A stretch of 64,000 nucleotides of DNA from Nocardioides sp. ChNu-153 (GTDB lineage: Bacteria > Actinomycetota > Actinomycetes > Propionibacteriales > Nocardioidaceae): assembly GCF_030466625.1 (NCBI RefSeq), contig NZ_JADEVT010000009.1, positions 62,001 through 126,000 of the forward strand, given 5' to 3'. The notes under the pieces were generated by a model. That model had not been told where the DNA came from. It ran no database searches and saw nothing but the letters and a program-made list of their open reading frames with translations. This document shows, one piece after another, positions 1 to 64,000 of the stretch (position 1 is the first letter of the stretch; every line of letters starts with the position of its first letter). A program made the position numbers and the translations under genes.

Positions 1-48
1 GGCCACCTGTGCGTCCGGGCCAACGGCTTCCGCCGCCGCGACCCGTGA
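1..48 (+). CDS. DUF3090 family protein, C-terminal end only
   Basis: The window opens inside a gene in frame 1. The 15 residues visible read GHLCVRANGFRRRDP and then stop (TGA 46-48). A Gly-His-x-Cys-x-Arg-x-Asn-Gly tail is the usual end of DUF3090 proteins, which in actinobacteria lie directly upstream of the SCO1664-family gene and mshC, as here. The function of the family is not established. The stop overlaps the GTG of the next gene (GTGA), so the two are probably translationally coupled. Only the tail is visible, so the call leans on synteny. Confidence 0.6.
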   Translation, partial: GHLCVRANGFRRRDP

Positions 49-884
49 GCCCCGAGCCCCACGAGCCCGGCGAGGCCGGCGGGCCCCACGAGCCCGGCGA
101 CGTCCGCGAGCCGGACGAGCAGCGCACGGCCCGTCTCCTCGAGGGCGAGCTGCGCCTGCAGGGCCGCGTGATGCCGGCCTCGAACGCCACGTTCGTCGGC
201 GAGGTCGCCGGCGCGCGGGTCGTCTACAAGCCGGTCCGCGGCGAGCGGCCGCTGTGGGACTTCCCCGACCACACGCTCGCGGGCCGGGAGGTCGCGACGT
301 ACGAGCTGTCCGTCGCGACGGGATGGGACGTCGTGCCGCCGACGGTGCTGCGCGACGGTCCGCACGGGCCGGGCATGGTGCAGGCGTGGCAGGAGTCCGA
401 CCCGGAGCAGTCGGCGGTCGACGTCGTGCGGGCCGGCGAGGTGCCGGCCGGGTGGCACCACGTCTTCGACGGTCTCGACGCGGCCGACGAGCCGGTCGCG
501 CTCGTGCACGAGGACACCTCCGCGCTGCGCCGCATGGCCGTCCTCGACGTCGTGGCCAACAACGCCGACCGCAAGGGCGGGCACGTGCTGGAGATGGCCG
601 ACGGCCACCGGTACGGCGTCGACCACGGCCTGACCTTCCACGAGGAGCCGAAGCTGCGCACCGTGCTGTGGGGCTGGGCCGGTGAGGCCCTGCTCCCCGA
701 CGAGGTCGCCGTGCTGGAGCGGCTCGAGGCCGACCTCGGCGGCGAGCTGGGCGAGCGGCTGCGCCGCCTGGTCACCCCGCTCGAGGTGGTCGCCGCCCGC
801 GCCCGTTGCCGGGCGCTGCTCGACGACGGGCACCTGCCCGGTCCGGGCGAGGACTGGCCGGTCATCCCGTGGCCGCCGTTCTGA
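45..884 (+). CDS. SCO1664 family protein (TIGR03843-type)
   Basis: The protein has 279 residues when started at GTG 45, which overlaps the upstream stop as GTGA; an earlier GTG at 9 would run back into the DUF3090 gene. Recognisable conserved stretches are VYKPVRGERPLWDFP, a short VVPPTVLRDGPHGPG block, the VVANNADRKGGH block and YGVDHGLTFH. These resemble the lysine and Asn/Asp positions of atypical PI3/4-kinase-like folds, so a kinase-like fold is plausible but unproven. The N-terminus carries a low-complexity repeat rich in PHEPGE. It lies between a DUF3090 gene and mshC, the order seen in Streptomyces. No experimental function is known to me. Confidence 0.8.
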   Translation: MSPEPHEPGEAGGPHEPGDVREPDEQRTARLLEGELRLQGRVMPASNATFVGEVAGARVVYKPVRGERPLWDFPDHTLAGREVATYELSVATGWDVVPPTVLRDGPHGPGMVQAWQESDPEQSAVDVVRAGEVPAGWHHVFDGLDAADEPVALVHEDTSALRRMAVLDVVANNADRKGGHVLEMADGHRYGVDHGLTFHEEPKLRTVLWGWAGEALLPDEVAVLERLEADLGGELGERLRRLVTPLEVVAARARCRALLDDGHLPGPGEDWPVIPWPPF

Positions 885-901
885 CGGGTCGGCGGCCCGG
901 A

Positions 902-907
902 TAGGCT
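902..907 (+). promoter_or_regulatory. -10 box of a leaderless mshC promoter
   Basis: TAGGCT ends 6 nt before the ATG at 914. This spacing puts the transcription start at or within a base or two of the start codon. There is no Shine-Dalgarno sequence, which fits a leaderless actinobacterial mRNA. Confidence 0.5.
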
Positions 908-913
908 CCGGGC

Positions 914-2152
914 ATGCGTGCGTGGTCTGCTCCCGACGTCCCGACCCTCCCGGTGACGGGCCCGCGGGTCTCGCTCCACGACACCGCCACCGGCCGCCTC
1001 GCGCCGACGGAGCCCCACGGGCCCGCGCGCCTCTACGTGTGCGGCATCACGCCCTACGACGCCACCCACATGGGTCACGCGGCGACGTACGTCGGGTTCG
1101 ACCTGCTGGTGCGCGCGTGGCGCAACGCCGGCCACGAGGTCACCTACGTCCAGAACGTGACCGACGTCGACGACCCGCTGCTCGAGCGCGCCGTCAAGGT
1201 GGGCGTGAGCTGGGTGGACATCGCGGAGCGGGAGACGCAGCTGTTCCGCGAGGACATGGAGGCGCTGCACGTCCTGCCGCCCGCGCACTACGTCGGCGCC
1301 GTCGAGTCCATCCCGTGGGTGATCGAGCTCGTCGAGCGGCTCGCGGAGGCGGGCGCCGTCTACCGCGTCGACGACGACCTGTACTTCTCCGTCGCGGCGG
1401 ACCCGGTCTTCGGCACGGTGTCGGGCGCCGACCGCGCCACCATGCGGGCCATCTTCGGCGAGCGCGGCGGCGACCCCGACCGCGCCGGCAAGCGCGACCC
1501 GCTGGACTGCCTGCTCTGGCGCGCCGAGCGCCCGGGGGAGCCGGCGTGGGAGAGCCCCTGGGGCCGGGGCCGGCCGGGCTGGCACATCGAGTGCACCGCC
1601 ATCGCGCTGCGCCACCTCGGCTCGGCGTTCGACGTGCAGGGCGGGGGCAGCGACCTCGTCTTCCCGCACCACGAGATGTGCGCGTCCGAGGCCCAGGTCG
1701 CCGTGCCGGCCCACCCGTTCGCCCGGGCCTACGTGCACGCCGGGATGGTGGCCTACGACGGCGAAAAGATGTCGAAGTCGCGCGGCAACCTCGTCTTCGT
1801 CTCGCAGCTGCGCCGCAGCGACGTCGACCCCATGGCCATCCGTCTCGTGCTGCTGGCCCACCACTACCGCTCCGACTGGGAGTGGACCGACGACCTGCTG
1901 TGGACCGCCGGCCGCACCCTCGAGTCGTGGCGCAAGGCCGTCGCGCTCGGGGCGGGCGCCCCGGCCGGGCCGGTCGTCGAGCGCGTGCTCGCGGCCCTCG
2001 CCGACGACCTCGACGCCCCGACCGCCCTGGCGGTCGTGCAGGACTGGGTCGACGCGACCCTCGGCACGACGGGGCTCGCCGACACGTCGGACCCCGACGC
2101 CGCCCGCGTCGTCCGCCAGGTCGTCGACGCCGCGCTCGGCGTCGTCCTCTAG
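914..2152 (+). CDS. mshC: Cysteine--1-D-myo-inosityl 2-amino-2-deoxy-alpha-D-glucopyranoside ligase
   Basis: MshC joins cysteine to GlcN-Ins by ATP-dependent adenylation, the third step of mycothiol synthesis in the cytosol. The 412-residue protein is a class I cysteinyl-tRNA synthetase paralogue. It has the zinc-ligand Cys43 in YVCGITPYD, the HIGH-like signature THMGH at 51-55, a WHIECTAI segment and the KMSKS loop at 285-289. It lacks the long anticodon-binding tail of CysS, and its length is normal for MshC. The ATG at 914 is preferred because a TAGGCT -10 box sits just upstream. The gene ends in TAG, overlapping by 4 nt the 3' end of the convergent PAC2 gene. Confidence 0.96.
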
Positions 2153-3000
2153 CCCTCGGCTCCGCCGCGGCGCTTGAGGTAGCGCTCGAACTCGCGGGCG
2201 ATCGCCTCGCCGCTGGCCTCCGGGAGGTCGGCGGTGTCGCGGCTCTCCTCGAGGGCGCGGACGTACTCCGCGACCTCCTCGTCCTCCTCGGCGAGCTCGT
2301 CGACGCCGCGCTCCCACGCCCGGGCGTCCTCGGGCAGGTCGCCGAGCGGGATGGAGACGCCCAGCAGGTCCTCGAGGTGGTTGACGAGCGCGAGGGTCGC
2401 CTTGGGGCAGGGCGGCTGGGCGACGTAGTGCGGCACCGCGGCCCAGTAGGACACCGACGGCACGTCGAGACGCGTGCACGCGTCCTGGAGCACGCCGACG
2501 ATGCCGGTCGGGCCCTCGTAGGTCGACTCGTCCACCTTCAGGCTGTCGACCAGCTCGGGCTCGGACGCCGTCCCGGAGACGGGGATGGGTCGGGTGTGCG
2601 GGGAGTCGGCGAGGAGCGCCCCGAGGGTGACGACCATCGTGCCGCCCAGCTCGTCGACGGCGGCGAGGAGCTCGGCGCAGAACTGCCGCCAGCGCATGTT
2701 GGGCTCGATGCCCCGCACGAGCACGACGTCGCGGTCGAGGCCCGGGGGCGAGGCGACCGCGATGCGCGTGGTCGGCCAGGTGACGCGCCGCATGCCCTGC
2801 TCGTCGGTGCCGACGGTGGGCCGGTTGACCTGGAAGTCGTAGAACTCCTCCGGGTCGACCGCCCCGACGACACGGGCGCCCCAGACGTCGATGAGGTGGT
2901 CGACCACGCCGCTCGCGGCGTCGGCGGCGTCGTTCCACCCCTCGAAGGCGGCGATCACCAGGGGGTCCACCAGGCCGGGGACGTCGTCGAACTCGATCAC
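2149..3000 (-). CDS. PAC2 family protein (proteasome assembly chaperone 2-like)
   Basis: The 283-residue protein begins [25 protein letters not shown], the standard opening of bacterial PAC2/DUF75 proteins, and has the central [12 protein letters not shown] and [16 protein letters not shown] blocks. The family is related to archaeal and eukaryotic proteasome assembly chaperones, but whether bacterial members act on the proteasome is unproven. It lies 8 kb from the proteasome genes here, and that proximity is not evidence by itself. The acidic C-terminal part ends in a basic KRRGG tail. The start codon is GTG. Confidence 0.88.
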
Positions 3001-3134
3001 CCGGCCAGCCTAGTCCGGGCCCGCTCGTGCCCCCGGCGCGGCCGGGTGGGTCCGGGATTTCGGGCCTCCGCCGCCCGGGTGTCACGATCTGGTACGCCCG
3101 TCCACCTCTTGGACCCGTGACGGAAGGTTGACTC

Positions 3135-6863
<3,729 letters not shown>

Positions 6864-6864
6864 C

Positions 6865-7545
6865 GTGGCCGACGCGACCCCCGGCAGCGGTACCGGCCTG
6901 CCCGCCGCCGCCCTGTGGGACATGGACGGCACGCTCGTCGACACCGAGCCGTACTGGATCGCCACGGAGTTCGAGCTCGCCGAGCGGTACGGCGGCACGT
7001 GGAGCACCGAGCACGCGCTCAACCTCGTCGGCAACGACCTGCTCGTGTCGGGCCGCTACATCCGCGAGCACATGGGCATCGAGCCGAGCGCCGAGGAGAT
7101 CGTCGAGCTGCTGCTCGACGGCGTGGTGGAGAAGGTGCGCCGCGAGGTGCCCTGGCGCCCCGGCGCCCGGGAGCTGCTCGCCGACCTCGCCGCCGCGGGC
7201 GTGCCCTGCGCGCTCGTCACCATGTCCTACCGCCGGTTCGTCGAGCCGATCCTGGAGGGCCTGCCCGCCGGGACGTTCGCGGCCCTCGTCACCGGGGACG
7301 AGGTCGAGCACGGCAAGCCGCACCCCGCGCCGTACCTCACCGCGGCCGCCGCGCTGGGGGTCGACCCGGGCGACTGCGTCGCGATCGAGGACTCGGCGAC
7401 CGGGGTCGCGTCCGCCGTCGCCGCCGGGTGCCGCGTGCTGGCGGTGCCGCACCACGTGCAGGTGCCGGCCGGGCCGGGGCACACGAGCCACGACACGCTC
7501 GCCGGGCTCGACGCCCGCGGGCTGTGGACGCTCGTCGGCGGCTAG
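6865..7545 (+). CDS. HAD superfamily hydrolase (beta-phosphoglucomutase-like phosphatase)
   Basis: The 226-residue protein has HAD motif I as WDMDGTLVDTEP, motif II around VTMSYRR, the motif III lysine in HGKPHPAPY and motif IV in CVAIEDSATGVASA. The helical cap between motifs I and II is of the C1 type, as in phosphoglycolate phosphatase and beta-phosphoglucomutase relatives. The substrate cannot be told from sequence. It starts with GTG just after the metH stop, so it is probably co-transcribed with metH. Its 3' end overlaps the convergent RecB-family gene by 4 nt. Confidence 0.9.
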   Translation: MADATPGSGTGLPAAALWDMDGTLVDTEPYWIATEFELAERYGGTWSTEHALNLVGNDLLVSGRYIREHMGIEPSAEEIVELLLDGVVEKVRREVPWRPGARELLADLAAAGVPCALVTMSYRRFVEPILEGLPAGTFAALVTGDEVEHGKPHPAPYLTAAAALGVDPGDCVAIEDSATGVASAVAAGCRVLAVPHHVQVPAGPGHTSHDTLAGLDARGLWTLVGG

Positions 7546-8417
7546 GACAGCACGGGCAGGGCCGGACGCTCGGCGGACGCCGTCGGCGTCGGCAGCGGCG
7601 GGGGAGTGCCGCCGTACACCGGGCAGAGGGCCTGGTGCGAGCACCAGCCGCACAGCCGGCTCTTGCGCGCCTGCCACTCGCCGGTGCGCGTCGCGGCGTC
7701 GATGGCCGACCAGACGGCCTCGACCTTGCGCTCGCAGGCCAGCAGGTCCGCCTCGTCGGGGCGGTAGCGGATGACCTCGCCGCTGCCCAGGTAGATCAGC
7801 TGCAGCATCGCCGGCACCACACCGCGGGTGCGCCACAGCACCAGCGCGTAGAACTTCATCTGGAACAGCGCCCTGGCCTCGAAGCCCGCGCCGGGGGCCC
7901 GCCCCGTCTTGTAGTCGACCACCCGCACCCTGCCGTCGGGCGTCACGTCGAGCCGGTCGACGAACCCGCGCAGCAGCAGGCGCGACGGGGTCACGGTCTC
8001 CACGTAGAGCTCGCGCTCGGCGGGCTCGAGGCGCCGGGGGTCCTCCAGCGTGAAGTAGCGCGCGAGCACCTCCTGGCAGGCGGCCAGCCAGCCGTCCTCC
8101 GCCACGCCCTGGGTCGCGAACGCCTCGGCCAGGGCGGGGTCGTCCGCGCGCAGCTCCTCCCACACGGGGCCGAGCAGCTCCGCGGCCCGCTCCGGGGTGC
8201 GCTCGTCGGCCGCGACGTCGAAGAGCACCTCGAGCACCCGGTGCACCAGCGTGCCCCGCAGCGCGTCGAGCGACGTGGGCTCGGGCAGGCGGTCGACGTG
8301 GCGGAACCGGTAGAGCAGGGGGCAGGTGAGGAAGTCGCCGGCGCGGCTGGGGGAGAGCGTGCCGGCGACCTCGCCCGACGCCGACAGCGTCGAGAGGGCA
8401 TCGGCCGGGGAGGACAT
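7542..8417 (-). CDS. RecB-family PD-(D/E)XK exonuclease with probable Fe-S cluster
   Basis: This 291-residue protein has the RecB/Cas4-type nuclease core, with VRVVDYKTGRAPG carrying the Asp and Lys of the active site. Near the N-terminus FLTCPLLYRFRHVDRLP supplies one cysteine, and the C-terminus supplies three in LCGWCSHQALCP. This C...CX2CX5C arrangement matches the 4Fe-4S staple of AddB/Cas4 nucleases. I chose ATG 8417 (MSSPADALS) because the longer reading runs through the promoter region of the divergent protease gene. The role is probably DNA repair or end processing. Stand-alone copies of this size are common in actinobacteria. Confidence 0.9.
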   Translation of the reverse strand: MSSPADALSTLSASGEVAGTLSPSRAGDFLTCPLLYRFRHVDRLPEPTSLDALRGTLVHRVLEVLFDVAADERTPERAAELLGPVWEELRADDPALAEAFATQGVAEDGWLAACQEVLARYFTLEDPRRLEPAERELYVETVTPSRLLLRGFVDRLDVTPDGRVRVVDYKTGRAPGAGFEARALFQMKFYALVLWRTRGVVPAMLQLIYLGSGEVIRYRPDEADLLACERKVEAVWSAIDAATRTGEWQARKSRLCGWCSHQALCPVYGGTPPPLPTPTASAERPALPVLS

Positions 8418-8435
8418 GGGAGCAACCCTAGGCGA

Positions 8436-8452
8436 GCGGACCGACGGTCCGC
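8436..8452. promoter_or_regulatory. Inverted repeat in a divergent promoter region
   Basis: GCGGACC and GGTCCGC form a perfect 7-bp inverted repeat with a 3-nt spacer, between the starts of the RecB-like gene and the M50 protease gene. It may be an operator or a leader hairpin. No regulator is assigned. Confidence 0.3.
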
Positions 8453-8465
8453 GCAGGCTCGTCGG

Positions 8466-8471
8466 ATAGCC
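8466..8471 (+). promoter_or_regulatory. -10 box, leaderless M50 protease promoter
   Basis: TAGCCT lies 7 nt before the GTG at 8479, the spacing of leaderless actinobacterial promoters. No Shine-Dalgarno is present. Confidence 0.45.
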
Positions 8472-8478
8472 TCGTGAC

Positions 8479-9642
8479 GTGGACGACCCAGGCTCCGGCA
8501 CCCGCCCCGGACCGCCCGCGGGCCGGGCCCGGCGTCCCGCCGGGACGCTGCGGATCGGCTCGATCGCCGGGAGCGACGTGCTCGTCTCGTCGTCGTGGTT
8601 CGTCGTCGCCGCGGTGATCGCCTTCGTGATGGCGCCCGTCGTCGAGCGCGTCGAGCCGGGCCTGGGCGCGGGCCGCTACGTCGCCGGGCTCGCCTTCGCC
8701 GTCCTGCTCTACCTGTCGGTGCTCGTCCACGAGGCGGCGCACGCCGTCGTGGCCCGCCACTACGGGCACCGCGTCACCTCGATCACGCTGCACTTCCTGG
8801 GCGGCATGACCGCGGTCGAGACCGAGGCCCGCCGGCCGCGCGAGGAGTTCTGGATCGCGGTCGTCGGTCCGCTCGCCTCGATCGCCGTCGGCGCCGCCGC
8901 CGTCGCGCTGTGGTTCGTCACCCCGGGGGGCCTCCTGCTGCTGGCCGTCGAGGGCCTGGCCGGGGCCAACCTGCTCGTCGGCGTGCTCAACCTCGTGCCC
9001 GGGCTGCCGCTCGACGGCGGCCGGGTGATGAAGGCCGGCGTGTGGAAGCTGACGGGCGACCGCCACCGGGGCTCGCTGGCCGCCGGCTGGACCGGCCGCG
9101 GCGTCGCGGTGCTCGCCCTCGGCTGGCCCGTCCTGCTCGGCGAGCTGCTCGGCACGACCCCCCAGCTGCTCGACTTCCTGCTCGCCGGCCTCGTCGCCGC
9201 CTTCCTGTGGGCGGGCGCCTCGGCGGTGATCGCCAACGCCCGGGTGCGCCGCCGCATCCCCGCCCTGCGGGCCCGCGAGCTGGCCCGGCGTCCGCTGCTG
9301 GTGCCCGGTGACGTCTCGGTCGCGGAGGCGGTACGACGCGCGCAGGCCGCCGAGGCGGGCGGCATCGTCACCACCACTGCCGACGGCACCCCCGCCGGGC
9401 TGGTCAGCGAGGCCGCCCTGCGCCGCGTGCCAGCCGAGCGCCGCCCCTGGGCGGCCGTCTCCGAGGTCGCACGTCGCCTCGACGACGGGCTGCGGCTGCC
9501 GGCGGACCTCACGGGCGAGGCCCTGGTCGACGCCCTGACGCTCACCCCGTCGTCGGAGTACCTCCTGGTCGAGGCCGACGGCAGCCCGTACGGCGTGCTG
9601 TCGCTCGCCGACCTCGACCGGTCGCTGCGCGCCCGCGACTGA
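8479..9642 (+). CDS. Site-2-protease-like M50 metallopeptidase with CBS domains
   Basis: An integral membrane zinc protease of 387 residues. The HExxH site is VHEAAHAVVA (His84, Glu85, His88) inside a transmembrane helix, and the third ligand lies in NLVPGLPLDGGRV. Several more hydrophobic segments follow. The last 130 or so residues form a CBS-pair module (ELARRPLLVPGDVSVAEAV and later a SSEYLLVEADGSPYGVLS block), which often binds adenine nucleotides. The substrate is unknown. Members of this subfamily cleave membrane-bound regulators or act as general intramembrane proteases. The start codon is GTG with a leaderless-type promoter, divergent from the RecB-like gene. Confidence 0.92.
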   Translation: MDDPGSGTRPGPPAGRARRPAGTLRIGSIAGSDVLVSSSWFVVAAVIAFVMAPVVERVEPGLGAGRYVAGLAFAVLLYLSVLVHEAAHAVVARHYGHRVTSITLHFLGGMTAVETEARRPREEFWIAVVGPLASIAVGAAAVALWFVTPGGLLLLAVEGLAGANLLVGVLNLVPGLPLDGGRVMKAGVWKLTGDRHRGSLAAGWTGRGVAVLALGWPVLLGELLGTTPQLLDFLLAGLVAAFLWAGASAVIANARVRRRIPALRARELARRPLLVPGDVSVAEAVRRAQAAEAGGIVTTTADGTPAGLVSEAALRRVPAERRPWAAVSEVARRLDDGLRLPADLTGEALVDALTLTPSSEYLLVEADGSPYGVLSLADLDRSLRARD

Positions 9643-9662
9643 CGCCCCCGGCGGCCGCGCGA

Positions 9663-9668
9663 CTACCC
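9663..9668 (+). promoter_or_regulatory. -10 box, trmI promoter
   Basis: TACCCT ends 8 nt before the trmI ATG at 9677, consistent with a leaderless transcript. Confidence 0.4.
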
Positions 9669-9676
9669 TGCCGCCC

Positions 9677-10684
9677 ATGCCCGACGCCGTACCCGCCACG
9701 ACGCCCGCGCCCTCCCCGAGCCCCACGGCTCCCCACGACGTGCCGCCCGAGGCGTGGTCCGGGGTGCACCGCGGGCCGTTGCGCGAGGGCGAGTGGGTCC
9801 GCCTCACCGACCAGAAGGGGCGCCGGCACAACTTCCCCCTCGAGGCGGGCAAGCGCTTCTTCAGCAACAAGGGCCACCTCGAGCACGACGAGATGATCGG
9901 GCGCGAGGAGGGCTTCACCGTCACGTCGTCGGCCGGTGGGCAGTACCTGGTGTTCCGCCCGCTGCTCTCGGAGTTCGTCGTCTCGATGCCGCGCGGTGCG
10001 GCCGTGGTCTACCCCAAGGACTCCGCCCAGATCGTGGCGCTGGCCGACATCTACCCGGGCGCCCGCGTCGTGGAGGCCGGCGTCGGCTCCGGCGCCCTGT
10101 CCTGCTCGCTGCTGCGGGCGGTGGGCCCCTACGGCCGCGTGACGTCGTACGAGCGGCGCGAGGAGTTCGCCGACGTCGCCCGGCGCAACGTCCACCAGTT
10201 CTTCGGCGCCCCCGAGGGCGGCACCCACCCGTCGTGGAGCCTGCGCCTCGGCGACCTGGCCGAGGAGCTGCCCCGGTACGGCGAGCCCGCCGACCGCGTC
10301 ATCCTCGACATGCTCGCGCCGTGGGAGTGCGTCGACGCCGTCGCCGACGTGCTCGTGCCCGGCGGCATCGTGTGCGTGTACGTCGCGACGACCACGCAGC
10401 TGAGCCGCGTCGTCGAGACGCTGCGCGCCCACGGCGGCTTCACCGAGCCCGCCGCGTGGGAGTCCCTCGTCCGCGACTGGCACGTCGAGGGCCTGGCCGT
10501 GCGGCCCGGCCACAAGATGATCGGCCACACCGCCTTCCTCGTCACCGCCCGGCGCATGGCGCCCGGCGAGCGCGCCCCCCGCAAGACCCGCCGCCCGGCC
10601 CCCGGCGCCTACGGCGTGGACTACACCGGGCCCCGCCCGGCCGACGTCCCGCCCGCCGTCGCCGACGAGGTGCTGGAGGACTGA
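9677..10684 (+). CDS. trmI: tRNA (adenine-58-N1)-methyltransferase
   Basis: TrmI methylates A58 in the T-loop of tRNA using S-adenosylmethionine. The 335-residue protein has the N-terminal small domain with LTDQKGRRHNFPLEAG. A long SAM-binding Rossmann fold follows, with RVVEAGVGSGALSCSLLRA as motif I and DRVILDMLAPWE as the catalytic-region Asp motif. The end is a basic, proline-rich tail. Placement next to the proteasome ATPase gene is conserved across actinobacteria. An inverted repeat just downstream probably ends the transcript before arc. Confidence 0.95.
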   Translation: MPDAVPATTPAPSPSPTAPHDVPPEAWSGVHRGPLREGEWVRLTDQKGRRHNFPLEAGKRFFSNKGHLEHDEMIGREEGFTVTSSAGGQYLVFRPLLSEFVVSMPRGAAVVYPKDSAQIVALADIYPGARVVEAGVGSGALSCSLLRAVGPYGRVTSYERREEFADVARRNVHQFFGAPEGGTHPSWSLRLGDLAEELPRYGEPADRVILDMLAPWECVDAVADVLVPGGIVCVYVATTTQLSRVVETLRAHGGFTEPAAWESLVRDWHVEGLAVRPGHKMIGHTAFLVTARRMAPGERAPRKTRRPAPGAYGVDYTGPRPADVPPAVADEVLED

Positions 10685-10689
10685 CGCGG

Positions 10690-10715
10690 GCGCCGGCCCG
10701 CCAGCGGGCCGGCGC
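10690..10715 (+). terminator. Hairpin terminator after trmI
   Basis: GCGCCGGCCCG pairs perfectly with CGGGCCGGCGC across a 4-nt loop (CCAG). No T-tract follows, as is usual for actinobacterial terminators. Confidence 0.6.
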
Positions 10716-10772
10716 GACCGGATCGTGATCCCCCGGGCGTGGTCACGACCTTCCATCGGCGTGCTCCGGGAG

Positions 10773-10778
10773 TAGGGT
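10773..10778 (+). promoter_or_regulatory. -10 box, arc/mpa promoter
   Basis: TAGGGT lies 30 nt before the ATG of the proteasome ATPase gene, leaving room for the GGAGG ribosome site at 10793-10797. Confidence 0.4.
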
Positions 10779-10808
10779 CGAGTGCACCGGTAGGAGGTGG
10801 TGACGCTC

Positions 10809-12569
10809 ATGGCGACGTCCGACAGTCCAGGTGCCCGTCCCGAGCAGGCCGCGCAGGCCGAGGTGCTCGCAGCCCAGGTCCGTGCGCTCGAGTCCGAGAT
10901 CGTCGAGCTGCGGCGCAGGGTGGCCGACACGCCGGGGGGCAGCCGCGGCCTCGAGCTGCGGCTCGCCGACACGCAGCGCTCGCTGGCGGCGGTCACGAGC
11001 CAGAACGAGCGGCTCGCCGGCACGCTGCGCGACGCCCGCGACCAGATCACGAAGCTGAAGGAGGAGGTCGACCGCCTCGCCCAGCCGCCCGCCGGGTTCG
11101 GCGTCTTCCTCGCCCGCAACGACGACGACACGGTCGACATCTTCACCGGCGGCCGGAAGCTGCGGGTGGCCGTCAGCCCCGCCGTCGACGTCGACGAGCT
11201 GCGCCGGGGCCAGGAGCTGCTGCTCAACGAGGCGCTCAACGTGGTCGCGGCCTTCGACTTCGAGCAGGTCGGCGAGGTCGTCATGTTCAAGGAGCTGCTG
11301 GCCGACGGCGAGCGCGTCCTCGTCATCGCGAACGCCGACGAGGAGCGCGTCGTGCGCCTCGCCGAGCCGCTGCTGGCCGAGACGCTGCGGGCCGGCGACT
11401 CCCTGCTGCTCGACTCCCGCGCCGGCTACGTCTACGAGAAGGTGCCGAAGTCCGAGGTCGAGGAGCTGGTGCTCGAGGAGGTCCCCGACATCGCCTACGA
11501 GTCCATCGGCGGCCTGGGCAACCAGATCGAGCAGATCCAGGACGCGGTCGAGCTGCCCTACCTCCACCCCGACCTGTTCACCGAGCACGAGCTGAAGCCG
11601 CCGAAGGGCATCCTGCTCTACGGCCCGCCCGGGTGCGGCAAGACGCTCATCGCGAAGGCCGTGGCCAACTCCCTGGCCAAGAAGGTGGCGGCGCGCACCG
11701 GCGCGGAGGGGAAGTCCTACTTCCTCAACATCAAGGGCCCCGAGCTGCTCAACAAGTACGTCGGGGAGACCGAGCGCCACATCCGCCTGGTGTTCCAGCG
11801 GGCCCGGGAGAAGGCGAGCGCCGGCACGCCGGTCATCGTGTTCTTCGACGAGATGGACTCGCTGTTCCGCACCCGCGGCTCGGGCGTGTCCTCCGACGTC
11901 GAGAACACGATCGTGCCGCAGCTGCTGAGCGAGATCGACGGCGTCGAGCTGCTGGAGAACGTCCTCGTCATCGGCGCGTCCAACCGCGAGGACATGATCG
12001 ACCCGGCGATCCTGCGGCCCGGGCGCCTCGACGTGAAGATCAAGATCGAGCGGCCCGACGCCGAGTCGGCGCGCGACATCTTCAGCAAGTACCTGACCCC
12101 CGGCCTGCCGCTGCACCCCGACGACCTCGCCGAGTTCGGCGGCGACCGCCAGGCGTGCGTCGACGGGATGATCCGCGCGGCCGTGGAGCGCATGTACACG
12201 GAGAGCGAGGAGAACCGCTTCCTCGAGGTCACCTACGCCAACGGTGACAAGGAGGTCATGTACTTCAAGGACTTCAACTCCGGCGCCATGATCCAGAACA
12301 TCGTCGACCGGTCGAAGAAGATGGCGATCAAGGACTTCCTCGACCACGGCCAGAAGGGGCTGCGCGTGCAGCACCTGCTCCAGGCGTGCGTCGACGAGTT
12401 CAAGGAGAACGAGGACCTGCCGAACACGACCAACCCCGACGACTGGGCGCGGATCTCCGGCAAGAAGGGCGAGCGGATCGTGTTCATCCGCACGCTCGTC
12501 ACCGGCAAGCAGGGCACCGAGCCGGGTCGCTCCATCGACACGGTCAGCAACACGGGGCAGTACCTGTGA
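10809..12569 (+). CDS. arc: Proteasome-associated AAA+ ATPase (ARC/Mpa)
   Basis: The hexameric ATPase recognises pupylated proteins and threads them into the 20S proteasome. This 586-residue protein has an N-terminal coiled coil (residues 10-85), OB-type domains, Walker A GPPGCGKT at 272-279, Walker [13 protein letters not shown] and an SRH with ILRPGRLD. It ends NTGQYL; the C-terminal Gln-Tyr-Leu is the proteasome-docking tail of actinobacterial ARC/Mpa. I prefer ATG 10809, 11 nt after GGAGG; GTG codons at 10797 and 10800 overlap or abut that site. The downstream genes dop, pup, prcB, prcA and pafA confirm the role. Confidence 0.97.
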
Positions 12570-12589
12570 GCCGGCCGGCCTGAGCAGGC

Positions 12590-12623
12590 ACGTCGCGGCC
12601 CGGGGACACCTGGGCCGCGACGT
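12590..12623 (+). terminator. Hairpin between arc and dop
   Basis: ACGTCGCGGCCC and GGGCCGCGACGT form a perfect 12-bp stem with a 10-nt loop. It abuts the TACGCT -10 box of dop, so it may end the arc transcript just before dop starts. Confidence 0.55.
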
Positions 12624-12628
12624 ACGCT
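12623..12628 (+). promoter_or_regulatory. -10 box, leaderless dop promoter
   Basis: TACGCT sits 7 nt before the dop ATG at 12636. It directly abuts the upstream hairpin. Confidence 0.4.
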
Positions 12629-12635
12629 CGGGCCC

Positions 12636-14138
12636 ATGAGCGTGCGGCGGGTCATGGGATCCGAGGTCGAGTACGGCATCAGCGTGGTCGGGCAGCCCAC
12701 GGCCAACCCCATGCTGGCCTCGTCGGTGGTGGTGAGCTCCTACGACTCCGCCGGCCGCTCGCGGCCCGCGCGCTGGGACTTCGAGGAGGAGTCCCCGCTG
12801 CGTGACGCCCGCGGCTTCGACATGAGCCGGGGCCAGGCCGACCCCACCCAGCTCACCGACGAGGACCTGGGGCTGGCCAACCGCATCCTCACCAACGGCG
12901 CCCGGCTCTACGTCGACCACGCCCACCCGGAGTTCTCCAGCCCCGAGGTCGTCACCCCGCTCGACCTCGTGCGCTGGGACAAGGCGGGGGAGCAGGTGAT
13001 GCTCGCGGCCACCCGGCGGGCCGCCGAGGTGCAGGGCGAGCGGATCGTGCTCTACAAGAACAACACCGACGGCAAGGGCGCCTCCTACGGCGCCCACGAG
13101 AACTACCTGATGAGCCGCTCGACGCCGTTCGCCGACATCGTGCGGCACCTCACGCCGTTCTTCGTCTCCCGCCAGGTGGTCTGCGGCGCCGGGCGCGTCG
13201 GCATCGGTCAGGACGGGCGCGAGCACGGCTTCCAGGTCAGCCAGCGCGCCGACTTCTTCGAGACCGAGGTGGGGCTCGAGACCACGCTCAAGCGCCCGAT
13301 CATCAACACCCGCGACGAGCCGCACGCGGACCCCGAGCGGCACCGCCGCCTCCACGTCATCATCGGCGACGCCAACCTGGCGGAGGTCTCGACGTACCTC
13401 AAGGTCGGGACGACCTCGTTGGTGCTGGCGATGATCGAGGACGGCTTCCTCACCGCCGACCTCACCCTGGAAGGCCCCGTCGCGGCGCTGCGGGCCGTCT
13501 CCCACGACCCGTCGCTGACCCACCTCGTGCGGCTGCGCGACGGGCGCTCGATGACCGCGGTGCAGCTGCAGCGCGTCTACCTCGAGCTCGCCCACGCGTA
13601 CGTCGACGAGCGGCTCGGCGGGGACGCCGACGCCCCGACGAAGGACGTGCTGGTGCGCTGGGGCAGCGTCCTCGACCGCCTCGAGCGCGACCCGATGGAG
13701 TGCGCCGGCGAGCTCGACTGGGTGGCGAAGTATCAGCTCCTGCGCCGCTACCAGGAGCGCGACGGCCTGTCGTGGGACGACGCCAAGCTGCACCTCATCG
13801 ACCTGCAGTACGCCGACATCCGCCCGGAGAAGGGCCTCTACCACCGCCTCGTCGCCGGCGGCCGCATCGAGCGGCTGCTCACCGACGAGCAGGTGGCCGA
13901 GGCCGTCCACGAGCCGCCGGAGGAGACGCGGGCGTACTTCCGCGGGCGCTGCCTGGCCAAGTTCGGCGCGTCGGTCGCGGCCGCCTCGTGGGACTCCGTG
14001 ATCCTCGACCTCCCCGGGCGCGAGTCGCTGCAGCGCATCCCCACCGTCGACCCGCTGCGCGGCACCCGGGCGCACGTGGGCCGCCTCCTCGACGAGTGCG
14101 CGAGCGCCGAGGAGCTGTTCGCGGCCCTCACGGGGTGA
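12636..14138 (+). CDS. dop: Deamidase/depupylase of Pup
   Basis: Dop converts the C-terminal Gln of Pup to Glu and also removes Pup from substrates. The 500-residue protein belongs to the glutamine-synthetase-like carboxylate-amine ligase fold shared with PafA. It opens [11 protein letters not shown], with the catalytic-site Glu, and has [32 protein letters not shown] and [11 protein letters not shown], close matches to the PafA copy 2 kb downstream. The insertion after the first strand (roughly residues 40-80, Dop-loop region) separates it from PafA. Pup encoded immediately downstream ends in GGQ, so the deamidase activity is needed here. Confidence 0.97.
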
Positions 14139-14144
14139 GCCCGC

Positions 14145-14150
14145 TAGGGT
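14145..14150 (+). promoter_or_regulatory. -10 box, pup promoter
   Basis: TAGGGT follows the dop stop by 6 nt and precedes pup by 52 nt. The leader contains GACGACACA repeats and a GGAGG site at 14191-14195. Confidence 0.4.
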
Positions 14151-14202
14151 CGGGAGTCCGTACGACACCCCGACGACACAGGACGACACAGGAGGTCCGG
14201 TC

Positions 14203-14400
14203 GTGGCACAGGAGCAGAAGAAGCCCCACACCCGAGGTGACGAGGTCGAGGAGGTCGCCCCGGAGGCGGAGACCGACGTGGCCGAGCGCAAGGAGGCGCT
14301 CGACGACGACGTCGACTCGATCCTCGACGAGATCGACGACGTGCTCGAGCAGAACGCCGAGGACTTCGTGAAGTCGTTCATCCAGAAGGGCGGTCAGTGA
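14203..14400 (+). CDS. pup: Prokaryotic ubiquitin-like protein Pup
   Basis: A 65-residue, highly acidic, mostly disordered protein that is ligated to lysines of proteasome substrates. It starts MAQEQKKPHTRG, has the central helix region (SILDEIDDVLEQNAEDFVKSF) that binds the ARC coiled coil, and ends FIQKGGQ. The final Gln must be deamidated by Dop before PafA can use it. The GTG start is 7 nt after a GGAGG ribosome site. It lies between dop and prcB, the classic position. Confidence 0.98.
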   Translation: MAQEQKKPHTRGDEVEEVAPEAETDVAERKEALDDDVDSILDEIDDVLEQNAEDFVKSFIQKGGQ

Positions 14401-14403
14401 CGC

Positions 14404-15279
14404 GTGGTCGGTGATCTCCCCGGCTCGGGCTCGCTCCCGGGCGCACGGCTGCCCGCGTCGTACCTGACGCCGGGCTCGTCCTCGTTCGTCGACCTCCTGT
14501 CCACCCACGCGCCCGACCTGGTGCCGGGGCGACGCCCCGTCCCGGACCGGGCGGGGGCCGACATCGCCCCGCACGGCACGACGATCGTCAGCCTCACGTT
14601 TCCCGGCGGGGTGCTGATGGCGGGCGACCGCCGCGCCACCATGGGCAACCTCATCTCCTCCCGCGACATCGAGAAGGTGTTCCCGGCCGACGAGTTCAGC
14701 TGCGTCGGCATCGCGGGCACCGCGGGCCTCGCGGTGGAGATGGTGCGGCTCTTCCAGCTCGAGCTGGAGCACTACGAGAAGATCGAGGGCACCACGCTGT
14801 CGATGCAGGGCAAGGCCAACCGCCTCGCTGCCCTCATCCGCGGCAACCTGGGCCTGGCCATGCAGGGCCTCGCGGTCGTGCCGCTCTACGCCGGCTACGA
14901 CCTCGACGCCGCCGCGGGCCGCATCTTCAGCTACGACGTGGTCGGGGGCCGCAGCGAGGAGACCGGGTTCCACGCCGTCGGGTCCGGCTCGCTGTTCGCC
15001 CGCGGCTCGCTGAAGAAGCTCTACCGCCCCGACCTCGACGCCCGTACGGCGGCCCTCGTCGCCCTGCAGGCGCTCTACGACGCGGCCGACGACGACTCGG
15101 CGACCGGCGGGCCCGACGTGGCGCGCCGGATCTTCCCGATCGTCCACGTCGTCACGGCCGAGGGCGGCGCGCGGCTGCCCGAGTCGGAGGTGACGGCGCT
15201 GGCCGAGGAGGTCGTGGCCGGTCGGCTGGTCCGTCCCGACGGGCCGCCGGCCCGTCTCGAGCAGGAGGGTGGCGCCTGA
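14404..15279 (+). CDS. prcB: 20S proteasome beta subunit
   Basis: The catalytic subunit of the 20S core. The 291-residue precursor has a 58-residue propeptide that is removed after Gly58. Thr59 (HG|TTIVSL) then becomes the N-terminal nucleophile, and Asp and Lys of the active site lie in [11 protein letters not shown] and the following segment. GTG 14404 starts 4 nt after the pup stop. Its stop overlaps the prcA start by 1 nt (TGATG), so the two core subunits are translationally coupled. Confidence 0.97.
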
Positions 15280-15998
15280 TGAGCACCCCGTTCTACGTCT
15301 CGCCCGAGCAGCAGATGAAGGACCGGGCGGACTTCGCGCGCAAGGGCATCGCGCGCGGACGCTCGGTGGTGGCGGTGCAGTACGCCGACGGCATCCTGTT
15401 CGCCTCGGAGAACCCGTCGCAGGCCCTGCACAAGGTCTCCGAGATCTACGACCGCATCGCGTTCGCCGCGGTCGGCCGCTACAACGAGTTCGAGTCGCTG
15501 CGCATCGCCGGTGTCCGCCTGGCCGACATGCGCGGGTTCTCCTACGACCGGCGCGACGTGACGGCCCGCAGCCTCGCGAACGCCTACGCGCAGACCCTCG
15601 GCGCGATCTTCTCCTCCGGCGGCGAGAAGCCGTACGAGGTGGAGATCTTCGTCGGCGAGATCGGCGGCGAGGCGGGCGCGGACCAGCTCTACCGGCTCAC
15701 CTACGACGGCCAGGTCTTCGACGAGCACCGGTACGCCGTGATGGGCGGGGCCGCGGACGTCGTGGGGGCCTACCTCGAGGAGCACTACACCGAGGGGGCG
15801 GACCTCGCCACCGCCCTGGGCGTGGCCGTCGCCGCGCTCGGGCACTCGCGCAACGAGCGCGGGGAGACCACCGACCGCGAGATCGGGGTCGAGCAGCTCG
15901 AGGTGGCGGTGCTCGACCGCACCCGCATCCAGACCCGGAAGTTCCGCCGGCTGCGGGCCCAGCAGCTCGCGTCCGTCCTGGGGGCCACCTCCGCCTGA
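15279..15998 (+). CDS. prcA: 20S proteasome alpha subunit
   Basis: The alpha subunit forms the outer rings of the 20S core and the gate. The 239-residue protein starts [27 protein letters not shown], with the gating N-terminus and the conserved YVSPEQ and [11 protein letters not shown] blocks. The TGATG junction links it to prcB. It ends without a long acidic tail. Two strong hairpins follow before pafA, so pafA is probably a separate transcript. Confidence 0.97.
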
Positions 15999-16005
15999 CC
16001 ACCCG

Positions 16006-16031
16006 GGGGTGGCCGAGGTCCCGGCCACCCC
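16006..16031 (+). terminator. First hairpin after prcA
   Basis: GGGGTGGCCG pairs with CGGCCACCCC across a 6-nt loop. Confidence 0.55.
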
Positions 16032-16042
16032 GCAGAGGCGCC

Positions 16043-16078
16043 CGGGCGGCTCCGCGTGTCGGCACGCGGAGCCGCCCG
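16043..16078 (+). terminator. Strong hairpin terminator after prcA
   Basis: A perfect 16-bp stem (CGGGCGGCTCCGCGTG and its complement) is closed by the tetraloop TCGG. It is the strongest simple hairpin in the proteasome region and should separate prcBA from pafA. Confidence 0.75.
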
Positions 16079-16098
16079 CGGCGTGAGGAGGGTGGTCG

Positions 16099-16104
16099 TA
16101 GTGT
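16099..16104 (+). promoter_or_regulatory. -10 box, leaderless pafA promoter
   Basis: TAGTGT lies 6 nt before the pafA ATG at 16111, downstream of the prcA terminators. Confidence 0.4.
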
Positions 16105-16110
16105 TCGTGC

Positions 16111-17472
16111 ATGGACCGTCGGATCGTCGGGGTCGAGAACGAGGAAGGCGTCACGTGCACGTTCCGGGGGCAGCGCCGGCTGAGCCCCGACGAGGTGGCA
16201 CGCTACCTCTTCCGCCGGGTGGTCTCCTGGGGCCGCAGCAGCAACGTCTTCCTCCGCAACGGCGCCCGGCTCTACCTCGACGTCGGCAGCCACCCGGAGT
16301 ACGCGACGCCGGAGTGCGACGACGTCGCCGAGCTCGTGGCGCACGACAAGGCGGGGGAGCGGGTGCTCGAGGGCCTGCTCGTCGACGCGGAGCAGCGGCT
16401 GCACGACGAGGGCATCGCCGGCGACATCTACCTGTTCAAGAACAACACCGACTCGGCTGGCAACTCCTACGGCTGCCACGAGAACTACCTGGTGGGCCGC
16501 GCGGGCGAGTTCAGCCGCCTGGCCGACGTGCTCATCCCGTTCCTCGTCACGCGCCAGATCGTCGTCGGCGCGGGGAAGATCACGCAGACGCCGCGGGGCG
16601 CGACGTACTCGGTCAGCCAGCGGGCGGAGCACATCTGGGAGGGCGTCAGCAGCGCCACCACCCGTAGCCGCCCCATCATCAACACCCGCGACGAGCCGCA
16701 CGCGGACGCCGAGAAGTACCGGCGCCTGCACGTGATCGTCGGCGACTCGAACATGAGCGAGACGACCACCCTGCTCAAGGTGGCGAGCTGCGACCTCGTG
16801 CTGCGGATGATCGAGGAGGGCGTGGTGATGCGCGACCTCACGATGGAGAACCCGATCCGGGCCATCCGGGAGATCGCGCACGACACCACCGGGCGCCGCA
16901 AGGTGCGCCTCGCGAACGGGCGGGAGGCGAGCGCGCTCGAGATCCAGTCGGAGTACCTGTCGAAGGCGCGCGACTTCGTCGACCGTCGCGGCATCTCGAC
17001 GCCGGTCATCGAGCGCACCCTCGACCTGTGGGAGCGCGGCATCAAGGCGATCGAGTCCGACGACCTCGGCCTCGTCGACACGGAGATCGACTGGGTCATC
17101 AAGTGGAAGCTCATCGAGGCCTACCGCGCCAAGCACGGGCTCTCGCTCAACCACCCCCGGGTGGCGCAGCTCGACCTCGCCTACCACGACATCCGCCGGG
17201 ACCGCGGCCTCTTCTACCTGCTCCAGCGCCGGGGCCAGGCGGCCCGGGTGACGACGGACCTCGCCACGTTCCGGGCCAAGTCGGTGCCGCCGCAGACGAC
17301 CCGCGCCAAGCTGCGCGGCGAGTTCATCCGCAAGGCGCAGGAGCGCCGGCGCGACTTCACGGTCGACTGGGTGCACCTCAAGCTCAACGACCAGGCCCAG
17401 CGCACGGTCCTGTGCAAGGACCCGTTCCGCTCCGAGGACGAGCGGGTCCAGCGCCTCGTCGACGGCATGTGA
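16111..17472 (+). CDS. pafA: Pup--protein ligase
   Basis: PafA uses ATP to join the C-terminal Glu of Pup to lysine side chains. The 453-residue protein has the Dop/PafA fold: [13 protein letters not shown] with the metal-binding Glu, [53 protein letters not shown] and a C-terminal domain ending in [12 protein letters not shown]. The Dop-loop insertion is missing, as expected for the ligase. The ATG is preceded by a leaderless-type -10 box. Confidence 0.97.
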
Positions 17473-17525
17473 GACCGGCGCGCAGGGGCGGGCGAGGCGG
17501 CGGCAGGGCGCCACGCCCCGGCCGG

Positions 17526-17531
17526 TAGGGT
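17526..17531 (+). promoter_or_regulatory. -10 box, FKBP lipoprotein promoter
   Basis: TAGGGT stands 41 nt upstream of the GTG at 17573. Confidence 0.35.
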
Positions 17532-17572
17532 GACCGCGGCCGTCTCCCCGAACGTTCGAAGAAGGTGTCCTC

Positions 17573-18739
17573 GTGCGCGCTGCCCGGTCGGTCCGACGAC
17601 CCTCGGCCCTCCTGCTCACCGCGGTGCTCCCGCTGACCGCCCTCGCCGCCTGCGGCGAGGAGGAGGCGGGCGACGGCCTCGACCTCGTGACGGTGTCGGG
17701 CGAGTTCGGCCAGGCGCCCGAGGTGGAGATCGAGGACGTCGTGGAGCCCGACGGGTTCGCCTCCGAGGTGCTCGTCGAGGGTGACGGCGAGGTCGTCGAG
17801 CAGGGCGACGTCGCCATGCTGCACGTGTGGGTCGGCAACGGCTACACGGGCCAGGAGGCGTTCTCCACGTTCGAGTACGAGCCCGGGCTCCTGCCCGTCA
17901 GCTCCGACGCCCCGTCGGCGGCCGTCAAGGCGGCGCTGCAGCAGTCCGCCGTGAGCGTCGTGCTCGACCCGCTCACGGGCGCGCTGCCCACCTCCATCGT
18001 CGAGAGCGTGGACGGCGTCAAGGCCGGCTCGCGGGTGCTCGTCACCTCCGACGCCGACGACGCGTTCGGCCAGACGGGCCAGCCCAACATCGGCATCGGC
18101 AACGCCGACGGGGTGGTCTACGTCGTCGACGTGCTGGCCCGCGCCGCGGACGGCCCCTCGGGCGAGGAGGTCGCCCCGCCCGCCGGCACGCCCGCGCTCG
18201 TGGAGGACGGCGCGCAGGTGACCGGCTTCGACTTCGCCGGCGCGACGCCGCCCACCGACGAGCTGCAGGTCATCCCGCTCGTGGAGGGCGACGGCCCCGT
18301 CGTCGAGGAGGGCGCCACCCTCATCGCGAACTACCTGGGCCAGGTCTACGAGGGCGAGGCGCCCTTCGACGAGTCCTACAGCGGCGGGCTGCCCCGGTCC
18401 TTCGTCGTCGGCGGGCCGAACGCCGCCGTCATCGAGGCCTGGAACGAGGGGCTCGTCGGCCTGGCCGCCGGCTCCCGCGTGATCCTCGTGGTCCCGCCGG
18501 CCCTCGGGTACGGCGAGGCGGGCAACGAGGCCGCGGGCATCGCCGGCACCGACACCCTCTACTTCGTCGTCGACGTGCTCGGCTCCGTCGTGCTGCCCGA
18601 GCCGGTCGTCGAGCCCACGGAGGACCCCGCCGCCACGGAGGACCCCGCCGCGACCGAGGACCCGGCTGCCACCGAGGACCCCACCACCACCGAGGACCCC
18701 GCCGCCACCGAGCCGACCGCCCCGGCGACCACCGGGTGA
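17573..18739 (+). CDS. FKBP-type peptidyl-prolyl isomerase lipoprotein
   Basis: A secreted, lipid-anchored prolyl isomerase of 388 residues. The signal peptide ends in a lipobox, LAAC, with Cys27 as the lipidated residue. A first, degenerate FKBP-like domain covers about residues 60-190. A second, more canonical one covers about 215-340 (GATLIANYLGQVYEGEAPFDESY and VPPALGYGEAGNE). The last 40 residues are TEDPAA-type repeats that probably form a flexible wall-spanning tail. An FKBP gene between pafA and pafB is usual in actinobacteria, but a link to pupylation is not known. Confidence 0.93.
   Translation: MRAARSVRRPSALLLTAVLPLTALAACGEEEAGDGLDLVTVSGEFGQAPEVEIEDVVEPDGFASEVLVEGDGEVVEQGDVAMLHVWVGNGYTGQEAFSTFEYEPGLLPVSSDAPSAAVKAALQQSAVSVVLDPLTGALPTSIVESVDGVKAGSRVLVTSDADDAFGQTGQPNIGIGNADGVVYVVDVLARAADGPSGEEVAPPAGTPALVEDGAQVTGFDFAGATPPTDELQVIPLVEGDGPVVEEGATLIANYLGQVYEGEAPFDESYSGGLPRSFVVGGPNAAVIEAWNEGLVGLAAGSRVILVVPPALGYGEAGNEAAGIAGTDTLYFVVDVLGSVVLPEPVVEPTEDPAATEDPAATEDPAATEDPTTTEDPAATEPTAPATTG
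18616..18715 (+). repeat. 18-bp tandem repeat encoding TEDPAA units
   Basis: About five in-frame copies of an 18-bp unit (ACGGAGGACCCCGCCGCC and variants) form the C-terminal tail of the FKBP lipoprotein. Copy number could vary between strains by slippage without breaking the frame. Confidence 0.8.
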
Positions 18740-18766
18740 CCCCTCCCGCGGGCCCGAGGTGACGCG

Positions 18767-19783
18767 ATGAGCGCGAACCGCAGCGAGCGGCTGATGAAGC
18801 TGCTCATCATGCTGCTGGTCCAGCGCACCCACGTGCCGAAGGAGCGCATCCGGGCCGAGCTCTACCCCGACGCCGGCGACGACGCGTTCGAGAAGATGTT
18901 CGAGCGCGACAAGGAGGAGCTGCGCTCCCTGGGCGTCCCGCTCGAGGTGGGCCAGCGCGACGTGCTGTTCGAGGACGAGCCGGGCTACCTGGTGCGCCCC
19001 GGCGACTTCGCGCTGCCCGACGTCGTGCTGGACCCCGACGAGGCCGCCGTGCTGGGCGTGGCCACCCAGGTCTGGGAGAGCGCCCGCCTCGCGGACGCGA
19101 CGCTGGCCGGCGTGCGCAAGCTGTCGGCCGCCGGCGTGCCGGTCCCCCTGGAGGGCCAGCGCCACGACGGCGCCGACCTGGGCATCTCGCCGCCGCGCCT
19201 CGGCGCGGCCGAGCCCGCCTTCGACGTGCTCGTCGAGGCCGTGCACGTGCGCTGCGAGGTCGTCTTCGACTACCGCGGCACCAAGGACGACGCGCCCGTC
19301 GAGCGCCACCTGCAGCCGTGGGGCCTCGTGCGCCACGGCGGCCGCTGGTACGTCGTGGGCCGCGACGTCGACCGCCAGGAGGAGCGGGTGTTCCGCCTCT
19401 CCCGGATCGTGGGGGAGGCCCGGATGACCGGTCGCCGGGACGCGTTCGTGCCGCCCGAGGGCGTCGACGTCGGCGAGGTGGCCCGACGCCTCGCGCCGCC
19501 GCCGCCCACCGGCGTACCGGCCGTGCTGCTCGTGCGGCCCGGCACCGGGTTCGCCCTGCGCCGGGACGCGGTCGAGGTGACCCCGGGCGTGCCCGGTCCC
19601 GACGGGGCCACCTGGGACCGGGTGCGCCTGGAGGGGTCCGGACCCAGCGTCGTGGAGGCGGTGCTCGAGCACGGCCCCGACGTGGTCGTCGAGGAGCCGG
19701 CGCGCCTGCGCGACGAGGTGGTACGCCGCCTCGAGGCCCTGCTGGACGGCCTCGGCGTGGCGCCACGCCGGGGGACGCCGTGA
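18767..19783 (+). CDS. pafB: WYL-domain transcriptional regulator PafB
   Basis: PafB forms with PafC a DNA-damage-responsive transcriptional activator of the LexA-independent regulon. The 338-residue protein has an N-terminal helix-turn-helix (residues 1-70, RSERLMKLLIMLLVQRTHVPKERI), a middle WYL domain with GLVRHGGRWYVVGRDVDR, and a C-terminal WCX domain. Its stop overlaps the pafC start (GTGA), so the two subunits are coupled. The gene name reflects position next to pafA; the known role is in the DNA-damage response rather than pupylation. Confidence 0.93.
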   Translation: MSANRSERLMKLLIMLLVQRTHVPKERIRAELYPDAGDDAFEKMFERDKEELRSLGVPLEVGQRDVLFEDEPGYLVRPGDFALPDVVLDPDEAAVLGVATQVWESARLADATLAGVRKLSAAGVPVPLEGQRHDGADLGISPPRLGAAEPAFDVLVEAVHVRCEVVFDYRGTKDDAPVERHLQPWGLVRHGGRWYVVGRDVDRQEERVFRLSRIVGEARMTGRRDAFVPPEGVDVGEVARRLAPPPPTGVPAVLLVRPGTGFALRRDAVEVTPGVPGPDGATWDRVRLEGSGPSVVEAVLEHGPDVVVEEPARLRDEVVRRLEALLDGLGVAPRRGTP

Positions 19784-20772
19784 GCGGCGCCGGGTCCCGC
19801 GAGCAGGTGGGCCGGATGCTGGCCCTCGTGCCCTACCTCAACGCCCGGGGCGCGGTGCACGTCGACCAGGCCGCCCGCGACCTCGGCGTGACGCCGCAGC
19901 AGGTGGTCAAGGACCTGCGCGTGCTGTTCCTCTGCGGTCTGCCCGGCGGGTACCCCGACGACCTCATCGAGGTCGACATCGACGCGCTCGTCGAGCCCGA
20001 CGGCGACCGGCTGATCCGCATGTCGAACGCCGACTACCTGGACCGGCCCCTGCGGCTCTCGCCGACGGAGGCGTCCGCCCTGGTCGTGGCCCTGCGGGTG
20101 CTGCGCACCCACGCGGCGCCGGCCACGCGCGACGTCGTCGACCGGGCGCTGCTGAAGATCGAGACCGCGCTGGGCGGCCAGACCGCCACCATCGACCCCG
20201 GTGAGGGGCCCGCGGTGCGCGGGCGGGACGCCGAGATCGTCGACACGCTGCGCGAGGCCGTCGCCGCGCGCCGCCAGCTCACCATCGACTACCACGTGCC
20301 GAGCCGCGACGAGGTCTCCACCCGGGTCGTCGACCCGGCGCGGCTCGTCGAGCACGGCGGGCTGCTCTACCTCGAGGCGTGGTGCCACACCGCGGACGCG
20401 CCGCGCACCTTCCGCGTGGACCGCGTGCACGCCGCCCGTGTGCTGCCCACCCCCGTGGCCACGGAGCACGACGAGGTGGCGCCGAGCGACCCGGAGGCCG
20501 GACCCGAGCAGCTCTTCGTGCCGCCGCCGGGCAGCACCCTCGTCACCCTGCGCCTCGACGCGGAGGTGCGGTGGGTGCCGGACTACTACCCGGTGGAGGC
20601 GGTGCGCCCGGCGGGCGACGGGGCGGTCGAGGTCGACCTGCGCGTGGCCGACGCGCGCTGGCTCCAGCGCCTCCTGCTGCGCCTCGCGCCGCACGCCCGG
20701 GTGCTCGCCCCGGCGGGCCCCGGCGACGAGCTCGCGGAGCGGGCGCGGCAGGCCCTCCGCCACTACCGGTGA
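19780..20772 (+). CDS. pafC: WYL-domain transcriptional regulator PafC
   Basis: The second subunit of the PafBC activator, 330 residues from GTG 19780, which overlaps the pafB stop. It has an N-terminal winged helix-turn-helix ([31 protein letters not shown]), then a WYL-type domain ([13 protein letters not shown] and [13 protein letters not shown]) and a WCX domain. An in-frame extension upstream exists but overlaps pafB extensively and has no conserved sequence. Confidence 0.93.
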
Positions 20773-20779
20773 CGTCCCG

Positions 20780-20785
20780 TACGAT
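20780..20785 (+). promoter_or_regulatory. -10 box, tatA promoter
   Basis: TACGAT lies 37 nt before the tatA ATG, just after the pafC stop. A GAGGAAG ribosome site follows at 20813-20819. Confidence 0.35.
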
Positions 20786-20821
20786 GGAGGGGTCGTCCGT
20801 CGTCCCCCACGTGAGGAAGCC

Positions 20822-21124
20822 ATGACTCAGCCCCTGATCGCAATGCCCGGCGGGTGGGAGCTCGTCCTGATCGTGCTCGTGGTCATCCTGCTGTTCGGGG
20901 CGAAGAAGCTCCCCGAGCTGGCGCGCGGCACCGGTCAGGCGCTGCGCATCTTCAAGTCCGAGACCAAGGGCCTGCGCGACGACGACGACACCCCGAAGGA
21001 GGGCGCCTCGTCCGCGACGCTGGACGACGAGCCCCGCGGGATCCCGGCGGCCCGCACCGAGACGCGTCCCGTGGAGGACGCCGACGTCGTGCGCCCGGAG
21101 CGCCGCGACACCACCAACGGCTGA
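20822..21124 (+). CDS. tatA: Sec-independent translocase component TatA
   Basis: TatA oligomers form the pore of the twin-arginine export system. The 100-residue protein has one N-terminal transmembrane helix (residues 13-29, [12 protein letters not shown]), the [21 protein letters not shown] hinge and amphipathic helix, and a long charged cytoplasmic tail. The ATG at 20822 follows GAGGAAG. tatC starts 19 nt after its stop, forming the usual actinobacterial tatAC pair. Confidence 0.95.
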
Positions 21125-21142
21125 TCGGTCCCACCGAGCGCC

Positions 21143-21982
21143 GTGGCCATCAAGGGACTCCTGCGTTTCTTCTCGGTCCAGCCGCAGCACGAGGTCGGCA
21201 CGGACGGCCGGATGGCCCTCTCGGACCACCTCCGTGAGCTGCGCGGTCGGGTGCTGCGGATGCTCGTCGCCTTCCTGGTGGCGTTCGTCGTGGCCCTGTT
21301 CTTCTTCGACCAGATCTTCGACCTCATCCTCCAGCCCTACGAGTCCGCGCGTGCGGCGCTGGACGACTCGACGAGCACGCAGGCGACCATCGCGGGCGTC
21401 GGTGGGCCCCTCATCCTCTACCTGAAGCTGTGCGGGCTGGCGGCCGTCGTGGCGACGAGCCCGTACTGGCTCTACCAGGTGTGGGCGTTCATCCTCCCGG
21501 GACTGCACGCGCACGAGCGCAAGTGGAGCCGGGTGTTCGCGGCCATCGCGGGACCGCTGTTCATGGCCGGCGTCGCGGTCGGCTACCTGACGCTGCCGAA
21601 GGGCCTCGAGATCCTCATCGGGTTCACCCAGGCCGACCTGACCAACCTGGTGGAGTTCGGCGACTACCTCAGCTTCCTGGTGCGCACGCTGCTGGTCTTC
21701 GGCATCTCCTTCGAGATCCCGGTCTTCCTCGTGCTGCTCAACCTCGTGGGCGTGCTCCCGGGCCGCACGATCGGGCAGTACCGGGCGTGGTTCGTCATCG
21801 GGATCTTCGTGTTCGCGGCGCTCGCCACGCCGTCCACCGACCCGTTCACGATGCTCTTCCTCGCCGGGCCGATGTGCGTGCTGGTCGCGATCTCCGAGGT
21901 CATCGCCCGCTTCCTCGACAAGCGGAAGGCCGCGCGGTCCCCGTTCGCCGGCCTCCCCGACGACCAGCCCTCACCGATCTGA
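21143..21982 (+). CDS. tatC: Sec-independent translocase component TatC
   Basis: TatC is the receptor for twin-arginine signal peptides. The 279-residue protein has the family signature MALSDHLRELRGRVLRM, six predicted transmembrane helices, and the conserved FGISFEIPVFLVLLNLVG segment in helices 4-5. It ends with a charged tail. It starts with GTG shortly after tatA and is followed 5 nt later by the lipid kinase gene. Confidence 0.96.
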   Translation: MAIKGLLRFFSVQPQHEVGTDGRMALSDHLRELRGRVLRMLVAFLVAFVVALFFFDQIFDLILQPYESARAALDDSTSTQATIAGVGGPLILYLKLCGLAAVVATSPYWLYQVWAFILPGLHAHERKWSRVFAAIAGPLFMAGVAVGYLTLPKGLEILIGFTQADLTNLVEFGDYLSFLVRTLLVFGISFEIPVFLVLLNLVGVLPGRTIGQYRAWFVIGIFVFAALATPSTDPFTMLFLAGPMCVLVAISEVIARFLDKRKAARSPFAGLPDDQPSPI

Positions 21983-21987
21983 GCACC

Positions 21988-22854
21988 GTGCGACGTATCG
22001 CGCTGCTCACCCACCCGGGGGCCGGCCGCGGTCGGGGCGCCGCTGCCCGGGAGGTGGCCCTGCCGCGTCTGCGCCGCGCCGGGTTCGAGGTGCTCGACCT
22101 GGTGGGCGGCAGCGCGGAGGAGGCGAGCGCGCTGGCGCGCGACGCCGTCGCGGGCGGGGTCGAGGCCCTCGTGGCCTGCGGCGGGGACGGCACCGTCCAC
22201 CTGGCGCTGCAGCACGTGGCGGGCACGGGCACGGCGCTGGGCGTCGTACCCGCCGGCACCGGCAACGACCTGGCACGCGAGCTGGGCATCCCCGCCGACC
22301 CGGCCGGAGCCGCCGACCGCGTCGTGGGCGGCGCCCGCCGCACCCTCGACCTGGCCCGGGTGGGGGACCGGTGGGTGGCCACCGTCGTGGCGTGCGGCTT
22401 CGACGCGCTCGTCGCCGACCGCGCCGCCGCGATGACGTGGCCGCGGGGCCCGTCGCGGTACGTGCTGGCCACCGCGGTCGAGCTGCGCCACCTCCAGCCG
22501 CGCCGGTACACCCTCGAGCTCGACGGGCAGGTGCGTACGGTGGAGGCCGTGCTCGCTGCTGTCGGCAACACCTCGTCCTTCGGCGGGGGTCTGCGCATCA
22601 CGGAGGGGGCCCGCACCGACGACGGGCTGCTCGACGTGGTGGTCGTGCGGTCCCTCGACCGGCGCGGGCTCGTCCGCGCCTTCCCCTCGCTCTACCGCGG
22701 CACCCACACGGGCCACCCGGCGTACGAGCACCACCGCGTGCGGTCGGTGACGGTGGCGGCGGCCGGCATCACGGCGTACGCCGACGGTGAGCCCGTGGGC
22801 CCGCTGCCCCTGACGGTCACGACCGTCCCCGCCGCGGTGGAGGTGCTCGCGTGA
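21988..22854 (+). CDS. Diacylglycerol/lipid kinase family protein (DgkB/YegS type)
   Basis: The 288-residue protein has the nucleotide-binding GGDGT motif at 65-69, VVPAGTGNDLAREL after it, and the C-terminal beta-sandwich with VGNTSSFGGGLRITEGARTDDGLLDVVVV. It should phosphorylate a membrane lipid such as diacylglycerol; the exact substrate cannot be set from sequence. GTG 21988 is chosen 5 nt after the tatC stop. It ends overlapping helY (GTGA), suggesting a tatAC-kinase-helY transcript. Confidence 0.9.
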   Translation: MRRIALLTHPGAGRGRGAAAREVALPRLRRAGFEVLDLVGGSAEEASALARDAVAGGVEALVACGGDGTVHLALQHVAGTGTALGVVPAGTGNDLARELGIPADPAGAADRVVGGARRTLDLARVGDRWVATVVACGFDALVADRAAAMTWPRGPSRYVLATAVELRHLQPRRYTLELDGQVRTVEAVLAAVGNTSSFGGGLRITEGARTDDGLLDVVVVRSLDRRGLVRAFPSLYRGTHTGHPAYEHHRVRSVTVAAAGITAYADGEPVGPLPLTVTTVPAAVEVLA

Positions 22855-25697
22855 GCGGCGCCGGCGCACCCGACGACACCGACGACCTCAGCCCCGCGCA
22901 GCGCTACGCCGCGTTCCGGGCCGGGCGGGCGCACCCCGAGCTGCGGGCGTTCGCCGACCACTACAGCTTCGGGCTCGACGACTTCCAGCTGCGGGCCTGC
23001 CGCGAGCTCGAGGAGGGCCGCGGCGTCCTCGTGGCCGCGCCCACCGGCTCCGGCAAGACCATCGTCGGCGAGTTCGCCGTCCACCTCGCCCTCGCACAGG
23101 GCCGCAAGTGCTTCTACACCACCCCGATCAAGGCGCTGTCGAACCAGAAGTTCGCGGACCTCGTGGACCGGTACGGCGCGGAGCAGGTCGGTCTGCTGAC
23201 CGGCGACAACGCCGTCAACGGCGACGCCCCCGTGGTCGTGATGACCACCGAGGTGCTGCGCAACATGATCTACGCCGGGTCGCGCACGCTCGCCGACCTG
23301 GGCTACGTCGTCATGGACGAGGTCCACTACCTCGCGGACCGCTCGCGCGGCGCGGTGTGGGAGGAGGTGATCATCCACCTGCCCGAGTCGGTGACGGTGG
23401 CCTCCCTCTCGGCGACGGTCTCCAACGCGGAGGAGTTCGGCGAGTGGCTGGCCACCGTCCGCGGCGAGACCACGACGATCGTCGAGGAGCGCCGCCCGGT
23501 CCCGCTGTTCCAGCACGTGATGGTCGGGCGGCACCTCCACGACCTCTTCGCGCGCGACGACGCGCAGGCCGCCGCGGGGTTCGCCGGTGCGGGCGCGAAG
23601 GTGAACCCGCAGCTGCTGCGCGTCGCCCGCGACGACTGGGCGAGCGTGCGGGTCCGGGACCGCCGCGCCCCGCGCGGGCAACGGGGCGGGCGCACCCAGG
23701 GCGGCGCGGGCGCCGGGCGGGGCCGCGACGTCGGCAACGGCCGGCGCGTGTGGGTGCCCAGCCGGGCCGACGTGGTGGAGCGGCTCGAGCGCGCCGGGCT
23801 GCTGCCGGCGATCACCTTCATCTTCAGCCGGGCCGGCTGCGACGCCGCGGTGCAGCAGTGCCTGGAGGCCGACATCCGGCTGACGACCGCCGAGGAGGAG
23901 GCCGAGATCCGCGCGTACGTCGCGGAGCGGGCCGCCCACCTCCCGCGGGCCGACCGCAAGGTGCTGCGCCACGACGAGTTCGCCGAGGGGCTGGCCCGCG
24001 GCGTCGCGGCCCACCACGCCGGCATGCTGCCCACGTTCAAGGAGTGCGTGGAGGAGCTGTTCGTGCGCGGCCTCGTGCGCGCCGTCTTCGCCACCGAGAC
24101 CCTGGCGCTGGGCATCAACATGCCCGCCCGCACCGTCGTGCTGGAGAAGCTGAGCAAGTGGAACGGCGAGACCCACGCCGACATCACGCCGGGGGAGTAC
24201 ACGCAGCTCACCGGCCGCGCCGGGCGCCGCGGGCTCGACGTCGAGGGCCACGCCGTCGTGCTGTGGCAGCAGGGGATGAACCCGGCCGAGGTCGCCGGCC
24301 TCGCCTCGACGCGGACCTACCCGCTCCGCTCGTCGTTCCGCCCGTCGTACAACATGGCCGTCAACCTCGTGCACCGCTTCGGCACCGACCGCTCCCGCCA
24401 GCTGCTGGAGAGCTCCTTCGCCCAGTTCCAGGCCGACAAGGCCGTCGTCGGGCTCGCCCGCCAGCTGCGCAAGAGCGACGACGCTCTCACCGGCTACGCG
24501 GAGGCCGCGACGTGCGACAAGGGCGACTTCATGGAGTACGCCGCGCTCCGCCGCCGCGTGGGCGAGGCCGAGAAGGCGGGCGCCCGCGCCCGGCGCCTCG
24601 ACCGCCGCGGCGAGGTCGTCGGCTCGCTCGTCCGCCTCAAGCGCGGCGACGTCATCCACGTGCCCGCCGGCAAGTTCGCCGGCTTCGCCGTGGTGGTCGA
24701 CCCCGGCCTCGGCGAGGACGAGCCGCGGCCCTCCGTGGTCACGGTCGAGCGCCAGGCCCGGCGCCTGGGCCTCATGGACTTCCCCGAGCCCGTGCGGGCG
24801 CTCAGCCGCATCCGCGTGCCGAAGTCGTTCGACGGCCGCAACCCCGGGATGCGCCGCGACCTGGCGACGACCCTGCGCAACCACGTGCGCACCCTGCGGG
24901 TGCCGCCGCCGACTGCCCCGACGGGCCGCGACGGCGCGGACGGTGTCGACGAGGCGCAGCGCGCCGAGGTCGCCCGGCTGCGCGCCGAGGTCCGGGCCCA
25001 CCCGTGCCACGACTGCCCCGACCGGGAGGACCACGCCCGCTGGGCCGAGCGCTGGGCGAAGCTCGACGCCGAGGCGCAGACGCTGCGCCGGCGCATCGAG
25101 TCCCGCACCAACACGATCGCGCGGCAGTTCGACCGGGTCAGCGAGGTGCTGACGACGCTCGGCTACCTCGAGGACGACGAGGTCACCGACCGCGGCCGCG
25201 CCCTCATGCGGCTCTACTCCGAGCTCGACCTCGTCGCGGCGGAGGCGTTGCGGGCGGGCACGTGGAGCGGCCTGAACGCCCCCGAGCTGGCCTCGGCGCT
25301 CTCCGTGCTGGTCTTCGAGTCCCGGCGCAGCGACGACCCCCGCGGCCCGCGCATCCCGGCCGGTCCGGTCGCGGACGCGGTCAGCACCACGCGCCGGCTG
25401 TGGGCCGACCTGTCGGCGCTCGAGCGCCGCCACAAGCTCGACCAGCTGCGCGAGCCCGACGCGGGGTTCACCTGGCCCGCCCTCGCCTGGGCGCGGGGGG
25501 ACGACCTCGACGACATCCTGCGGGAGACCGGCATGCCGGCGGGCGACTTCGTCCGGGTGGTCAAGCAGCTGCTCGACGTCGTCGACCAGGTGGCGAACGC
25601 GACGCAGGACGGTGCGCTGCGCCGTACCGCCCGGGAGGCCGCCGGGCTGCTCGACCGCGGCATCGTCGCGTTCAGCACGCTCGGCACCGAGGTGTGA
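22851..25697 (+). CDS. helY: Ski2-like DEVH-box helicase HelY
   Basis: A 948-residue superfamily 2 helicase of the Ski2/Mtr4 group. Walker A is APTGSGKT (residues 63-70 from AP to KT), the DEVH box is VVMDEVHYL, motif III SLSAT and motif VI QLTGRAGRRGLD. The C-terminal third carries the helical region found in actinobacterial HelY, including a conserved CHDCPDREDHARWAER cluster. A glycine/arginine-rich insertion (about residues 270-300) is low complexity. It may act on RNA; the bacterial role is poorly known. It overlaps genes on both sides by 4 nt. Confidence 0.94.
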   Translation: MSGAGAPDDTDDLSPAQRYAAFRAGRAHPELRAFADHYSFGLDDFQLRACRELEEGRGVLVAAPTGSGKTIVGEFAVHLALAQGRKCFYTTPIKALSNQKFADLVDRYGAEQVGLLTGDNAVNGDAPVVVMTTEVLRNMIYAGSRTLADLGYVVMDEVHYLADRSRGAVWEEVIIHLPESVTVASLSATVSNAEEFGEWLATVRGETTTIVEERRPVPLFQHVMVGRHLHDLFARDDAQAAAGFAGAGAKVNPQLLRVARDDWASVRVRDRRAPRGQRGGRTQGGAGAGRGRDVGNGRRVWVPSRADVVERLERAGLLPAITFIFSRAGCDAAVQQCLEADIRLTTAEEEAEIRAYVAERAAHLPRADRKVLRHDEFAEGLARGVAAHHAGMLPTFKECVEELFVRGLVRAVFATETLALGINMPARTVVLEKLSKWNGETHADITPGEYTQLTGRAGRRGLDVEGHAVVLWQQGMNPAEVAGLASTRTYPLRSSFRPSYNMAVNLVHRFGTDRSRQLLESSFAQFQADKAVVGLARQLRKSDDALTGYAEAATCDKGDFMEYAALRRRVGEAEKAGARARRLDRRGEVVGSLVRLKRGDVIHVPAGKFAGFAVVVDPGLGEDEPRPSVVTVERQARRLGLMDFPEPVRALSRIRVPKSFDGRNPGMRRDLATTLRNHVRTLRVPPPTAPTGRDGADGVDEAQRAEVARLRAEVRAHPCHDCPDREDHARWAERWAKLDAEAQTLRRRIESRTNTIARQFDRVSEVLTTLGYLEDDEVTDRGRALMRLYSELDLVAAEALRAGTWSGLNAPELASALSVLVFESRRSDDPRGPRIPAGPVADAVSTTRRLWADLSALERRHKLDQLREPDAGFTWPALAWARGDDLDDILRETGMPAGDFVRVVKQLLDVVDQVANATQDGALRRTAREAAGLLDRGIVAFSTLGTEV

Positions 25698-26260
25698 GCG
25701 GGCCGGTGCTCCGGCCGTGGCGCCTGGACGACGCGCCCGCGGTGCTGGCGATCTTCTCGGCCTCGGACGACCTGGACCGGCAGTACCCGTGGCCGGTGCG
25801 CAACCTCGCCGACGCCGCCGCGTGCGTGGAGCGCATGCTCGCGTGGCAGCCCGACCCGGCGGCGGGGGAGCGCTACGCCTTCGCCGTGCTCGACGACGGC
25901 GTGCCGGTCGCCAACGTCGCGCTGACCGACGTCGCGCGCACCCACGACACCGCCTGGGTCTCCTACTTCTCCTCGGGCGCGGTGCGGGGCCGCGGGCTGG
26001 TACGTCGCGCGCTCGCCGCCGTCGTCACCCACGCCTTCGACGAGCTGGGCCTGCACCGCCTGGAGCTGGGCCACCGCGTCGACAACCCGGCCTCGGCGGC
26101 CGTGGCCGAGGCCGTCGGGTTCGTGCCCGAGGGCGTCGAGCGGGAGGGGCTGCGGTACGGCGCGACCCGCCACGACGTGCGCCGCATGGCGCTGCTGGCC
26201 CACGACGCACGACCGGCCCCCCGCCAGGGCGAGGAGCCGGTGAGGATCGTGCTGGGCTGA
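25694..26260 (+). CDS. GNAT family N-acetyltransferase (RimJ/RimL-like)
   Basis: A 188-residue acetyltransferase starting at GTG 25694, which overlaps the helY stop. It opens LRPWRLDDAPAVLAIF and has the acetyl-CoA loop region SSGAVRGRGLVRRAL, then the RimJ/L-type signature HRLELGHRVDNPASAAVAEAVGF. The substrate may be a ribosomal protein N-terminus or a small molecule; sequence does not decide. It is probably co-transcribed with helY. Confidence 0.9.
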   Translation: MSGPVLRPWRLDDAPAVLAIFSASDDLDRQYPWPVRNLADAAACVERMLAWQPDPAAGERYAFAVLDDGVPVANVALTDVARTHDTAWVSYFSSGAVRGRGLVRRALAAVVTHAFDELGLHRLELGHRVDNPASAAVAEAVGFVPEGVEREGLRYGATRHDVRRMALLAHDARPAPRQGEEPVRIVLG

Positions 26261-26273
26261 GGCAGCCCGCGGG

Positions 26274-26930
26274 TCACTCCGCGGTGGCCACGGCCTCGGC
26301 GATCGGGGAGGGACCGTTGACGAGCTCCCACTGGCGGCCGACGGAGCGGGCGTCACCGAGGCAGACGGCGACGACGGCGGCGACGTCCGCGCGCGTGACG
26401 GTGCTCCGCTCGACCTCGCTCGCGAGGGTGACGGAACCGGTCGGCGGGTCGTCGGTGAGACCGCCCGGGCGGATGATCGTCCAGTCCAGGCCCGAGGCGC
26501 GCAGCGCCTTGTCGGCGTCGCGCTTCGCCGCGACGTACTCCTTCCACACCGGCTCGGTGTCGTCCGGGACGGGCTGGTCGACGCCGATGGCGGAGATCTG
26601 CACGACGCGGCGCACGCCGGCCTCCCGTGCCCCGGCGATCGTGCCGAGCGCGCCGCCGAGGTCGACGGTGCGCTTGCGCTCGATCTTGCCGTCGGGTCCG
26701 CCCCCCGCCGCGAAGACGACCGCCTCGACGCCCGTCATCGCGTCCGTGTAGTGGCGCGTCGTGCTGTTCTCGATGTCGAGCTCGCGCACCTCGGCGCCGA
26801 GCGCCTCGAGGTCGGGCGCGTAGGCCAGTGTCCGCACCAGCGCGACCGGCGTGTGCCCGGCCGCCACCAGCAGGGGGTGCAGGTGGCGGGCGATCTGACC
26901 ATTTCCTCCGACGACTGCGATGCGTGCCAT
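26274..26930 (-). CDS. NAD(P)H-binding Rossmann protein (atypical SDR)
   Basis: A 218-residue protein of the atypical short-chain dehydrogenase NAD(P)-binding family. The dinucleotide motif is VVGGNGQIARHLHPLL at the N-terminus, followed by VVFAAGGGPDG, SAIGVDQP and an AAKRDADKALRASGLDWTIIRPGGLTD block. These are the marks of YwnB/BVR-B-like proteins. Many lack a known substrate. It converges with the GNAT gene 13 bp away. Confidence 0.88.
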   Translation of the reverse strand: MARIAVVGGNGQIARHLHPLLVAAGHTPVALVRTLAYAPDLEALGAEVRELDIENSTTRHYTDAMTGVEAVVFAAGGGPDGKIERKRTVDLGGALGTIAGAREAGVRRVVQISAIGVDQPVPDDTEPVWKEYVAAKRDADKALRASGLDWTIIRPGGLTDDPPTGSVTLASEVERSTVTRADVAAVVAVCLGDARSVGRQWELVNGPSPIAEAVATAE

Positions 26931-26997
26931 GACCTCCACCGTACGGCGGCCCCGGTCGGGCGCCCCGTCGGGCGCCCGTCGGGCGCCGGTCGGGCGC

Positions 26998-27933
26998 TCA
27001 GTCCAGCGCGAGGAGCGCGGCCGTGAGCCGCTCGGCGCTGGTGCCGAGGTCCCAGCGCTCGGTGAGCGCAGCCGCTGCGTCGGCGTCGAACGTGGAGCCG
27101 GGGATGCGCAGGTCGACGTCGCGCACGGGCAGGTCGCGCACCACGGCGACGACCTGCGGGGCGACGTCGAGGTAGTCCGACGCCGCGGCGACCTTGGCCC
27201 GCACGCCGGGCGCCATGTCGGCCGCCGGGTCGGTGGCCGCCGCGCGGATGCCGGCGATGTCGCCGAAGCGGCCCAGGAGCGTCGCGGCGGTCTTGTCGCC
27301 GACACCCTTGACGCCCGGCAGCCCGTCGGAGGCGTCGCCGCGCAGGGTGGCGAAGTCGGCGTACTGGGAGGCGCGCACGCCGTACTTCTCCCGCACCACG
27401 TCCTCGGTGACGCGCTCGTGGCGGCCCACGCCCCGGGCGGTGTAGAGCACGCGCACCCGGGCGGCGTCGTCGACGAGCTGGAAGAGGTCGCGGTCGCCGG
27501 TGACGACGTCGACCGGCATGCCCGCGCCGGTGGCCAGGGTTCCGATGACGTCGTCGGCCTCGTGCTCGGGCGCGCCCACGACGGGCAGCCCCCAGGCCGC
27601 CAGCACCTCGCGGATGATCGGCACCTGCAGCTCGAGGGGGTCCGGCACCTCCTCCACGTCGGGGTCGGCCTCCCGCACCTCCACGACGCGGTGCGCCTTG
27701 TAGGTCGGCAGCAGGTCGACGCGCCACTGCGGGCGCCAGTCGTCGTCCCAGCAGCAGGCCAGGTGGGTGGGCTGGTACTCCCCGACGAGCCGCGTGACGA
27801 AGTCCATGAGGCCGCGCACGGCGTTGACCGGGGTGCCGTCCGGCGCCCGCATCGAGTCGGGGACGCCGAAGAAGGCGCGGAAGTAGAGCGACGCGGTGTC
27901 GAGCAGCAGGAGGCGCGGGGCACGGTGGGGCAC
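26998..27933 (-). CDS. 5'-3' exonuclease (PIN/FEN domain, PolI-like)
   Basis: A 311-residue flap/5'-nuclease homologous to the N-terminal domain of DNA polymerase I, here as a separate protein. It has LLLLDTASLYFRAFFGVP, a CCWDDDWRPQWRVDLLPTYKAHR segment, the acidic cluster EADDVIGTLA, VVTGDRDLFQLVDD, and the helix-hairpin-helix GLPGVKGVGDKTAATLLGRFG. The start is GTG 27933; longer readings enter the promoter of the divergent Lrp gene. Stand-alone copies besides polA are common in actinobacteria. Confidence 0.93.
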   Translation of the reverse strand: MPHRAPRLLLLDTASLYFRAFFGVPDSMRAPDGTPVNAVRGLMDFVTRLVGEYQPTHLACCWDDDWRPQWRVDLLPTYKAHRVVEVREADPDVEEVPDPLELQVPIIREVLAAWGLPVVGAPEHEADDVIGTLATGAGMPVDVVTGDRDLFQLVDDAARVRVLYTARGVGRHERVTEDVVREKYGVRASQYADFATLRGDASDGLPGVKGVGDKTAATLLGRFGDIAGIRAAATDPAADMAPGVRAKVAAASDYLDVAPQVVAVVRDLPVRDVDLRIPGSTFDADAAAALTERWDLGTSAERLTAALLALD

Positions 27934-27969
27934 GCGCCGATCCTGCCACGAGTGGTTAGCCTGTCCGGC

Positions 27970-28407
27970 GTGGAAGAGACGGACCGCAAGATCCTCGCCC
28001 TGCTCGCCCAGGACGGCCGGATGTCCTTCACCGAGCTGGGGCGGGGCACGGGACTCTCGACGTCGGCCGTGCACCAGCGGGTGAAGCGGCTCGAGCAGCG
28101 GGGCCTCATCCGCGGGTACGGCGCGACGATCGACTACGACCAGCTGGGGCTGCCGCTCACGGCGTTCATCTCGATCCGCCCCATCGACCCCTCGCAGCCG
28201 GACGACTGCCCCGAGCGGCTGCGCGACATCGTCGAGATCGAGTCGTGCTGGTCGGTCGCGGGGGAGGAGTCCTACATCCTCAAGGCCCGGGTCGAGACCC
28301 CGGCGCTCCTCGAGGGCCTGCTGGCCCGCATCCGGGCGGCGGCGAACGTGTCGACGCGCACGACGATGGTGCTGACCACGTTCTACGAGAACCGCCCCGT
28401 CACCTGA
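27970..28407 (+). CDS. Lrp/AsnC family transcriptional regulator
   Basis: A 145-residue regulator with an N-terminal winged HTH (ETDRKILALLAQDGRMSFTELGRGTGLSTSAVHQRVKRLE) and a C-terminal RAM ligand-binding domain (GEESYILKARVETPALLEGLLARI). Lrp proteins respond to amino acids. It lies next to the lysine aminomutase cluster, converging with kamA, and is the obvious candidate regulator of that cluster, but that is inference. The GTG start is preceded by a TTAGCCT -10 box, so the mRNA is probably leaderless. Confidence 0.92.
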   Translation: MEETDRKILALLAQDGRMSFTELGRGTGLSTSAVHQRVKRLEQRGLIRGYGATIDYDQLGLPLTAFISIRPIDPSQPDDCPERLRDIVEIESCWSVAGEESYILKARVETPALLEGLLARIRAAANVSTRTTMVLTTFYENRPVT

Positions 28408-28418
28408 GGCCCGGTGTC

Positions 28419-28484
28419 ACCCCGGCCTTCCCCCCGGCCTTCCCCCGGCCTTCCCCCCGGCTCACGCCCCGGCTCACACCCCGG
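28419..28484. repeat. Short GC-rich direct repeats between Lrp gene and kamA
   Basis: Three near copies of CCCCGGCCTTC are followed by two of CCCCGGCTCAC. The block fills the convergent gap and runs into the 3' end of kamA. It looks like slippage-prone intergenic sequence. Confidence 0.6.
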
Positions 28485-29892
28485 CCGGCACCGCGCCCGC
28501 GGCGGTGAGGGCCTGCTGCTCGCGCCACCACGCCCGGCCCTCCTCGCCGAGGGTGTGGATCGGGTCGTAGTAGTGGTACTCGCGGCTGAGCGCCGCGGGG
28601 TCGTCGGCCTCGATGGACGTGCGGTAGTTCTTCGTCCACCCCGTGATGCCGCGCACCGCGTCGTACGACGACACCTGGTGCACCCAGCGCTTGCCGACGA
28701 ACGGCACGTCGCACACGATGCGCGGCGTGGCGAAACCGGGCAGGTAGCCCATGATCGCGGTCTGCAGCCGCTGCGCCTCGGCGACGGAGACCCGCCAGTG
28801 CTCGGCGGCCGGGATCATGTCGCACAGGTAGAGGTAGTACGGCGTGATGCCCGCCCCGTCGAGCAGCGCGAAGCTGAGGTCGAGCAGGTCGTGGGCGTCG
28901 GCGTTGACCCCGGCCAGCAGCACGCCCTGGTTGCGCACGTCGCGCAGGCCGGCCTCCAGCAGCGCGCGGGAGGCACGGGCCACCAGCGGCGTCACCGAGG
29001 CCGCGTGGTTGGCGTGGGTGTGCAGCGCCAGCGACACCCCGCGCGAGCGCGCCGTGCGCGCCACGCGCTCCACCCCGGCCAGCACGTCGTCGGCCAGCCA
29101 GTGCTGGGGCAGGCCCACGAGGGCCTTCGTGGCGAGCCGCACGTCGCGGATGGTGTCGATCTGCAGCAGCGCGTCGAGGAACGCCTCGAGCCGGGGCCAC
29201 GGCATGTTCGCGACGTCGCCGCCCGAGACGACGACGTCCCGCACCGCGGGGGTACGGCGCAGGTAGGCCAGCATGTCCTCGAGCCGGTCGCCGGGACGCC
29301 CGACGAACTTCAGCTTCGGCACCGCGGGGGTGGAGGTGCCGACGAGGTCCATCCGTGTGCAGTGCCCGCAGTACTGGGGGCAGGTGGCGACGAGCTCGGC
29401 CAGCACCTTGGTGGGGTAGCGGTGGGTGAGGCCCTCGGTGGCCCACATGTCGTGCTCGTGGAGCGAGTCGCGCGCGGCGTGGGGGTGCGAGGGCCAGTCG
29501 GTGCGCCGGTCGGAGTGCACGGGCAGCATGTAGTGCCGCACGGGGTCGGCGTACCAGGCCGCGGTCAGCGAGCCGGGCCCTGCCGGGCTCACGTGCGCCG
29601 CGATGGTGTTGACCATCTGGGGCGGCAGCAGCATCGACATGGTGGCGGTCTCGGCCTGGTCGCGCTCGAGGTCGGCGTGGAAGGCGTCGTCGACGAGGTC
29701 CCCGAGCAGGTCCCGCAGCTGGCGGACGTTCTTCACGCAGTGCGCCCGCTGCCACTGCGCCGAGGCCCACTCCTGCGCGGTGACGTCGCGCCAGCCCGGG
29801 AACCGGCGCCAGTCGGGCTCCACCAGCTCGGTGCGCGCGTAGACGTAGGGCTGCGGCGTGCCCACCGGACCGGTCGCGCTGTCGAGGCTCAT
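28474..29892 (-). CDS. kamA: Lysine 2,3-aminomutase family radical SAM protein
   Basis: KamA converts L-lysine to L-beta-lysine using SAM, a 4Fe-4S cluster and PLP. The 472-residue protein has the radical SAM triad CPQYCGHC (Cys171, Cys175, Cys178). In the C-terminal part, YLCDMIPAAEHWR and VCDVPFVGKRW align with the two substrate-binding Asp regions and the PLP-lysine region of clostridial LAM by eye. N-terminal and C-terminal extensions make it longer than the clostridial enzyme. It is divergent from kdd-kamD-kamE-kal, which use its product. Related family members act on glutamate or arginine; the neighbours favour lysine. Confidence 0.88.
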   Translation of the reverse strand: MSLDSATGPVGTPQPYVYARTELVEPDWRRFPGWRDVTAQEWASAQWQRAHCVKNVRQLRDLLGDLVDDAFHADLERDQAETATMSMLLPPQMVNTIAAHVSPAGPGSLTAAWYADPVRHYMLPVHSDRRTDWPSHPHAARDSLHEHDMWATEGLTHRYPTKVLAELVATCPQYCGHCTRMDLVGTSTPAVPKLKFVGRPGDRLEDMLAYLRRTPAVRDVVVSGGDVANMPWPRLEAFLDALLQIDTIRDVRLATKALVGLPQHWLADDVLAGVERVARTARSRGVSLALHTHANHAASVTPLVARASRALLEAGLRDVRNQGVLLAGVNADAHDLLDLSFALLDGAGITPYYLYLCDMIPAAEHWRVSVAEAQRLQTAIMGYLPGFATPRIVCDVPFVGKRWVHQVSSYDAVRGITGWTKNYRTSIEADDPAALSREYHYYDPIHTLGEEGRAWWREQQALTAAGAVPAGV

Positions 29893-29956
29893 GGGTCCCT
29901 CCGGACGTGTCGGCGTGGTCGTTGCCGCGGGAGGCGGCCTCTGCCACAGTAGGCGG

Positions 29957-29994
29957 AGATCGTCCTGCGTGTCGATCATCACGCCGGACGATCT
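29957..29994. promoter_or_regulatory. 38-bp imperfect palindrome between kamA and kdd
   Basis: The arms match at 16 of 19 positions and share one centre. The outer 9 bp are perfect (AGATCGTCC and GGACGATCT) and an inner pair GCGTG/CACGC is also perfect. It sits in the 126-bp divergent gap, 24 nt before kdd and 64 nt before kamA, where an operator for both genes would be expected. The adjacent Lrp-family regulator is the candidate ligand. Confidence 0.6.
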
Positions 29995-30018
29995 GTCGTC
30001 CAGACCGGGAGTCGCCCC

Positions 30019-31104
30019 ATGTCGTTGACCCAGCAGGCCCTGCCCGCCGCCGATCCTGTCGGCCTGCACCGCGTGCTCGACCGTCCCCGCGTGCTGCCCC
30101 AGGCCGCCACGCGCCTGGACGCCCGCCCGGAGGTGGCGGACGACGAGGTGCGCGTGCGGGTCGAGCGGCTCAACCTCGACGCGGCGTCCCACCGCCAGCT
30201 CGTCGAGCAGCACCGGGGGCCTGACGGGGCTCTCGACGTGCCGGCGCTGCGCGCGCACGTGGGGGCGATCGTGGCCGAGCGCGGCAAGATGCAGAACCCC
30301 GTCACGGGCTCCGGCGGCATGCTGCTCGGCACCGTCGAGGAGGTCGGGCCGCGCTCCCCGCTCGGCCTGCGGGTGGGGGACCGCGTCGCCACGCTCGTCT
30401 CCCTGTCCCTGACCCCGCTGGTGCTCGCCGACGGCCTGGAGCGGTGGGACGGGCGCGGCGAGCAGGTGCCCACCGACGGGCACGCCATCCTGTTCGGCCG
30501 CTCGGTCGCGGCCGTGCTCCCCGGCGACCTCCCCGACCACCTCGCCCTGGCGGTGATGGACGTCTGCGGCGCGCCCGCGCTCACCCGCCGCGTCGTGGCG
30601 GACCACCGCGCACGCGACGGGCGCGCCCCGGTGGTGGCGGTCGTGGGCGCCGCGGGCAAGTCCGGCTCGCTGTCGCTGGCCGCCGCCCGGGAGGCCGGAG
30701 CGGCGCGCGTGGTCGGCGTCGTCCCCGTCGAGGCGGAGCGGGCGGCGCTCGAGGCCACCGGGCTCGCGGACGCGGTCGTGCTCGCCGACGCGCGGGACCC
30801 GGTCGCGCTGCGCGACGCGGTCGCCGCCGGCGGGGGTCCGGCCGACGTCACCGTCGTCTGCGTCGACGTGCCGGGCTGCGAGGGCGGCGCGGTGCTCGCC
30901 ACCGCCGACCGCGGCACGGTCGTCTTCTTCTCCATGGCCACGTCCTTCACCGCCGCGGCGCTCGGCGCGGAGGGCCTCGCGGCCGACGTGACGATGCTCG
31001 TGGGCAACGGCTACGTGCCGGGCCACGCGGCGTACGCCCTCGACCTCGTGCGCACGGTGCCCGCCGTGCGCGCCCTGCTCGAGCAGCGGGAGGCCCGCCG
31101 GTGA
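30019..31104 (+). CDS. kdd: L-erythro-3,5-diaminohexanoate dehydrogenase
   Basis: Kdd oxidises 3,5-diaminohexanoate to 3-keto-5-aminohexanoate with NAD(P), releasing ammonia, in the lysine aminomutase pathway. The 361-residue protein has the family blocks AERGKMQNPVTGSGGMLLGTV, a Rossmann region VVAVVGAAGKSGSLSLAAAREAGA and VFFSMATSFTAAALGAEG. The length agrees with Kdd of fermenters. It is the first gene of the plus-strand kam operon and overlaps kamD by 4 nt (GTGA). Confidence 0.92.
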   Translation: MSLTQQALPAADPVGLHRVLDRPRVLPQAATRLDARPEVADDEVRVRVERLNLDAASHRQLVEQHRGPDGALDVPALRAHVGAIVAERGKMQNPVTGSGGMLLGTVEEVGPRSPLGLRVGDRVATLVSLSLTPLVLADGLERWDGRGEQVPTDGHAILFGRSVAAVLPGDLPDHLALAVMDVCGAPALTRRVVADHRARDGRAPVVAVVGAAGKSGSLSLAAAREAGAARVVGVVPVEAERAALEATGLADAVVLADARDPVALRDAVAAGGGPADVTVVCVDVPGCEGGAVLATADRGTVVFFSMATSFTAAALGAEGLAADVTMLVGNGYVPGHAAYALDLVRTVPAVRALLEQREARR

Positions 31105-32664
31105 AGCTGCACCTGCCGCCCGCGACCGTACGGCGGGCCCGCGAGCTCGCGGCCCGCGTCGGGCAGCCCGTGGTCGACCTCGCCCGCGCGCACACCACCG
31201 TCGCCGTCGAGCGGGCCACGCTGCGCCTCGCGGGCCTGCCCGGCGCGGACGCGGAGGGCACGCCCTGGGTCAACCGGCTCGTCGACGTGCTGGGCGAGGA
31301 CCTCGGCGAGGAGGCGCTCGCGCACGGGGTCGTCGTGCCGGTGTGGGACGCCCTGCTGCGCGGGGAGGCCGACGACCTGCCGTCCCTGGCGCAGAAGGCG
31401 GCCGCCGGCTCGGTGCGCTTCCGCTGCCGACGGGCGCCGACGCGCGCGCGGCCCGTGCGGCCGCGGACGGCCCCGTCGCCGCGGGCCTGGCCCGGGTCGA
31501 TGCCCGGCGTGCCGAGCGCGACCGACAGCTGCGCGAGGTGGGGGACGCGCCGCGGACCCCGTGGATCTACCTCATCGTCGCCACGGGCGACATCCACGAG
31601 GACGTGCCCCAGGCGCAGGCCGCCGCCCGCGCCGGGGCCGACGTCATCGCGGTGATCCGCAGCACGGGCAGAGCCTGCTCGACTTCGTGCCGGAGGGCGC
31701 GACGCGGGAGGGCTTCGCCGGCACGTACGCGACGCAGGAGAACTTCCGGCTCATGCGCGCCGCGCTGGACGAGACGAGCCGCGAGCTGGGCCGCTACGTG
31801 CGGCTCACCAACTACGCCAGCGGGCTGTGCATGCCCGAGATCGCCGTGCTCGCCGGCCTCGAGCGGCTCGACATGATGCTCAACGACTCGATGTACGGGA
31901 TCCTCTTCCGCGACATCAACCCGGTGCGCACCTTCGTCGACCAGCGGTTCAGCCGGCAGGTGCACGCCCGCGCAGGCATCGTCATCAACACGGGCGAGGA
32001 CAACTACCTCACGACCGCCGACGCGGTCGAGGCGGCGCACACGGTGACGACGAGCCAGCTGCTCAACGAGTTCTTCGCCCGCGAGGCGGGCCTGGAGACC
32101 TGGCAGCTCGGCCTCGGCCACGCCTTCGAGATCGACCCGGCGGTGCCCGACTCGTTCCGCCTGGAGCTCGCGCACGCCCTGCTCGCCCGGGAGCTCTTCC
32201 CCGACGCCCCGCTCAAGTGGATGCCGCCCACGCGGCACATGACGGGCGACGTCTTCCGCGGCTACCTGCTCGACGGGTTCTTCAACCTCGCGGGCGCCCT
32301 GACCGGTCAGGGCATCCTGCTCGTCGGGATGATGACGGAGGCCGTCGTCACGCCCTGGCTCTCCGACCGCGACCTGGCCCTGCAGAACGTCCGCTACGTC
32401 CTCGACGCCGCCGGCCGCCTCCACGAGGACTTCCACCCGGCCCCCGACGGCGTCATCGTCCAGCGGGCCCACCAGGTGCTCGCCGAGTCCGTCGACCTGC
32501 TCGAGCGGATCCTCACGCACGAGCGGGGCCTGCTCGACGCCATCGCCGACGGCACCTTCGGCCTCATGCGCCGCCCGCCCGACGGCGGCCGCGGCCTCGA
32601 CGGCGTCCGCGTCAAGGCGGACGACTACCACAACCCGGCCACCGACCTGCTGGAGGCGACGTGA
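31101..32664 (+). pseudogene. kamD: Lysine 5,6-aminomutase alpha subunit, two 1-nt deletions
   Basis: KamD with KamE moves the terminal amino group of beta-lysine from C6 to C5. The homologous sequence runs through three frames. Frame one covers VKLHLPPATVRRARELA to AAAGSVRFR. After a missing C near 31424/31425, frame two continues PTGADARAARAA to ADVIAVIRSTG. After a missing C near 31669, frame three continues QSLLDFVPEGATREG to the stop. Restoring both bases gives about 521 residues, the normal family length, with a perfect join at each point. Everything else looks intact (NDSMYGILFRDINPVRT, TGEDNYLTTADAV). It is either a fresh pseudogene or two sequencing errors. The GTG start overlaps kdd, and the stop overlaps kamE. 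Confidence 0.88.
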
Positions 32665-33482
32665 CCAGCGCACCGACCGACGCCCGCACCGACGTACCGG
32701 CACCCCCGACCCCCGCGCCGCCGCCGGACGCGGGCGCGTCACCGGGGCGCCGCGTGCTCCCGTACGGCGACACCACCGGCGACGGGATGGTGCAGCTCTC
32801 CTTCACCCTGCCGCTGCCGCACGACAAGGTCGCGGAGGGCGCCGCGGAGCAGCTCGCCGCGAAGATGGGCATGGACCCGGCGATGGTCGTGCACGCCCGG
32901 CCCGTCGGCGACGGGTTCACTTTCTTCGTCGTCTACGGCCGCGTGCGCCACGTCGTCGACACCGCCCGGGTCGAGGTCGTCGAGCGCGACTACCCGCTGC
33001 TCGGCCCCAAGGAGGCCAACCTCGCGATCCGCGAGACCTTGCAGCGGCGCCTCGTCGTGGTGGGCGCCTGCATCGGCACCGACGCCCACACGGTCGGCAT
33101 CGACGCCATCCTCAACGTGAAGGGGTTCGCGGGGGAGAAGGGGCTGGAGTACTACCGGGAGATCAAGGTCGTGAACCTCGGCGCCCAGGTCGCCGTGCCC
33201 GCCCTCGTCGCCGCGGCCGTGGCCGAGCAGGCGGACGCCGTGCTCGTCTCGCAGGTGGTCACGCAGCGCGACGCGCACCTGCTCAACACCCGCGAGATGG
33301 CGGCGGCCTTCCGCGAGGCCTACCCGCCCGCCCGGCGGCCGCTGCTCGTGGTGGGCGGGCCCCGCTTCGACGAGCGGATGGCCGACGAGCTCGGCGTCGA
33401 CCGGGTGTTCGCCCGCGGCACCACCCCGGGCGAGGTCGCGAGCTTCCTCGTCGACCGCGTGCGTCGGCGGGTGGCGGCGTGA
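32661..33482 (+). CDS. kamE: Lysine 5,6-aminomutase beta subunit, B12- and PLP-binding
   Basis: The 273-residue beta subunit carries adenosylcobalamin and PLP. The B12 motif DAHTVG is at residues 141-146, with His143 as the cobalt ligand. Eleven residues later, Lys154 in LNVKGFAG is at the same spacing as the PLP lysine of the Clostridium sticklandii enzyme (His133/Lys144). An N-terminal Pro/Ala-rich stretch of about 35 residues has no counterpart that I recall. GTG overlaps the kamD stop and the gene's own stop overlaps kal, so kdd-kamD-kamE-kal is one tightly coupled operon. All key residues are present even though kamD is frameshifted. Confidence 0.93.
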   Translation: MTSAPTDARTDVPAPPTPAPPPDAGASPGRRVLPYGDTTGDGMVQLSFTLPLPHDKVAEGAAEQLAAKMGMDPAMVVHARPVGDGFTFFVVYGRVRHVVDTARVEVVERDYPLLGPKEANLAIRETLQRRLVVVGACIGTDAHTVGIDAILNVKGFAGEKGLEYYREIKVVNLGAQVAVPALVAAAVAEQADAVLVSQVVTQRDAHLLNTREMAAAFREAYPPARRPLLVVGGPRFDERMADELGVDRVFARGTTPGEVASFLVDRVRRRVAA

Positions 33483-33952
33483 CCGCCCCGGGGACGGGCC
33501 CCTCGGTCAGCCCCGTCGTCGGCCCCGTCGTCGGCCCCGTCGTCGGCCCCGTCGTCGGCCCCGTCGTCGGCACCGTCGTCACCCACCGCCGCTACGTCGC
33601 GCACTCCCACGCGCACTACGCCGGGGGCCTGGTCGACGGTGCCTTCGGCCTCGGGCTGTTCGGCGACGTGGCCACGGAGATGTGCATCCGCACGGACGGC
33701 GACGAGGGCTTGTTCGCCTCCTACGACGACGTCCAGTTCCTCGCCCCCGTGCGGGCCGGGGACGTCGTCGAGGTGCGCGCCGAGCTGGTCGCCGTGGGGC
33801 GTCGCTCCCGTCGCCTGGCGCTCGAGCTGCGGGTCGTCGCCCGGGGTGCGGGGACCCATGGGCGCCCCGGCGCGGCCGTGCTGCTGGACGAGCCGCTGCT
33901 CGCGACCCGGGCGTCCGGGACCGTCGTGGTCCCGGGCCCCGAGGCGGCCTAG
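33479..33952 (+). CDS. kal: 3-aminobutyryl-CoA ammonia-lyase (hotdog fold)
   Basis: Kal removes ammonia from L-3-aminobutyryl-CoA to give crotonyl-CoA, the last pathway-specific step. The 157-residue protein has a hotdog core with RYVAHSHAHYAGGLVDGAFGLGLFGDVATE and LFASYDDVQFLAPVRAGDVVEV, typical of Kal. In front is an unusual N-terminus of repeated VVGP units made by a 12-bp tandem repeat. GTG 33479 overlaps kamE; no later start codon is usable before the conserved core. The partner Kce, which makes the substrate, is not in the window. Confidence 0.85.
   Translation: MTAPGTGPSVSPVVGPVVGPVVGPVVGPVVGTVVTHRRYVAHSHAHYAGGLVDGAFGLGLFGDVATEMCIRTDGDEGLFASYDDVQFLAPVRAGDVVEVRAELVAVGRRSRRLALELRVVARGAGTHGRPGAAVLLDEPLLATRASGTVVVPGPEAA
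33511..33570 (+). repeat. 12-bp tandem repeat (5 perfect copies) in kal
   Basis: Five perfect copies of CCCCGTCGTCGG, plus a degenerate sixth to 33582, encode VVGP units at the N-terminus of Kal. Since the unit is a multiple of three, copy number can change without a frameshift. Confidence 0.9.
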
Positions 33953-33961
33953 CCCGCACGA

Positions 33962-33986
33962 CGGCGTGTCCGGCGGCGACACGCCG
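33962..33986 (+). terminator. Hairpin after kal
   Basis: CGGCGTGTC pairs with GACACGCCG over a 7-nt loop, 10 nt after the kal stop. It probably ends the kam operon. Confidence 0.55.
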
Positions 33987-34030
33987 CGCGGGCACGGGAA
34001 ACGCGGAGAAATTCGGGCGGGGCCCTCCCC

Positions 34031-34071
34031 GCGCTGACCTGCGCTGATAGTGCATCGGCCCAGGTCAGCGC
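34031..34071. promoter_or_regulatory. 11-bp perfect inverted repeat, possible operator
   Basis: GCGCTGACCTG and CAGGTCAGCGC are exact complements separated by 19 nt, and are followed at once by a -35-like TTGACA. No matching -10 box at 17 bp is obvious. The function is unknown. Confidence 0.4.
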
Positions 34072-34380
34072 AACATTGACACACTCCGGGGTCACCGGAA
34101 GTCTGTGCCGGGTTCACCTAGGGCAGTTCGCGCGTGGGAGCCGAGATGCCGAGCGGTGGGTCGACGGGTCGCGCACCACTTCCCGACCGGCCGGCCGACT
34201 CGCTCGGGTCCCTCGCTGCGGTGGTGGACGCGGAGGGGGTTGCGTGGTCCGTAGACAACTTCTCGGTCCCGGCAGCCGGCCGGGCCCGCGTCGGTCCGAA
34301 GGCCACGCCGACCCCCTCCGCCCTGCGGAGGGTCGCCGCGAGTTCACGCCGACGATCCCGGGGCGTCACGTCGGGTGGGC

Positions 34381-34386
34381 TACCTT
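34381..34386 (+). promoter_or_regulatory. -10 box, leaderless lnt promoter
   Basis: TACCTT ends 7 nt before the lnt ATG at 34394. Confidence 0.45.
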
Positions 34387-34393
34387 TCCCCGC

Positions 34394-36073
34394 ATGCCCG
34401 CGTCGTCCCGCCTCCGCGTGCTGCTGGCGGTGCTGGCGGGCCTCGTCGGATCCGCCGCGTTCGACCCCGTGGGGCTCGTCCTGTGCGGCCCGCTGGCCGT
34501 CGCGGGCCTCGCGCTCGCCGTCCGCGGCACGCGGGTGCGCACGGCCCTGGCCCTCGGCACGCTGTTCGGCGCCGCCTTCCAGTTCGCGCTCCTGTGGTGG
34601 ATGCGCGCCGTCGGGCCCGAGGCCTGGGTCGCGCTCTCCCTCATCGAGACGCTCTACTACGCGCTGCTGGGCCCGGTCGTCATGGCGTTGCAGCGCGTGC
34701 GGGGCTGGCCGCTGTGGGTCGCCGCCGCGTGGGTCGCCTGCGAGGAGCTCCGCGGCACCTGGCCGTTCGGCGGCTTCCCCTGGGGCCGCTTGGCGTTCGG
34801 CACCGCCGACACCCCGTTCTCCGCGCTGCTGCCCTGGGTGGGCACCGCGGGCACCAGCCTCGTGCTGGCCCTGCTCGGCACCCTCCTGGCCGCGGCCGTC
34901 GTGGCCCTGCGCGCCGAGGGTCGCGCGCTCGGTCGGGACCGGCGCCGGGTGGCGCGGCTCGTCGTACCCCTCGGGGTGCTGGGAGCCGTCGTCGCGCTCG
35001 CCGCGCTCCGGCCCTACGAGGTGCCCACGACGGGGCCGGTGGTGCCCGTCGCCGCGGTCCAGGGCGACGTGCCCGGGGCCGGTGACGACGTCGTGCCCGT
35101 GCACCGCGAGGTCACCGAGAACCACGTCCGCACCACCGTCGAGCTGGCCGACCGCATCGCCGCCGGCACCTCCCCGACGCCCGCCTTCGTGCTGTGGCCC
35201 GAGAACTCGACCGCCGTCGACCCCTTCACCGACCGCTCGACCACCGCGGGCATCGAGGAGGCCGTCGCCGCCGTCGGCGTGCCCGTCGTCGTCGGGGGCA
35301 TGGTCGACGCGCCGGCCGAGGGCCAGGTGCTCAACCAGGGCATCGTGTGGGACGACGTCACCGGCCCCGGCGACCGCTACGCGAAGCGCCACCCGGTGCC
35401 GTTCGGCGAGTTCATCCCGTTCCGCAACGCCGGCCTCGCCTCGATCGTCGACGACTTCGACCTGATCCCGCGCGACATGGTCGCGGGCACGCGCGACACC
35501 CCGCTGGAGGTCGCCGGCATCCGGGTGGGCAACGCGATCTGCTTCGACGTGGCGTACGACGACGGGTTCCGCGACCAGGTGCGTGCGGGGGCCCAGGTGC
35601 TCACCGTGCAGACCTCCAACGCCATGTTCATCCGCACCCACCAGGTCGACCAGCAGTTCGAGATCACGCGCCTGCGGGCGATCGAGTCCGGCAAGTACCT
35701 CGTCGTGGCCGCCATCAACGGCCAGAGCGCCGTGGTCGCCCCGGACGGCGAGGTCGTCAGCTCCATCGACCGCCGCACGCGGGGCGTCGTCGAGGCCTCG
35801 GTCGTGCTCAACGACGTGGTGACCCCCGGGCTCCGGCTCGGGCCGTGGATCGCCGCGGGCGTCACCGCCGCCACCGTGCTGCCCCTGCTCGGCCTCGTGC
35901 TCGCCGGTCTCGGCGGGGCGCGGCTGCGGCGGCGTACCGTGGACGGCGGGCACGACGGCGCCCCAGCACAGGCACAGGCAGGGGGCACGACCGGCCCGGC
36001 AGGGCAGACCGACCAGACCGGGTCCGCAGGGGCCCGGGGGACCGCAGGCACGACGAGGGAGACCGTGGGATGA
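34394..36073 (+). CDS. lnt: Apolipoprotein N-acyltransferase
   Basis: Lnt adds the third acyl chain to the N-terminal cysteine of lipoproteins at the membrane outer face. The 559-residue protein has an N-terminal block of transmembrane helices followed by a nitrilase domain. The catalytic triad is visible as Glu270 (WPENST), Lys331 ([10 protein letters not shown]) and Cys383 (NAICFDV), close to the E. coli positions 267/335/387. A last transmembrane helix is followed by a Gln/Gly/Thr-rich cytoplasmic tail. ATG 34394 follows a leaderless -10 box. The stop overlaps ppm (ATGA). In mycobacteria these two are fused as one protein. Confidence 0.95.
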
Positions 36074-36831
36074 GCCACAGCGACCTGGGGCGCGGCGTGG
36101 TCGTCGTGCCGACCTACAACGAGGCGCTCAACCTGGAGGCGGTCGTCGCCCGGGTGCGGGCCGCGCAGCCCGCGCTCGACGTGCTCGTGGTCGACGACGG
36201 GTCGCCGGACGGCACCGGCGCCATCGCCGATCGCCTCGCGGCCGCGGACCCCGCTGTGAGCGTCCTGCACCGCACCGAGAAGGCCGGACTGGGGGCGGCG
36301 TACCTCCACGGCTTCGCCGTGGCGCTCGAGCGCGGCTACGACGTCGTCGGCGAGATGGACGCCGACGGCTCGCACCAGCCCGAGCAGCTGGGCCGGCTCC
36401 TCGACGCCCTCGCGTCGGCCGACCTCGTCATCGGCTCCCGGTGGGTGCGCGGCGGCTCGGTGGTGAACTGGCCGTGGAGCCGCATGGCGCTCTCGCGCGG
36501 CGGCAACCTCTACGTGCGCCTCCTGCTCGGCATCCGGGTGCGGGACGCGACCGCCGGCTTCCGCCTCTTCCGCCGCACGACGCTCGAGAAGATCGACCTG
36601 GCGTCCGTGCAGTCGACCGGCTACGTCTTCCAGACCGACCTCACCTGGCGCACGCTGCAGGCCGGTCTCGTCGTCACCGAGGTGCCGATCGAGTTCGTCG
36701 AGCGCGAGCGCGGCGAGTCGAAGATGACGGGCGCGGTGGCGGGGGAGTCGCTGCGGCGCATCACCCGCTGGGGCCTGCGGGAGCGCCGACGTCAGCTGCG
36801 CCGGTTCGTGCGCGAGCGCCGCCGCCCGTGA
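36070..36831 (+). CDS. ppm: Polyprenol monophosphomannose synthase
   Basis: A GT2 glycosyltransferase that makes polyprenyl-phosphate mannose from GDP-mannose, the donor for extracellular mannosylation. The 253-residue protein has [16 protein letters not shown], the nucleotide-sugar [14 protein letters not shown], the [12 protein letters not shown] metal site, and [11 protein letters not shown] near the end. There is no membrane domain; it probably works beside Lnt. The gene starts inside the lnt stop (ATGA) and its own stop overlaps the FxsA-family gene (GTGA). Confidence 0.94.
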
Positions 36832-37418
36832 GCTCCGCGTCGCACGTCCCGCTGACGCCCGGGGGAGGGCCGGGGCGGCCCGGCGGCCCCGCCGGTCGCC
36901 GGCCGGCCGGCAGCGTCCGCGCGGCGCGCCTGCGCCGGCTGCGCCTCGTGCTGCCGCTCCTGGCGGGCGTGGTCCTCGAGGTCGCCGCGGTGGTGCTGGT
37001 GGCCGGGTGGATCGGCGTCCTGCCGACCGCGCTGCTGCTCGTGGCCTCCACCGTGGGCGGGGTCGCGCTGCTGGGTCGTGAGGGGCGCCGCTCGTGGCGC
37101 GCGGCGCTGGACGCGGCCCGCTCCGGGCGTCCGCCGGCCGACGACCTCCTCGACGGCGTGCTCGTCGTCGTGGGCGCGGGCCTGATGATCGTGCCCGGGC
37201 TCGTCAACGGTCTCGTGGGGCTGCTGCTCCTGGTGGCGCGTCCCGTCGTACGACGCCCGCTGCGGGCCCTGCTGATGCGGCGAGCCCGCCGGTACGGCGT
37301 ACCGGCGGGCTCGTGGCCCACCCCGGGGGGCAGGTCGTCCGCGGCGCCCGGGGCTGCCGGGCGCGACGACGTGGTGCGGGGCGAGGTCGTGGACCCCGAC
37401 GAGGGGCCCCGGGCCTGA
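36828..37418 (+). CDS. FxsA family membrane protein
   Basis: A 196-residue protein with a Gly/Pro/Arg-rich cytoplasmic N-terminus of about 35 residues. Four hydrophobic segments follow, with the FxsA hallmark pattern [50 protein letters not shown] and a [20 protein letters not shown] helix. E. coli FxsA affects phage exclusion when overproduced; its native role is unknown. The gene starts at GTG overlapping ppm, and converges with rbpA. Confidence 0.88.
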
Positions 37419-37430
37419 CCCGCGGGGACG

Positions 37431-37805
37431 TCAGCCCTTGCTGCGACCCGAGCGGTGCAGGTGCGCCGGCCCGATCTCGCCGCCGCGCAGCATCTCGAGG
37501 CGCTCCGTGAGGATCTCCTCGAGCTCGCCCTCGGAGCGACGCTCCAGCAGCATGTCCCAGTGCGTGCGCGCCGGCTTCTCGACCTTCTCCTCCGGCAGGA
37601 TGCCGGCGGTGCTCAGCGCCTCGGACCCGCAGCGGGGGCACTCCCAGGTCGCCGGGATGTCGGCCTCGACGGACATCGTGATCTCGAACTCGTGGTCCTG
37701 CGCGCAGCGGTAGCCCACCTGCTGACGCGCGGCGAACTCGATGCCGCGCTCGTCCTCGAAGGACTGCCCTCCGAGTCGCGCTCCTCGCAACGTGCGCTCT
37801 GCCAT
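37431..37805 (-). CDS. rbpA: RNA polymerase-binding protein RbpA
   Basis: RbpA binds RNA polymerase holoenzyme and stabilises open complexes with the principal sigma factor. The 124-residue protein has the N-terminal tail, the zinc-less or zinc-binding core with VGYRCAQDHEF and WECPRCG (three cysteines in this copy: C34, C56 and C59 by my count), the basic linker, and the sigma-interaction domain with THWDMLLERRSEGELEEILTERL. A consensus sigma-R promoter lies 46-72 nt upstream, as known for rbpA of Streptomyces. Confidence 0.96.
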   Translation of the reverse strand: MAERTLRGARLGGQSFEDERGIEFAARQQVGYRCAQDHEFEITMSVEADIPATWECPRCGSEALSTAGILPEEKVEKPARTHWDMLLERRSEGELEEILTERLEMLRGGEIGPAHLHRSGRSKG

Positions 37806-37850
37806 GCGGGCACCTCCACCTCTCCGATCGGTCCCTACGCCTAAGTGCTC

Positions 37851-37877
37851 AACGGTACTGGTCGGCCGGGGATTCCC
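37851..37877 (-). promoter_or_regulatory. Sigma-R-type (disulfide-stress) promoter of rbpA
   Basis: On the minus strand GGGAAT (37877-37872) and GTT (37853-37851) are separated by exactly 18 nt, the consensus of SigR/SigH. The start of rbpA at 37805 is about 40 nt downstream of the expected transcription start. Confidence 0.8.
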
Positions 37878-37901
37878 GAAAAGACGCCCTGTGCCCGGGG
37901 C

Positions 37902-39323
37902 TCAGACGCGGGGCGGCGCGGCGAGCGTCGTACCCGGTCGCAGGCCGGCGCGCACGGGCAGGAGGAGCAGCAGGCCCACGAGCAGCACGACGAGGATGCC
38001 GAGGATCCCGAAGTACTGCGCGTCGTCGGAGGAGGTGCCGGTGACCGCCGCGCCGAACGTGAGCGCGAGCGCCCAGCCCATCGGGGCCAGGAAGCTGGCG
38101 GCGCGCCCGGTCGTGGCGTAGAGCCCGAAGACCTGGCCCTCGCGTCCCGGCGGCACGAGACGGGCCAGAAGTGAGCGCGACGCCGACTGCGCCGGGCCGA
38201 CGAAGATGCAGAGCACCAGGCCGAAGACCCAGAACACCGTCGTGCCGCCGTCGTGCAGGAGGAACACGGCGGCGCCGGCGAGGCACATGCACACGAGCGA
38301 GACCACGATGACCCGCTTGGGCCCGACGCGGTCGTCGAGCGCGCCCGCCGCGATCGTGGCGACGCCCGCGACCACGTTGGCCGCGACGCCGAAGATGATG
38401 ACGCCGCCGTCGCTGAAGCCGAACGTGCCGGCCGCGATCACGGCGCCGAAGGTGAAGACGCCGGCGAGCCCGTCGCGGTAGACCGCGGACGCGCCGAGGA
38501 AGTAGACGGTGTCGCGGTCGGTGCGCCACAACTCGCCCACCGTCGCGAACAGCCGGCGGTACGACGCGACGATCCCCAGCCGTGGCTCCCGGGCCGCCCG
38601 GGCCTCGCGGGGGCGGTCGCGGATGGTGAGGATGACGGGCAGGGAGAAGGCGAGCGTCCAGGCCGCGCAGACGAGCATCGTCACGCGCACGTCGAGCCCG
38701 TCGTCCCCGGTGACCCCGAAGAGGCCGACCTCGGGGTTGATGAACCCGAAGTACACGAACAGCAGCAGCACGATGCCGCCGAGGTACCCCAGGCCCCAGC
38801 CCAGGCCGGAGATCCGTCCCACGGTGGCCGGGGTGGCGATCTCGTTGAGCATCGCGTTGTAGTTGACCGACGCCAGCTCGAAGAAGACGTTGCCCGCCGC
38901 GAGGAGCAGCAGCCCGAGCCACAGCATGCTGGCGTCGGGGGTCACGAAGAACATGAGGCCCGACACGACCACGACGAGCGCCGTGTTGATCGTCAGCCAG
39001 AAGGTGCGGCGCCCGGAGCGGTCGGCGCGCTGGCCGATGAGCGGGGCCAGCACCGCGATCGTCAGGCCGGCCGCCGCGAGGGCCCAGCCCAGCTTGGTGT
39101 CGACGCCCGCGCCGAAGAGCGGCTCGCCCGCGTCGTCCTCCGCCGTCAGGTAGACCGTGAACACGAACGTGGTGATGACGGCGTTGAAGGCCGCCGACCC
39201 CCAGTCCCACAGGCCCCAGGCCACCACGGGCCAGCGGGCCCGCCGCGGCTCCCCGGCCCCGTCGGCGCCGTCGGCCCCGCCCGTGGCGCCGGTCGCGCCC
39301 GTTCCGTGCGTCTCGACCGTCAC
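37902..39323 (-). CDS. UMF1-family MFS transporter
   Basis: A 473-residue membrane protein with twelve predicted helices. The opening WGLWDWGSAAFNAVITTFVFTVYL and the central PATVGRISGLGWGLGYLGGI are typical of the UMF1/Atg22-like branch of the major facilitator superfamily. The substrate is unknown; members are annotated as amino-acid or unknown exporters. GTG 39323 is chosen because a GAGGAGGGG ribosome site precedes it; an in-frame upstream extension has no conserved sequence. The N-terminus contains a GATGATGGADGADGAG low-complexity stretch. Confidence 0.85.
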   Translation of the reverse strand: MTVETHGTGATGATGGADGADGAGEPRRARWPVVAWGLWDWGSAAFNAVITTFVFTVYLTAEDDAGEPLFGAGVDTKLGWALAAAGLTIAVLAPLIGQRADRSGRRTFWLTINTALVVVVSGLMFFVTPDASMLWLGLLLLAAGNVFFELASVNYNAMLNEIATPATVGRISGLGWGLGYLGGIVLLLFVYFGFINPEVGLFGVTGDDGLDVRVTMLVCAAWTLAFSLPVILTIRDRPREARAAREPRLGIVASYRRLFATVGELWRTDRDTVYFLGASAVYRDGLAGVFTFGAVIAAGTFGFSDGGVIIFGVAANVVAGVATIAAGALDDRVGPKRVIVVSLVCMCLAGAAVFLLHDGGTTVFWVFGLVLCIFVGPAQSASRSLLARLVPPGREGQVFGLYATTGRAASFLAPMGWALALTFGAAVTGTSSDDAQYFGILGILVVLLVGLLLLLPVRAGLRPGTTLAAPPRV

Positions 39324-39387
39324 GTCCCCTCCTCGTGGTGGTGCCAGATCGTCCCGCGGGTGGTCCCCGGACGTGTCGCGGTCGCCG

Positions 39388-40224
39388 TCACGGCGTGCGC
39401 GGGTCGCGCCCGCCCCACGCACCGCGGGCGAGGAGCACCTCGCGCAGCACGTCGGTGCGGTCGGTCATGAGGCCGTCGACGCCCAGGTCGAGCAGCGCCT
39501 CCATCTCGGCGCGGTCGTCGATGGTCCACACGTGCACGTGCTTGCCCGTGGCGTGCGCGCGTCGTACCAGCCGCGCGCTGACGATCGGCAGCACCCGCTC
39601 GACCGGCACCTGCAGGGCCGCCACGCGCCCGCCGGTCAGGCGGTCGGCGACACGGCCGGGGAGCAGCACGAAGGCGACGATCTCGCCGCGGTGCGCGGCG
39701 GTCGGCACGCGGCCGCCGACCAGGCGGCGGAAGCGCCGGATGCGCCCGGCCGAGAAGGAGCCGACCAGCACCCGGTCCCACAGGTCGTGCTCGGCGACGA
39801 AGGCCGCCAGGGCCTCGGGTGAGCGGTCGCACTTGAGGTCGATGTTGAAGCGCGCCCCGGGGAGGCGCTCGACGAGCTCCGCAAGGGTGGGCACGGTGCC
39901 GCGCTCGCCGACGCGCAGCCGGCGGACCTCGGCGAGGGTCAGGTCCCCGACCGCGCCCACGGTGCCGGTGACCCGCTCGAGGAGCGCGTCGTGGAACGCG
40001 ACCAGCACGCCGTCGGCCGTGACCTGGACGTCGGTCTCGAGGTGCACGTAGCCGAGGCCGGCCGCGTGCTCGAACGCCTCGAGGGTGTTCTCGTGGCCCA
40101 CGACCGCCGGGTGGGCGGCTCCGCCGCGGTGGGCGAAGGCGAGGGGGACGCCCGGGTGGGCCTCGTCCCCGTCGAGGTAGGCGAACCCCGTCACCGGGGT
40201 CGTCGTCGCGGTCACGGGCGTCAC
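39388..40224 (-). CDS. Glycerophosphodiester phosphodiesterase
   Basis: A 278-residue GDPD-fold enzyme that hydrolyses glycerophosphodiesters to glycerol-3-phosphate and an alcohol. The metal and phosphate residues are in FAHRGG, HENTLEAFEHA, YVHLETDVQVTADGVLVAFHD and FNIDLKC. The C-terminal HVWTIDD motif is also present. No signal peptide is visible, so it is probably cytoplasmic. The GTG start is 65 nt upstream of the UMF1 start region, with the same orientation, so the two may be co-transcribed. Confidence 0.92.
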   Translation of the reverse strand: MTPVTATTTPVTGFAYLDGDEAHPGVPLAFAHRGGAAHPAVVGHENTLEAFEHAAGLGYVHLETDVQVTADGVLVAFHDALLERVTGTVGAVGDLTLAEVRRLRVGERGTVPTLAELVERLPGARFNIDLKCDRSPEALAAFVAEHDLWDRVLVGSFSAGRIRRFRRLVGGRVPTAAHRGEIVAFVLLPGRVADRLTGGRVAALQVPVERVLPIVSARLVRRAHATGKHVHVWTIDDRAEMEALLDLGVDGLMTDRTDVLREVLLARGAWGGRDPRTP

Positions 40225-40233
40225 CCTAGCCCC

Positions 40234-40263
40234 CCGGCGACCGCCTCGGAGGGCGGTCGCCGG
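40234..40263 (-). terminator. Hairpin after the HTH-MurA gene
   Basis: CCGGCGACCGCC and GGCGGTCGCCGG form a perfect 12-bp stem with a 6-nt loop, 33 nt after the stop of the murA-like gene. A second C/G-rich palindrome lies next to it. Confidence 0.65.
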
Positions 40264-40296
40264 CGGGACCCCCGGGGCCCCGGGGGAGGGGGTCGC

Positions 40297-41835
40297 TCAG
40301 ATGTCGCGGAACGGCACGATGTTGGCGCCGAGCTGGTTGAGCCGCTCCGCCAGGTCCTCGTAACCGCGGTGGATCACGTACGTCGAGCGCAGCACCGAGG
40401 TGCCCTTCGAGGCCAGCATCGCCAGCAGGATGACGACCGCCGGGCGCAGCGCCGGCGGGCAGACGATCTCGGCGCCCGAGAAGTGCGTCGGGCCCTCCAC
40501 CAGCACGCGGTGGGGGTCCATCAGCTTGACGTTGCCGCCGAGCTTGGTGAGCTCGGTCAGGTAGATCGCCCGGTTCTCGTAGACCCAGTCGTGCAGCATC
40601 GTCTGGCCGTTGGCGACCGCCGCGATGACGGCGAAGAACGGCAGGTTGTCGATGTTGAGGCCCGGGAACGGCATCGGGTGGATCTTGTCGAGCGGCGCGT
40701 GCAGCTCGGAGCGGTACGTCGTGATGTCGACGAGGCGGGTCTCGCCGTTGAGCGCGACGTACTCCGCGGAGCGCTCGTAGCGCAGGCCCATGCCCTCGAG
40801 CGTCGCGAGCTCGACCTCCATGAACTCGATCGGCACCCGGCGGATGGTGATCTCCGAGCCGGTCACGATCGCCGCCGCGAGCAGCGACATGGCCTCGATC
40901 GGGTCCTCGCTCGGCGCGTAGTCGACGTCGACGTCGATGCGGGAGCGACCGGTGACGGTGAGCGTCGTCGTACCGATGCCCTGGACGTCGACGCCGAGCT
41001 TGCGCAGGTAGAAGCACAGGTCCTGGACCATGTAGTTCGACGAGGCGTTGCGGATGATCGTCGTGCCCTCGTTGAGGGCGGCCGCCATGAGTGCGTTCTC
41101 GGTGACGGTGTCGCCGCGCTCGGTGAGCACGATGGGCTTCACCGGCTCGGTGCCGTGGGCGACCTGTGCGTGGTAGTGGCCCTCCGTCGCCTTGACCTCG
41201 AGACCGAAGTGGCGCAGCGCCGACATGTGGGGCTCGACGGTGCGCTCGCCGAGGTTGCAGCCGCCCGCGTAGGGCAGGTCGAACGTCTCCAGCCGGTGCA
41301 GCAGCGGGCCGAGGAACATGATGATCGAGCGGGTACGACGGGCGGCCGCCGCGTCGATGTTCGACAGGTCGAGGTGCTCGGGCGGGATGATCTCGAGGTC
41401 GTTGTCGGCGTTGAGCCAGCGGGTGCGGACACCGAGGCTCTGCAGCACCTCGAGGAGGCGGTTGACCTCCTCGATGCGCGCGACCTTGCGCAGCACGGTG
41501 CGCCCGCGGTTGAGCAGCGAGGCGCACAGCAGGGCCACGCCGGCGTTCTTCGAGGTCTTCACGTCGATGCTGCCCGACAGGGTCGTCGGCCCGGTCACGC
41601 GCAGGTGCGTGGGCCCGGAGCCGATGGCCACGATCTCGGAGTCGAGCGCCGTGCCGATGCGGGCCAGCGTCTCCAGGGAGAGGTTCTGGTGCCCCTTCTC
41701 GATGCGGTTCACCGCGCTCTGCGAGGTGCCGAGCACCTCGGCGAGCTGGGTCTGCGTGAGACCCCGGTGGTTGCGGGCGTCGCGGATCAGTCGGCCGATA
41801 CGTGCCTTGTAGTCGGCCTGGTCGTCACCAGTCAT
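40297..41835 (-). CDS. murA: MurA-type enolpyruvyl transferase with N-terminal XRE helix-turn-helix
   Basis: A 512-residue fusion. Residues 10-68 form a Cro/C1-type HTH (ARNHRGLTQTQLAEVLGTSQSAVNRIEKGHQNLSLETL). Residues 76-512 form an EPT-fold UDP-GlcNAc 1-carboxyvinyltransferase. The key residues of active MurA are kept: Lys96-Asn97, Cys193 in AGGCNLGER, Asp in PSEDPIEAMSLLAA and the ENR segment. It may therefore be an active enzyme or a second, regulatory MurA that senses UDP-GlcNAc. Actinobacterial paralogues with this HTH exist. A palindrome TATCTCAGATATGAGATA lies 11 nt before the start codon and may be its own operator. It is divergent from an alcohol dehydrogenase gene. Confidence 0.92.
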   Translation of the reverse strand: MTGDDQADYKARIGRLIRDARNHRGLTQTQLAEVLGTSQSAVNRIEKGHQNLSLETLARIGTALDSEIVAIGSGPTHLRVTGPTTLSGSIDVKTSKNAGVALLCASLLNRGRTVLRKVARIEEVNRLLEVLQSLGVRTRWLNADNDLEIIPPEHLDLSNIDAAAARRTRSIIMFLGPLLHRLETFDLPYAGGCNLGERTVEPHMSALRHFGLEVKATEGHYHAQVAHGTEPVKPIVLTERGDTVTENALMAAALNEGTTIIRNASSNYMVQDLCFYLRKLGVDVQGIGTTTLTVTGRSRIDVDVDYAPSEDPIEAMSLLAAAIVTGSEITIRRVPIEFMEVELATLEGMGLRYERSAEYVALNGETRLVDITTYRSELHAPLDKIHPMPFPGLNIDNLPFFAVIAAVANGQTMLHDWVYENRAIYLTELTKLGGNVKLMDPHRVLVEGPTHFSGAEIVCPPALRPAVVILLAMLASKGTSVLRSTYVIHRGYEDLAERLNQLGANIVPFRDI

Positions 41836-41845
41836 GCGACCACGG

Positions 41846-41863
41846 TATCTCAGATATGAGATA
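41846..41863. promoter_or_regulatory. AT-rich palindromic operator at HTH-MurA promoter
   Basis: TATCTCA-GATA-TGAGATA, with perfect 7-bp arms, sits in the -10 region of the HTH-MurA gene. It stands out as low-GC in this genome. XRE-family repressors commonly bind such repeats. Confidence 0.65.
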
Positions 41864-41933
41864 GGACAACGCAGCGTCCGGGCGGCGTGCCGGACGCACC
41901 GGGACGCCCGCCCGAGTGCACCTCGACCCGTGG

Positions 41934-41945
41934 CAGGGGCCCCTG
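41934..41945. promoter_or_regulatory. Perfect palindrome upstream of the alcohol dehydrogenase
   Basis: CAGGGGCCCCTG is a perfect 12-bp palindrome 15 nt before ATG 41961. A second perfect inverted repeat, GCGTCCGG/CCGGACGC, is at 41874-41897. Both are possible operators and neither is assigned. Confidence 0.3.
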
Positions 41946-41960
41946 CGGCAGGATGGCCCC

Positions 41961-42977
41961 ATGCGCGCCACCACCCTCCACGGCCCCCGCGACATCCGCG
42001 TCGAGGACGTCCCGGACCCGACCATCGAGCTGCCCACCGACGCGATCGTGAAGGTGCGGGCGGGCTGCGTGTGCGGCTCCGACCTGTGGCCCTACCGCGA
42101 CGAGACCACCGAGGGCTGGCGCACCATCGGCCACGAGGCCGTGGGCGAGGTCGTGGCTGTGGGCGACGACGTGCGCCAGGTGCGGGTCGGCGACTTCGTC
42201 GTGGTGCCCTTCTGCCACTGTGACGGCACCTGTGCGCACTGCCGCGCGGGGGTGCACTCGGCGTGCACCAACCTCGGCATGACGGTCTCCGGCCAGGCCG
42301 AGTACGCGCGGGTGACCCAGGCCGACGGCTCGCTCGTCGCCGTGCCCGGCGGAGCGCCGGACCCGGCCCTGCTGCCGTCGCTGCTGAGCCTCACCGACGT
42401 CATGGCCACCGGCTGGCACGCGGCCGTCAGCGCCGGCGTACGTCCCGGGTCGACGGTCGCCGTCGTCGGCGACGGCGCCGTCGGGCTGTGCGGCGTGCTC
42501 GCGGCCAGCGCGATGGGCGCCGAGCGGATCGTCGCGCTCTCGCGCCACGAGCCGCGCCAGCGCCTCGCGCGCGAGTTCGGCGCCACGCACGTGGTCGCCG
42601 AGCGCGGCAAGGAGGCGACGGCCGCGCTGCGCGAGATCACCGGGGGAGTGGGGGCCGACGCCGTGCTCGAGTGCGTCGGCACCGGTGACGCGGTGCGCAC
42701 CGCGTTCGCCATCGCCCGCCCCGGCTCGACCGTCGGGTTCGTGGGCGTGCCGCACGGGGTCGAGCTGCCGGTGAACCGGATGTTCGCCATGAACGTGGGC
42801 CTGGCCGGCGGCATGGCGCCGGTGCGGCGCTACCTGCCCGACCTGCTCGAGCGGGTGCTGGCCGGCACGATGGAGCCCGGCCGCGTCTTCGACCTCGTCC
42901 TCCCGCTGGAGGAGGCGCCCGAGGCCTACCGGGCCATGGACGAGCGGCGCGCCGTCAAGGTGATGCTCGAGCCCTGA
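41961..42977 (+). CDS. Zinc-dependent medium-chain alcohol dehydrogenase
   Basis: A 338-residue MDR enzyme. The catalytic zinc ligands lie in AGCVCGSDLWPY and GHEAVGEV, and the structural zinc cysteines in CHCDGTCAHCRAGVHSAC. The NAD(P) fold has VAVVGDGAVGLCGVLAA. The closest recognisable group is the FdhA/threonine-dehydrogenase-like class, but the substrate is not defined. An in-frame GTG at 41916 is possible, but ATG 41961 fits the domain start. It is divergent from the HTH-MurA gene, sharing a 125-bp control region. Confidence 0.92.
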   Translation: MRATTLHGPRDIRVEDVPDPTIELPTDAIVKVRAGCVCGSDLWPYRDETTEGWRTIGHEAVGEVVAVGDDVRQVRVGDFVVVPFCHCDGTCAHCRAGVHSACTNLGMTVSGQAEYARVTQADGSLVAVPGGAPDPALLPSLLSLTDVMATGWHAAVSAGVRPGSTVAVVGDGAVGLCGVLAASAMGAERIVALSRHEPRQRLAREFGATHVVAERGKEATAALREITGGVGADAVLECVGTGDAVRTAFAIARPGSTVGFVGVPHGVELPVNRMFAMNVGLAGGMAPVRRYLPDLLERVLAGTMEPGRVFDLVLPLEEAPEAYRAMDERRAVKVMLEP

Positions 42978-42998
42978 CGGGCGCCGCCCGGTGCTGCC

Positions 42999-43712
42999 TC
43001 AGGTGCGCAGCACCTTGCGGGCCAGCAGGTTGCCGGCGAGCTGGGCCAGCTGCACGATCGCGACGAGGAGCAGCACGGCGGTCCACGTGACCACCCAGTC
43101 GAACTGGCGGTAGCCGTACTGCTGGGCGAACGTGCCCAGGCCGCCGCCGGCGATGACCCCGGCGATGGCGGAGGCGTCGACGATCGCCACGAACGCGAAG
43201 GTGAAGCCGAGCACGAGCGGGCCGAGCGCCTCCGGCACTAGCACGGTGAAGGTGACGCGCAACCGGCTGGCACCCATGGCACGCGCCGCCTCGATGACGC
43301 CGGGGCTCACGCTCACCAGGTTCTGCTCGACGATGCGCGCGATCATGAACATCGCCGCCAGCGTCAGCGCGAACACGACGGCCCGCGTGCCGATGCCGAT
43401 GCCGACCACCAGCCGCGCGGCCGGCTGCACCGCCGCGATGAAGATGACGAACGGGATCGGCCGGAAGAAGTTCACCAGCGTGTTGAGCAGCACGTAGGCG
43501 GGGGCGTTGGCGTAGAGCCCGCCGCGCTTCGTCAGCTGCAGGGCCAGGCCCAGGAGCATGCCCAGGGCGCCGCCGAGGACGAGCGTGATCGAGACCATCG
43601 TGAGGGTCTGCCCGAGGGCCTCCCACACCTGCGGCCACAGCTCCGGCAGCCGGGTGTCGACTGCCTGGGTGACGGCCTGGGGGGTGACGGCCGGGGTCGT
43701 GACGGCGCCCAT
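42999..43712 (-). CDS. metI: Methionine ABC transporter permease MetI
   Basis: The 237-residue membrane protein has five or so helices and the MetI-type EAA loop (SPGVIEAARAMGASRLRV). The GGGLGTFAQQYGYRQFDW C-terminal motif is typical of D-methionine permeases. The stop of metN overlaps its start, and metN in turn adjoins metQ, giving a metQ-metN-metI operon on the minus strand. Confidence 0.93.
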   Translation of the reverse strand: MGAVTTPAVTPQAVTQAVDTRLPELWPQVWEALGQTLTMVSITLVLGGALGMLLGLALQLTKRGGLYANAPAYVLLNTLVNFFRPIPFVIFIAAVQPAARLVVGIGIGTRAVVFALTLAAMFMIARIVEQNLVSVSPGVIEAARAMGASRLRVTFTVLVPEALGPLVLGFTFAFVAIVDASAIAGVIAGGGLGTFAQQYGYRQFDWVVTWTAVLLLVAIVQLAQLAGNLLARKVLRT

Positions 43713-44740
43713 CACGCGACCTCCTCGAGACGCACGAGGCCCGCGACCTCGTCGACGGCGGCCTGGACGGCGTCCGGTTCGCCCTCGAGGGCCAGGGTCA
43801 GGTTGGCGAAGGTGCGCTCGCCGACGGCCTCGATGCCGCCGTACACGAGCTCGAAGCCGACGCCGTGGCGGGCGAGCACGTCGTACACCTGGGGCTGGCG
43901 CACGTCGGCGTCGCGGAAGGCGAGCCGCACGAAGCGGCCGGGGTGGCGCTCGCGCAGCACCGCGAGGAGCGCGTCGTCGGGCCGGTCGTCGACGACGGTG
44001 CCCACGAAGCGGCGGGTGACGGGGTGGGTGGGGTCGGCGAAGACGTCGGCGACGACGCCGCGCTCGACCACCCGCCCCTCCTCCATCACCGAGACGGTGT
44101 GCGCCAGCTGCCGCACGACCTCCATCTCGTGGGTGATGAGCAGGATCGTGACCCCGAGGTCGCGGTTGACGCGGCGCAGCAGGTCGAGCACGTCCCGGGT
44201 GGTCTCGGGGTCGAGCGCGCTCGTGGCCTCGTCGGCGAGCAGCACCTTCGGCTCGGTCGCCAGGGCGCGGGCGATGCCCACGCGCTGCTTCTGCCCGCCC
44301 GAGAGCTGGTCGGGGTAGGCGTGCGCCTTGTCGGCGAGCCCCACGAAGTGGAGCAGCTCGGAGATGCGCCGCTGGTGCTCCTCCTTCGGCACCCCGGCCA
44401 CCGTCAGCGGGTAGGCCAGGTTGCCCCAGACCGTGCGGGACCCGAAGAGGTTGAACTGCTGGAAGATCATCCCGATGTCGCGGCGCACCTGGCGCAGCTG
44501 CTTCTCGGGGAGTCCCACGAGCTCGGTGCCGTTGACGACGACGCTGCCGGAGGTCGCCTCCTCGAGCGCGTTGACGAGCCGCACGAGGGTGGACTTGCCG
44601 GCTCCGGAGTAGCCCACGATCGCGTGGATCTCCCCGGCCTCGACGGTCAGGGAGACCCCGTCCACGGCGCGCAGCGCGGGGGCGCGGCGGCCGCGGCCGG
44701 GGAACTCCTTGACGACGTCGGTCAGCTGGACGACGGACAT
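43712..44740 (-). CDS. metN: Methionine ABC transporter ATP-binding protein MetN
   Basis: The 342-residue ATPase has Walker A GYSGAGKST, signature LSGGQKQRVGIARA, Walker B VLLADEATSALDPET and the switch His in ITHEMEVV. The C-terminal 90 residues resemble the NIL/C2 ligand-sensing domain of MetN (VYDVLARHGVGFELVYGG), which inhibits transport when methionine is bound. It overlaps metI by 1 nt and metQ by 1 nt. Confidence 0.95.
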   Translation of the reverse strand: MSVVQLTDVVKEFPGRGRRAPALRAVDGVSLTVEAGEIHAIVGYSGAGKSTLVRLVNALEEATSGSVVVNGTELVGLPEKQLRQVRRDIGMIFQQFNLFGSRTVWGNLAYPLTVAGVPKEEHQRRISELLHFVGLADKAHAYPDQLSGGQKQRVGIARALATEPKVLLADEATSALDPETTRDVLDLLRRVNRDLGVTILLITHEMEVVRQLAHTVSVMEEGRVVERGVVADVFADPTHPVTRRFVGTVVDDRPDDALLAVLRERHPGRFVRLAFRDADVRQPQVYDVLARHGVGFELVYGGIEAVGERTFANLTLALEGEPDAVQAAVDEVAGLVRLEEVA

Positions 44741-45681
44741 CAGCCTGCGTTCGCCTCGCGGGTCTGCTCCTCGAGGTCGGCGAGCGTCGCCTGGAGCTCC
44801 TCGGCGGGGATCTCGACCAGCTCGGCGGTGCCGCCGGAGGCGTCGAGCACACCCTCCTGGACGGCCTCGCTGCTCTGGTAGACCTCGACGAGCGTGCGGT
44901 ACGTCTCGTCGTCGGCGTCCTCGGCGCGCACAACGAAGATGTTGACGTAGGGCTGGGCCGAGGCGTCGGCCGGGTCGTCGGTCGCGATGGCGTCGTCGAA
45001 GGTCAGGCCGGTGTTCTCGACGAAGTCGTTGTTGATGACCGCGGCGGCCACGTCGGGCAGCGACGCGCCGGTGAGGTCGGCCTGGACGGCGCGGACCTCG
45101 ACGCGCGAGGAGTCCTCGACGTCGTCGACCGTGGAGTACGCCGAACCGCCGTCGGCCAGCTCGACGAGACCGGCCTCCTGGAGCATGAGCAGGGCGCGGG
45201 CCTGGTTGGTGTCGTCGTCGGGGACCACGACGGTCTCGCCGTCCGGGATGTCCTCGGGCGAGTCGTAGTCGTTCGAGTAGAGGCCCAGCGGGTAGATCGC
45301 GGTCGAGCCGATGGGGGTGAGGTCGTCGTCGTTCGCGACGTTGTAGCCCGCCAGGTAGAGCAGGTGCTGGAACTGGTTGACCTCGATGGCGCCCTCGGAG
45401 AGCGACGGGTTGGGCTGCAGGTAGTCCGTGAAGTTCTGGATGTCCAGCTCGATGCCCTCGTCCTCGAGCTCGGTGGCGAAGGTCTCCCAGTACTCCTCGC
45501 TGGCGTCGGCGACACCGATGGTCACCTCGGTCAGGGGCTGGCCGTCGGCGCCGACCTCGTCGTCACCGCGGGTGAGGACGAAGACCAGCACGGCGGCCGC
45601 GACCAGGAGGACCGCCACGACGGCGGCGACGAGCGGGAGCCGGGACTTCGGCTTCTCGACCAGGGGAATGTTGTGGGACAT
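44740..45681 (-). CDS. metQ: MetQ/NlpA-family substrate-binding protein, membrane-anchored
   Basis: The 313-residue binding protein has the NlpA fold: TEVTIGVADASEEYWETFATELEDEGIELDIQNFTDYLQPNPSLSEGAIEVNQFQHL, with LYSNDYDSPEDIPDGETVVVPDDDTNQARALLMLQEAGL in the middle. These sites bind methionine in MetQ. Residues 16-36 are a hydrophobic helix with no lipobox cysteine, followed by an Arg-Gly-Asp-Asp linker. It is therefore an uncleaved N-terminal anchor rather than a lipoprotein. It heads the metQNI operon, and a 29-bp inverted repeat lies upstream. Confidence 0.9.
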   Translation of the reverse strand: MSHNIPLVEKPKSRLPLVAAVVAVLLVAAAVLVFVLTRGDDEVGADGQPLTEVTIGVADASEEYWETFATELEDEGIELDIQNFTDYLQPNPSLSEGAIEVNQFQHLLYLAGYNVANDDDLTPIGSTAIYPLGLYSNDYDSPEDIPDGETVVVPDDDTNQARALLMLQEAGLVELADGGSAYSTVDDVEDSSRVEVRAVQADLTGASLPDVAAAVINNDFVENTGLTFDDAIATDDPADASAQPYVNIFVVRAEDADDETYRTLVEVYQSSEAVQEGVLDASGGTAELVEIPAEELQATLADLEEQTREANAG

Positions 45682-45759
45682 CGGGTGTTCCTGTTCTGCG
45701 GCTCGTGACCGCCTCGACCGTGAGCGGCGGGTGGCCGCGACCAGGAGACGGTAGGACGC

Positions 45760-45788
45760 TGTAACACCAGTGACATACGGGTCTTACA
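45760..45788. promoter_or_regulatory. 29-bp imperfect inverted repeat, possible operator of metQNI
   Basis: Arms TGTAA-n-ACC-n-GT and AC-n-GGT-n-TTACA match with the same spacing on both sides of a short core. It lies between metQ (start at 45681) and the phosphoribosyltransferase (45844), near the metQ -35 region; TACCGT on the minus strand at 45754-45749 is a possible -10. Confidence 0.5.
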
Positions 45789-45830
45789 TCGTGGCCACGT
45801 GAGCCTCGTCTCCCGGCCGCCCGCGGCGCC

Positions 45831-45836
45831 GTACGA
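45831..45836 (+). promoter_or_regulatory. -10 box, leaderless phosphoribosyltransferase promoter
   Basis: TACGAT ends 7 nt before GTG 45844, the start chosen for the phosphoribosyltransferase. Confidence 0.45.
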
Positions 45837-45843
45837 TCCCCGG

Positions 45844-46335
45844 GTGAGCGAGCGGGAGACCCTGACCTGGGAGACGTACGGCGAGGCGGTGCGCGAGCTC
45901 GCGCAGCAGGTGGCGGACGCGGGGTTCGTCCCCGACGTGGTGCTCGGCATCGCGCGGGGCGGCCTCATCCCGGCCGGCTCCATCGCCTACGCCCTGGACT
46001 GCAAGAACCTCTTCACGATGAACGTCGAGTTCTACACGGGCGTCGGGACGACCCTCGAGGTGCCGACGATGCTCCCTCCGTACCTCGACGCCTCCGAGCT
46101 GGACGACGCACGCGTGCTGATCGTCGACGACGTGGCGGACTCGGGCCGGACGCTCGAGATGGTCTACGACTTCTGCCGCGACCACGTCGCGGAGGCCCGG
46201 ACGGCCGTGATCTACGAGAAGCCGCGCTCCGCGGTCAAGGGCGACTTCGTCTGGAAGCACACCGACCTGTGGATCAACTTCCCCTGGTCGACCCAGCCGC
46301 CGATCACCGACCGCTCCGGCGTCCGCGACGCCTGA
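45844..46335 (+). CDS. Purine (xanthine/guanine/hypoxanthine) phosphoribosyltransferase
   Basis: The 163-residue protein is a type I phosphoribosyltransferase with the PRPP loop VLIVDDVADSGRT, the PPi-loop region GIARGGLIPAG and the purine-binding end KHTDLWINFPWST. The last motif resembles E. coli Gpt. Salvage of a purine base is expected, but which base is not settled. GTG 45844 is chosen by the TACGAT box just upstream; an earlier in-frame start at 45799 would overlap that box. A strong hairpin follows. Confidence 0.88.
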   Translation: MSERETLTWETYGEAVRELAQQVADAGFVPDVVLGIARGGLIPAGSIAYALDCKNLFTMNVEFYTGVGTTLEVPTMLPPYLDASELDDARVLIVDDVADSGRTLEMVYDFCRDHVAEARTAVIYEKPRSAVKGDFVWKHTDLWINFPWSTQPPITDRSGVRDA

Positions 46336-46364
46336 GGGCGAGCGGCGGGCGAGCGGCAGGGGGA

Positions 46365-46392
46365 GCCGCCCGGGGTGGTGACCCCGGGCGGC
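46365..46392. terminator. Bidirectional hairpin terminator
   Basis: A perfect 12-bp stem, GCCGCCCGGGGT with ACCCCGGGCGGC, and a 4-nt loop lies between the convergent phosphoribosyltransferase and CNNM genes. Confidence 0.7.
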
Positions 46393-46397
46393 CCCGC

Positions 46398-47408
46398 TCA
46401 GCTCGCGACCTGCTCGGGGAACAGCCCGCGCAGCATGTCGGCGAACGACACGACGCCGACGAGGCCGTCGCGGTCCCGCACCACGGCGAGCTGCGCGCTC
46501 TCCGCGCGCATCTCGGCCAGGGCCGCCAGCACCGTGGTGTCGGGCGCCAGCTCGTGCAGCGGCCGCACCAGCGGCCCGACCGGGTGGTCGCGGTCGGCGG
46601 TCAGGGTGTCGCGCACGTGCACGAGACCGGTCGGGACCTCCGGGCTGCCCACGAGGATGCGCAGGTGCCCGGTGCGGCGGCTGGCGTCCTGCACCGCGCC
46701 CACGGTGGCGTCCGTCGCCACCGCGACCGGGCGCCGCGGGCGCACGAGGTCACGCACCTGCAGCCGGCCCAGGTCGAGCGCCCCCTCGAGCTGCGCGGAG
46801 TAGCTGGCGTCGAGCGCGCCGACGTTCGCGGAGTGCTGCACCAGCTGGCGCAGCGCCTCCGGGTCCTGGCCCGAGGCCAGCTCGTCGACCGCGTCCACGC
46901 CCACCCGGTGCAGGCACCAGTTGGCCGCGTTGTTGAGCAGCCGCAGGACCGGCCGGGTCAGCCACATGAAGCCGCGCATCGGCAGCGCCAGCAGGGTGGC
47001 GGAGCGCTCCGGGTGCGCGATCGCCCACGACTTCGGGGCCATCTCGCCCACCACGAGGTGCACGAAGGTGACCGCGACGAGGGCGAGGACGAACCCGGCC
47101 ACGTCGGCCAGCCACAGCGCCACGCCCCACGACTCGAAGAGCGGGGTGAGCCAGTGGTGCACCGCCGGCTTGGTGATCGCGCCGAGCGCGAGCACGCAGA
47201 GGGTGATGCCCAGCTGCGAGCCGGCGAGCAGCACCGAGAGCTCCGACGCGCTGCGCAGCGCCGCGCGCCCCGCCCGGCTCGTGGCGGCGGCGTCCTCGAG
47301 GCGGTGCTTCTTCGCGCCGATGAGCGCGAACTCGATCGCGACGAAGAACGCGCTCAGCGCGATGATCACGACGGTCGCCACCAGGACGACCACGGGGTTC
47401 TCCATCAT
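46398..47408 (-). CDS. CNNM/DUF21 transmembrane protein with CBS domains (hemolysin family)
   Basis: A 336-residue protein with a DUF21/CNNM membrane domain (AFFVAIEFALIGAKKHRLEDAA, LAGSQLGITLCVLALG, GEMAPKSWAIAHPE) and a C-terminal CBS pair (VRPRRPVAVATDATVGAVQDA and the last motif VVRDRDGLVGVVSFADML). CNNM proteins are linked to Mg2+ or other cation transport or sensing. No CorC/HlyC domain follows. The ATG at 47408 overlaps the upstream gene's stop (ATGA), so the pair is coupled. Confidence 0.9.
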   Translation of the reverse strand: MMENPVVVLVATVVIIALSAFFVAIEFALIGAKKHRLEDAAATSRAGRAALRSASELSVLLAGSQLGITLCVLALGAITKPAVHHWLTPLFESWGVALWLADVAGFVLALVAVTFVHLVVGEMAPKSWAIAHPERSATLLALPMRGFMWLTRPVLRLLNNAANWCLHRVGVDAVDELASGQDPEALRQLVQHSANVGALDASYSAQLEGALDLGRLQVRDLVRPRRPVAVATDATVGAVQDASRRTGHLRILVGSPEVPTGLVHVRDTLTADRDHPVGPLVRPLHELAPDTTVLAALAEMRAESAQLAVVRDRDGLVGVVSFADMLRGLFPEQVAS

Positions 47409-48850
47409 GCCTCCACCTCGCCGGTGCGCTCGGTGCGCTCGGCGCGCGCGTCGTCGTCGGACCGGTCCGCGGTCCCGTCCTCGTCCGGCGGCGGGAGCAG
47501 GCGCAGGCCCACGAGCGCCGGCACGTACTGCTCCACCTCCCGCACCTCGACCTCGAGGTGCCAGACCCCGGGCTCGTCGGTGACGGCCAGGTCGCCGGGG
47601 TCGTCGGGCAGGCGTACGACGACGGTCGTGCCGGCCGCGGGGAGCGCGCCGTGCTCGGCGATGACGAGACCGGCGATGGTCTCGAAGTCCCCGGAGGGCA
47701 GGTCGCGACCCACGATGCGCTCGACCTCGTCGACGGGCACGTCGCCCCGCAGCTCCCAACCGCCGCGCTCGGTGTCGACGCGGAACTCGGGCTCGGCCGG
47801 CTCGTCGTGCTCGTCGCGGATCTCGCCCACGATCTCCTCGACCAGGTCCTCGATCGTGACGATGCCGGCGAGGCCGCCGTACTCGTCGACGACGCAGGCC
47901 AGCTGCTCGCTCGCCTCCGCAATGGCGCGCAGCGCGTCGGGCATGGGCATGAGCTCGGGCAGCACGACGGCCGGGCGCAGCGCGGTGGTGACCGACCGGG
48001 TCCAGGTGTCCGCGTCGCCGGCGCCGAGGTCGAGCAGGTCGACGAGGTGCACGACACCGAGGATCTCGTCGTCGTCGCCGAGAACGGGGTAGCGGGAGTG
48101 ACCCGTGTGCATCAGCGTCCGGACCTCGCCCAGCGTCGCGTCGGCGTCCACGGAGTCGACCCGGCTGCGGGGCACCATCGCGTGCTCGACGTCGTGGTGG
48201 GGGAAGTCGAGCACCCGGTCCAGCAGCACCGACATCTCATCGGTGAGCTCGCCGGAGGCCCGCGACTCGGCCACGATGTGCTCGAGGTCGCGCGCCGTGG
48301 CGGAGCTCTCGACGTCGTGCACCGGCTCGATCTTCAGCGCCCGCAGCAGCAGGTTGGACGACTGGTCGAAGAACCAGATGAGCCAGCCCGTCGCCGCCAG
48401 GTAGGCCAGGGTCGAGCGCGAGAGCCAGCGCGCGACGGGCTCGGGGCGGGCGATCGCCAGGTTCTTCGGGAACAGCTCGCCGAACAGCATCTGCACGAAC
48501 GTCGCGAAGACCAGCGCGAGCAGCGTGCCGATGGTGACGCCCACCGCGGTGGGCACGCCGCCGAGGCCCAGCAGGTCACCGAACGCGGCGCCGATGAGCG
48601 GCTCCGCCACGTAGCCGACGAGGAGGCCGGTGACGGTGATGCCGAGCTGGGCGCCCGACAGCATGAAGGAGGTGCGGCTCGTGACCTTCAACGTGCGCGC
48701 GGCGGCGGCGTCGCCGGCTTCGGCGCGGGCACGGAGGCGGGAGCGGTCGACCGCCATGTAGGCGAACTCCTGCGCGACGAAGTAGCCGGTCGCCGCGGTG
48801 ATCGCGAGCACGACGAGCACGCCGAGGAGCAGGGAGAGGATGATCGTCAC
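47405..48850 (-). CDS. CNNM/DUF21 transmembrane protein with CBS and CorC/HlyC domains
   Basis: The 481-residue paralogue of the gene above. DUF21 (VAQEFAYMAVDRSRLRARAEAG, LSGAQLGITVTGLLVG, GELFPKNLAIARPEP) is followed by a CBS pair (MVPRSRVDSVDADATLGEV, LACVVDEYGGLAGIVTIEDLVEEIVGEIRDE) and a transporter-associated CorC/HlyC domain near the end. It probably forms a complex with its partner. GTG 48850 is preceded by GGGGAGGTGAG. A possible ECF promoter lies 150 nt upstream. The acidic C-terminal tail (EDGTADRSDDD) is disordered-looking. Confidence 0.92.
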   Translation of the reverse strand: MTIILSLLLGVLVVLAITAATGYFVAQEFAYMAVDRSRLRARAEAGDAAAARTLKVTSRTSFMLSGAQLGITVTGLLVGYVAEPLIGAAFGDLLGLGGVPTAVGVTIGTLLALVFATFVQMLFGELFPKNLAIARPEPVARWLSRSTLAYLAATGWLIWFFDQSSNLLLRALKIEPVHDVESSATARDLEHIVAESRASGELTDEMSVLLDRVLDFPHHDVEHAMVPRSRVDSVDADATLGEVRTLMHTGHSRYPVLGDDDEILGVVHLVDLLDLGAGDADTWTRSVTTALRPAVVLPELMPMPDALRAIAEASEQLACVVDEYGGLAGIVTIEDLVEEIVGEIRDEHDEPAEPEFRVDTERGGWELRGDVPVDEVERIVGRDLPSGDFETIAGLVIAEHGALPAAGTTVVVRLPDDPGDLAVTDEPGVWHLEVEVREVEQYVPALVGLRLLPPPDEDGTADRSDDDARAERTERTGEVEA

Positions 48851-49000
48851 CGGCGGCTCACCTCCCCGGTCGCGGGGGGGCGGGCGTCTCGTTGCCGGGA
48901 CGAGCCGGGTCTGCAGGGTTCAGCGGGGTCGGATGTCGGCCCGTTCATTCCTGTCCTCTGTCGGGGGTGGGACCCGGCGGTCGCCGGTCCTGGTGGGTGC

Positions 49001-49027
49001 AACGACGGCGGGGCGCGGAAGGTTCCC
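49001..49027 (-). promoter_or_regulatory. ECF-type promoter candidate upstream of the CNNM operon
   Basis: Minus-strand GGGAAC (49027-49022) and GTT (49003-49001) are 18 nt apart; read as GGAAC-N17-CGTT it also fits other ECF sigma factors. It lies 150 nt before the start of the CNNM gene at 48850. Confidence 0.4.
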
Positions 49028-49058
49028 GCTCTTGCCGGTCAGGTCCCCGCGGACGAGC

Positions 49059-49517
49059 ATGACCGCCATGCCCGCCACCACCGTCGGCCAGGACGTCCAC
49101 TTCATCACCTTCGCCACGCGCGACCTCGACGCCGCGCGCCGGTTCTACACCGGCGGCCTCGGCTGGGAGCCGCTGCTCGACGTGGCGGACGAGATCGTGT
49201 TCTTCCAGGTGGCCCCGGGGACCGTGCTGGGCTTCTTCGAGGCGTCCCGGTTCGCGCAGGACCTGGGGAGCGACGACCGCCCGCCGGTGTCCGGCGTGAC
49301 CCTGGCCCACAACGTGGGGGACCGGGACGCGGTGTCCGACGTGGTCGCCGCCATGGTCGCGGGCGGCGGGACCGTGCGCGTCGCGCCACAGGAGGGGGCC
49401 TTCGGCGGTGTCTTCCACGCGATCGTCGAGGACCCGAACGGCGTCGTGTGGGAGGTCGCGCACAACCCGGGGTGGTACGTCGACCCGCAGGGCCGCGTCT
49501 CGCTCGACGGCCCCTGA
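49059..49517 (+). CDS. VOC family protein (glyoxalase/bleomycin-resistance fold)
   Basis: A 152-residue protein with two beta-alpha-beta-beta-beta repeats: VHFITFATRDLDAARRFYTGGLGWEPL and GGTVRVAPQEGAFGGVFHAIVEDPNGVVWEVAHNPGW. The His, Glu and other metal positions of the vicinal oxygen chelate fold seem present (VHFITF, WEVAHN). The reaction is unknown. Two in-frame ATGs, at 49059 and 49068, are both possible starts; neither has a clear ribosome site. Confidence 0.85.
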   Translation: MTAMPATTVGQDVHFITFATRDLDAARRFYTGGLGWEPLLDVADEIVFFQVAPGTVLGFFEASRFAQDLGSDDRPPVSGVTLAHNVGDRDAVSDVVAAMVAGGGTVRVAPQEGAFGGVFHAIVEDPNGVVWEVAHNPGWYVDPQGRVSLDGP

Positions 49518-49544
49518 CCGGCCGGGCCGGCGGGGCCCCGGGGA

Positions 49545-50319
49545 TCAGCCCCGTCGGCGCAGCCGCCGCGGCCGGGACTGCGGGCCCATCACCCGGGACC
49601 CGATCGCGTCGGGGAGGTGGGTGAGCAGCTCTGCCAGCACCGCCGTGCGGGGGCGACCGGCGCGCACGTGGCGCTTCCCGGCGAGGATCGCCTCCACCGC
49701 GTCGCGGGCGACGTCGGCGGGGTCGTCCTTGCGGCCGCGCGCGATCGGGGCGTCGGCGAGGCCGGCGCGGACGAAGAAGCGGGTGTCGGTGGGCCCGGGC
49801 ATGAGCGAGGTGACCGTGACGCCCGAGTCCGCCAGCTCCTCGGCGATCCCCTCCGCGAACGAGTGCACGAACGCCTTCGAGGCCGCGTACGTGGCCTGGT
49901 AGGGGGTCGGCGCCACCGCGGCGACGGACGCGGTGACGAGGATCCGCCCGCGGCGCCGGGCCACCATGTCACCGACGGCCAGTCCGGCGAGGTGGACGGT
50001 GGAGCGCACGTTGAGGTCGACCAGCGCGAGGTGGCGGTCCAGGTCGGTCCCGGCGAAGGTGCCCCCGACGCCGACCCCGGCGTTGAGGGCGACCACGGCG
50101 AGGTCCTCGCCCCGTGCCGCGACCTCGTCCCACAGCAGCTCGACGCCGTCAGGGCGCCAGGTCGGCCTGCACCGGGTGGACCACGGCCCCGGGCCGGCGG
50201 GCGCGGAGCTCCTCGGCGCTCGTGCGAACGGCGTCGCTGCGCCCGGTGACGAGCGCGAGGCCGGGACGCGCGTCCCCGGCCGGGTCGCTGCCGTCGCTGA
50301 CGTGGTCGCTGGGTGCCAT
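49545..50319 (-). pseudogene. Short-chain dehydrogenase/reductase, damaged
   Basis: The C-terminal 200 or so residues are a good SDR: LAVVALNAGVGVGG with the NAG motif, YQATYAASKAFVHSFAEGIAEEL with the catalytic Tyr and Lys, and MPGPTDTRFF. The N-terminus, read from ATG 50319, goes MAPSDHVSDGSDPAGDARPGLALVTG and then RSDAVRTSAEEL. The GxxxGxG cofactor loop between the first strand and the Arg-Ser-Asp is missing, and the reading frame then ends at a TGA near 50155, before the rest resumes one frame away. So two lesions are visible: an internal loss of roughly 20 codons and a frameshift (1-nt insertion or 2-nt loss at 50151-50158). Confidence 0.75.
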
Positions 50320-50356
50320 GCCCACCGGTACCCAGGGCCCGTGGGGCGAGCGTCGG

Positions 50357-50362
50357 TAGCGT
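50357..50362 (+). promoter_or_regulatory. -10 box, 2H phosphoesterase promoter
   Basis: TAGCGT ends 7 nt before GTG 50370 and decides that start over the in-frame GTG at 50361, which overlaps it. Confidence 0.4.
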
Positions 50363-50369
50363 GACGGTC

Positions 50370-50888
50370 GTGCGCGCCTCGCTGGACCTGCTCCTGGACG
50401 ATGCGGGGGAGAGCGCCGTACGAGCGGAGTGGGGGGTGCTGACGGCCGCCGGCCTCCCGAGCGCGGGGGACCGCCGCGACGCGACGCACGCGCCGCACGT
50501 GACCGTGGCCGAGCGCGACGCGGTCCGCCCTGCGGCCGACGAGGCGCTCGAGGCCCTCGTGGCGCGGCTGCCCGTCGCGGTGCACCTCGGGGCGCCGGTG
50601 GTGCTGGGCGCGCGGCGGGGTCTCGTGGTGGCGCGGTCCGTCGTACCCACCGCCGACCTCCTCGCGCTGCACGCCGCCGCGCACGCGACGCTGGGGCCCG
50701 GCGGCCCGCCGTGGTCGGAGCCCGGGCGGTGGCTACCGCACGTCACCGTGTCCGGGCGTCTCGACGCGTCGCAGGTGGGGGCGGTCGTGGCGGCGCTGGG
50801 GCCGGGGTACGACGTGGTGGGCGCCCGCCTGCGCCGGTGGTCGCCCGCGACCCGCACCGTGCGGGACCTGGGCCCACACCGCAGCTGA
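50370..50888 (+). CDS. 2'-5' RNA ligase family (2H phosphoesterase) protein
   Basis: The 172-residue protein has two histidine motifs about 90 residues apart, PHVTVAER and LPHVTVSGR, which are the paired H-x-T/S sites of 2H phosphoesterases (LigT, YjcG, CPDase). These enzymes act on 2',3'-cyclic or 2'-5' phosphodiester bonds of RNA fragments or small nucleotides. The substrate is unknown. It starts at GTG 50370 with a leaderless -10 box. It converges with the lipoprotein gene. Confidence 0.82.
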   Translation: MRASLDLLLDDAGESAVRAEWGVLTAAGLPSAGDRRDATHAPHVTVAERDAVRPAADEALEALVARLPVAVHLGAPVVLGARRGLVVARSVVPTADLLALHAAAHATLGPGGPPWSEPGRWLPHVTVSGRLDASQVGAVVAALGPGYDVVGARLRRWSPATRTVRDLGPHRS

Positions 50889-50931
50889 CGGCGGGCAGGT
50901 CGCAGCGGGGCGGACACGCCGCCCGACGGGC

Positions 50932-51552
50932 TCAGCCGTTGCGGCCGTTCCCGTTGCCGCCTCCGCCGCCGCCGCCGTTGCCTCCGCCGTTGCCTCCGCC
51001 GTTGCCCGCGCCCCCGTTCCCGTTCCCGCCTCCACCGGCGCCGTTGCCGCGCCCGCTGCTCGTGGGCTCGGGGGCGGGGGCCGGGGTGACGACGGGCGTC
51101 GGCGTGGGGGTCGGGGTGGGCGTGCTCCGAACCGCAGGGGCGGAGGTCGCGGGCGCCGCGGTCGTCGGGTCGGCTGCGGGACCGGCCGTGGCGGGGTCGG
51201 CCGTGGCGGGGTCGGTCGCCCCGGTCGGGGCCGGGAGCGCCGAGCGCAGGGCCTGGGCGGCCGTCAGCACCTCGGCGGCCTGGGCGTCGGTGAGCTCACC
51301 GTCGCCGTGGGCCTGCGTGACCTGGTCGAGGAGGGCGGCGAGCAGGTCGTCGGCGCGCTCGACCTCACCGGCCGCGACGGCGGCGTCGATGGCCGTCAGT
51401 GCCGTGCGGAGCTCGGGGACGGCGTCGGCGGCCGAACCGTCGGAGCTGCAGGCCTGCAGCGGACCGGCGGCGACGACGGCCACGAGCACCGCGCCGGCGG
51501 CCCGCCGGGCGGCGCGGAGCAGGCGCGGGTCGAGGCCGTCTCGCACGCCCAT
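50932..51552 (-). CDS. Putative lipoprotein with Thr/Pro and Gly/Asn-rich tail
   Basis: A 206-residue secreted protein. The signal peptide ends LQACSS, a lipobox, with the cysteine at about residue 35. A helical middle with a repeat of acidic residues follows (RTALTAIDAAVAAGEVERADDLLAALLDQVTQAHGDGELTDAQAAEV). The second half is low complexity: Pro/Thr repeats and a Gly/Asn tail (GNGGGNGGGNGGGGGGGNGNG). The start overlaps the kinase stop (ATGA), so it is translated with the Ser/Thr kinase and may be part of its signalling at the cell surface. The function is unknown. Confidence 0.75.
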   Translation of the reverse strand: MGVRDGLDPRLLRAARRAAGAVLVAVVAAGPLQACSSDGSAADAVPELRTALTAIDAAVAAGEVERADDLLAALLDQVTQAHGDGELTDAQAAEVLTAAQALRSALPAPTGATDPATADPATAGPAADPTTAAPATSAPAVRSTPTPTPTPTPVVTPAPAPEPTSSGRGNGAGGGGNGNGGAGNGGGNGGGNGGGGGGGNGNGRNG

Positions 51553-52838
51553 CACCCGGTTCCCTCGATCGCGTCGTGCAGGTCCTCCAGCGGGCCGCGC
51601 AGCTCGGCGGGCACCTCGGCGGGGAGCTCGGCGTCGGCGGTCACCGCTTCCTCCGTCGGCAGGAAGGTGACGAGGCCGACGGCGACCAGGGCCGCGGCGG
51701 CGACGACGGCGCCCCACCGCCGCGCCGTCCGGCGGCGGGGGACCGGGGTCGCCTCCCGGGTCCCCCGGGCGGTGTCGGGATGGCTCCCGCTGCCGGGCAG
51801 CTCGAAGGGCTCCGCCGAACCCGTCGCGTCGTGGGTCACCCGGGGCGCCGGCCCTGCGGGCGTGGGCGCCACGGCGGCGGGCGTCGCCGGGGCCAGCACG
51901 GCCGCGGTCAGGTCGGCGGGGGGCGTCGCCGTACCGAAGGCGGGCTGCCACGCCTGCGTGCTGGTCGAGCCGTCGGCCGGGGCGAGGACGGGTGACGCGC
52001 TCGTCCCGCCGGCTGCTCCCCGCGGTGCCGGAGCGTCGGCGAGCTCGCTGAGGAAGACCGCGACCCGGGCGGCGTCGGGACGCCGGTCGGGGTCCGTGGC
52101 GGTCAGCTCGCTCAGCAGGCGCGCCCACGCCCCGCCCAGGTGGGTGGGGACGGCGGGGGAGCGGGCCAGGCGGGCCAGCGCGGCCTCGGTGGGCGGTCCG
52201 GCGTACACCTGGCGTCCGGTCAGGGCCTCCAGCAGCACGAGCCCCAGCGAGTACAGGTCGGTGGCCGCCGTGACCCCCGGCTCGCCGCGGACCTGCTCGG
52301 GGGAGAGGTACGCCGGGGACCCGATCACGGCGCCCGCCCGGGTCAGCTGGGCCGCGTCGCCCATGAGGCGGGCGATGCCAAAGTCCGCCAGCCAGGCCCG
52401 GTCGTCCGCGCCGACGAGCACGTTGCCCGGCTTCACGTCGCGGTGCACGACACCCGCGGCGTGCACGTAGGCGAGCGCGTCGGCGATCTGGGCGCCGACG
52501 TGCGCCACACGCGCCGGGCTCATGGCCCCGCCGCTGCAGTGCTCGCGCAGCGTGCTGCCCCGCACGAGCTGCATCACGAGGAAGGGACGTCCGCCGTCGG
52601 TGCCGGCGTCGAGGACGGTCACGAGGCCGGGGTGGCTGAGTGCCGCCAGGGTGCGGGCCTCACCCGCGAAGCGGTCCCGGTCGGTCCCGGGGGTGCCGGG
52701 GTCGCGGAGGACCTTCACGGCGACGTCGCGCTCCAGGACGCGGTCGCGCGCCCGGTGGACGTCCGCCATGCCACCGCTGCCGATGAGCTCGAGCAGGGCG
52801 TAGCGGTCCGCGAGGACGTCCGGGTCCGTGGTCACCAT
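51552..52838 (-). CDS. Ser/Thr protein kinase with one transmembrane helix
   Basis: A Hanks-type kinase of 428 residues. The glycine loop GSGGMADVHRA is followed by Lys42 (VAVKVL), catalytic VHRDVKPGNVL with Asp134, DFG at 152-154, and GSPAYLSPEQVRGE. The kinase domain ends near residue 270. A Pro/Ala/Thr-rich linker of about 100 residues and one helix (about 373-394, AVVAAAALVAVGLVTFLP) lead to a short acidic outside part. There are no PASTA repeats, so the ligand, if any, is unlike peptidoglycan. The downstream lipoprotein overlaps its stop. An inverted repeat lies just upstream of the ribosome site. Confidence 0.92.
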   Translation of the reverse strand: MVTTDPDVLADRYALLELIGSGGMADVHRARDRVLERDVAVKVLRDPGTPGTDRDRFAGEARTLAALSHPGLVTVLDAGTDGGRPFLVMQLVRGSTLREHCSGGAMSPARVAHVGAQIADALAYVHAAGVVHRDVKPGNVLVGADDRAWLADFGIARLMGDAAQLTRAGAVIGSPAYLSPEQVRGEPGVTAATDLYSLGLVLLEALTGRQVYAGPPTEAALARLARSPAVPTHLGGAWARLLSELTATDPDRRPDAARVAVFLSELADAPAPRGAAGGTSASPVLAPADGSTSTQAWQPAFGTATPPADLTAAVLAPATPAAVAPTPAGPAPRVTHDATGSAEPFELPGSGSHPDTARGTREATPVPRRRTARRWGAVVAAAALVAVGLVTFLPTEEAVTADAELPAEVPAELRGPLEDLHDAIEGTG

Positions 52839-52858
52839 CTCGGGTTCCCTCCGATCGA

Positions 52859-52875
52859 GCGTGGTACCACCACGC
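52859..52875. promoter_or_regulatory. Inverted repeat upstream of the kinase gene
   Basis: GCGTGGT-ACC-ACCACGC, a perfect 7-bp repeat, starts 21 nt before the kinase ATG and just upstream of the GGAGGGAA ribosome site. It could be an operator or an mRNA hairpin near the start. Confidence 0.45.
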
Positions 52876-53012
52876 GACATCCACCCCCGAGATGCAACGA
52901 CCGCCACGGCGCGACGTGACGGTGGGCGACACTGCCCGGTCCCCGGTACCCGTCGAGCGACGGTCGAGCCGCGCGGCGCGAGTCGGGTCGTGGCCGGGCC
53001 CCCGGCGCGCGA

Positions 53013-53018
53013 TAGGTT
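53013..53018 (+). promoter_or_regulatory. -10 box, leaderless phosphatidyltransferase promoter
   Basis: TAGGTT ends 6 nt before ATG 53025. Confidence 0.4.
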
Positions 53019-53024
53019 GCGCGC

Positions 53025-53681
53025 ATGGCGGGCAGCCCGGACCGGATCTACGCCGACCCATCCACCGAGAGGTTGATGACGGGCGCGACGGTCATCACCT
53101 TCGTGCGCACGGTCGCGACCCTCGTGCTGAGTCTCTGGGGCGCCCACGAGCAGAGCCTCACCCTGCTGGTCGTCGGCCTCGTCGTCTACTGGGTGGGGGA
53201 CTCCCTCGACGGCGAGTGGGCGCGCTGGTTCGACTGCGAGACGCGGATCGGCGCCGTGGTCGACATGCTCTGCGACCGCCTGAGCTGCGCGGCGTTCTAC
53301 CTGGGCCTCGTGTGGCTGCAGCCCGAGATGGCGTTCCCGGTCGCCGTCTACCTCTTCGAGTTCATGGTCATCGACATGTTCCTGTCGATGGCGTTCCTCG
53401 CGTGGCCGCTGCGCAGCCCCAACTACTTCCACGTCGTCGACCGGCGGATCTACCTGTGGAACTGGTCGCGCCTGGGCAAGGCGGCGAACTCGGGGCTGTT
53501 CGCCATCATCCTGCTCGTCACCGGCTGGTGGTGGCTGGGGCTGGTCATCGCCGTCGGCCTGCTGGTGATGAAGTGCGTCTCGCTCAAGTGGGTGCTCGAC
53601 CTGGGCCTGCCGGTCCCCGCCGCGCCCGGCGCCGCGTCCGCCGTACCCAGCGGGGCGCCGACCGGGGGACCGACCGGGTGA
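53025..53681 (+). CDS. CDP-alcohol phosphatidyltransferase family protein
   Basis: The 218-residue membrane enzyme has the complete signature D-x2-D-G-x2-A-R-x8-G-x3-D-x3-D in DSLDGEWARWFDCETRIGAVVDMLCD, which binds the metal and CDP-lipid. The rest is predicted transmembrane helices. Which alcohol it uses (inositol phosphate, glycerol phosphate or other) is not given by the sequence. The C-terminal tail is Pro/Gly/Ala-rich. Its stop overlaps the next gene (GTGA), which is a small membrane protein. Confidence 0.9.
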   Translation: MAGSPDRIYADPSTERLMTGATVITFVRTVATLVLSLWGAHEQSLTLLVVGLVVYWVGDSLDGEWARWFDCETRIGAVVDMLCDRLSCAAFYLGLVWLQPEMAFPVAVYLFEFMVIDMFLSMAFLAWPLRSPNYFHVVDRRIYLWNWSRLGKAANSGLFAIILLVTGWWWLGLVIAVGLLVMKCVSLKWVLDLGLPVPAAPGAASAVPSGAPTGGPTG

Positions 53682-54133
53682 TCCTGCTCCTGACCACCTT
53701 CGGGGTCGGCGTCGCGTCCGCCCTCCTCCCGGTGGTCAACGCGGAGGCCTACCTCGCCGGCGTCGGAGCGCTGGGCACCGGGGGGCTCGTGCTGCTGTCC
53801 GTCGCGGCCGGCGCGGGCCAGACGCTGGGCAAGGTGGTCTGGTACGAGGTCGCGCGCCGCGGCGTGGAGACCGAGTGGGCGCGCAAGAAGCTGTCCGGCC
53901 CGAAGGTGCAGCGCGTCCACCAGCGCTGGAGCGACCGCATGGAGGGCCGGCCCTGGTACGCCGCGGCGATCATGCTCGTCTCCTCGCTCGGCGGGGTCCC
54001 GCCGCTGCTCGTCATGGCCGCGGTGGCCGGTGTCCTGCGGATGCGCCGCGAGGTCTTCGTCGTGTCGGTGCTCGTGGGCCGTTCGCTGCGGTTCTGGCTG
54101 GTGCTGGCCGGGGTGCACCTCCTCTTCCACTGA
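53678..54133 (+). CDS. Small membrane protein (VTT/YqaA-like)
   Basis: A 151-residue protein with three or four hydrophobic stretches: LLTTFGVGVASALLPVVNAEAYLAGV, GGLVLLSVAAGAGQTLGKVVWYEVA, AAAIMLVSSLGGVPPLLVMAAVAGVL, and the end VSVLVGRSLRFWLVLAGVHLLFH. The pattern of an ExxL-type first helix, GQTLGK and an internal GVPP loop resembles small VTT/DedA-like or YqaA-like proteins. No function is proven. GTG 53678 overlaps the phosphatidyltransferase stop, so the two are coupled and may act on the same lipid. Confidence 0.65.
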   Translation: MILLLTTFGVGVASALLPVVNAEAYLAGVGALGTGGLVLLSVAAGAGQTLGKVVWYEVARRGVETEWARKKLSGPKVQRVHQRWSDRMEGRPWYAAAIMLVSSLGGVPPLLVMAAVAGVLRMRREVFVVSVLVGRSLRFWLVLAGVHLLFH

Positions 54134-54159
54134 GCGTCCCGGCCCCCGGTCGGGCAGTC

Positions 54160-54325
54160 CCGGTCTAGTCCTTTCGGACTACTCCACCTGGGCCCTCTGG
54201 CCCGGGACCTGGACCGGTCGGCCATTTCCCGGTCCCAGGACGAGGTTCGTCTCCCGTTGTCCTCCGGACGCCCGTCGAGCGGCCGAGGGGAGGGGGGACC
54301 GCTCAACTCCTGGAAAGGCACCCTC
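54160..54325 (+). promoter_or_regulatory. Structured multi-hairpin leader of the TasA-like gene
   Basis: Four stems occur in series. TAGTCC-TTTC-GGACTA (54166-54181) is perfect. CCTGGGCC with GGCCCGGG (54187-54206) has one G-U pair and a CTCT loop. CCTGGACCGG (from 54208) pairs with CCGGTCCCAGG further on, with one bulge. AGGAC/GTCCT encloses GACGA-GGT-TCGTC. A GGAAAGG ribosome site then leads to ATG 54326. The leader may be a riboswitch-like element or a cis-acting RNA. No known class is recognised, and it should be compared with other surface-protein leaders. Confidence 0.5.
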
Positions 54326-54934
54326 ATGCGCACCCCGTCCCGCAAGTCGACGAAGATCGCCACCGCTGCCGCCACGCCCGTCGCCGTGCTCCTCGCCGGC
54401 GCGCTGGTCTGGCAGTCCTCGCACGCCGCCTTCAGCGGCACCACCCGCAACTCGGGCAACTCGTGGTCCACCGGTGCAGTCAGCCTCACCGACGACGACG
54501 CCGGTAGCGCCCGCTTCCAGGCCGAGAACATGACGCCCGGCGACACCGAGACCAAGTGCATCAAGGTCACGGCGACCACCAACGTCTCCGGTCTCGTGAA
54601 GGGCTACGCCCTCAACGCCGTCACCTCCGCCCAGGGCCTCGAGAACTACATCAAGATCGGCATGACCTCGGGCGACGGCGGCGGCTTCGGCAGCTGCACC
54701 GGCTACGTCCAGAACCAGACCGTCGTGCCGTCCGGCACCAGCCTGGCGGACCTGGCGCAGATCGACGAGTACGCCGAGGGCGTGGGCGGCTGGTCCGTGG
54801 CCGCCGGCACCAGCTCGCGCACCTACGCGATCACCTGGACCTTCGACACCACGGGCCTCAACCAGACCCAGGTCGACCAGCTCCAGGGCGCCAAGACCGG
54901 CATCGACATCCAGTGGGAGCTGCAGACCGACTGA
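54326..54934 (+). CDS. TasA-like/SipW-dependent secreted surface protein
   Basis: A 202-residue secreted protein. The signal helix (residues 12-33) ends SSHAAFSGTTRNSGN. The Ala-Ala-Phe-Ser run at 34-37 and the following small polar residues are the mark of SipW-processed TasA/camelysin-type exports. The mature part is a compact beta-rich domain with an acidic AENMTPGDTETKCIKVT stretch and two cysteines (Cys78-region and Cys131-region by eye), possibly a disulfide. It may be a biofilm or surface fibre subunit. The next gene encodes the SipW-type peptidase, so the two form an export unit. Confidence 0.8.
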   Translation: MRTPSRKSTKIATAAATPVAVLLAGALVWQSSHAAFSGTTRNSGNSWSTGAVSLTDDDAGSARFQAENMTPGDTETKCIKVTATTNVSGLVKGYALNAVTSAQGLENYIKIGMTSGDGGGFGSCTGYVQNQTVVPSGTSLADLAQIDEYAEGVGGWSVAAGTSSRTYAITWTFDTTGLNQTQVDQLQGAKTGIDIQWELQTD

Positions 54935-55031
54935 GCCCCCGCGGGTGCTCGTCGCACCCGCTCGCCGTACCCGGCGTCACCGCCGTGACGCCCGCCCCCG
55001 ACCCGCCGACGCCCCGAGAGGAGTCCCGCAC

Positions 55032-57374
55032 GTGACCGACGTCGTCGCCCCCGTCCCGCCCGGCCAGCCCGGCGCGCCGGACGGGTCGCACGACCCCGTC
55101 GCGGGACCCTCCAGGGGCGACGTCGTCGGGGGCGTCCTCGTGACCGGGCCCGCCGCTCCCGCCGCCGCGCGGGAGTGGGCGGGCCTCGCCGTCGTGGTGG
55201 CGGCCCGGGCCTACCGCGCGGCCCTGCTGACCCTCGTCGCCGTCGCGACGCTGCCCCTGCTGTGGAGCTGGTCGAGCCACGTCGTGCGCACCGGGTCGAT
55301 GGAGCCGACGATCGCCCCCGGCGACGTCGTCGTCGCGCAGCCCTTCGGCGAGGCCGAGGACGTGCCGCTCGGCAAGATCATGATCTTCCGCAACCCCGCG
55401 CTCACCGACCGCGAGCAGCTGCTGGTCCACCGCGTCGTCGACGACCGGGGCGACGGCAGCTGGACCACCCGCGGTGACGCCAACCCCGGCAACGACGCCA
55501 CGCCGGTCACCCGCGACGACCTGCGCAGCCGCGCCGTGCTGCTCGTCCCGTTCGTCGGCAAGCCCTACGTGTGGGCCGCCGGCGGCCAGCCGCTCCAGCT
55601 CCTGCTCCTCGCCGGCTGGCTCGCCCTGACGGTCGCGGCGTTCGTCGTGGCGTCGCGGCGCCCCGACGCCGACGGCGCTGCCGGCGAGGGCGACGGCGAG
55701 GGCGCTGCCGGCGAGGGCGACGGCGAGGGCGACGGCAGGGGTGAGGGCGGTGACAAGGCCGAGCGGGCCGACGCCACCGTCGCCGGCCGGCCCGCCGCCG
55801 GCCCCTCCGCCACCGGCAGCCGCACCGACCCGTCGCACCGCGCCCAGCGGTCGCGACCCGACCTGCGGCGGGTCGCCTCGGCGGTCGTCGCCGTCGTCGC
55901 GCTCGTCGTGGGGGCGGCGGCCTGGGGCACGGCGGGCGCCGCCTTCACGGCCACCACCGTCACCGCCGGGTCGACGTGGACCGTCTCGGCGAGCCTGGCC
56001 ACCAAGGTCACGCTGAACCGCCCCGCCGACGCCGTGCGCGGCACGGTCCCCCTGACGGCGACCCTCCAGGACTCCAGCAAGCTCGTGACCGGGGTGCGCA
56101 TCGACTACGCGCCGGCCGGCACGACCACCTGGCGCACCATCTGCACCGACACGACCTCGCCGTACTCCTGCGACTGGGCGACGGCGTCGCTCACCAACCA
56201 GGACTACGACCTGCGGGCCGTCGCGCTGGCCGGGGCGACCACCCACGTCTCCGAGCTCGTCGAGGACATCTCCGTCGACAACGTGGCGCCGACCGTCGTC
56301 CTGTCCGACCCGGGCACCCCGCTGCGCGGCACCGTCACGCTGAACGCCAGCGCCGGCGACGCCCACTCGGGCGTGGACCGCGTCGTCGTCCAGTACGCCG
56401 CGACCGGCACCACCACCTGGCGGGACGCCTGCAGCACCAGTGAGGAGCCCGCCACCTGCCGCCTCGACACGACCACGATGGCCGACGGCAGCTACTCCTT
56501 CCGGGCCGTCGCCACCGACGCGGCCGGCAACAGCACGACGTCGGCGACCATCGCCAACCGCACCGTCGACAACCGCGTCGCCTCCGTCGCGGTCACCGAC
56601 CCCGGCGCCTTCCTCAGCGGGACGGTGCAGGTGGGCGCGACGGCGTACTCCCCGAACGGCATCGCCTCCGTGCGGATCCAGCGGGCCACGAGCGGCTCGA
56701 CGACCTGGACCGACCTGTGCACCGACACGACCTCGCCGTACTCCTGCACCTGGGACACGACCCTGGTCGCGAACGGCCTGTACGACCTGCGGGCGATCCT
56801 CACCGACACCGCCGGTCGCACGACGACCTCGGCGGTCGTCGCGAGCCGCCGGGTGGACAACAGCCCCGTGCGGGCCGCCGACGTGCAGACCACCCAGGGT
56901 GGTGCCAGCGCCGGGCGTCTCGACCAGGGCGACCGGATCACGTTCACCTACAGCGGCCAGGTCCGGCCGGCCAGCATCAGCTCCGGGTGGACCGGGTCGG
57001 CGCTCGCCGTCAACGTGCGGCTGCGCGACGGCGGACTCATCGGGACCGGCAGCACCGGCGACACGATCGACGTGCTGCGCAGCGGCTCGGCCGTGGCGCT
57101 CGGGTCGGTCAACCTGCGCCAGAGCTACATCCGGTCGCTGCGCACCGCCCAGTTCGGCGCCACGATGACCGCCTCGACGGTCACCGTCGGCGGGGTCAGC
57201 GTCACCCAGGTCGTCCTGGTGCTCGGCGCCCAGACCAGCGGTTCCGGGCTCTCGACGGTCAGCACCGCCTCGGCGATGGTGTGGACGCCGTCGACCACGG
57301 CCACCGACCTCGCCGGCCGAGCCGTCTCGGCGACGCCCGTCACCGAGACCGGGGCGTCCGACCGCGAGTTCTGA
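55032..57374 (+). CDS. SipW-type signal peptidase I fused to a SipW-type export signal and Ig-like repeats
   Basis: A 780-residue three-part fusion. Residues 50-205 form an ER/SipW-type signal peptidase: a transmembrane helix at 63-78, then Ser89 in TGSMEPTIAPGDV, His133 in VHRVV (in place of Lys), RGDANPG and a second helix. A GAAGEGDGE-rich linker follows. At residues 285-305 a new hydrophobic helix ends GTAGAAFTATTVTAG, with Ala-Ala-Phe at 303-305, the same kind of SipW-dependent site as in the gene above. After it come about three Ig-like repeats of some 90 residues with near-identical CTDTTSPYSC blocks, and a C-terminal domain with a DQGDRITFTYSG block. GTG 55032 follows a GAGAGGAG ribosome site. 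The exported part may be cleaved by its own peptidase domain. Confidence 0.88.
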   Translation: MTDVVAPVPPGQPGAPDGSHDPVAGPSRGDVVGGVLVTGPAAPAAAREWAGLAVVVAARAYRAALLTLVAVATLPLLWSWSSHVVRTGSMEPTIAPGDVVVAQPFGEAEDVPLGKIMIFRNPALTDREQLLVHRVVDDRGDGSWTTRGDANPGNDATPVTRDDLRSRAVLLVPFVGKPYVWAAGGQPLQLLLLAGWLALTVAAFVVASRRPDADGAAGEGDGEGAAGEGDGEGDGRGEGGDKAERADATVAGRPAAGPSATGSRTDPSHRAQRSRPDLRRVASAVVAVVALVVGAAAWGTAGAAFTATTVTAGSTWTVSASLATKVTLNRPADAVRGTVPLTATLQDSSKLVTGVRIDYAPAGTTTWRTICTDTTSPYSCDWATASLTNQDYDLRAVALAGATTHVSELVEDISVDNVAPTVVLSDPGTPLRGTVTLNASAGDAHSGVDRVVVQYAATGTTTWRDACSTSEEPATCRLDTTTMADGSYSFRAVATDAAGNSTTSATIANRTVDNRVASVAVTDPGAFLSGTVQVGATAYSPNGIASVRIQRATSGSTTWTDLCTDTTSPYSCTWDTTLVANGLYDLRAILTDTAGRTTTSAVVASRRVDNSPVRAADVQTTQGGASAGRLDQGDRITFTYSGQVRPASISSGWTGSALAVNVRLRDGGLIGTGSTGDTIDVLRSGSAVALGSVNLRQSYIRSLRTAQFGATMTASTVTVGGVSVTQVVLVLGAQTSGSGLSTVSTASAMVWTPSTTATDLAGRAVSATPVTETGASDREF
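55675..55740 (+). repeat. Short tandem repeat encoding the GEGDGE linker
   Basis: A 27-bp unit (GAAGEGDGE at protein level) is present twice with a shorter third copy, in the linker between the peptidase and the export signal. Confidence 0.7.
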
Positions 57375-57484
57375 GTCCGGACAGCCCCCGGTCTGGTGGA
57401 CTGGGTGCCGACGTGGGGGAGCGGGGGCCGAGCCCGCCGGGAGGCTGCGACGGGCGCGACCGGGCCTGGGAGGGAGGGGCGAAG

Positions 57485-58006
57485 ATGATCCTGCCGGAGG
57501 TGCGGGACCCCCGCCTCGTGACCGTCCGCCGTGGCGGCACCCTGACCGACGCCGACCACCGGTCGATCGCCCTGTGAACGGCGACCTGCGCGGAGCACGT
57601 GCTGCCCCTGTTCGAGGCCGTGCGTCCGGACGACCCACGGCCGCGGGACGCCGTCGCGGCCGTACGGGCCTGGACTCGCGGCGAGCTGGCGATGATGCGG
57701 TCGCGGGCCGCCGGCGGCCACGCCATGGGCGCGGCCCGCGACCTCCGGGGCGCGGCCCGGCACGCGGCGTACGCCGCCGGTCAGGCCGGCGCCGTGGCCC
57801 ACGTCGCCGAGCACGACCTGGGCGCCGCCGCCTACGCCATCAAGGCCGTGCGCGCCGCGGCCGAGGCCGCCGGCGACGACGCGCTCGCGGCGGGTCGCCG
57901 CGAGTGCCGGTGGCAGCGCGACCAGCTGCCGGCGGAGATCCGCGACCTCGTGCTCGAGGACCAGCAGCGCCGCAACGCCCTGTGCTGGTCCGTGTTCGAG
58001 GCGTGA
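57485..58006 (+). pseudogene. Imm5-like putative immunity protein with in-frame TGA
   Basis: One frame runs from ATG 57485 (MILPEVRDPRLVTVRRGGTLTDADHRSIAL) through a TGA at 57575-57577 into TATCAEHVLPLFEAVRPDDPRPRDAVAAVRAWTRGEL and on to 58006. The alignable order, a start block, an LW-A-x-C-A-E-x-V-L-P-L-F block and a helical Ala/His-rich end (HAAYAAGQAGAVAHVAEHDLGAAAYAIKAV), is that of Imm5-like immunity proteins. The TGA occurs where a Trp or other residue is expected. Translation could re-initiate at GTG 57599 (135 residues). No toxin gene is next to it. It looks like a recent nonsense mutation or a sequencing error. Confidence 0.65.
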
Positions 58007-58123
58007 GCAGCGAGTACGGCGGGCGTTGGCGGTCGGGAGCACTCGTCGGCGGCCCCGGCAAGCGTCTCTCGCGGGCGCCGATAACGTGCATTATGTCAAC
58101 TCACGTCGGCGCGGAGGCGGGTC

Positions 58124-58231
58124 GTGTCGTCCCCCGCCGACGAGCTCTACTACCGCAGGGCGTCGTGCACGTCGTCGGCAGACGACAGGCCCGCGTCGTG
58201 GCCGCGCCGTTCGACCACGACGCACGTGCCG
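58124..58231 (+). other. Possible gene start or remnant with a ribosome site
   Basis: GTG 58124 is 6 nt after a clear GGAGG (58113-58117) and reads MSSPADELYYRRA, which looks like a genuine N-terminus. After about 13 residues the coding quality falls, and another frame reads HVVGRRQARVVAAPFDHDARAV. It could be a frameshifted or truncated gene running into the convergent alcohol dehydrogenase. An AT-rich stretch ATAACGTGCATTAT lies at 58081-58094. Its identity is unknown. Confidence 0.25.
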
Positions 58232-59296
58232 TCAGCTGCTCGCCGTACCCCGACCGTGGGGCGCGACGACGGCGCGGCCCGACAGCTCGCCGGCCTCCAG
58301 CGCGCGGTAGGCCTCGAGGGCGTCGTCGAGCGCGTAGATCTCGACCTCGGGCGTGATCTGGCCGGCGCGGTACATGTCGACCACCTCGTGCAGCTCCTCG
58401 ACGGTGCCCCAGTAGGTGCTGGTCAGCTCGACCTCGTAGGGCACCTTGTAGAAGTTCCACTCGGCGGTGCCGTTGGCGATGCCGACGACGGTGACGCGGC
58501 CGCGCTGGGCGACGGTCGCCAGCGCCAGCTCGATGGTCGGGCCGGCGCCGACGAGGTCGAACACGGCGTCGACTCCCCTGCCACCCGTGATCTCGCGGAT
58601 CCGCTCGGCCTGGCCGTCGCCGCCGGGGACGGTCACCGCGCCGTTCGCCTCCGCGCGGCGCATCGCCTCGGGCTTCGTGTCGGTGGCGATCACGGTGGCA
58701 CCGGTCAGCGCCGTGAGGATCTGCACGGCGATCTGCCCCAGTCCCCCGAGCCCGATCACCAGTGCCGTCTTGCCGCCGCCGGCCAGCGTCGGCAGGGACT
58801 TCTTGATGGCGTGGTACGGCGTCAGGCCGGCGTCCGACAGCGGCGCGGCCGCCACGGGGTCGGCGTCGCCGAGCGGCACGAGGTTGCGCACCGGGACCGT
58901 CAGGTACTCCGCCATGCCGCCGTCCCGACCCAGCCCGGTCGCGAGGTGCGGCATCGAGGCCGCGTTCTCGCAGTACGTGTCCTGCCTGCGCGAGCAGGCA
59001 CGGCAGCGACCGCAGCCCATCGGACCGTAGACCAGGAAGGCCTCGCCGACCTCGATGCCCGCGACGCCCTCGCCGAGCTCCTCGGCCCAGCCGGAGTTCT
59101 CGTGACCGAGGGTGAAGGACGGCTTCAGCTGCGCCGGGCCGAACGACTCGTCGAAGTCGCGGAAGACGGCGACGTCGGAGTGGCAGGCGCCTGCACCCGC
59201 GACCTTGAGGAGCACCTCCCCCGGACCCGGCTTCGGTCGGTCGACCTCCTTCAGGCTCGGCGTCGTCTTGTACTGGTCGAACACCACGGCCTTCAT
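58232..59296 (-). CDS. Zinc-dependent NAD(P) alcohol dehydrogenase
   Basis: A 354-residue medium-chain dehydrogenase. The catalytic zinc ligands are in GAGACHSD and GHENSGWAEELG. The structural zinc cysteines lie in CGRCRACSRRQDTYCEN. The cofactor motif is VIGLGGLGQIAVQIL. It resembles AdhA/AdhT-type alcohol dehydrogenases that oxidise primary alcohols. It is divergent from the AAA+ gene, with a 243-bp gap in which no clear motif is seen. Confidence 0.92.
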   Translation of the reverse strand: MKAVVFDQYKTTPSLKEVDRPKPGPGEVLLKVAGAGACHSDVAVFRDFDESFGPAQLKPSFTLGHENSGWAEELGEGVAGIEVGEAFLVYGPMGCGRCRACSRRQDTYCENAASMPHLATGLGRDGGMAEYLTVPVRNLVPLGDADPVAAAPLSDAGLTPYHAIKKSLPTLAGGGKTALVIGLGGLGQIAVQILTALTGATVIATDTKPEAMRRAEANGAVTVPGGDGQAERIREITGGRGVDAVFDLVGAGPTIELALATVAQRGRVTVVGIANGTAEWNFYKVPYEVELTSTYWGTVEELHEVVDMYRAGQITPEVEIYALDDALEAYRALEAGELSGRAVVAPHGRGTASS

Positions 59297-59539
59297 GCCA
59301 GGTCCCTCCGTCGTCCTGCGGGCGGCGCTGCTCGCCGTCCTCGGTCCTCCACGCTACGCCGGGCCCGACGAGCGATCCCGCCGCGACGGCCCCTCCGGTG
59401 GGTGGGCTCCGTCTCAGGGTCCCGGTGGCCGTTCAGGCGGGCGCCCTCGTGGTCGTCGTGCTCCCCCGGCCCACCGTCCGCGCCGCCGTCCGACACAATG
59501 CCGACGACACAGGCGACGCGCACGGACCGGGGGCTGGAG

Positions 59540-60763
59540 ATGGCGGAGGACGACTTCCTCGAGGTGATCGAGACCGAGGTGGCGCGGGACCCGCGCAACC
59601 TGGCGCTGCGGGAGGACTTCGTCACCCTGCTGCTGCAGACCGACCCCGACCGCGCCGCGTCCGAGCTGGCCACCCTCGAGGCGCACGGCGCCGATCCCGC
59701 CCGCGTGCGCGTGCTGCGGGCCCGCGTCATGGCGGCGCGGTTGCGGGGCGGTGCCACGGCGGCGCCCGTCGAGCCCGGCCCCGTCGCGGCGGCCCCCGTC
59801 GCGCCCGCACCCCCTTCGCGGCCCGTCCCCTCCCCCGCCGACGGCGACGCTGCCGACGGCCGTGGTGCGGCACCCGGCCTGTGGGACGCGGAGCGGCCGG
59901 CCGTGACGCTGGCCGACGTCGCCGGTCTCGCCGAGGTGAAGCAGCACCTCGACGCGACGTTCCTCGCGCCGCTGCGCAACCCCGACCTGGCGGCGGCGTT
60001 CGGACAGACGCCCGGCGGTTCCCTCCTCATGTACGGCCCGCCCGGCTGCGGCAAGACGTTCATCGCCCGGGCCATCGCCGGCGACCTCGGGGCGTCGTTC
60101 CTCCACGTCACGTTGGCGGACCTGCTCAGCAGGTGGATCGGGGACAGCGAGAAGGCGATCCGCAGCGTCGTCGCCGACGCGCGGGCCGCCGCGCCCTGCG
60201 TCATCTTCCTCGACGAGTTCGACGCCCTCGGCGGCCGGCGTACCTCGGGCGGCGGCGGGTCGCAGTCGATGCGGATGATCGTGACGCAGCTCCTCGAGGA
60301 GCTCGACGGCGTGTCGAGCGTCAACGACGGGGTCTACTTCCTCGCCGCCACGAACCGGCCGTGGGACATCGACCCGGCCCTGCGTCGCCCCGGCCGCATC
60401 GACAAGACCGTCCTCGTGCTGCCCCCCGACGCCGCGGCGCGGGCCGCGATCCTGCACGGTGACCTCGCCGGCAAGCCCGCTCCCGACGTGGACGTCGACC
60501 GGGTGGCCCGTGCCACCGACGGCTTCTCGGGCGCGGACATCGCCCACGTGGTGAAGGTGGCGCTCCAGCAGGCGCTCACGGCCTCGATGCAGGCGGGCAG
60601 CGTCGTGCCCGTGACGACCGACGCGCTGCTGGCGGTCGCGGAGGGGGTCCGGCCCTCGACGGCCTCGTGGTTCGACCAGGTCGCACCCGTCCTCGAGTAC
60701 GGCGTCGACGACGGCACCTTCGACCAGCTGCGGGCCTACCGCGTCCAGCGGGGCATGCGGTGA
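59540..60763 (+). CDS. AAA+ ATPase with N-terminal TPR-like region
   Basis: A 407-residue ATPase of the Vps4/CDC48-like group. The N-terminal 70 residues (FLEVIETEVARDPRNLALREDFVTLLLQTDPDRAASELATLEAHG) look like a TPR-type helical region, followed by a Pro/Ala-rich linker. The AAA domain has Walker A GPPGCGKT (166-173), Walker B CVIFLDEFDAL, sensor 1 AATNRPWDIDPALRRPGR, and VDRVARATDGFSGADIAHVVK near the end. I prefer ATG 59540, but ATG 59498 is in frame. The start of the next gene overlaps its stop, so it works with the TPR protein. The substrate is unknown. Confidence 0.85.
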   Translation: MAEDDFLEVIETEVARDPRNLALREDFVTLLLQTDPDRAASELATLEAHGADPARVRVLRARVMAARLRGGATAAPVEPGPVAAAPVAPAPPSRPVPSPADGDAADGRGAAPGLWDAERPAVTLADVAGLAEVKQHLDATFLAPLRNPDLAAAFGQTPGGSLLMYGPPGCGKTFIARAIAGDLGASFLHVTLADLLSRWIGDSEKAIRSVVADARAAAPCVIFLDEFDALGGRRTSGGGGSQSMRMIVTQLLEELDGVSSVNDGVYFLAATNRPWDIDPALRRPGRIDKTVLVLPPDAAARAAILHGDLAGKPAPDVDVDRVARATDGFSGADIAHVVKVALQQALTASMQAGSVVPVTTDALLAVAEGVRPSTASWFDQVAPVLEYGVDDGTFDQLRAYRVQRGMR

Positions 60764-62046
60764 GCGCCCCGGACGACCTCGACCCGCTCGAGCGCGACGT
60801 CGACCTCGCGTGGGAGCTGTACGACGTGCAGCCCACGCACCCGGAGATCGGGCGGCTCGCGGGTCGCGTGCTGGCGCAGCAGCCGGACCGCACCGGCATC
60901 CGGATGCTGCTGGCGCTGCACCTCGAGGCGCGCGACGACATCGCCGAGGCCCGCCGGATCCTGCTGGACGTCGTCGGTCGTCGGGACCGGTTCTTCGTGG
61001 ACGCGGCGCGCCGTCTGCGTGCGCTCGAGCAGCACGAGTGCGACCACGCCGAGGCCCGGCGGTGGGCGGAGGTCGTGCTGCAGGAGGAGCCGGACGGCTG
61101 GCACGACCGGATGGAGCTGGGTGCGTCGACCGCCATGGCCGGCGACCCCGTGCGCGGCTGGCGGCTGCTCGACGAGGCGGTCGCGCACTGCGCACGGACC
61201 GACGCCGACGACCTGCGGCACGCGCTGGCCAGCCGCGCGCTGTCGCTGTTCCAGAGCTTCGCTCCCCCGGAGCGGTTCGTCCCGGCGGCCGAGGAGGCCA
61301 TGCGGGCCGACCCCTCCAGCGAGATCGTGGGCGGCCCGCTCATCTGGGCGTACGTCCACCAGGGCCGGTTCGACGAGGCCGAGGAGCTGGCGTCGCGCCT
61401 GCTCCGCCTGGACCCGACCGACGGCCTGGCCGGCGGAGCGCTCCAGATGATCCGCGACACGCGCGCCGCCGCGGAGAAGCACGAGATGACCCTCGCCGAC
61501 GTGCACGCCGCCGGGCTGGTCGCGGCGGCCTGGTCGCACATGCGGGCCCAGGTGCTGGGGACCGACCTGGCCTCCGCGCTGGCCGCCCTCGAGACGGTGC
61601 TGCCCCCCGACCTGCGGGCCGCGCTGCGCCCGCCGCTGGACGAGGAGGCGGCCCGTTCGCTGTCGGGTGAGCGGGAGATCGCCACCTGGCACGACGGGCA
61701 GGAGCCGGGCACGGGAGCGCTGTGGGGCCCGGCGGGGGGCGGCTTCCGCCTCCTGTCGGGTGCCGAGGTGACGGCGATGGACGAGGCGATCGAGGCCGAA
61801 CCGGACGCGTGGCCCGAGTGGCCGCAGGACTCCCTGGAGGACTACTACTCCCAGGTGATGACCGACGACGCGGGCGGCTACCTGGTCGCGACGCTCGGCG
61901 ACGTCGTCGTGCGCCGCACCGGCGCGGACGACGTCCACGTGGCACCGAGCCTCGCCGACTGGTTCTGGGACCGGGTGTCCGACCTCGGGGGACGCGACCC
62001 GCGCCCGCGGGTGCAGGACGACGACGACGCAGGGGGAACGACATGA
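60760..62046 (+). CDS. TPR-repeat protein coupled to the AAA+ ATPase
   Basis: A 428-residue, mostly helical, acidic protein. Tetratricopeptide-like repeats run from about residue 15 to 230 (AWELYDVQPTHPEIGRLAGRVLAQQPDRTGIRMLLALHLEARDDIAEARRILLDVV, AEELASRLLRLDPTDGLA). A different C-terminal part has aromatic-rich segments (WPEWPQDSLEDYYSQVMTDDAGGYLVATLGDVVVRR, LADWFWDRV). It starts at GTG overlapping the AAA+ gene and its stop overlaps the next gene (ATGA). It is probably an adaptor or substrate receptor for the ATPase. The family is not recognised. Confidence 0.7.
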   Translation: MSAPDDLDPLERDVDLAWELYDVQPTHPEIGRLAGRVLAQQPDRTGIRMLLALHLEARDDIAEARRILLDVVGRRDRFFVDAARRLRALEQHECDHAEARRWAEVVLQEEPDGWHDRMELGASTAMAGDPVRGWRLLDEAVAHCARTDADDLRHALASRALSLFQSFAPPERFVPAAEEAMRADPSSEIVGGPLIWAYVHQGRFDEAEELASRLLRLDPTDGLAGGALQMIRDTRAAAEKHEMTLADVHAAGLVAAAWSHMRAQVLGTDLASALAALETVLPPDLRAALRPPLDEEAARSLSGEREIATWHDGQEPGTGALWGPAGGGFRLLSGAEVTAMDEAIEAEPDAWPEWPQDSLEDYYSQVMTDDAGGYLVATLGDVVVRRTGADDVHVAPSLADWFWDRVSDLGGRDPRPRVQDDDDAGGTT

Positions 62047-62477
62047 GTGCCGAGACCGGGGAACCCACCGAGCTGGACCGCCTCGACGCCGCGGTGCGGG
62101 CGGCGCCCGCCGGGGACACGTCCGCGCAGATCGCGCTGTGGCAGCACGTCAGCCGGCTGCCGCAGTGGTTCTTCATCGCGCGCGGGTCGGCCGAGCAGCC
62201 CCGGCCGTACGGCGTGGCGTTCGACCAGGGGCCCGTGGTCTGCCTCTACAGCAGCGCCGACCGGGCGAGGGACGCGGCGCGCGCACTCGGACTGGCCGAC
62301 GGGGCGGGCGACGTGGCGCTGTACGCCGTACCGCTGCCAGCCGCCATCGACTACGTCGCCGCCTTCCAGCAGGTGGGCGTCTTCGGCGTGGCCCTCGACC
62401 ACCCCCAGCTGGGTCACTGGATCCCGCTGGCCAACCTCGGGATGCTCAAGAGCTGGCTCGGCGGGTCCCCCGGATGA
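62043..62477 (+). CDS. Hypothetical protein of the AAA+/TPR unit
   Basis: A 144-residue protein with no family that I recognise. It reads MSAETGEPTELDRLDAAVRAAPAGDTSAQIALWQHVSRLPQWFFIARG, then PRPYGVAFDQGPVVCLYSSADRARDAARALGLADG and VFGVALDHPQLGHWIPLANLGMLKSWLG. The pattern of W-FIARG followed by V-LYSSADRAR is reminiscent of SseB-type secretion-associated domains, but this is weak. ATG 62043 overlaps the stop of the TPR gene, so all three genes form one coupled unit. It is followed directly by the repeat array. Confidence 0.65.
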   Translation: MSAETGEPTELDRLDAAVRAAPAGDTSAQIALWQHVSRLPQWFFIARGSAEQPRPYGVAFDQGPVVCLYSSADRARDAARALGLADGAGDVALYAVPLPAAIDYVAAFQQVGVFGVALDHPQLGHWIPLANLGMLKSWLGGSPG

Positions 62478-62630
62478 GTGCGGGCTGATCCCGGGCTCGA
62501 GGTGGGCGCGCCGCCGTTCCGGTGCTCGAGGTGGGCGCGCCGTTCCGGTGGTTGAGGTGGGCGCGCCGTTCCGGTGGTTGAGGTGGGCGCGCCGCCGTTC
62601 CGGTGGTTGAGGTGGGCGCGCCGCCGTTCC

Positions 62631-62726
62631 GGTGGTTGAGGTGGGCGCTCTAGCGCCCCTCGAAACCACGAGGGGCACCCCGGGCGTGGTTTCGAGGGGT
62701 TGCCAGAGCAACCCACCTCAACCACC
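62631..62726. repeat. Palindromic REP-like element, copy 1
   Basis: Perfect outer stem of 15 bp (62631-62645 with 62712-62726), two side hairpins (GGGCGCT-CT-AGCGCCC and GGTTGC-CAGA-GCAACC), and a central stem CCCCTCGAAACCACG pairing with CGTGGTTTCGAGGGG. It can form a four-way cross. Confidence 0.9.
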
Positions 62727-62822
62727 GATGGATCCGACGGTCGAGGTGGGCGCGCCGTCGTTCCGGTGGTCGAGGTGGGCGCGCCGCCGTTCCGGTGGTC
62801 GAGGTGGGCGCGCCGTCGTTCC

Positions 62823-62918
62823 GGTGGTTGAGGTGGGCGCTCTAGCGCCCCTCGAAACCACGAGGGGCACCCCGGGCCTGGTTTCGAGGGGTTGCCAGAG
62901 CAACCCACCTCAACCACC
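62823..62918. repeat. Palindromic REP-like element, copy 2
   Basis: A copy of the element at 62631, identical apart from one change (CGTGG to CCTGG in the central arm, which breaks one base pair). Confidence 0.9.
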
Positions 62919-63012
62919 GACGGGTCCGACGGTCGAGGTGGGCGCGCCGCCGTTCCGGTGGTCGAGGTGGCCGCGCTGGCGCCCCTCGAGACCACCCTGG
63001 GGCGGGTGCTGC

Positions 63013-64000
63013 TCAGTTCCGCCGGGTGAACCTGAGCTTGCCGGTGCCGAGGGTCTCGGTGAGGTAGATCGGGTCGTGGGCGACGCGGTGGTGGCGCCCG
63101 CACAACAACCGTCCGCGGTCGACGGACGTCGCGCCGCCGCGTGACCACGGGTCGTCGTGGTGGGCCTCGCACCAGTGCGGTGGGGCGTCACAGTCCTCGG
63201 CGGTGCAGCCGCCGTCTCGCAGGATCATCGCGATCCGTTGGGGTTTGGTGTGGAACCGTGCGGCCCGTCCGACGTCGAGCACCTCACTCTTCGTGCCGAG
63301 CACGGCCGGGATGAGGTCGGCGCTGCAGGCGAGGCGTCGGGCTTCGCCGGGTGAGATGCGGTGGCCGGTGTCGAGTGACGCCGCTGCGAGTCCGCCGGTG
63401 AGCGTGTCGACCTGCATGGTGACCACGACCGTCGCCCCGGCACCAGCAGCGTCCGGGAGGTTGGCGTCGCGCATCCGCTCGATGAGCTCGACGAACGCCT
63501 GGCCGCGCCGCTCCCGCGCGGGCCGAGCGTCGACCGTGTCGACGGTGCCGTCGTCGGCGCCGTCGAGGGCCCCAGTGCGGAGGTGGCTTCGCCGGGGTGA
63601 GGCGATTGCATCGAGCATCTTCGCGAACATCGCCCCGTGCATCTCCGGCACCGTGAACCGGCCGTGGACACAGCCCTGACCGTCCTCGCGCATCGTCAAC
63701 CGCACCTTCGCGGCGGCTTCCCGTTCCTCCTGGGCGAGCAGTTCCGCCTCACGGGCCTCCCCGACAGCGGGGGCGACGACGTCGAGGATCCGGCGGCCCA
63801 GCACCCGCAGGGCCTTGGCGTCGTGCTCACGGGCGAACCCGACCAGCGTCCGCTCGGCCTCCGTTCGAACATCCACGTCGAGGTCGTCGCCGAGGTCGTC
63901 CAGCGCCCGCACGATCACTTCAGTCTGGCCGGGCGAGACCGCACCGAGCGCGCCCGCGGCGGCGAGGGCGTCGTACCGCTCGTCCACCGCAATTGCGGTG
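63013..64000 (-). CDS. DUF222/13E12-type HNH endonuclease (N-terminus outside window)
   Basis: At least 329 residues are visible, and the frame runs out of the window at its 5' end (an internal GTG at 63987 is not the true start). The N-terminal DUF222 region includes AAGALGAVSPGQTEVIVRALDDL and RTEAERTLVGFAREHDAKALRVLGRRILDVV. The C-terminal HNH domain is CTAEDCDAPPHWCEAHHDDPWSRGGATSVDRGRLLCGRHHRVAH, with all cysteines and histidines of a zinc-supported HNH site. These 13E12-type proteins occur in many copies in actinobacteria and are thought to be mobile or repeat-associated endonucleases. Its 3' end abuts the palindromic repeat array. Confidence 0.9.
   Translation of the reverse strand, partial: TAIAVDERYDALAAAGALGAVSPGQTEVIVRALDDLGDDLDVDVRTEAERTLVGFAREHDAKALRVLGRRILDVVAPAVGEAREAELLAQEEREAAAKVRLTMREDGQGCVHGRFTVPEMHGAMFAKMLDAIASPRRSHLRTGALDGADDGTVDTVDARPARERRGQAFVELIERMRDANLPDAAGAGATVVVTMQVDTLTGGLAAASLDTGHRISPGEARRLACSADLIPAVLGTKSEVLDVGRAARFHTKPQRIAMILRDGGCTAEDCDAPPHWCEAHHDDPWSRGGATSVDRGRLLCGRHHRVAHDPIYLTETLGTGKLRFTRRN

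What the first reader, a model, noticed from the sequence alone, without database searches (positions are those of the whole stretch)
54326..57374. Signal peptidase fused to its own predicted substrate
One 780-residue protein joins a SipW-type signal peptidase (Ser89, His133) to a second transmembrane helix that ends in the Ala-Ala-Phe type site (303-305) used by SipW substrates. Ig-like repeats follow. A separate TasA-like substrate with the same site is encoded just upstream. If the peptidase cuts its own downstream site, the Ig part would be released outside while the peptidase stays in the membrane. I know of no described example.
Basis: inference. Interest (0 to 1): 0.65.

Follow-up and report, generated by a model that had tools for sequence, protein, structure and literature searches.

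The report
Signal peptidase carrying its own substrate
One bacterial protein joins a membrane enzyme that trims exported proteins to a second exported protein, with that enzyme's kind of cutting site in between; the layout recurs in many relatives with different exported parts, so the protein probably cuts itself.

Summary
Window 55032-57374 (+) encodes one 780-residue protein: an ER-type (SipW/Sec11-like, Ser89/His133) signal peptidase, a linker, a third (not second) transmembrane helix ending in A-G-A|A-F (301-305), then three Ig-like domains and a C-terminal beta domain. The gene upstream (54326-54934) encodes a secreted protein with a predicted TasA fold and the same kind of site. I read the fusion in 19 of 98 genomes searched in its genus (Nocardioides) and in named Frigoribacterium, Curtobacterium, Microbacterium, Modestobacter, Arthrobacter and other records, behind a TasA-like gene. 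Payloads differ (Ig, LamG, GH26, others) while the site stays: P1 Ala in 35 of 35 aligned fusions, P2' aromatic in 33. A profile of the fused sites picks out the neighbouring substrates' signal peptides. In one congener the three parts are separate genes, the payload starting with a SipW-type signal peptide. The host genome shows no other ER-type peptidase over the model cut-off and no third clear site. Self-processing is the best reading; cleavage is not shown, cis versus trans is open. My searches of an open-access library showed no description. New variant of the SipW/TasA kind.

The parts
54326..54934 (+). Upstream gene: 202-aa secreted protein with predicted TasA fold, predicted substrate
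   Evidence: ORF; AlphaFold2 model, mean pLDDT 75.2; best match TasA 5of2, Z 10.3, rmsd 3.2, 142 aligned, first unrelated row Z 6.6; 36-row alignment A4
54326..54427 (+). Its SipW-type signal peptide, residues 1-34, predicted cut A34|A35-F36
   Evidence: site profile of the fusions hits it with E 1.5e-8 among ORFs of the loci and 4.3e-7 in the whole genome
55032..57374 (+). Fusion gene, 780 aa: ER-type signal peptidase - linker - third helix with site - Ig payload
55188..55244 (+). TM1 (residues 53-71)
   Evidence: hydropathy; helix 44-77
55245..55589 (+). Catalytic domain; Ser89 (55296-55298), His133 (55428-55430), Asp149 and Asp155, all invariant in 35 aligned fusions
   Evidence: a profile of ten fusions matches SEC11C/SEC11A in the PDB, E 1.1e-10 and 3e-9
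55599..55655 (+). TM2 (190-208)
55656..55871 (+). Low-complexity, predicted cytosolic linker (209-280); pLDDT under 50 over 213-277
   Evidence: 29-95 residues in 35 fusions
55872..55928 (+). TM3 (281-299), preceded in the window protein by basic residues; signal-peptide-like
55932..55946 (+). Predicted cleavage site A301-G302-A303|A304-F305
   Evidence: P1 Ala 35/35, P2' aromatic 33/35; lines up with the predicted TasA site (PMC10269814)
55941..55979 (+). First 13 residues after the predicted cut (AFTATTVTAGSTW), similar to those of the TasA-like neighbour (AFSGTTRNSGNSW); possible donor strand
   Evidence: the donor strand of TasA is residues 28-38 (PMC9674648, passages)
56004..56876 (+). 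Three Ig-like domains of the payload (boundaries approximate)
   Evidence: Pfam Big_7, three stretches, and Big_13; beta strands
56877..57371 (+). C-terminal beta-rich part of the payload, no Pfam family reported there
   Evidence: aligned to the C-terminus in the Ig-type relatives

Best explanation
This is a SipW/TasA-type export cassette in which the peptidase and a second secreted substrate have become one protein. The peptidase half (TM1, outer catalytic domain, TM2) matures the TasA-like protein made just upstream. The third helix is the former signal peptide of the second substrate: it sends the payload out and shows an A-x-A|A-F site at the outer membrane face, where the same kind of enzyme acts. 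Sites of this class are cut poorly by ordinary P-type signal peptidase, and this protein is the only clear ER-type peptidase in the genome, so it most likely cuts its own site, in cis or between copies. That frees the Ig part and leaves the peptidase in the membrane. The freed payload starts with a segment like the one with which TasA subunits join, so it may cap, start or decorate a TasA-like fibre, as TapA does. SHOWN by sequence: fusion, catalytic residues, third helix and site, conservation, payload exchange, unfused counterpart; TasA fold next door by predicted model. INFERRED: topology, cleavage by its own kind of enzyme (about 0.7), cis rather than trans (not decided), fibre role (about 0.35).
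For: One intact frame; L057 (Nocardioides alkalitolerans) 76% identical in alignment A3. Ser, His and GDxN...D invariant in 35 fusions; nearest solved relatives SEC11C/A. P1 Ala is the only invariant column outside the peptidase in A1 (22 rows) and A3 (35 rows), which overlap in part; in 18 representatives under 70% identical in the peptidase, P1 is Ala 18/18 and P2' aromatic 18/18. A profile of the fused sites finds 33 of 39 TasA-like ORFs and 0 of 3440 other ORFs at E<=0.01; profiles of TM1 and TM2 find 1 TasA-like ORF each. Whole genome: the site profile hits the fusion (1e-9) and the neighbour (4e-7), next 0.05; one TIGR02228 match over cut-off, the other match being a P-type SPase I by its motifs (motif reading recalled). 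Payload exchange: L038 shares 59% of the peptidase but only a 31-of-92 local match in the payload; Arthrobacter L004 shares 42% of the peptidase but 53% of the payload; tree. Unfused counterpart: G012/L055 has a stand-alone peptidase, a TasA-like gene and, overlapping its stop, a 336-aa protein with an N-terminal G-T-G-A|A-F site, 31% identical over 335 positions to the fused payload of G142. The site lies in a low-confidence, probably flexible stretch just after the helix. TasA has Phe at P2' and is poorly cut by LepB: PMC10269814, abstract and introduction.
Against: No cleavage data. NCBIfam's SipW-cognate signal model TIGR04088 finds nothing in the host genome; neither it nor the TasA model hits the window's upstream protein, and among 36 substrates only 3 and 5 hit, weakly. 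TIGR04088 is also not among the families matched by the 35 fusions at E<=0.001. P2' is Leu in 2 of 35 rows (both Microbacterium) and P1' is Pro in 3 (Curtobacterium, Frigoribacterium); PMC10269814 lists absence of Pro at P1' as favouring export. That paper traces the LepB block mainly to Trp at P2, and the window site has Gly there. The model's domain arrangement is uninformative (pTM 0.33). The hydropathy cut-off misses TM2 and TM3 in L042/L063 and one helix in L074 and L077. I located the sites by eye when cutting rows for A1 and A3, which favours their alignment, and left L088 (Asp at P2', payload lost) and L091 out of A3.
Confidence: 0.7

Rival explanations
1. The site is not cut. TM3 is a permanent anchor that displays the payload on the cell, perhaps holding the first TasA-like subunit by the segment after the helix; the peptidase half only matures the upstream protein.
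For: TM3 is hydrophobic enough to be an anchor; no cleavage data; a fibre system needs a cell anchor, and TapA is thought to anchor TasA to the cell wall (PMC9674648, passages).
Against: An anchor does not need Ala at P1 and an aromatic at P2'; these are kept in 35/35 and 33/35. The region resembles the substrates' signal peptides specifically. The unfused counterpart has it as an N-terminal signal.
Confidence: 0.16
2. The site is cut, but by the genome's ordinary P-type signal peptidase I; the fused peptidase serves the upstream protein only.
For: A P-type enzyme is present; A-x-A is also its consensus (recalled). The P2 Trp that PMC10269814 holds mainly responsible for blocking LepB is absent here: P2 is Gly.
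Against: Aromatics at P2' hinder LepB: none of 143 verified LepB substrates has one (PMC10269814 introduction). Such sites travel with ER-type peptidases in the loci read.
Confidence: 0.09
3. The C-terminal part is a receptor or regulator of the peptidase (for example sensing surface contact or binding substrate), and the site is a vestige.
For: B. subtilis SipW is reported to be bifunctional (said in PMC13082335, passages).
Against: Payloads as different as LamG, Ig and GH26 sit behind the same site; a vestige would decay.
Confidence: 0.05

Closest known systems
Bacillus subtilis tapA-sipW-tasA operon
   Same: ER-type signal peptidase beside a TasA-fold substrate with Phe at P2'; a second substrate of the same peptidase in the operon (PMC9674648 passages; PMC10269814)
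   Different: There the three are separate proteins; here peptidase and second substrate are one chain, and the payload is Ig/LamG/GH26-like (TapA itself was not compared here)
Bacillus cereus sipW-tasA / calY / CapP
   Same: One peptidase said to process several filament proteins (PMC13082335, passages)
   Different: Separate genes; no fused payload mentioned in the passages seen
Eukaryotic Sec11 / archaeal-type (TIGR02228) signal peptidases
   Same: Catalytic domain with aligned Ser, His and Asp
   Different: Sec11 has no export signal and payload behind it (recalled)
Viral polyproteins with built-in protease (recalled)
   Same: Works alike: protease and its products made as one chain and separated by cutting
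   Different: No relation claimed; here the cut would be a signal-peptide cut at the outer membrane face
Self-cleavage of P-type signal peptidases (recalled)
   Same: A signal peptidase cutting its own chain
   Different: Recalled as nicking within the enzyme, not release of a cargo domain

Membership tests
S26B / ER-type signal peptidase (TIGR02228) | Model score over cut-off | tested here: met
   60.4 bits, cut-off 51.85; 35 of 35 fusions match at E<=0.001, cut-off not checked for each
S26B / ER-type signal peptidase (TIGR02228) | Ser-His (not Ser-Lys) active site with downstream Asp | tested here: met
   S89, H133, D149, D155 invariant in 35; aligned with SEC11C/A
SipW proper (NF046067, Bacillus) | Equivalog score over cut-off | tested here: not met
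   43.8 bits, cut-off 190; so SipW-like, not SipW
TasA (upstream protein) | TasA jelly-roll fold | tested here: met
   predicted model, Z 10.3 to 5of2, 10.2 to 5of1, 7.8 to the fibre 8aur; first unrelated row 6.6. Foldseek alone was weak: no match under E 0.001, TasA second at 1.8e-3
TasA (upstream protein) | NCBIfam TasA model NF046066 | tested here: not met
   no match for the window protein; 5 of 36 substrates, best E 8e-5; so TasA-like
SipW-cognate signal peptide (TIGR04088) | Model match | tested here: not met
   0 in the host genome; 3 of 36 substrates, best E 5.9e-4
TasA-type substrate site | Small P3, Ala P1, aromatic P2' after a hydrophobic stretch | tested here: met
   fusion A-G-A|A-F; P1 35/35 and P2' 33/35 among relatives
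TapA (second substrate) | Sequence or fold relation of the payload to TapA | not tested
   TapA not compared; role analogy only
Donor-strand fibre | Polymer formed by N-terminal strand exchange | not testable with these tools
   needs expression and microscopy

The most novel reading that the evidence does not exclude
A self-releasing export module: the peptidase frees its own C-terminal cargo in cis, so enzyme, TasA-like fibre subunit and a swappable adhesin, lectin or enzyme are made together, and the freed cargo's new N-terminus is a donor strand that plugs it onto the TasA-like fibre. It would be a plug-in fibre-decoration system spread across Actinomycetota, with interchangeable cargo behind one conserved cut site.
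Probability: 0.27. Interest if true: 0.8.

Novelty: new variant of a known kind. Interest (0 to 1): 0.63.

Why it matters
Signal peptidases are known as separate enzymes that serve many clients. A recurrent lineage in which the enzyme carries its own client, with the client exchanged but the cut site kept, would give a compact self-processing export unit, a natural test of cis cleavage by membrane proteases, and a handle on TasA-like fibres in Actinomycetota, which the listings of my searches did not show described. Existing records name such proteins by payload alone, as 'Ig-like domain-containing protein' or 'glycosyl hydrolase'.

Tried and rejected
Frame artefact: rejected; single open frame, co-linear relatives.

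Chance resemblance of the site: rejected by conservation and by the profile test with TM1/TM2 controls.

A single odd genome: rejected.

Fold search of the whole fusion listed mostly Ig, FnIII and similar multi-domain proteins among its 50 rows and said nothing on the peptidase. AlphaFold2 gave no domain arrangement (pTM 0.33), so docking of the site in the active centre could not be judged.

A hairpin after the upstream stop (54941-54961, 8-bp arms) folds with z -3.2 in the window, but only 8 of 36 loci, the window included, have z below -1.5: not a conserved attenuator. No sigma-70-like promoter or T-tailed terminator in 54130-57520.

Haloarchaeal plasmid matches (four of the seven records) were not examined.

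Literature: eight searches listed no title or abstract start that describes a signal peptidase fused to a secreted payload. I saw listings, several of them capped (20 of 28, 25 of 73, 15 of 2175 and 12 of 438 papers), and the library holds only open-licence PMC papers. One search was too broad to be useful.
Full report
CHECK. The fusion gene is window 55032-57374 (+), one open frame of 780 codons plus stop. Ser89, His133 and A303-A304-F305 are as stated. The site follows the third hydrophobic helix, not the second; a borderline fourth segment, 714-732, is beta strand in the model. The quoted start, 54326, is that of the separate upstream gene.

THE ENZYME. NCBIfam TIGR02228 matches residues 64-194 over its cut-off; the SipW model of Bacillus (NF046067) matches far under its cut-off. 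A profile of ten fusions finds SEC11C and SEC11A among solved structures, E 1.1e-10 and 3e-9. Ser, His and two Asp are invariant in 35 fusions. The genome (99.96% complete) has one match over the TIGR02228 cut-off, this protein; the weak second match is a 295-aa protein with the Lys-type motif of ordinary signal peptidase I (motif reading recalled).

THE SITE. In 35 aligned fusions (34 named loci plus the window; L088 and L091 left out) P1 is Ala in 35, P2' is Phe 30, Trp 2, Leu 2, Tyr 1, P3 is Ala 26, Ser 5, Leu 2, Thr 1, Val 1. L088, read by eye, has Ala at P1 and Asp at P2'; with it the counts are 36 of 36 and 33 of 36. Except for the window and five Ig-type rows, rows were cut some 25 residues after the site I had located by eye, which helps the alignment. 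P1 Ala is the only invariant column outside the peptidase in A1 (22 rows) and A3 (35 rows), which overlap in part. Less dependent on that: a profile of the fused sites, run on 3516 ORFs of the window and 36 loci, finds 33 of 39 TasA-like ORFs and 0 of 3440 unrelated ORFs at E<=0.01; the best unrelated one, at 0.013, looks like an ordinary signal peptide. Its hits to 34 of 38 peptidase-class ORFs are its own training rows in the main. Control profiles of TM1 and TM2 find one TasA-like ORF each, probably the Actinoplanes ORF that belongs to both classes. Across the host genome the profile hits the fusion (1e-9) and the neighbour (4e-7), then 0.05. The predicted TasA cut has Ala28 at P1' and Phe29 at P2'; Phe at P2' goes with poor cutting by LepB, though that paper traces the block mainly to Trp at P2, which the window site lacks (PMC10269814, abstract and introduction read).

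THE NEIGHBOUR. The 202-aa upstream protein gave a model with mean pLDDT 75.2, low over its first 49 residues. VIA-align puts TasA first: 5of2 Z 10.3 (rmsd 3.2, 142 aligned), 5of1 10.2, fibre 8aur 7.8, first unrelated row 6.6. Foldseek alone was weak: nothing under E 0.001, TasA second at 1.8e-3. Sequence models of TasA and of SipW-cognate signals miss the window protein and hit 5 and 3 of 36 substrates weakly.

DISTRIBUTION. Genus search: 63 of 98 genomes have some match at E<=0.001; I read the fusion in 19, the window's included, and stand-alone or other forms in eleven more; the other 33 were not read. All 18 relatives read have a TasA-like gene upstream. Phylum sample: 56 of 149 genomes match at E<=1e-6; the profile runs through the site in 5, the window's included. 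One more, G157, has a differently built fusion with H-S-Y-A|V-F and sits among stand-alone peptidases in the tree (support 88/58), so it may be an independent event; G227 has a C-terminal extension without such a site. Named loci: 36, from Nocardioides, Frigoribacterium, Curtobacterium, Microbacterium, Modestobacter, Actinoplanes and an Intrasporangiaceae MAG; 35 of 36 matched ORFs run on through a site region with Ala at P1 and have a TasA-like gene upstream, L088 without a payload. The 36th, in Actinoplanes (L091), is stand-alone, but a second ORF there fuses the peptidase directly to a TasA-like domain. Two Arthrobacter plasmids and one Pseudarthrobacter plasmid carry Ig- and GH26-type fusions, annotated only by their payloads.

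MODULES. Payloads are Ig, LamG, GH26, beta domains of about 110 residues and others. Peptidase and payload histories disagree: the window and L038 share 59% of the peptidase, but their payloads give only a 31-of-92 local match; the window and the Arthrobacter L004 share 42% of the peptidase and 53% of the payload. In the tree the Nocardioides Ig-type rows lie within LamG-type rows and the Arthrobacter Ig-type rows apart from them; many inner forks are weak.

UNFUSED COUNTERPART. G012, same genus, has a stand-alone 176-codon peptidase frame, a TasA-like gene on the other strand and, overlapping its stop (ATGA), a 336-aa protein with an N-terminal signal ending G-T-G-A|A-F. That protein is 31% identical over 335 positions, site included, to the fused payload of G142. 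This points to TM3 being a signal peptide taken in when the genes fused.

MECHANISM. One clear ER-type enzyme, two matching sites, and a site that survives exchange of everything behind it: the simplest account is that the enzyme cuts both, its own included. Linkers of 29-95 residues between TM2 and TM3 allow cis cutting but do not prove it. TasA subunits join through residues 28-38, exactly those after the cut, and TapA's similar N-terminus may start the fibre (PMC9674648, passages). The window payload starts AFTATTVTAGSTW, the neighbour AFSGTTRNSGNSW; 11 residues after P2' there is Trp in 36 of 36 substrates and an aromatic in 22 of 35 fusions (17 Trp, 5 Phe). So a freed payload could join the fibre; this is inference.

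NOVELTY. Eight literature searches listed no such fusion (limits under Tried and rejected). The parts are known; their union into a self-processing unit with exchangeable cargo appears undescribed in what I could see.

Noticed in passing
L091 (Actinoplanes sandaracinus) ORF from 1981, + strand: 394-residue frame in which an ER-type peptidase is fused straight to a TasA-like domain, next to a stand-alone peptidase and separate TasA-like ORFs.
   Followed up: partly
L134 (G157) 5378-6799 +: Distant fusion with a Y-A|V-F site and an unrelated payload; the tree places its peptidase among stand-alone ones, so it may be an independent fusion.
   Followed up: partly
L135 (G044) 5577-7136 -: LamG-type fusion whose peptidase lacks the GDxN...D half and TM2; no other frame supplies it, so probably a dead copy that keeps the site.
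   Followed up: partly
L088 (Modestobacter sp. VKM Ac-2986) around 5013-5753 +: Payload lost: the frame ends 21 residues after the site, while the close relative L089 has a whole LamG payload.
   Followed up: partly
L006 5851-7497 + (Pseudarthrobacter plasmid): The annotated start of the 'glycosyl hydrolase' (6037) cuts off the front of the peptidase domain.
   Followed up: no
L004, L005 (Arthrobacter plasmids): The cassette is carried on plasmids, with recombinase or transposase genes within a few kb; in TMP15 an ice-binding protein and a class F sortase lie downstream.
   Followed up: no
window 54941-54992: Two GC-rich hairpins with perfect 8-bp arms just after the upstream stop; not conserved in relatives, might set the ratio of the two products.
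   Followed up: yes
window 57599-58006 +: Protein matching Pfam Imm5_like, a putative immunity protein, just downstream; no toxin partner sought.
   Followed up: no
window 53025-54133 +: CDP-alcohol phosphatidyltransferase gene followed by a VTT-domain protein, just upstream of the cassette.
   Followed up: no
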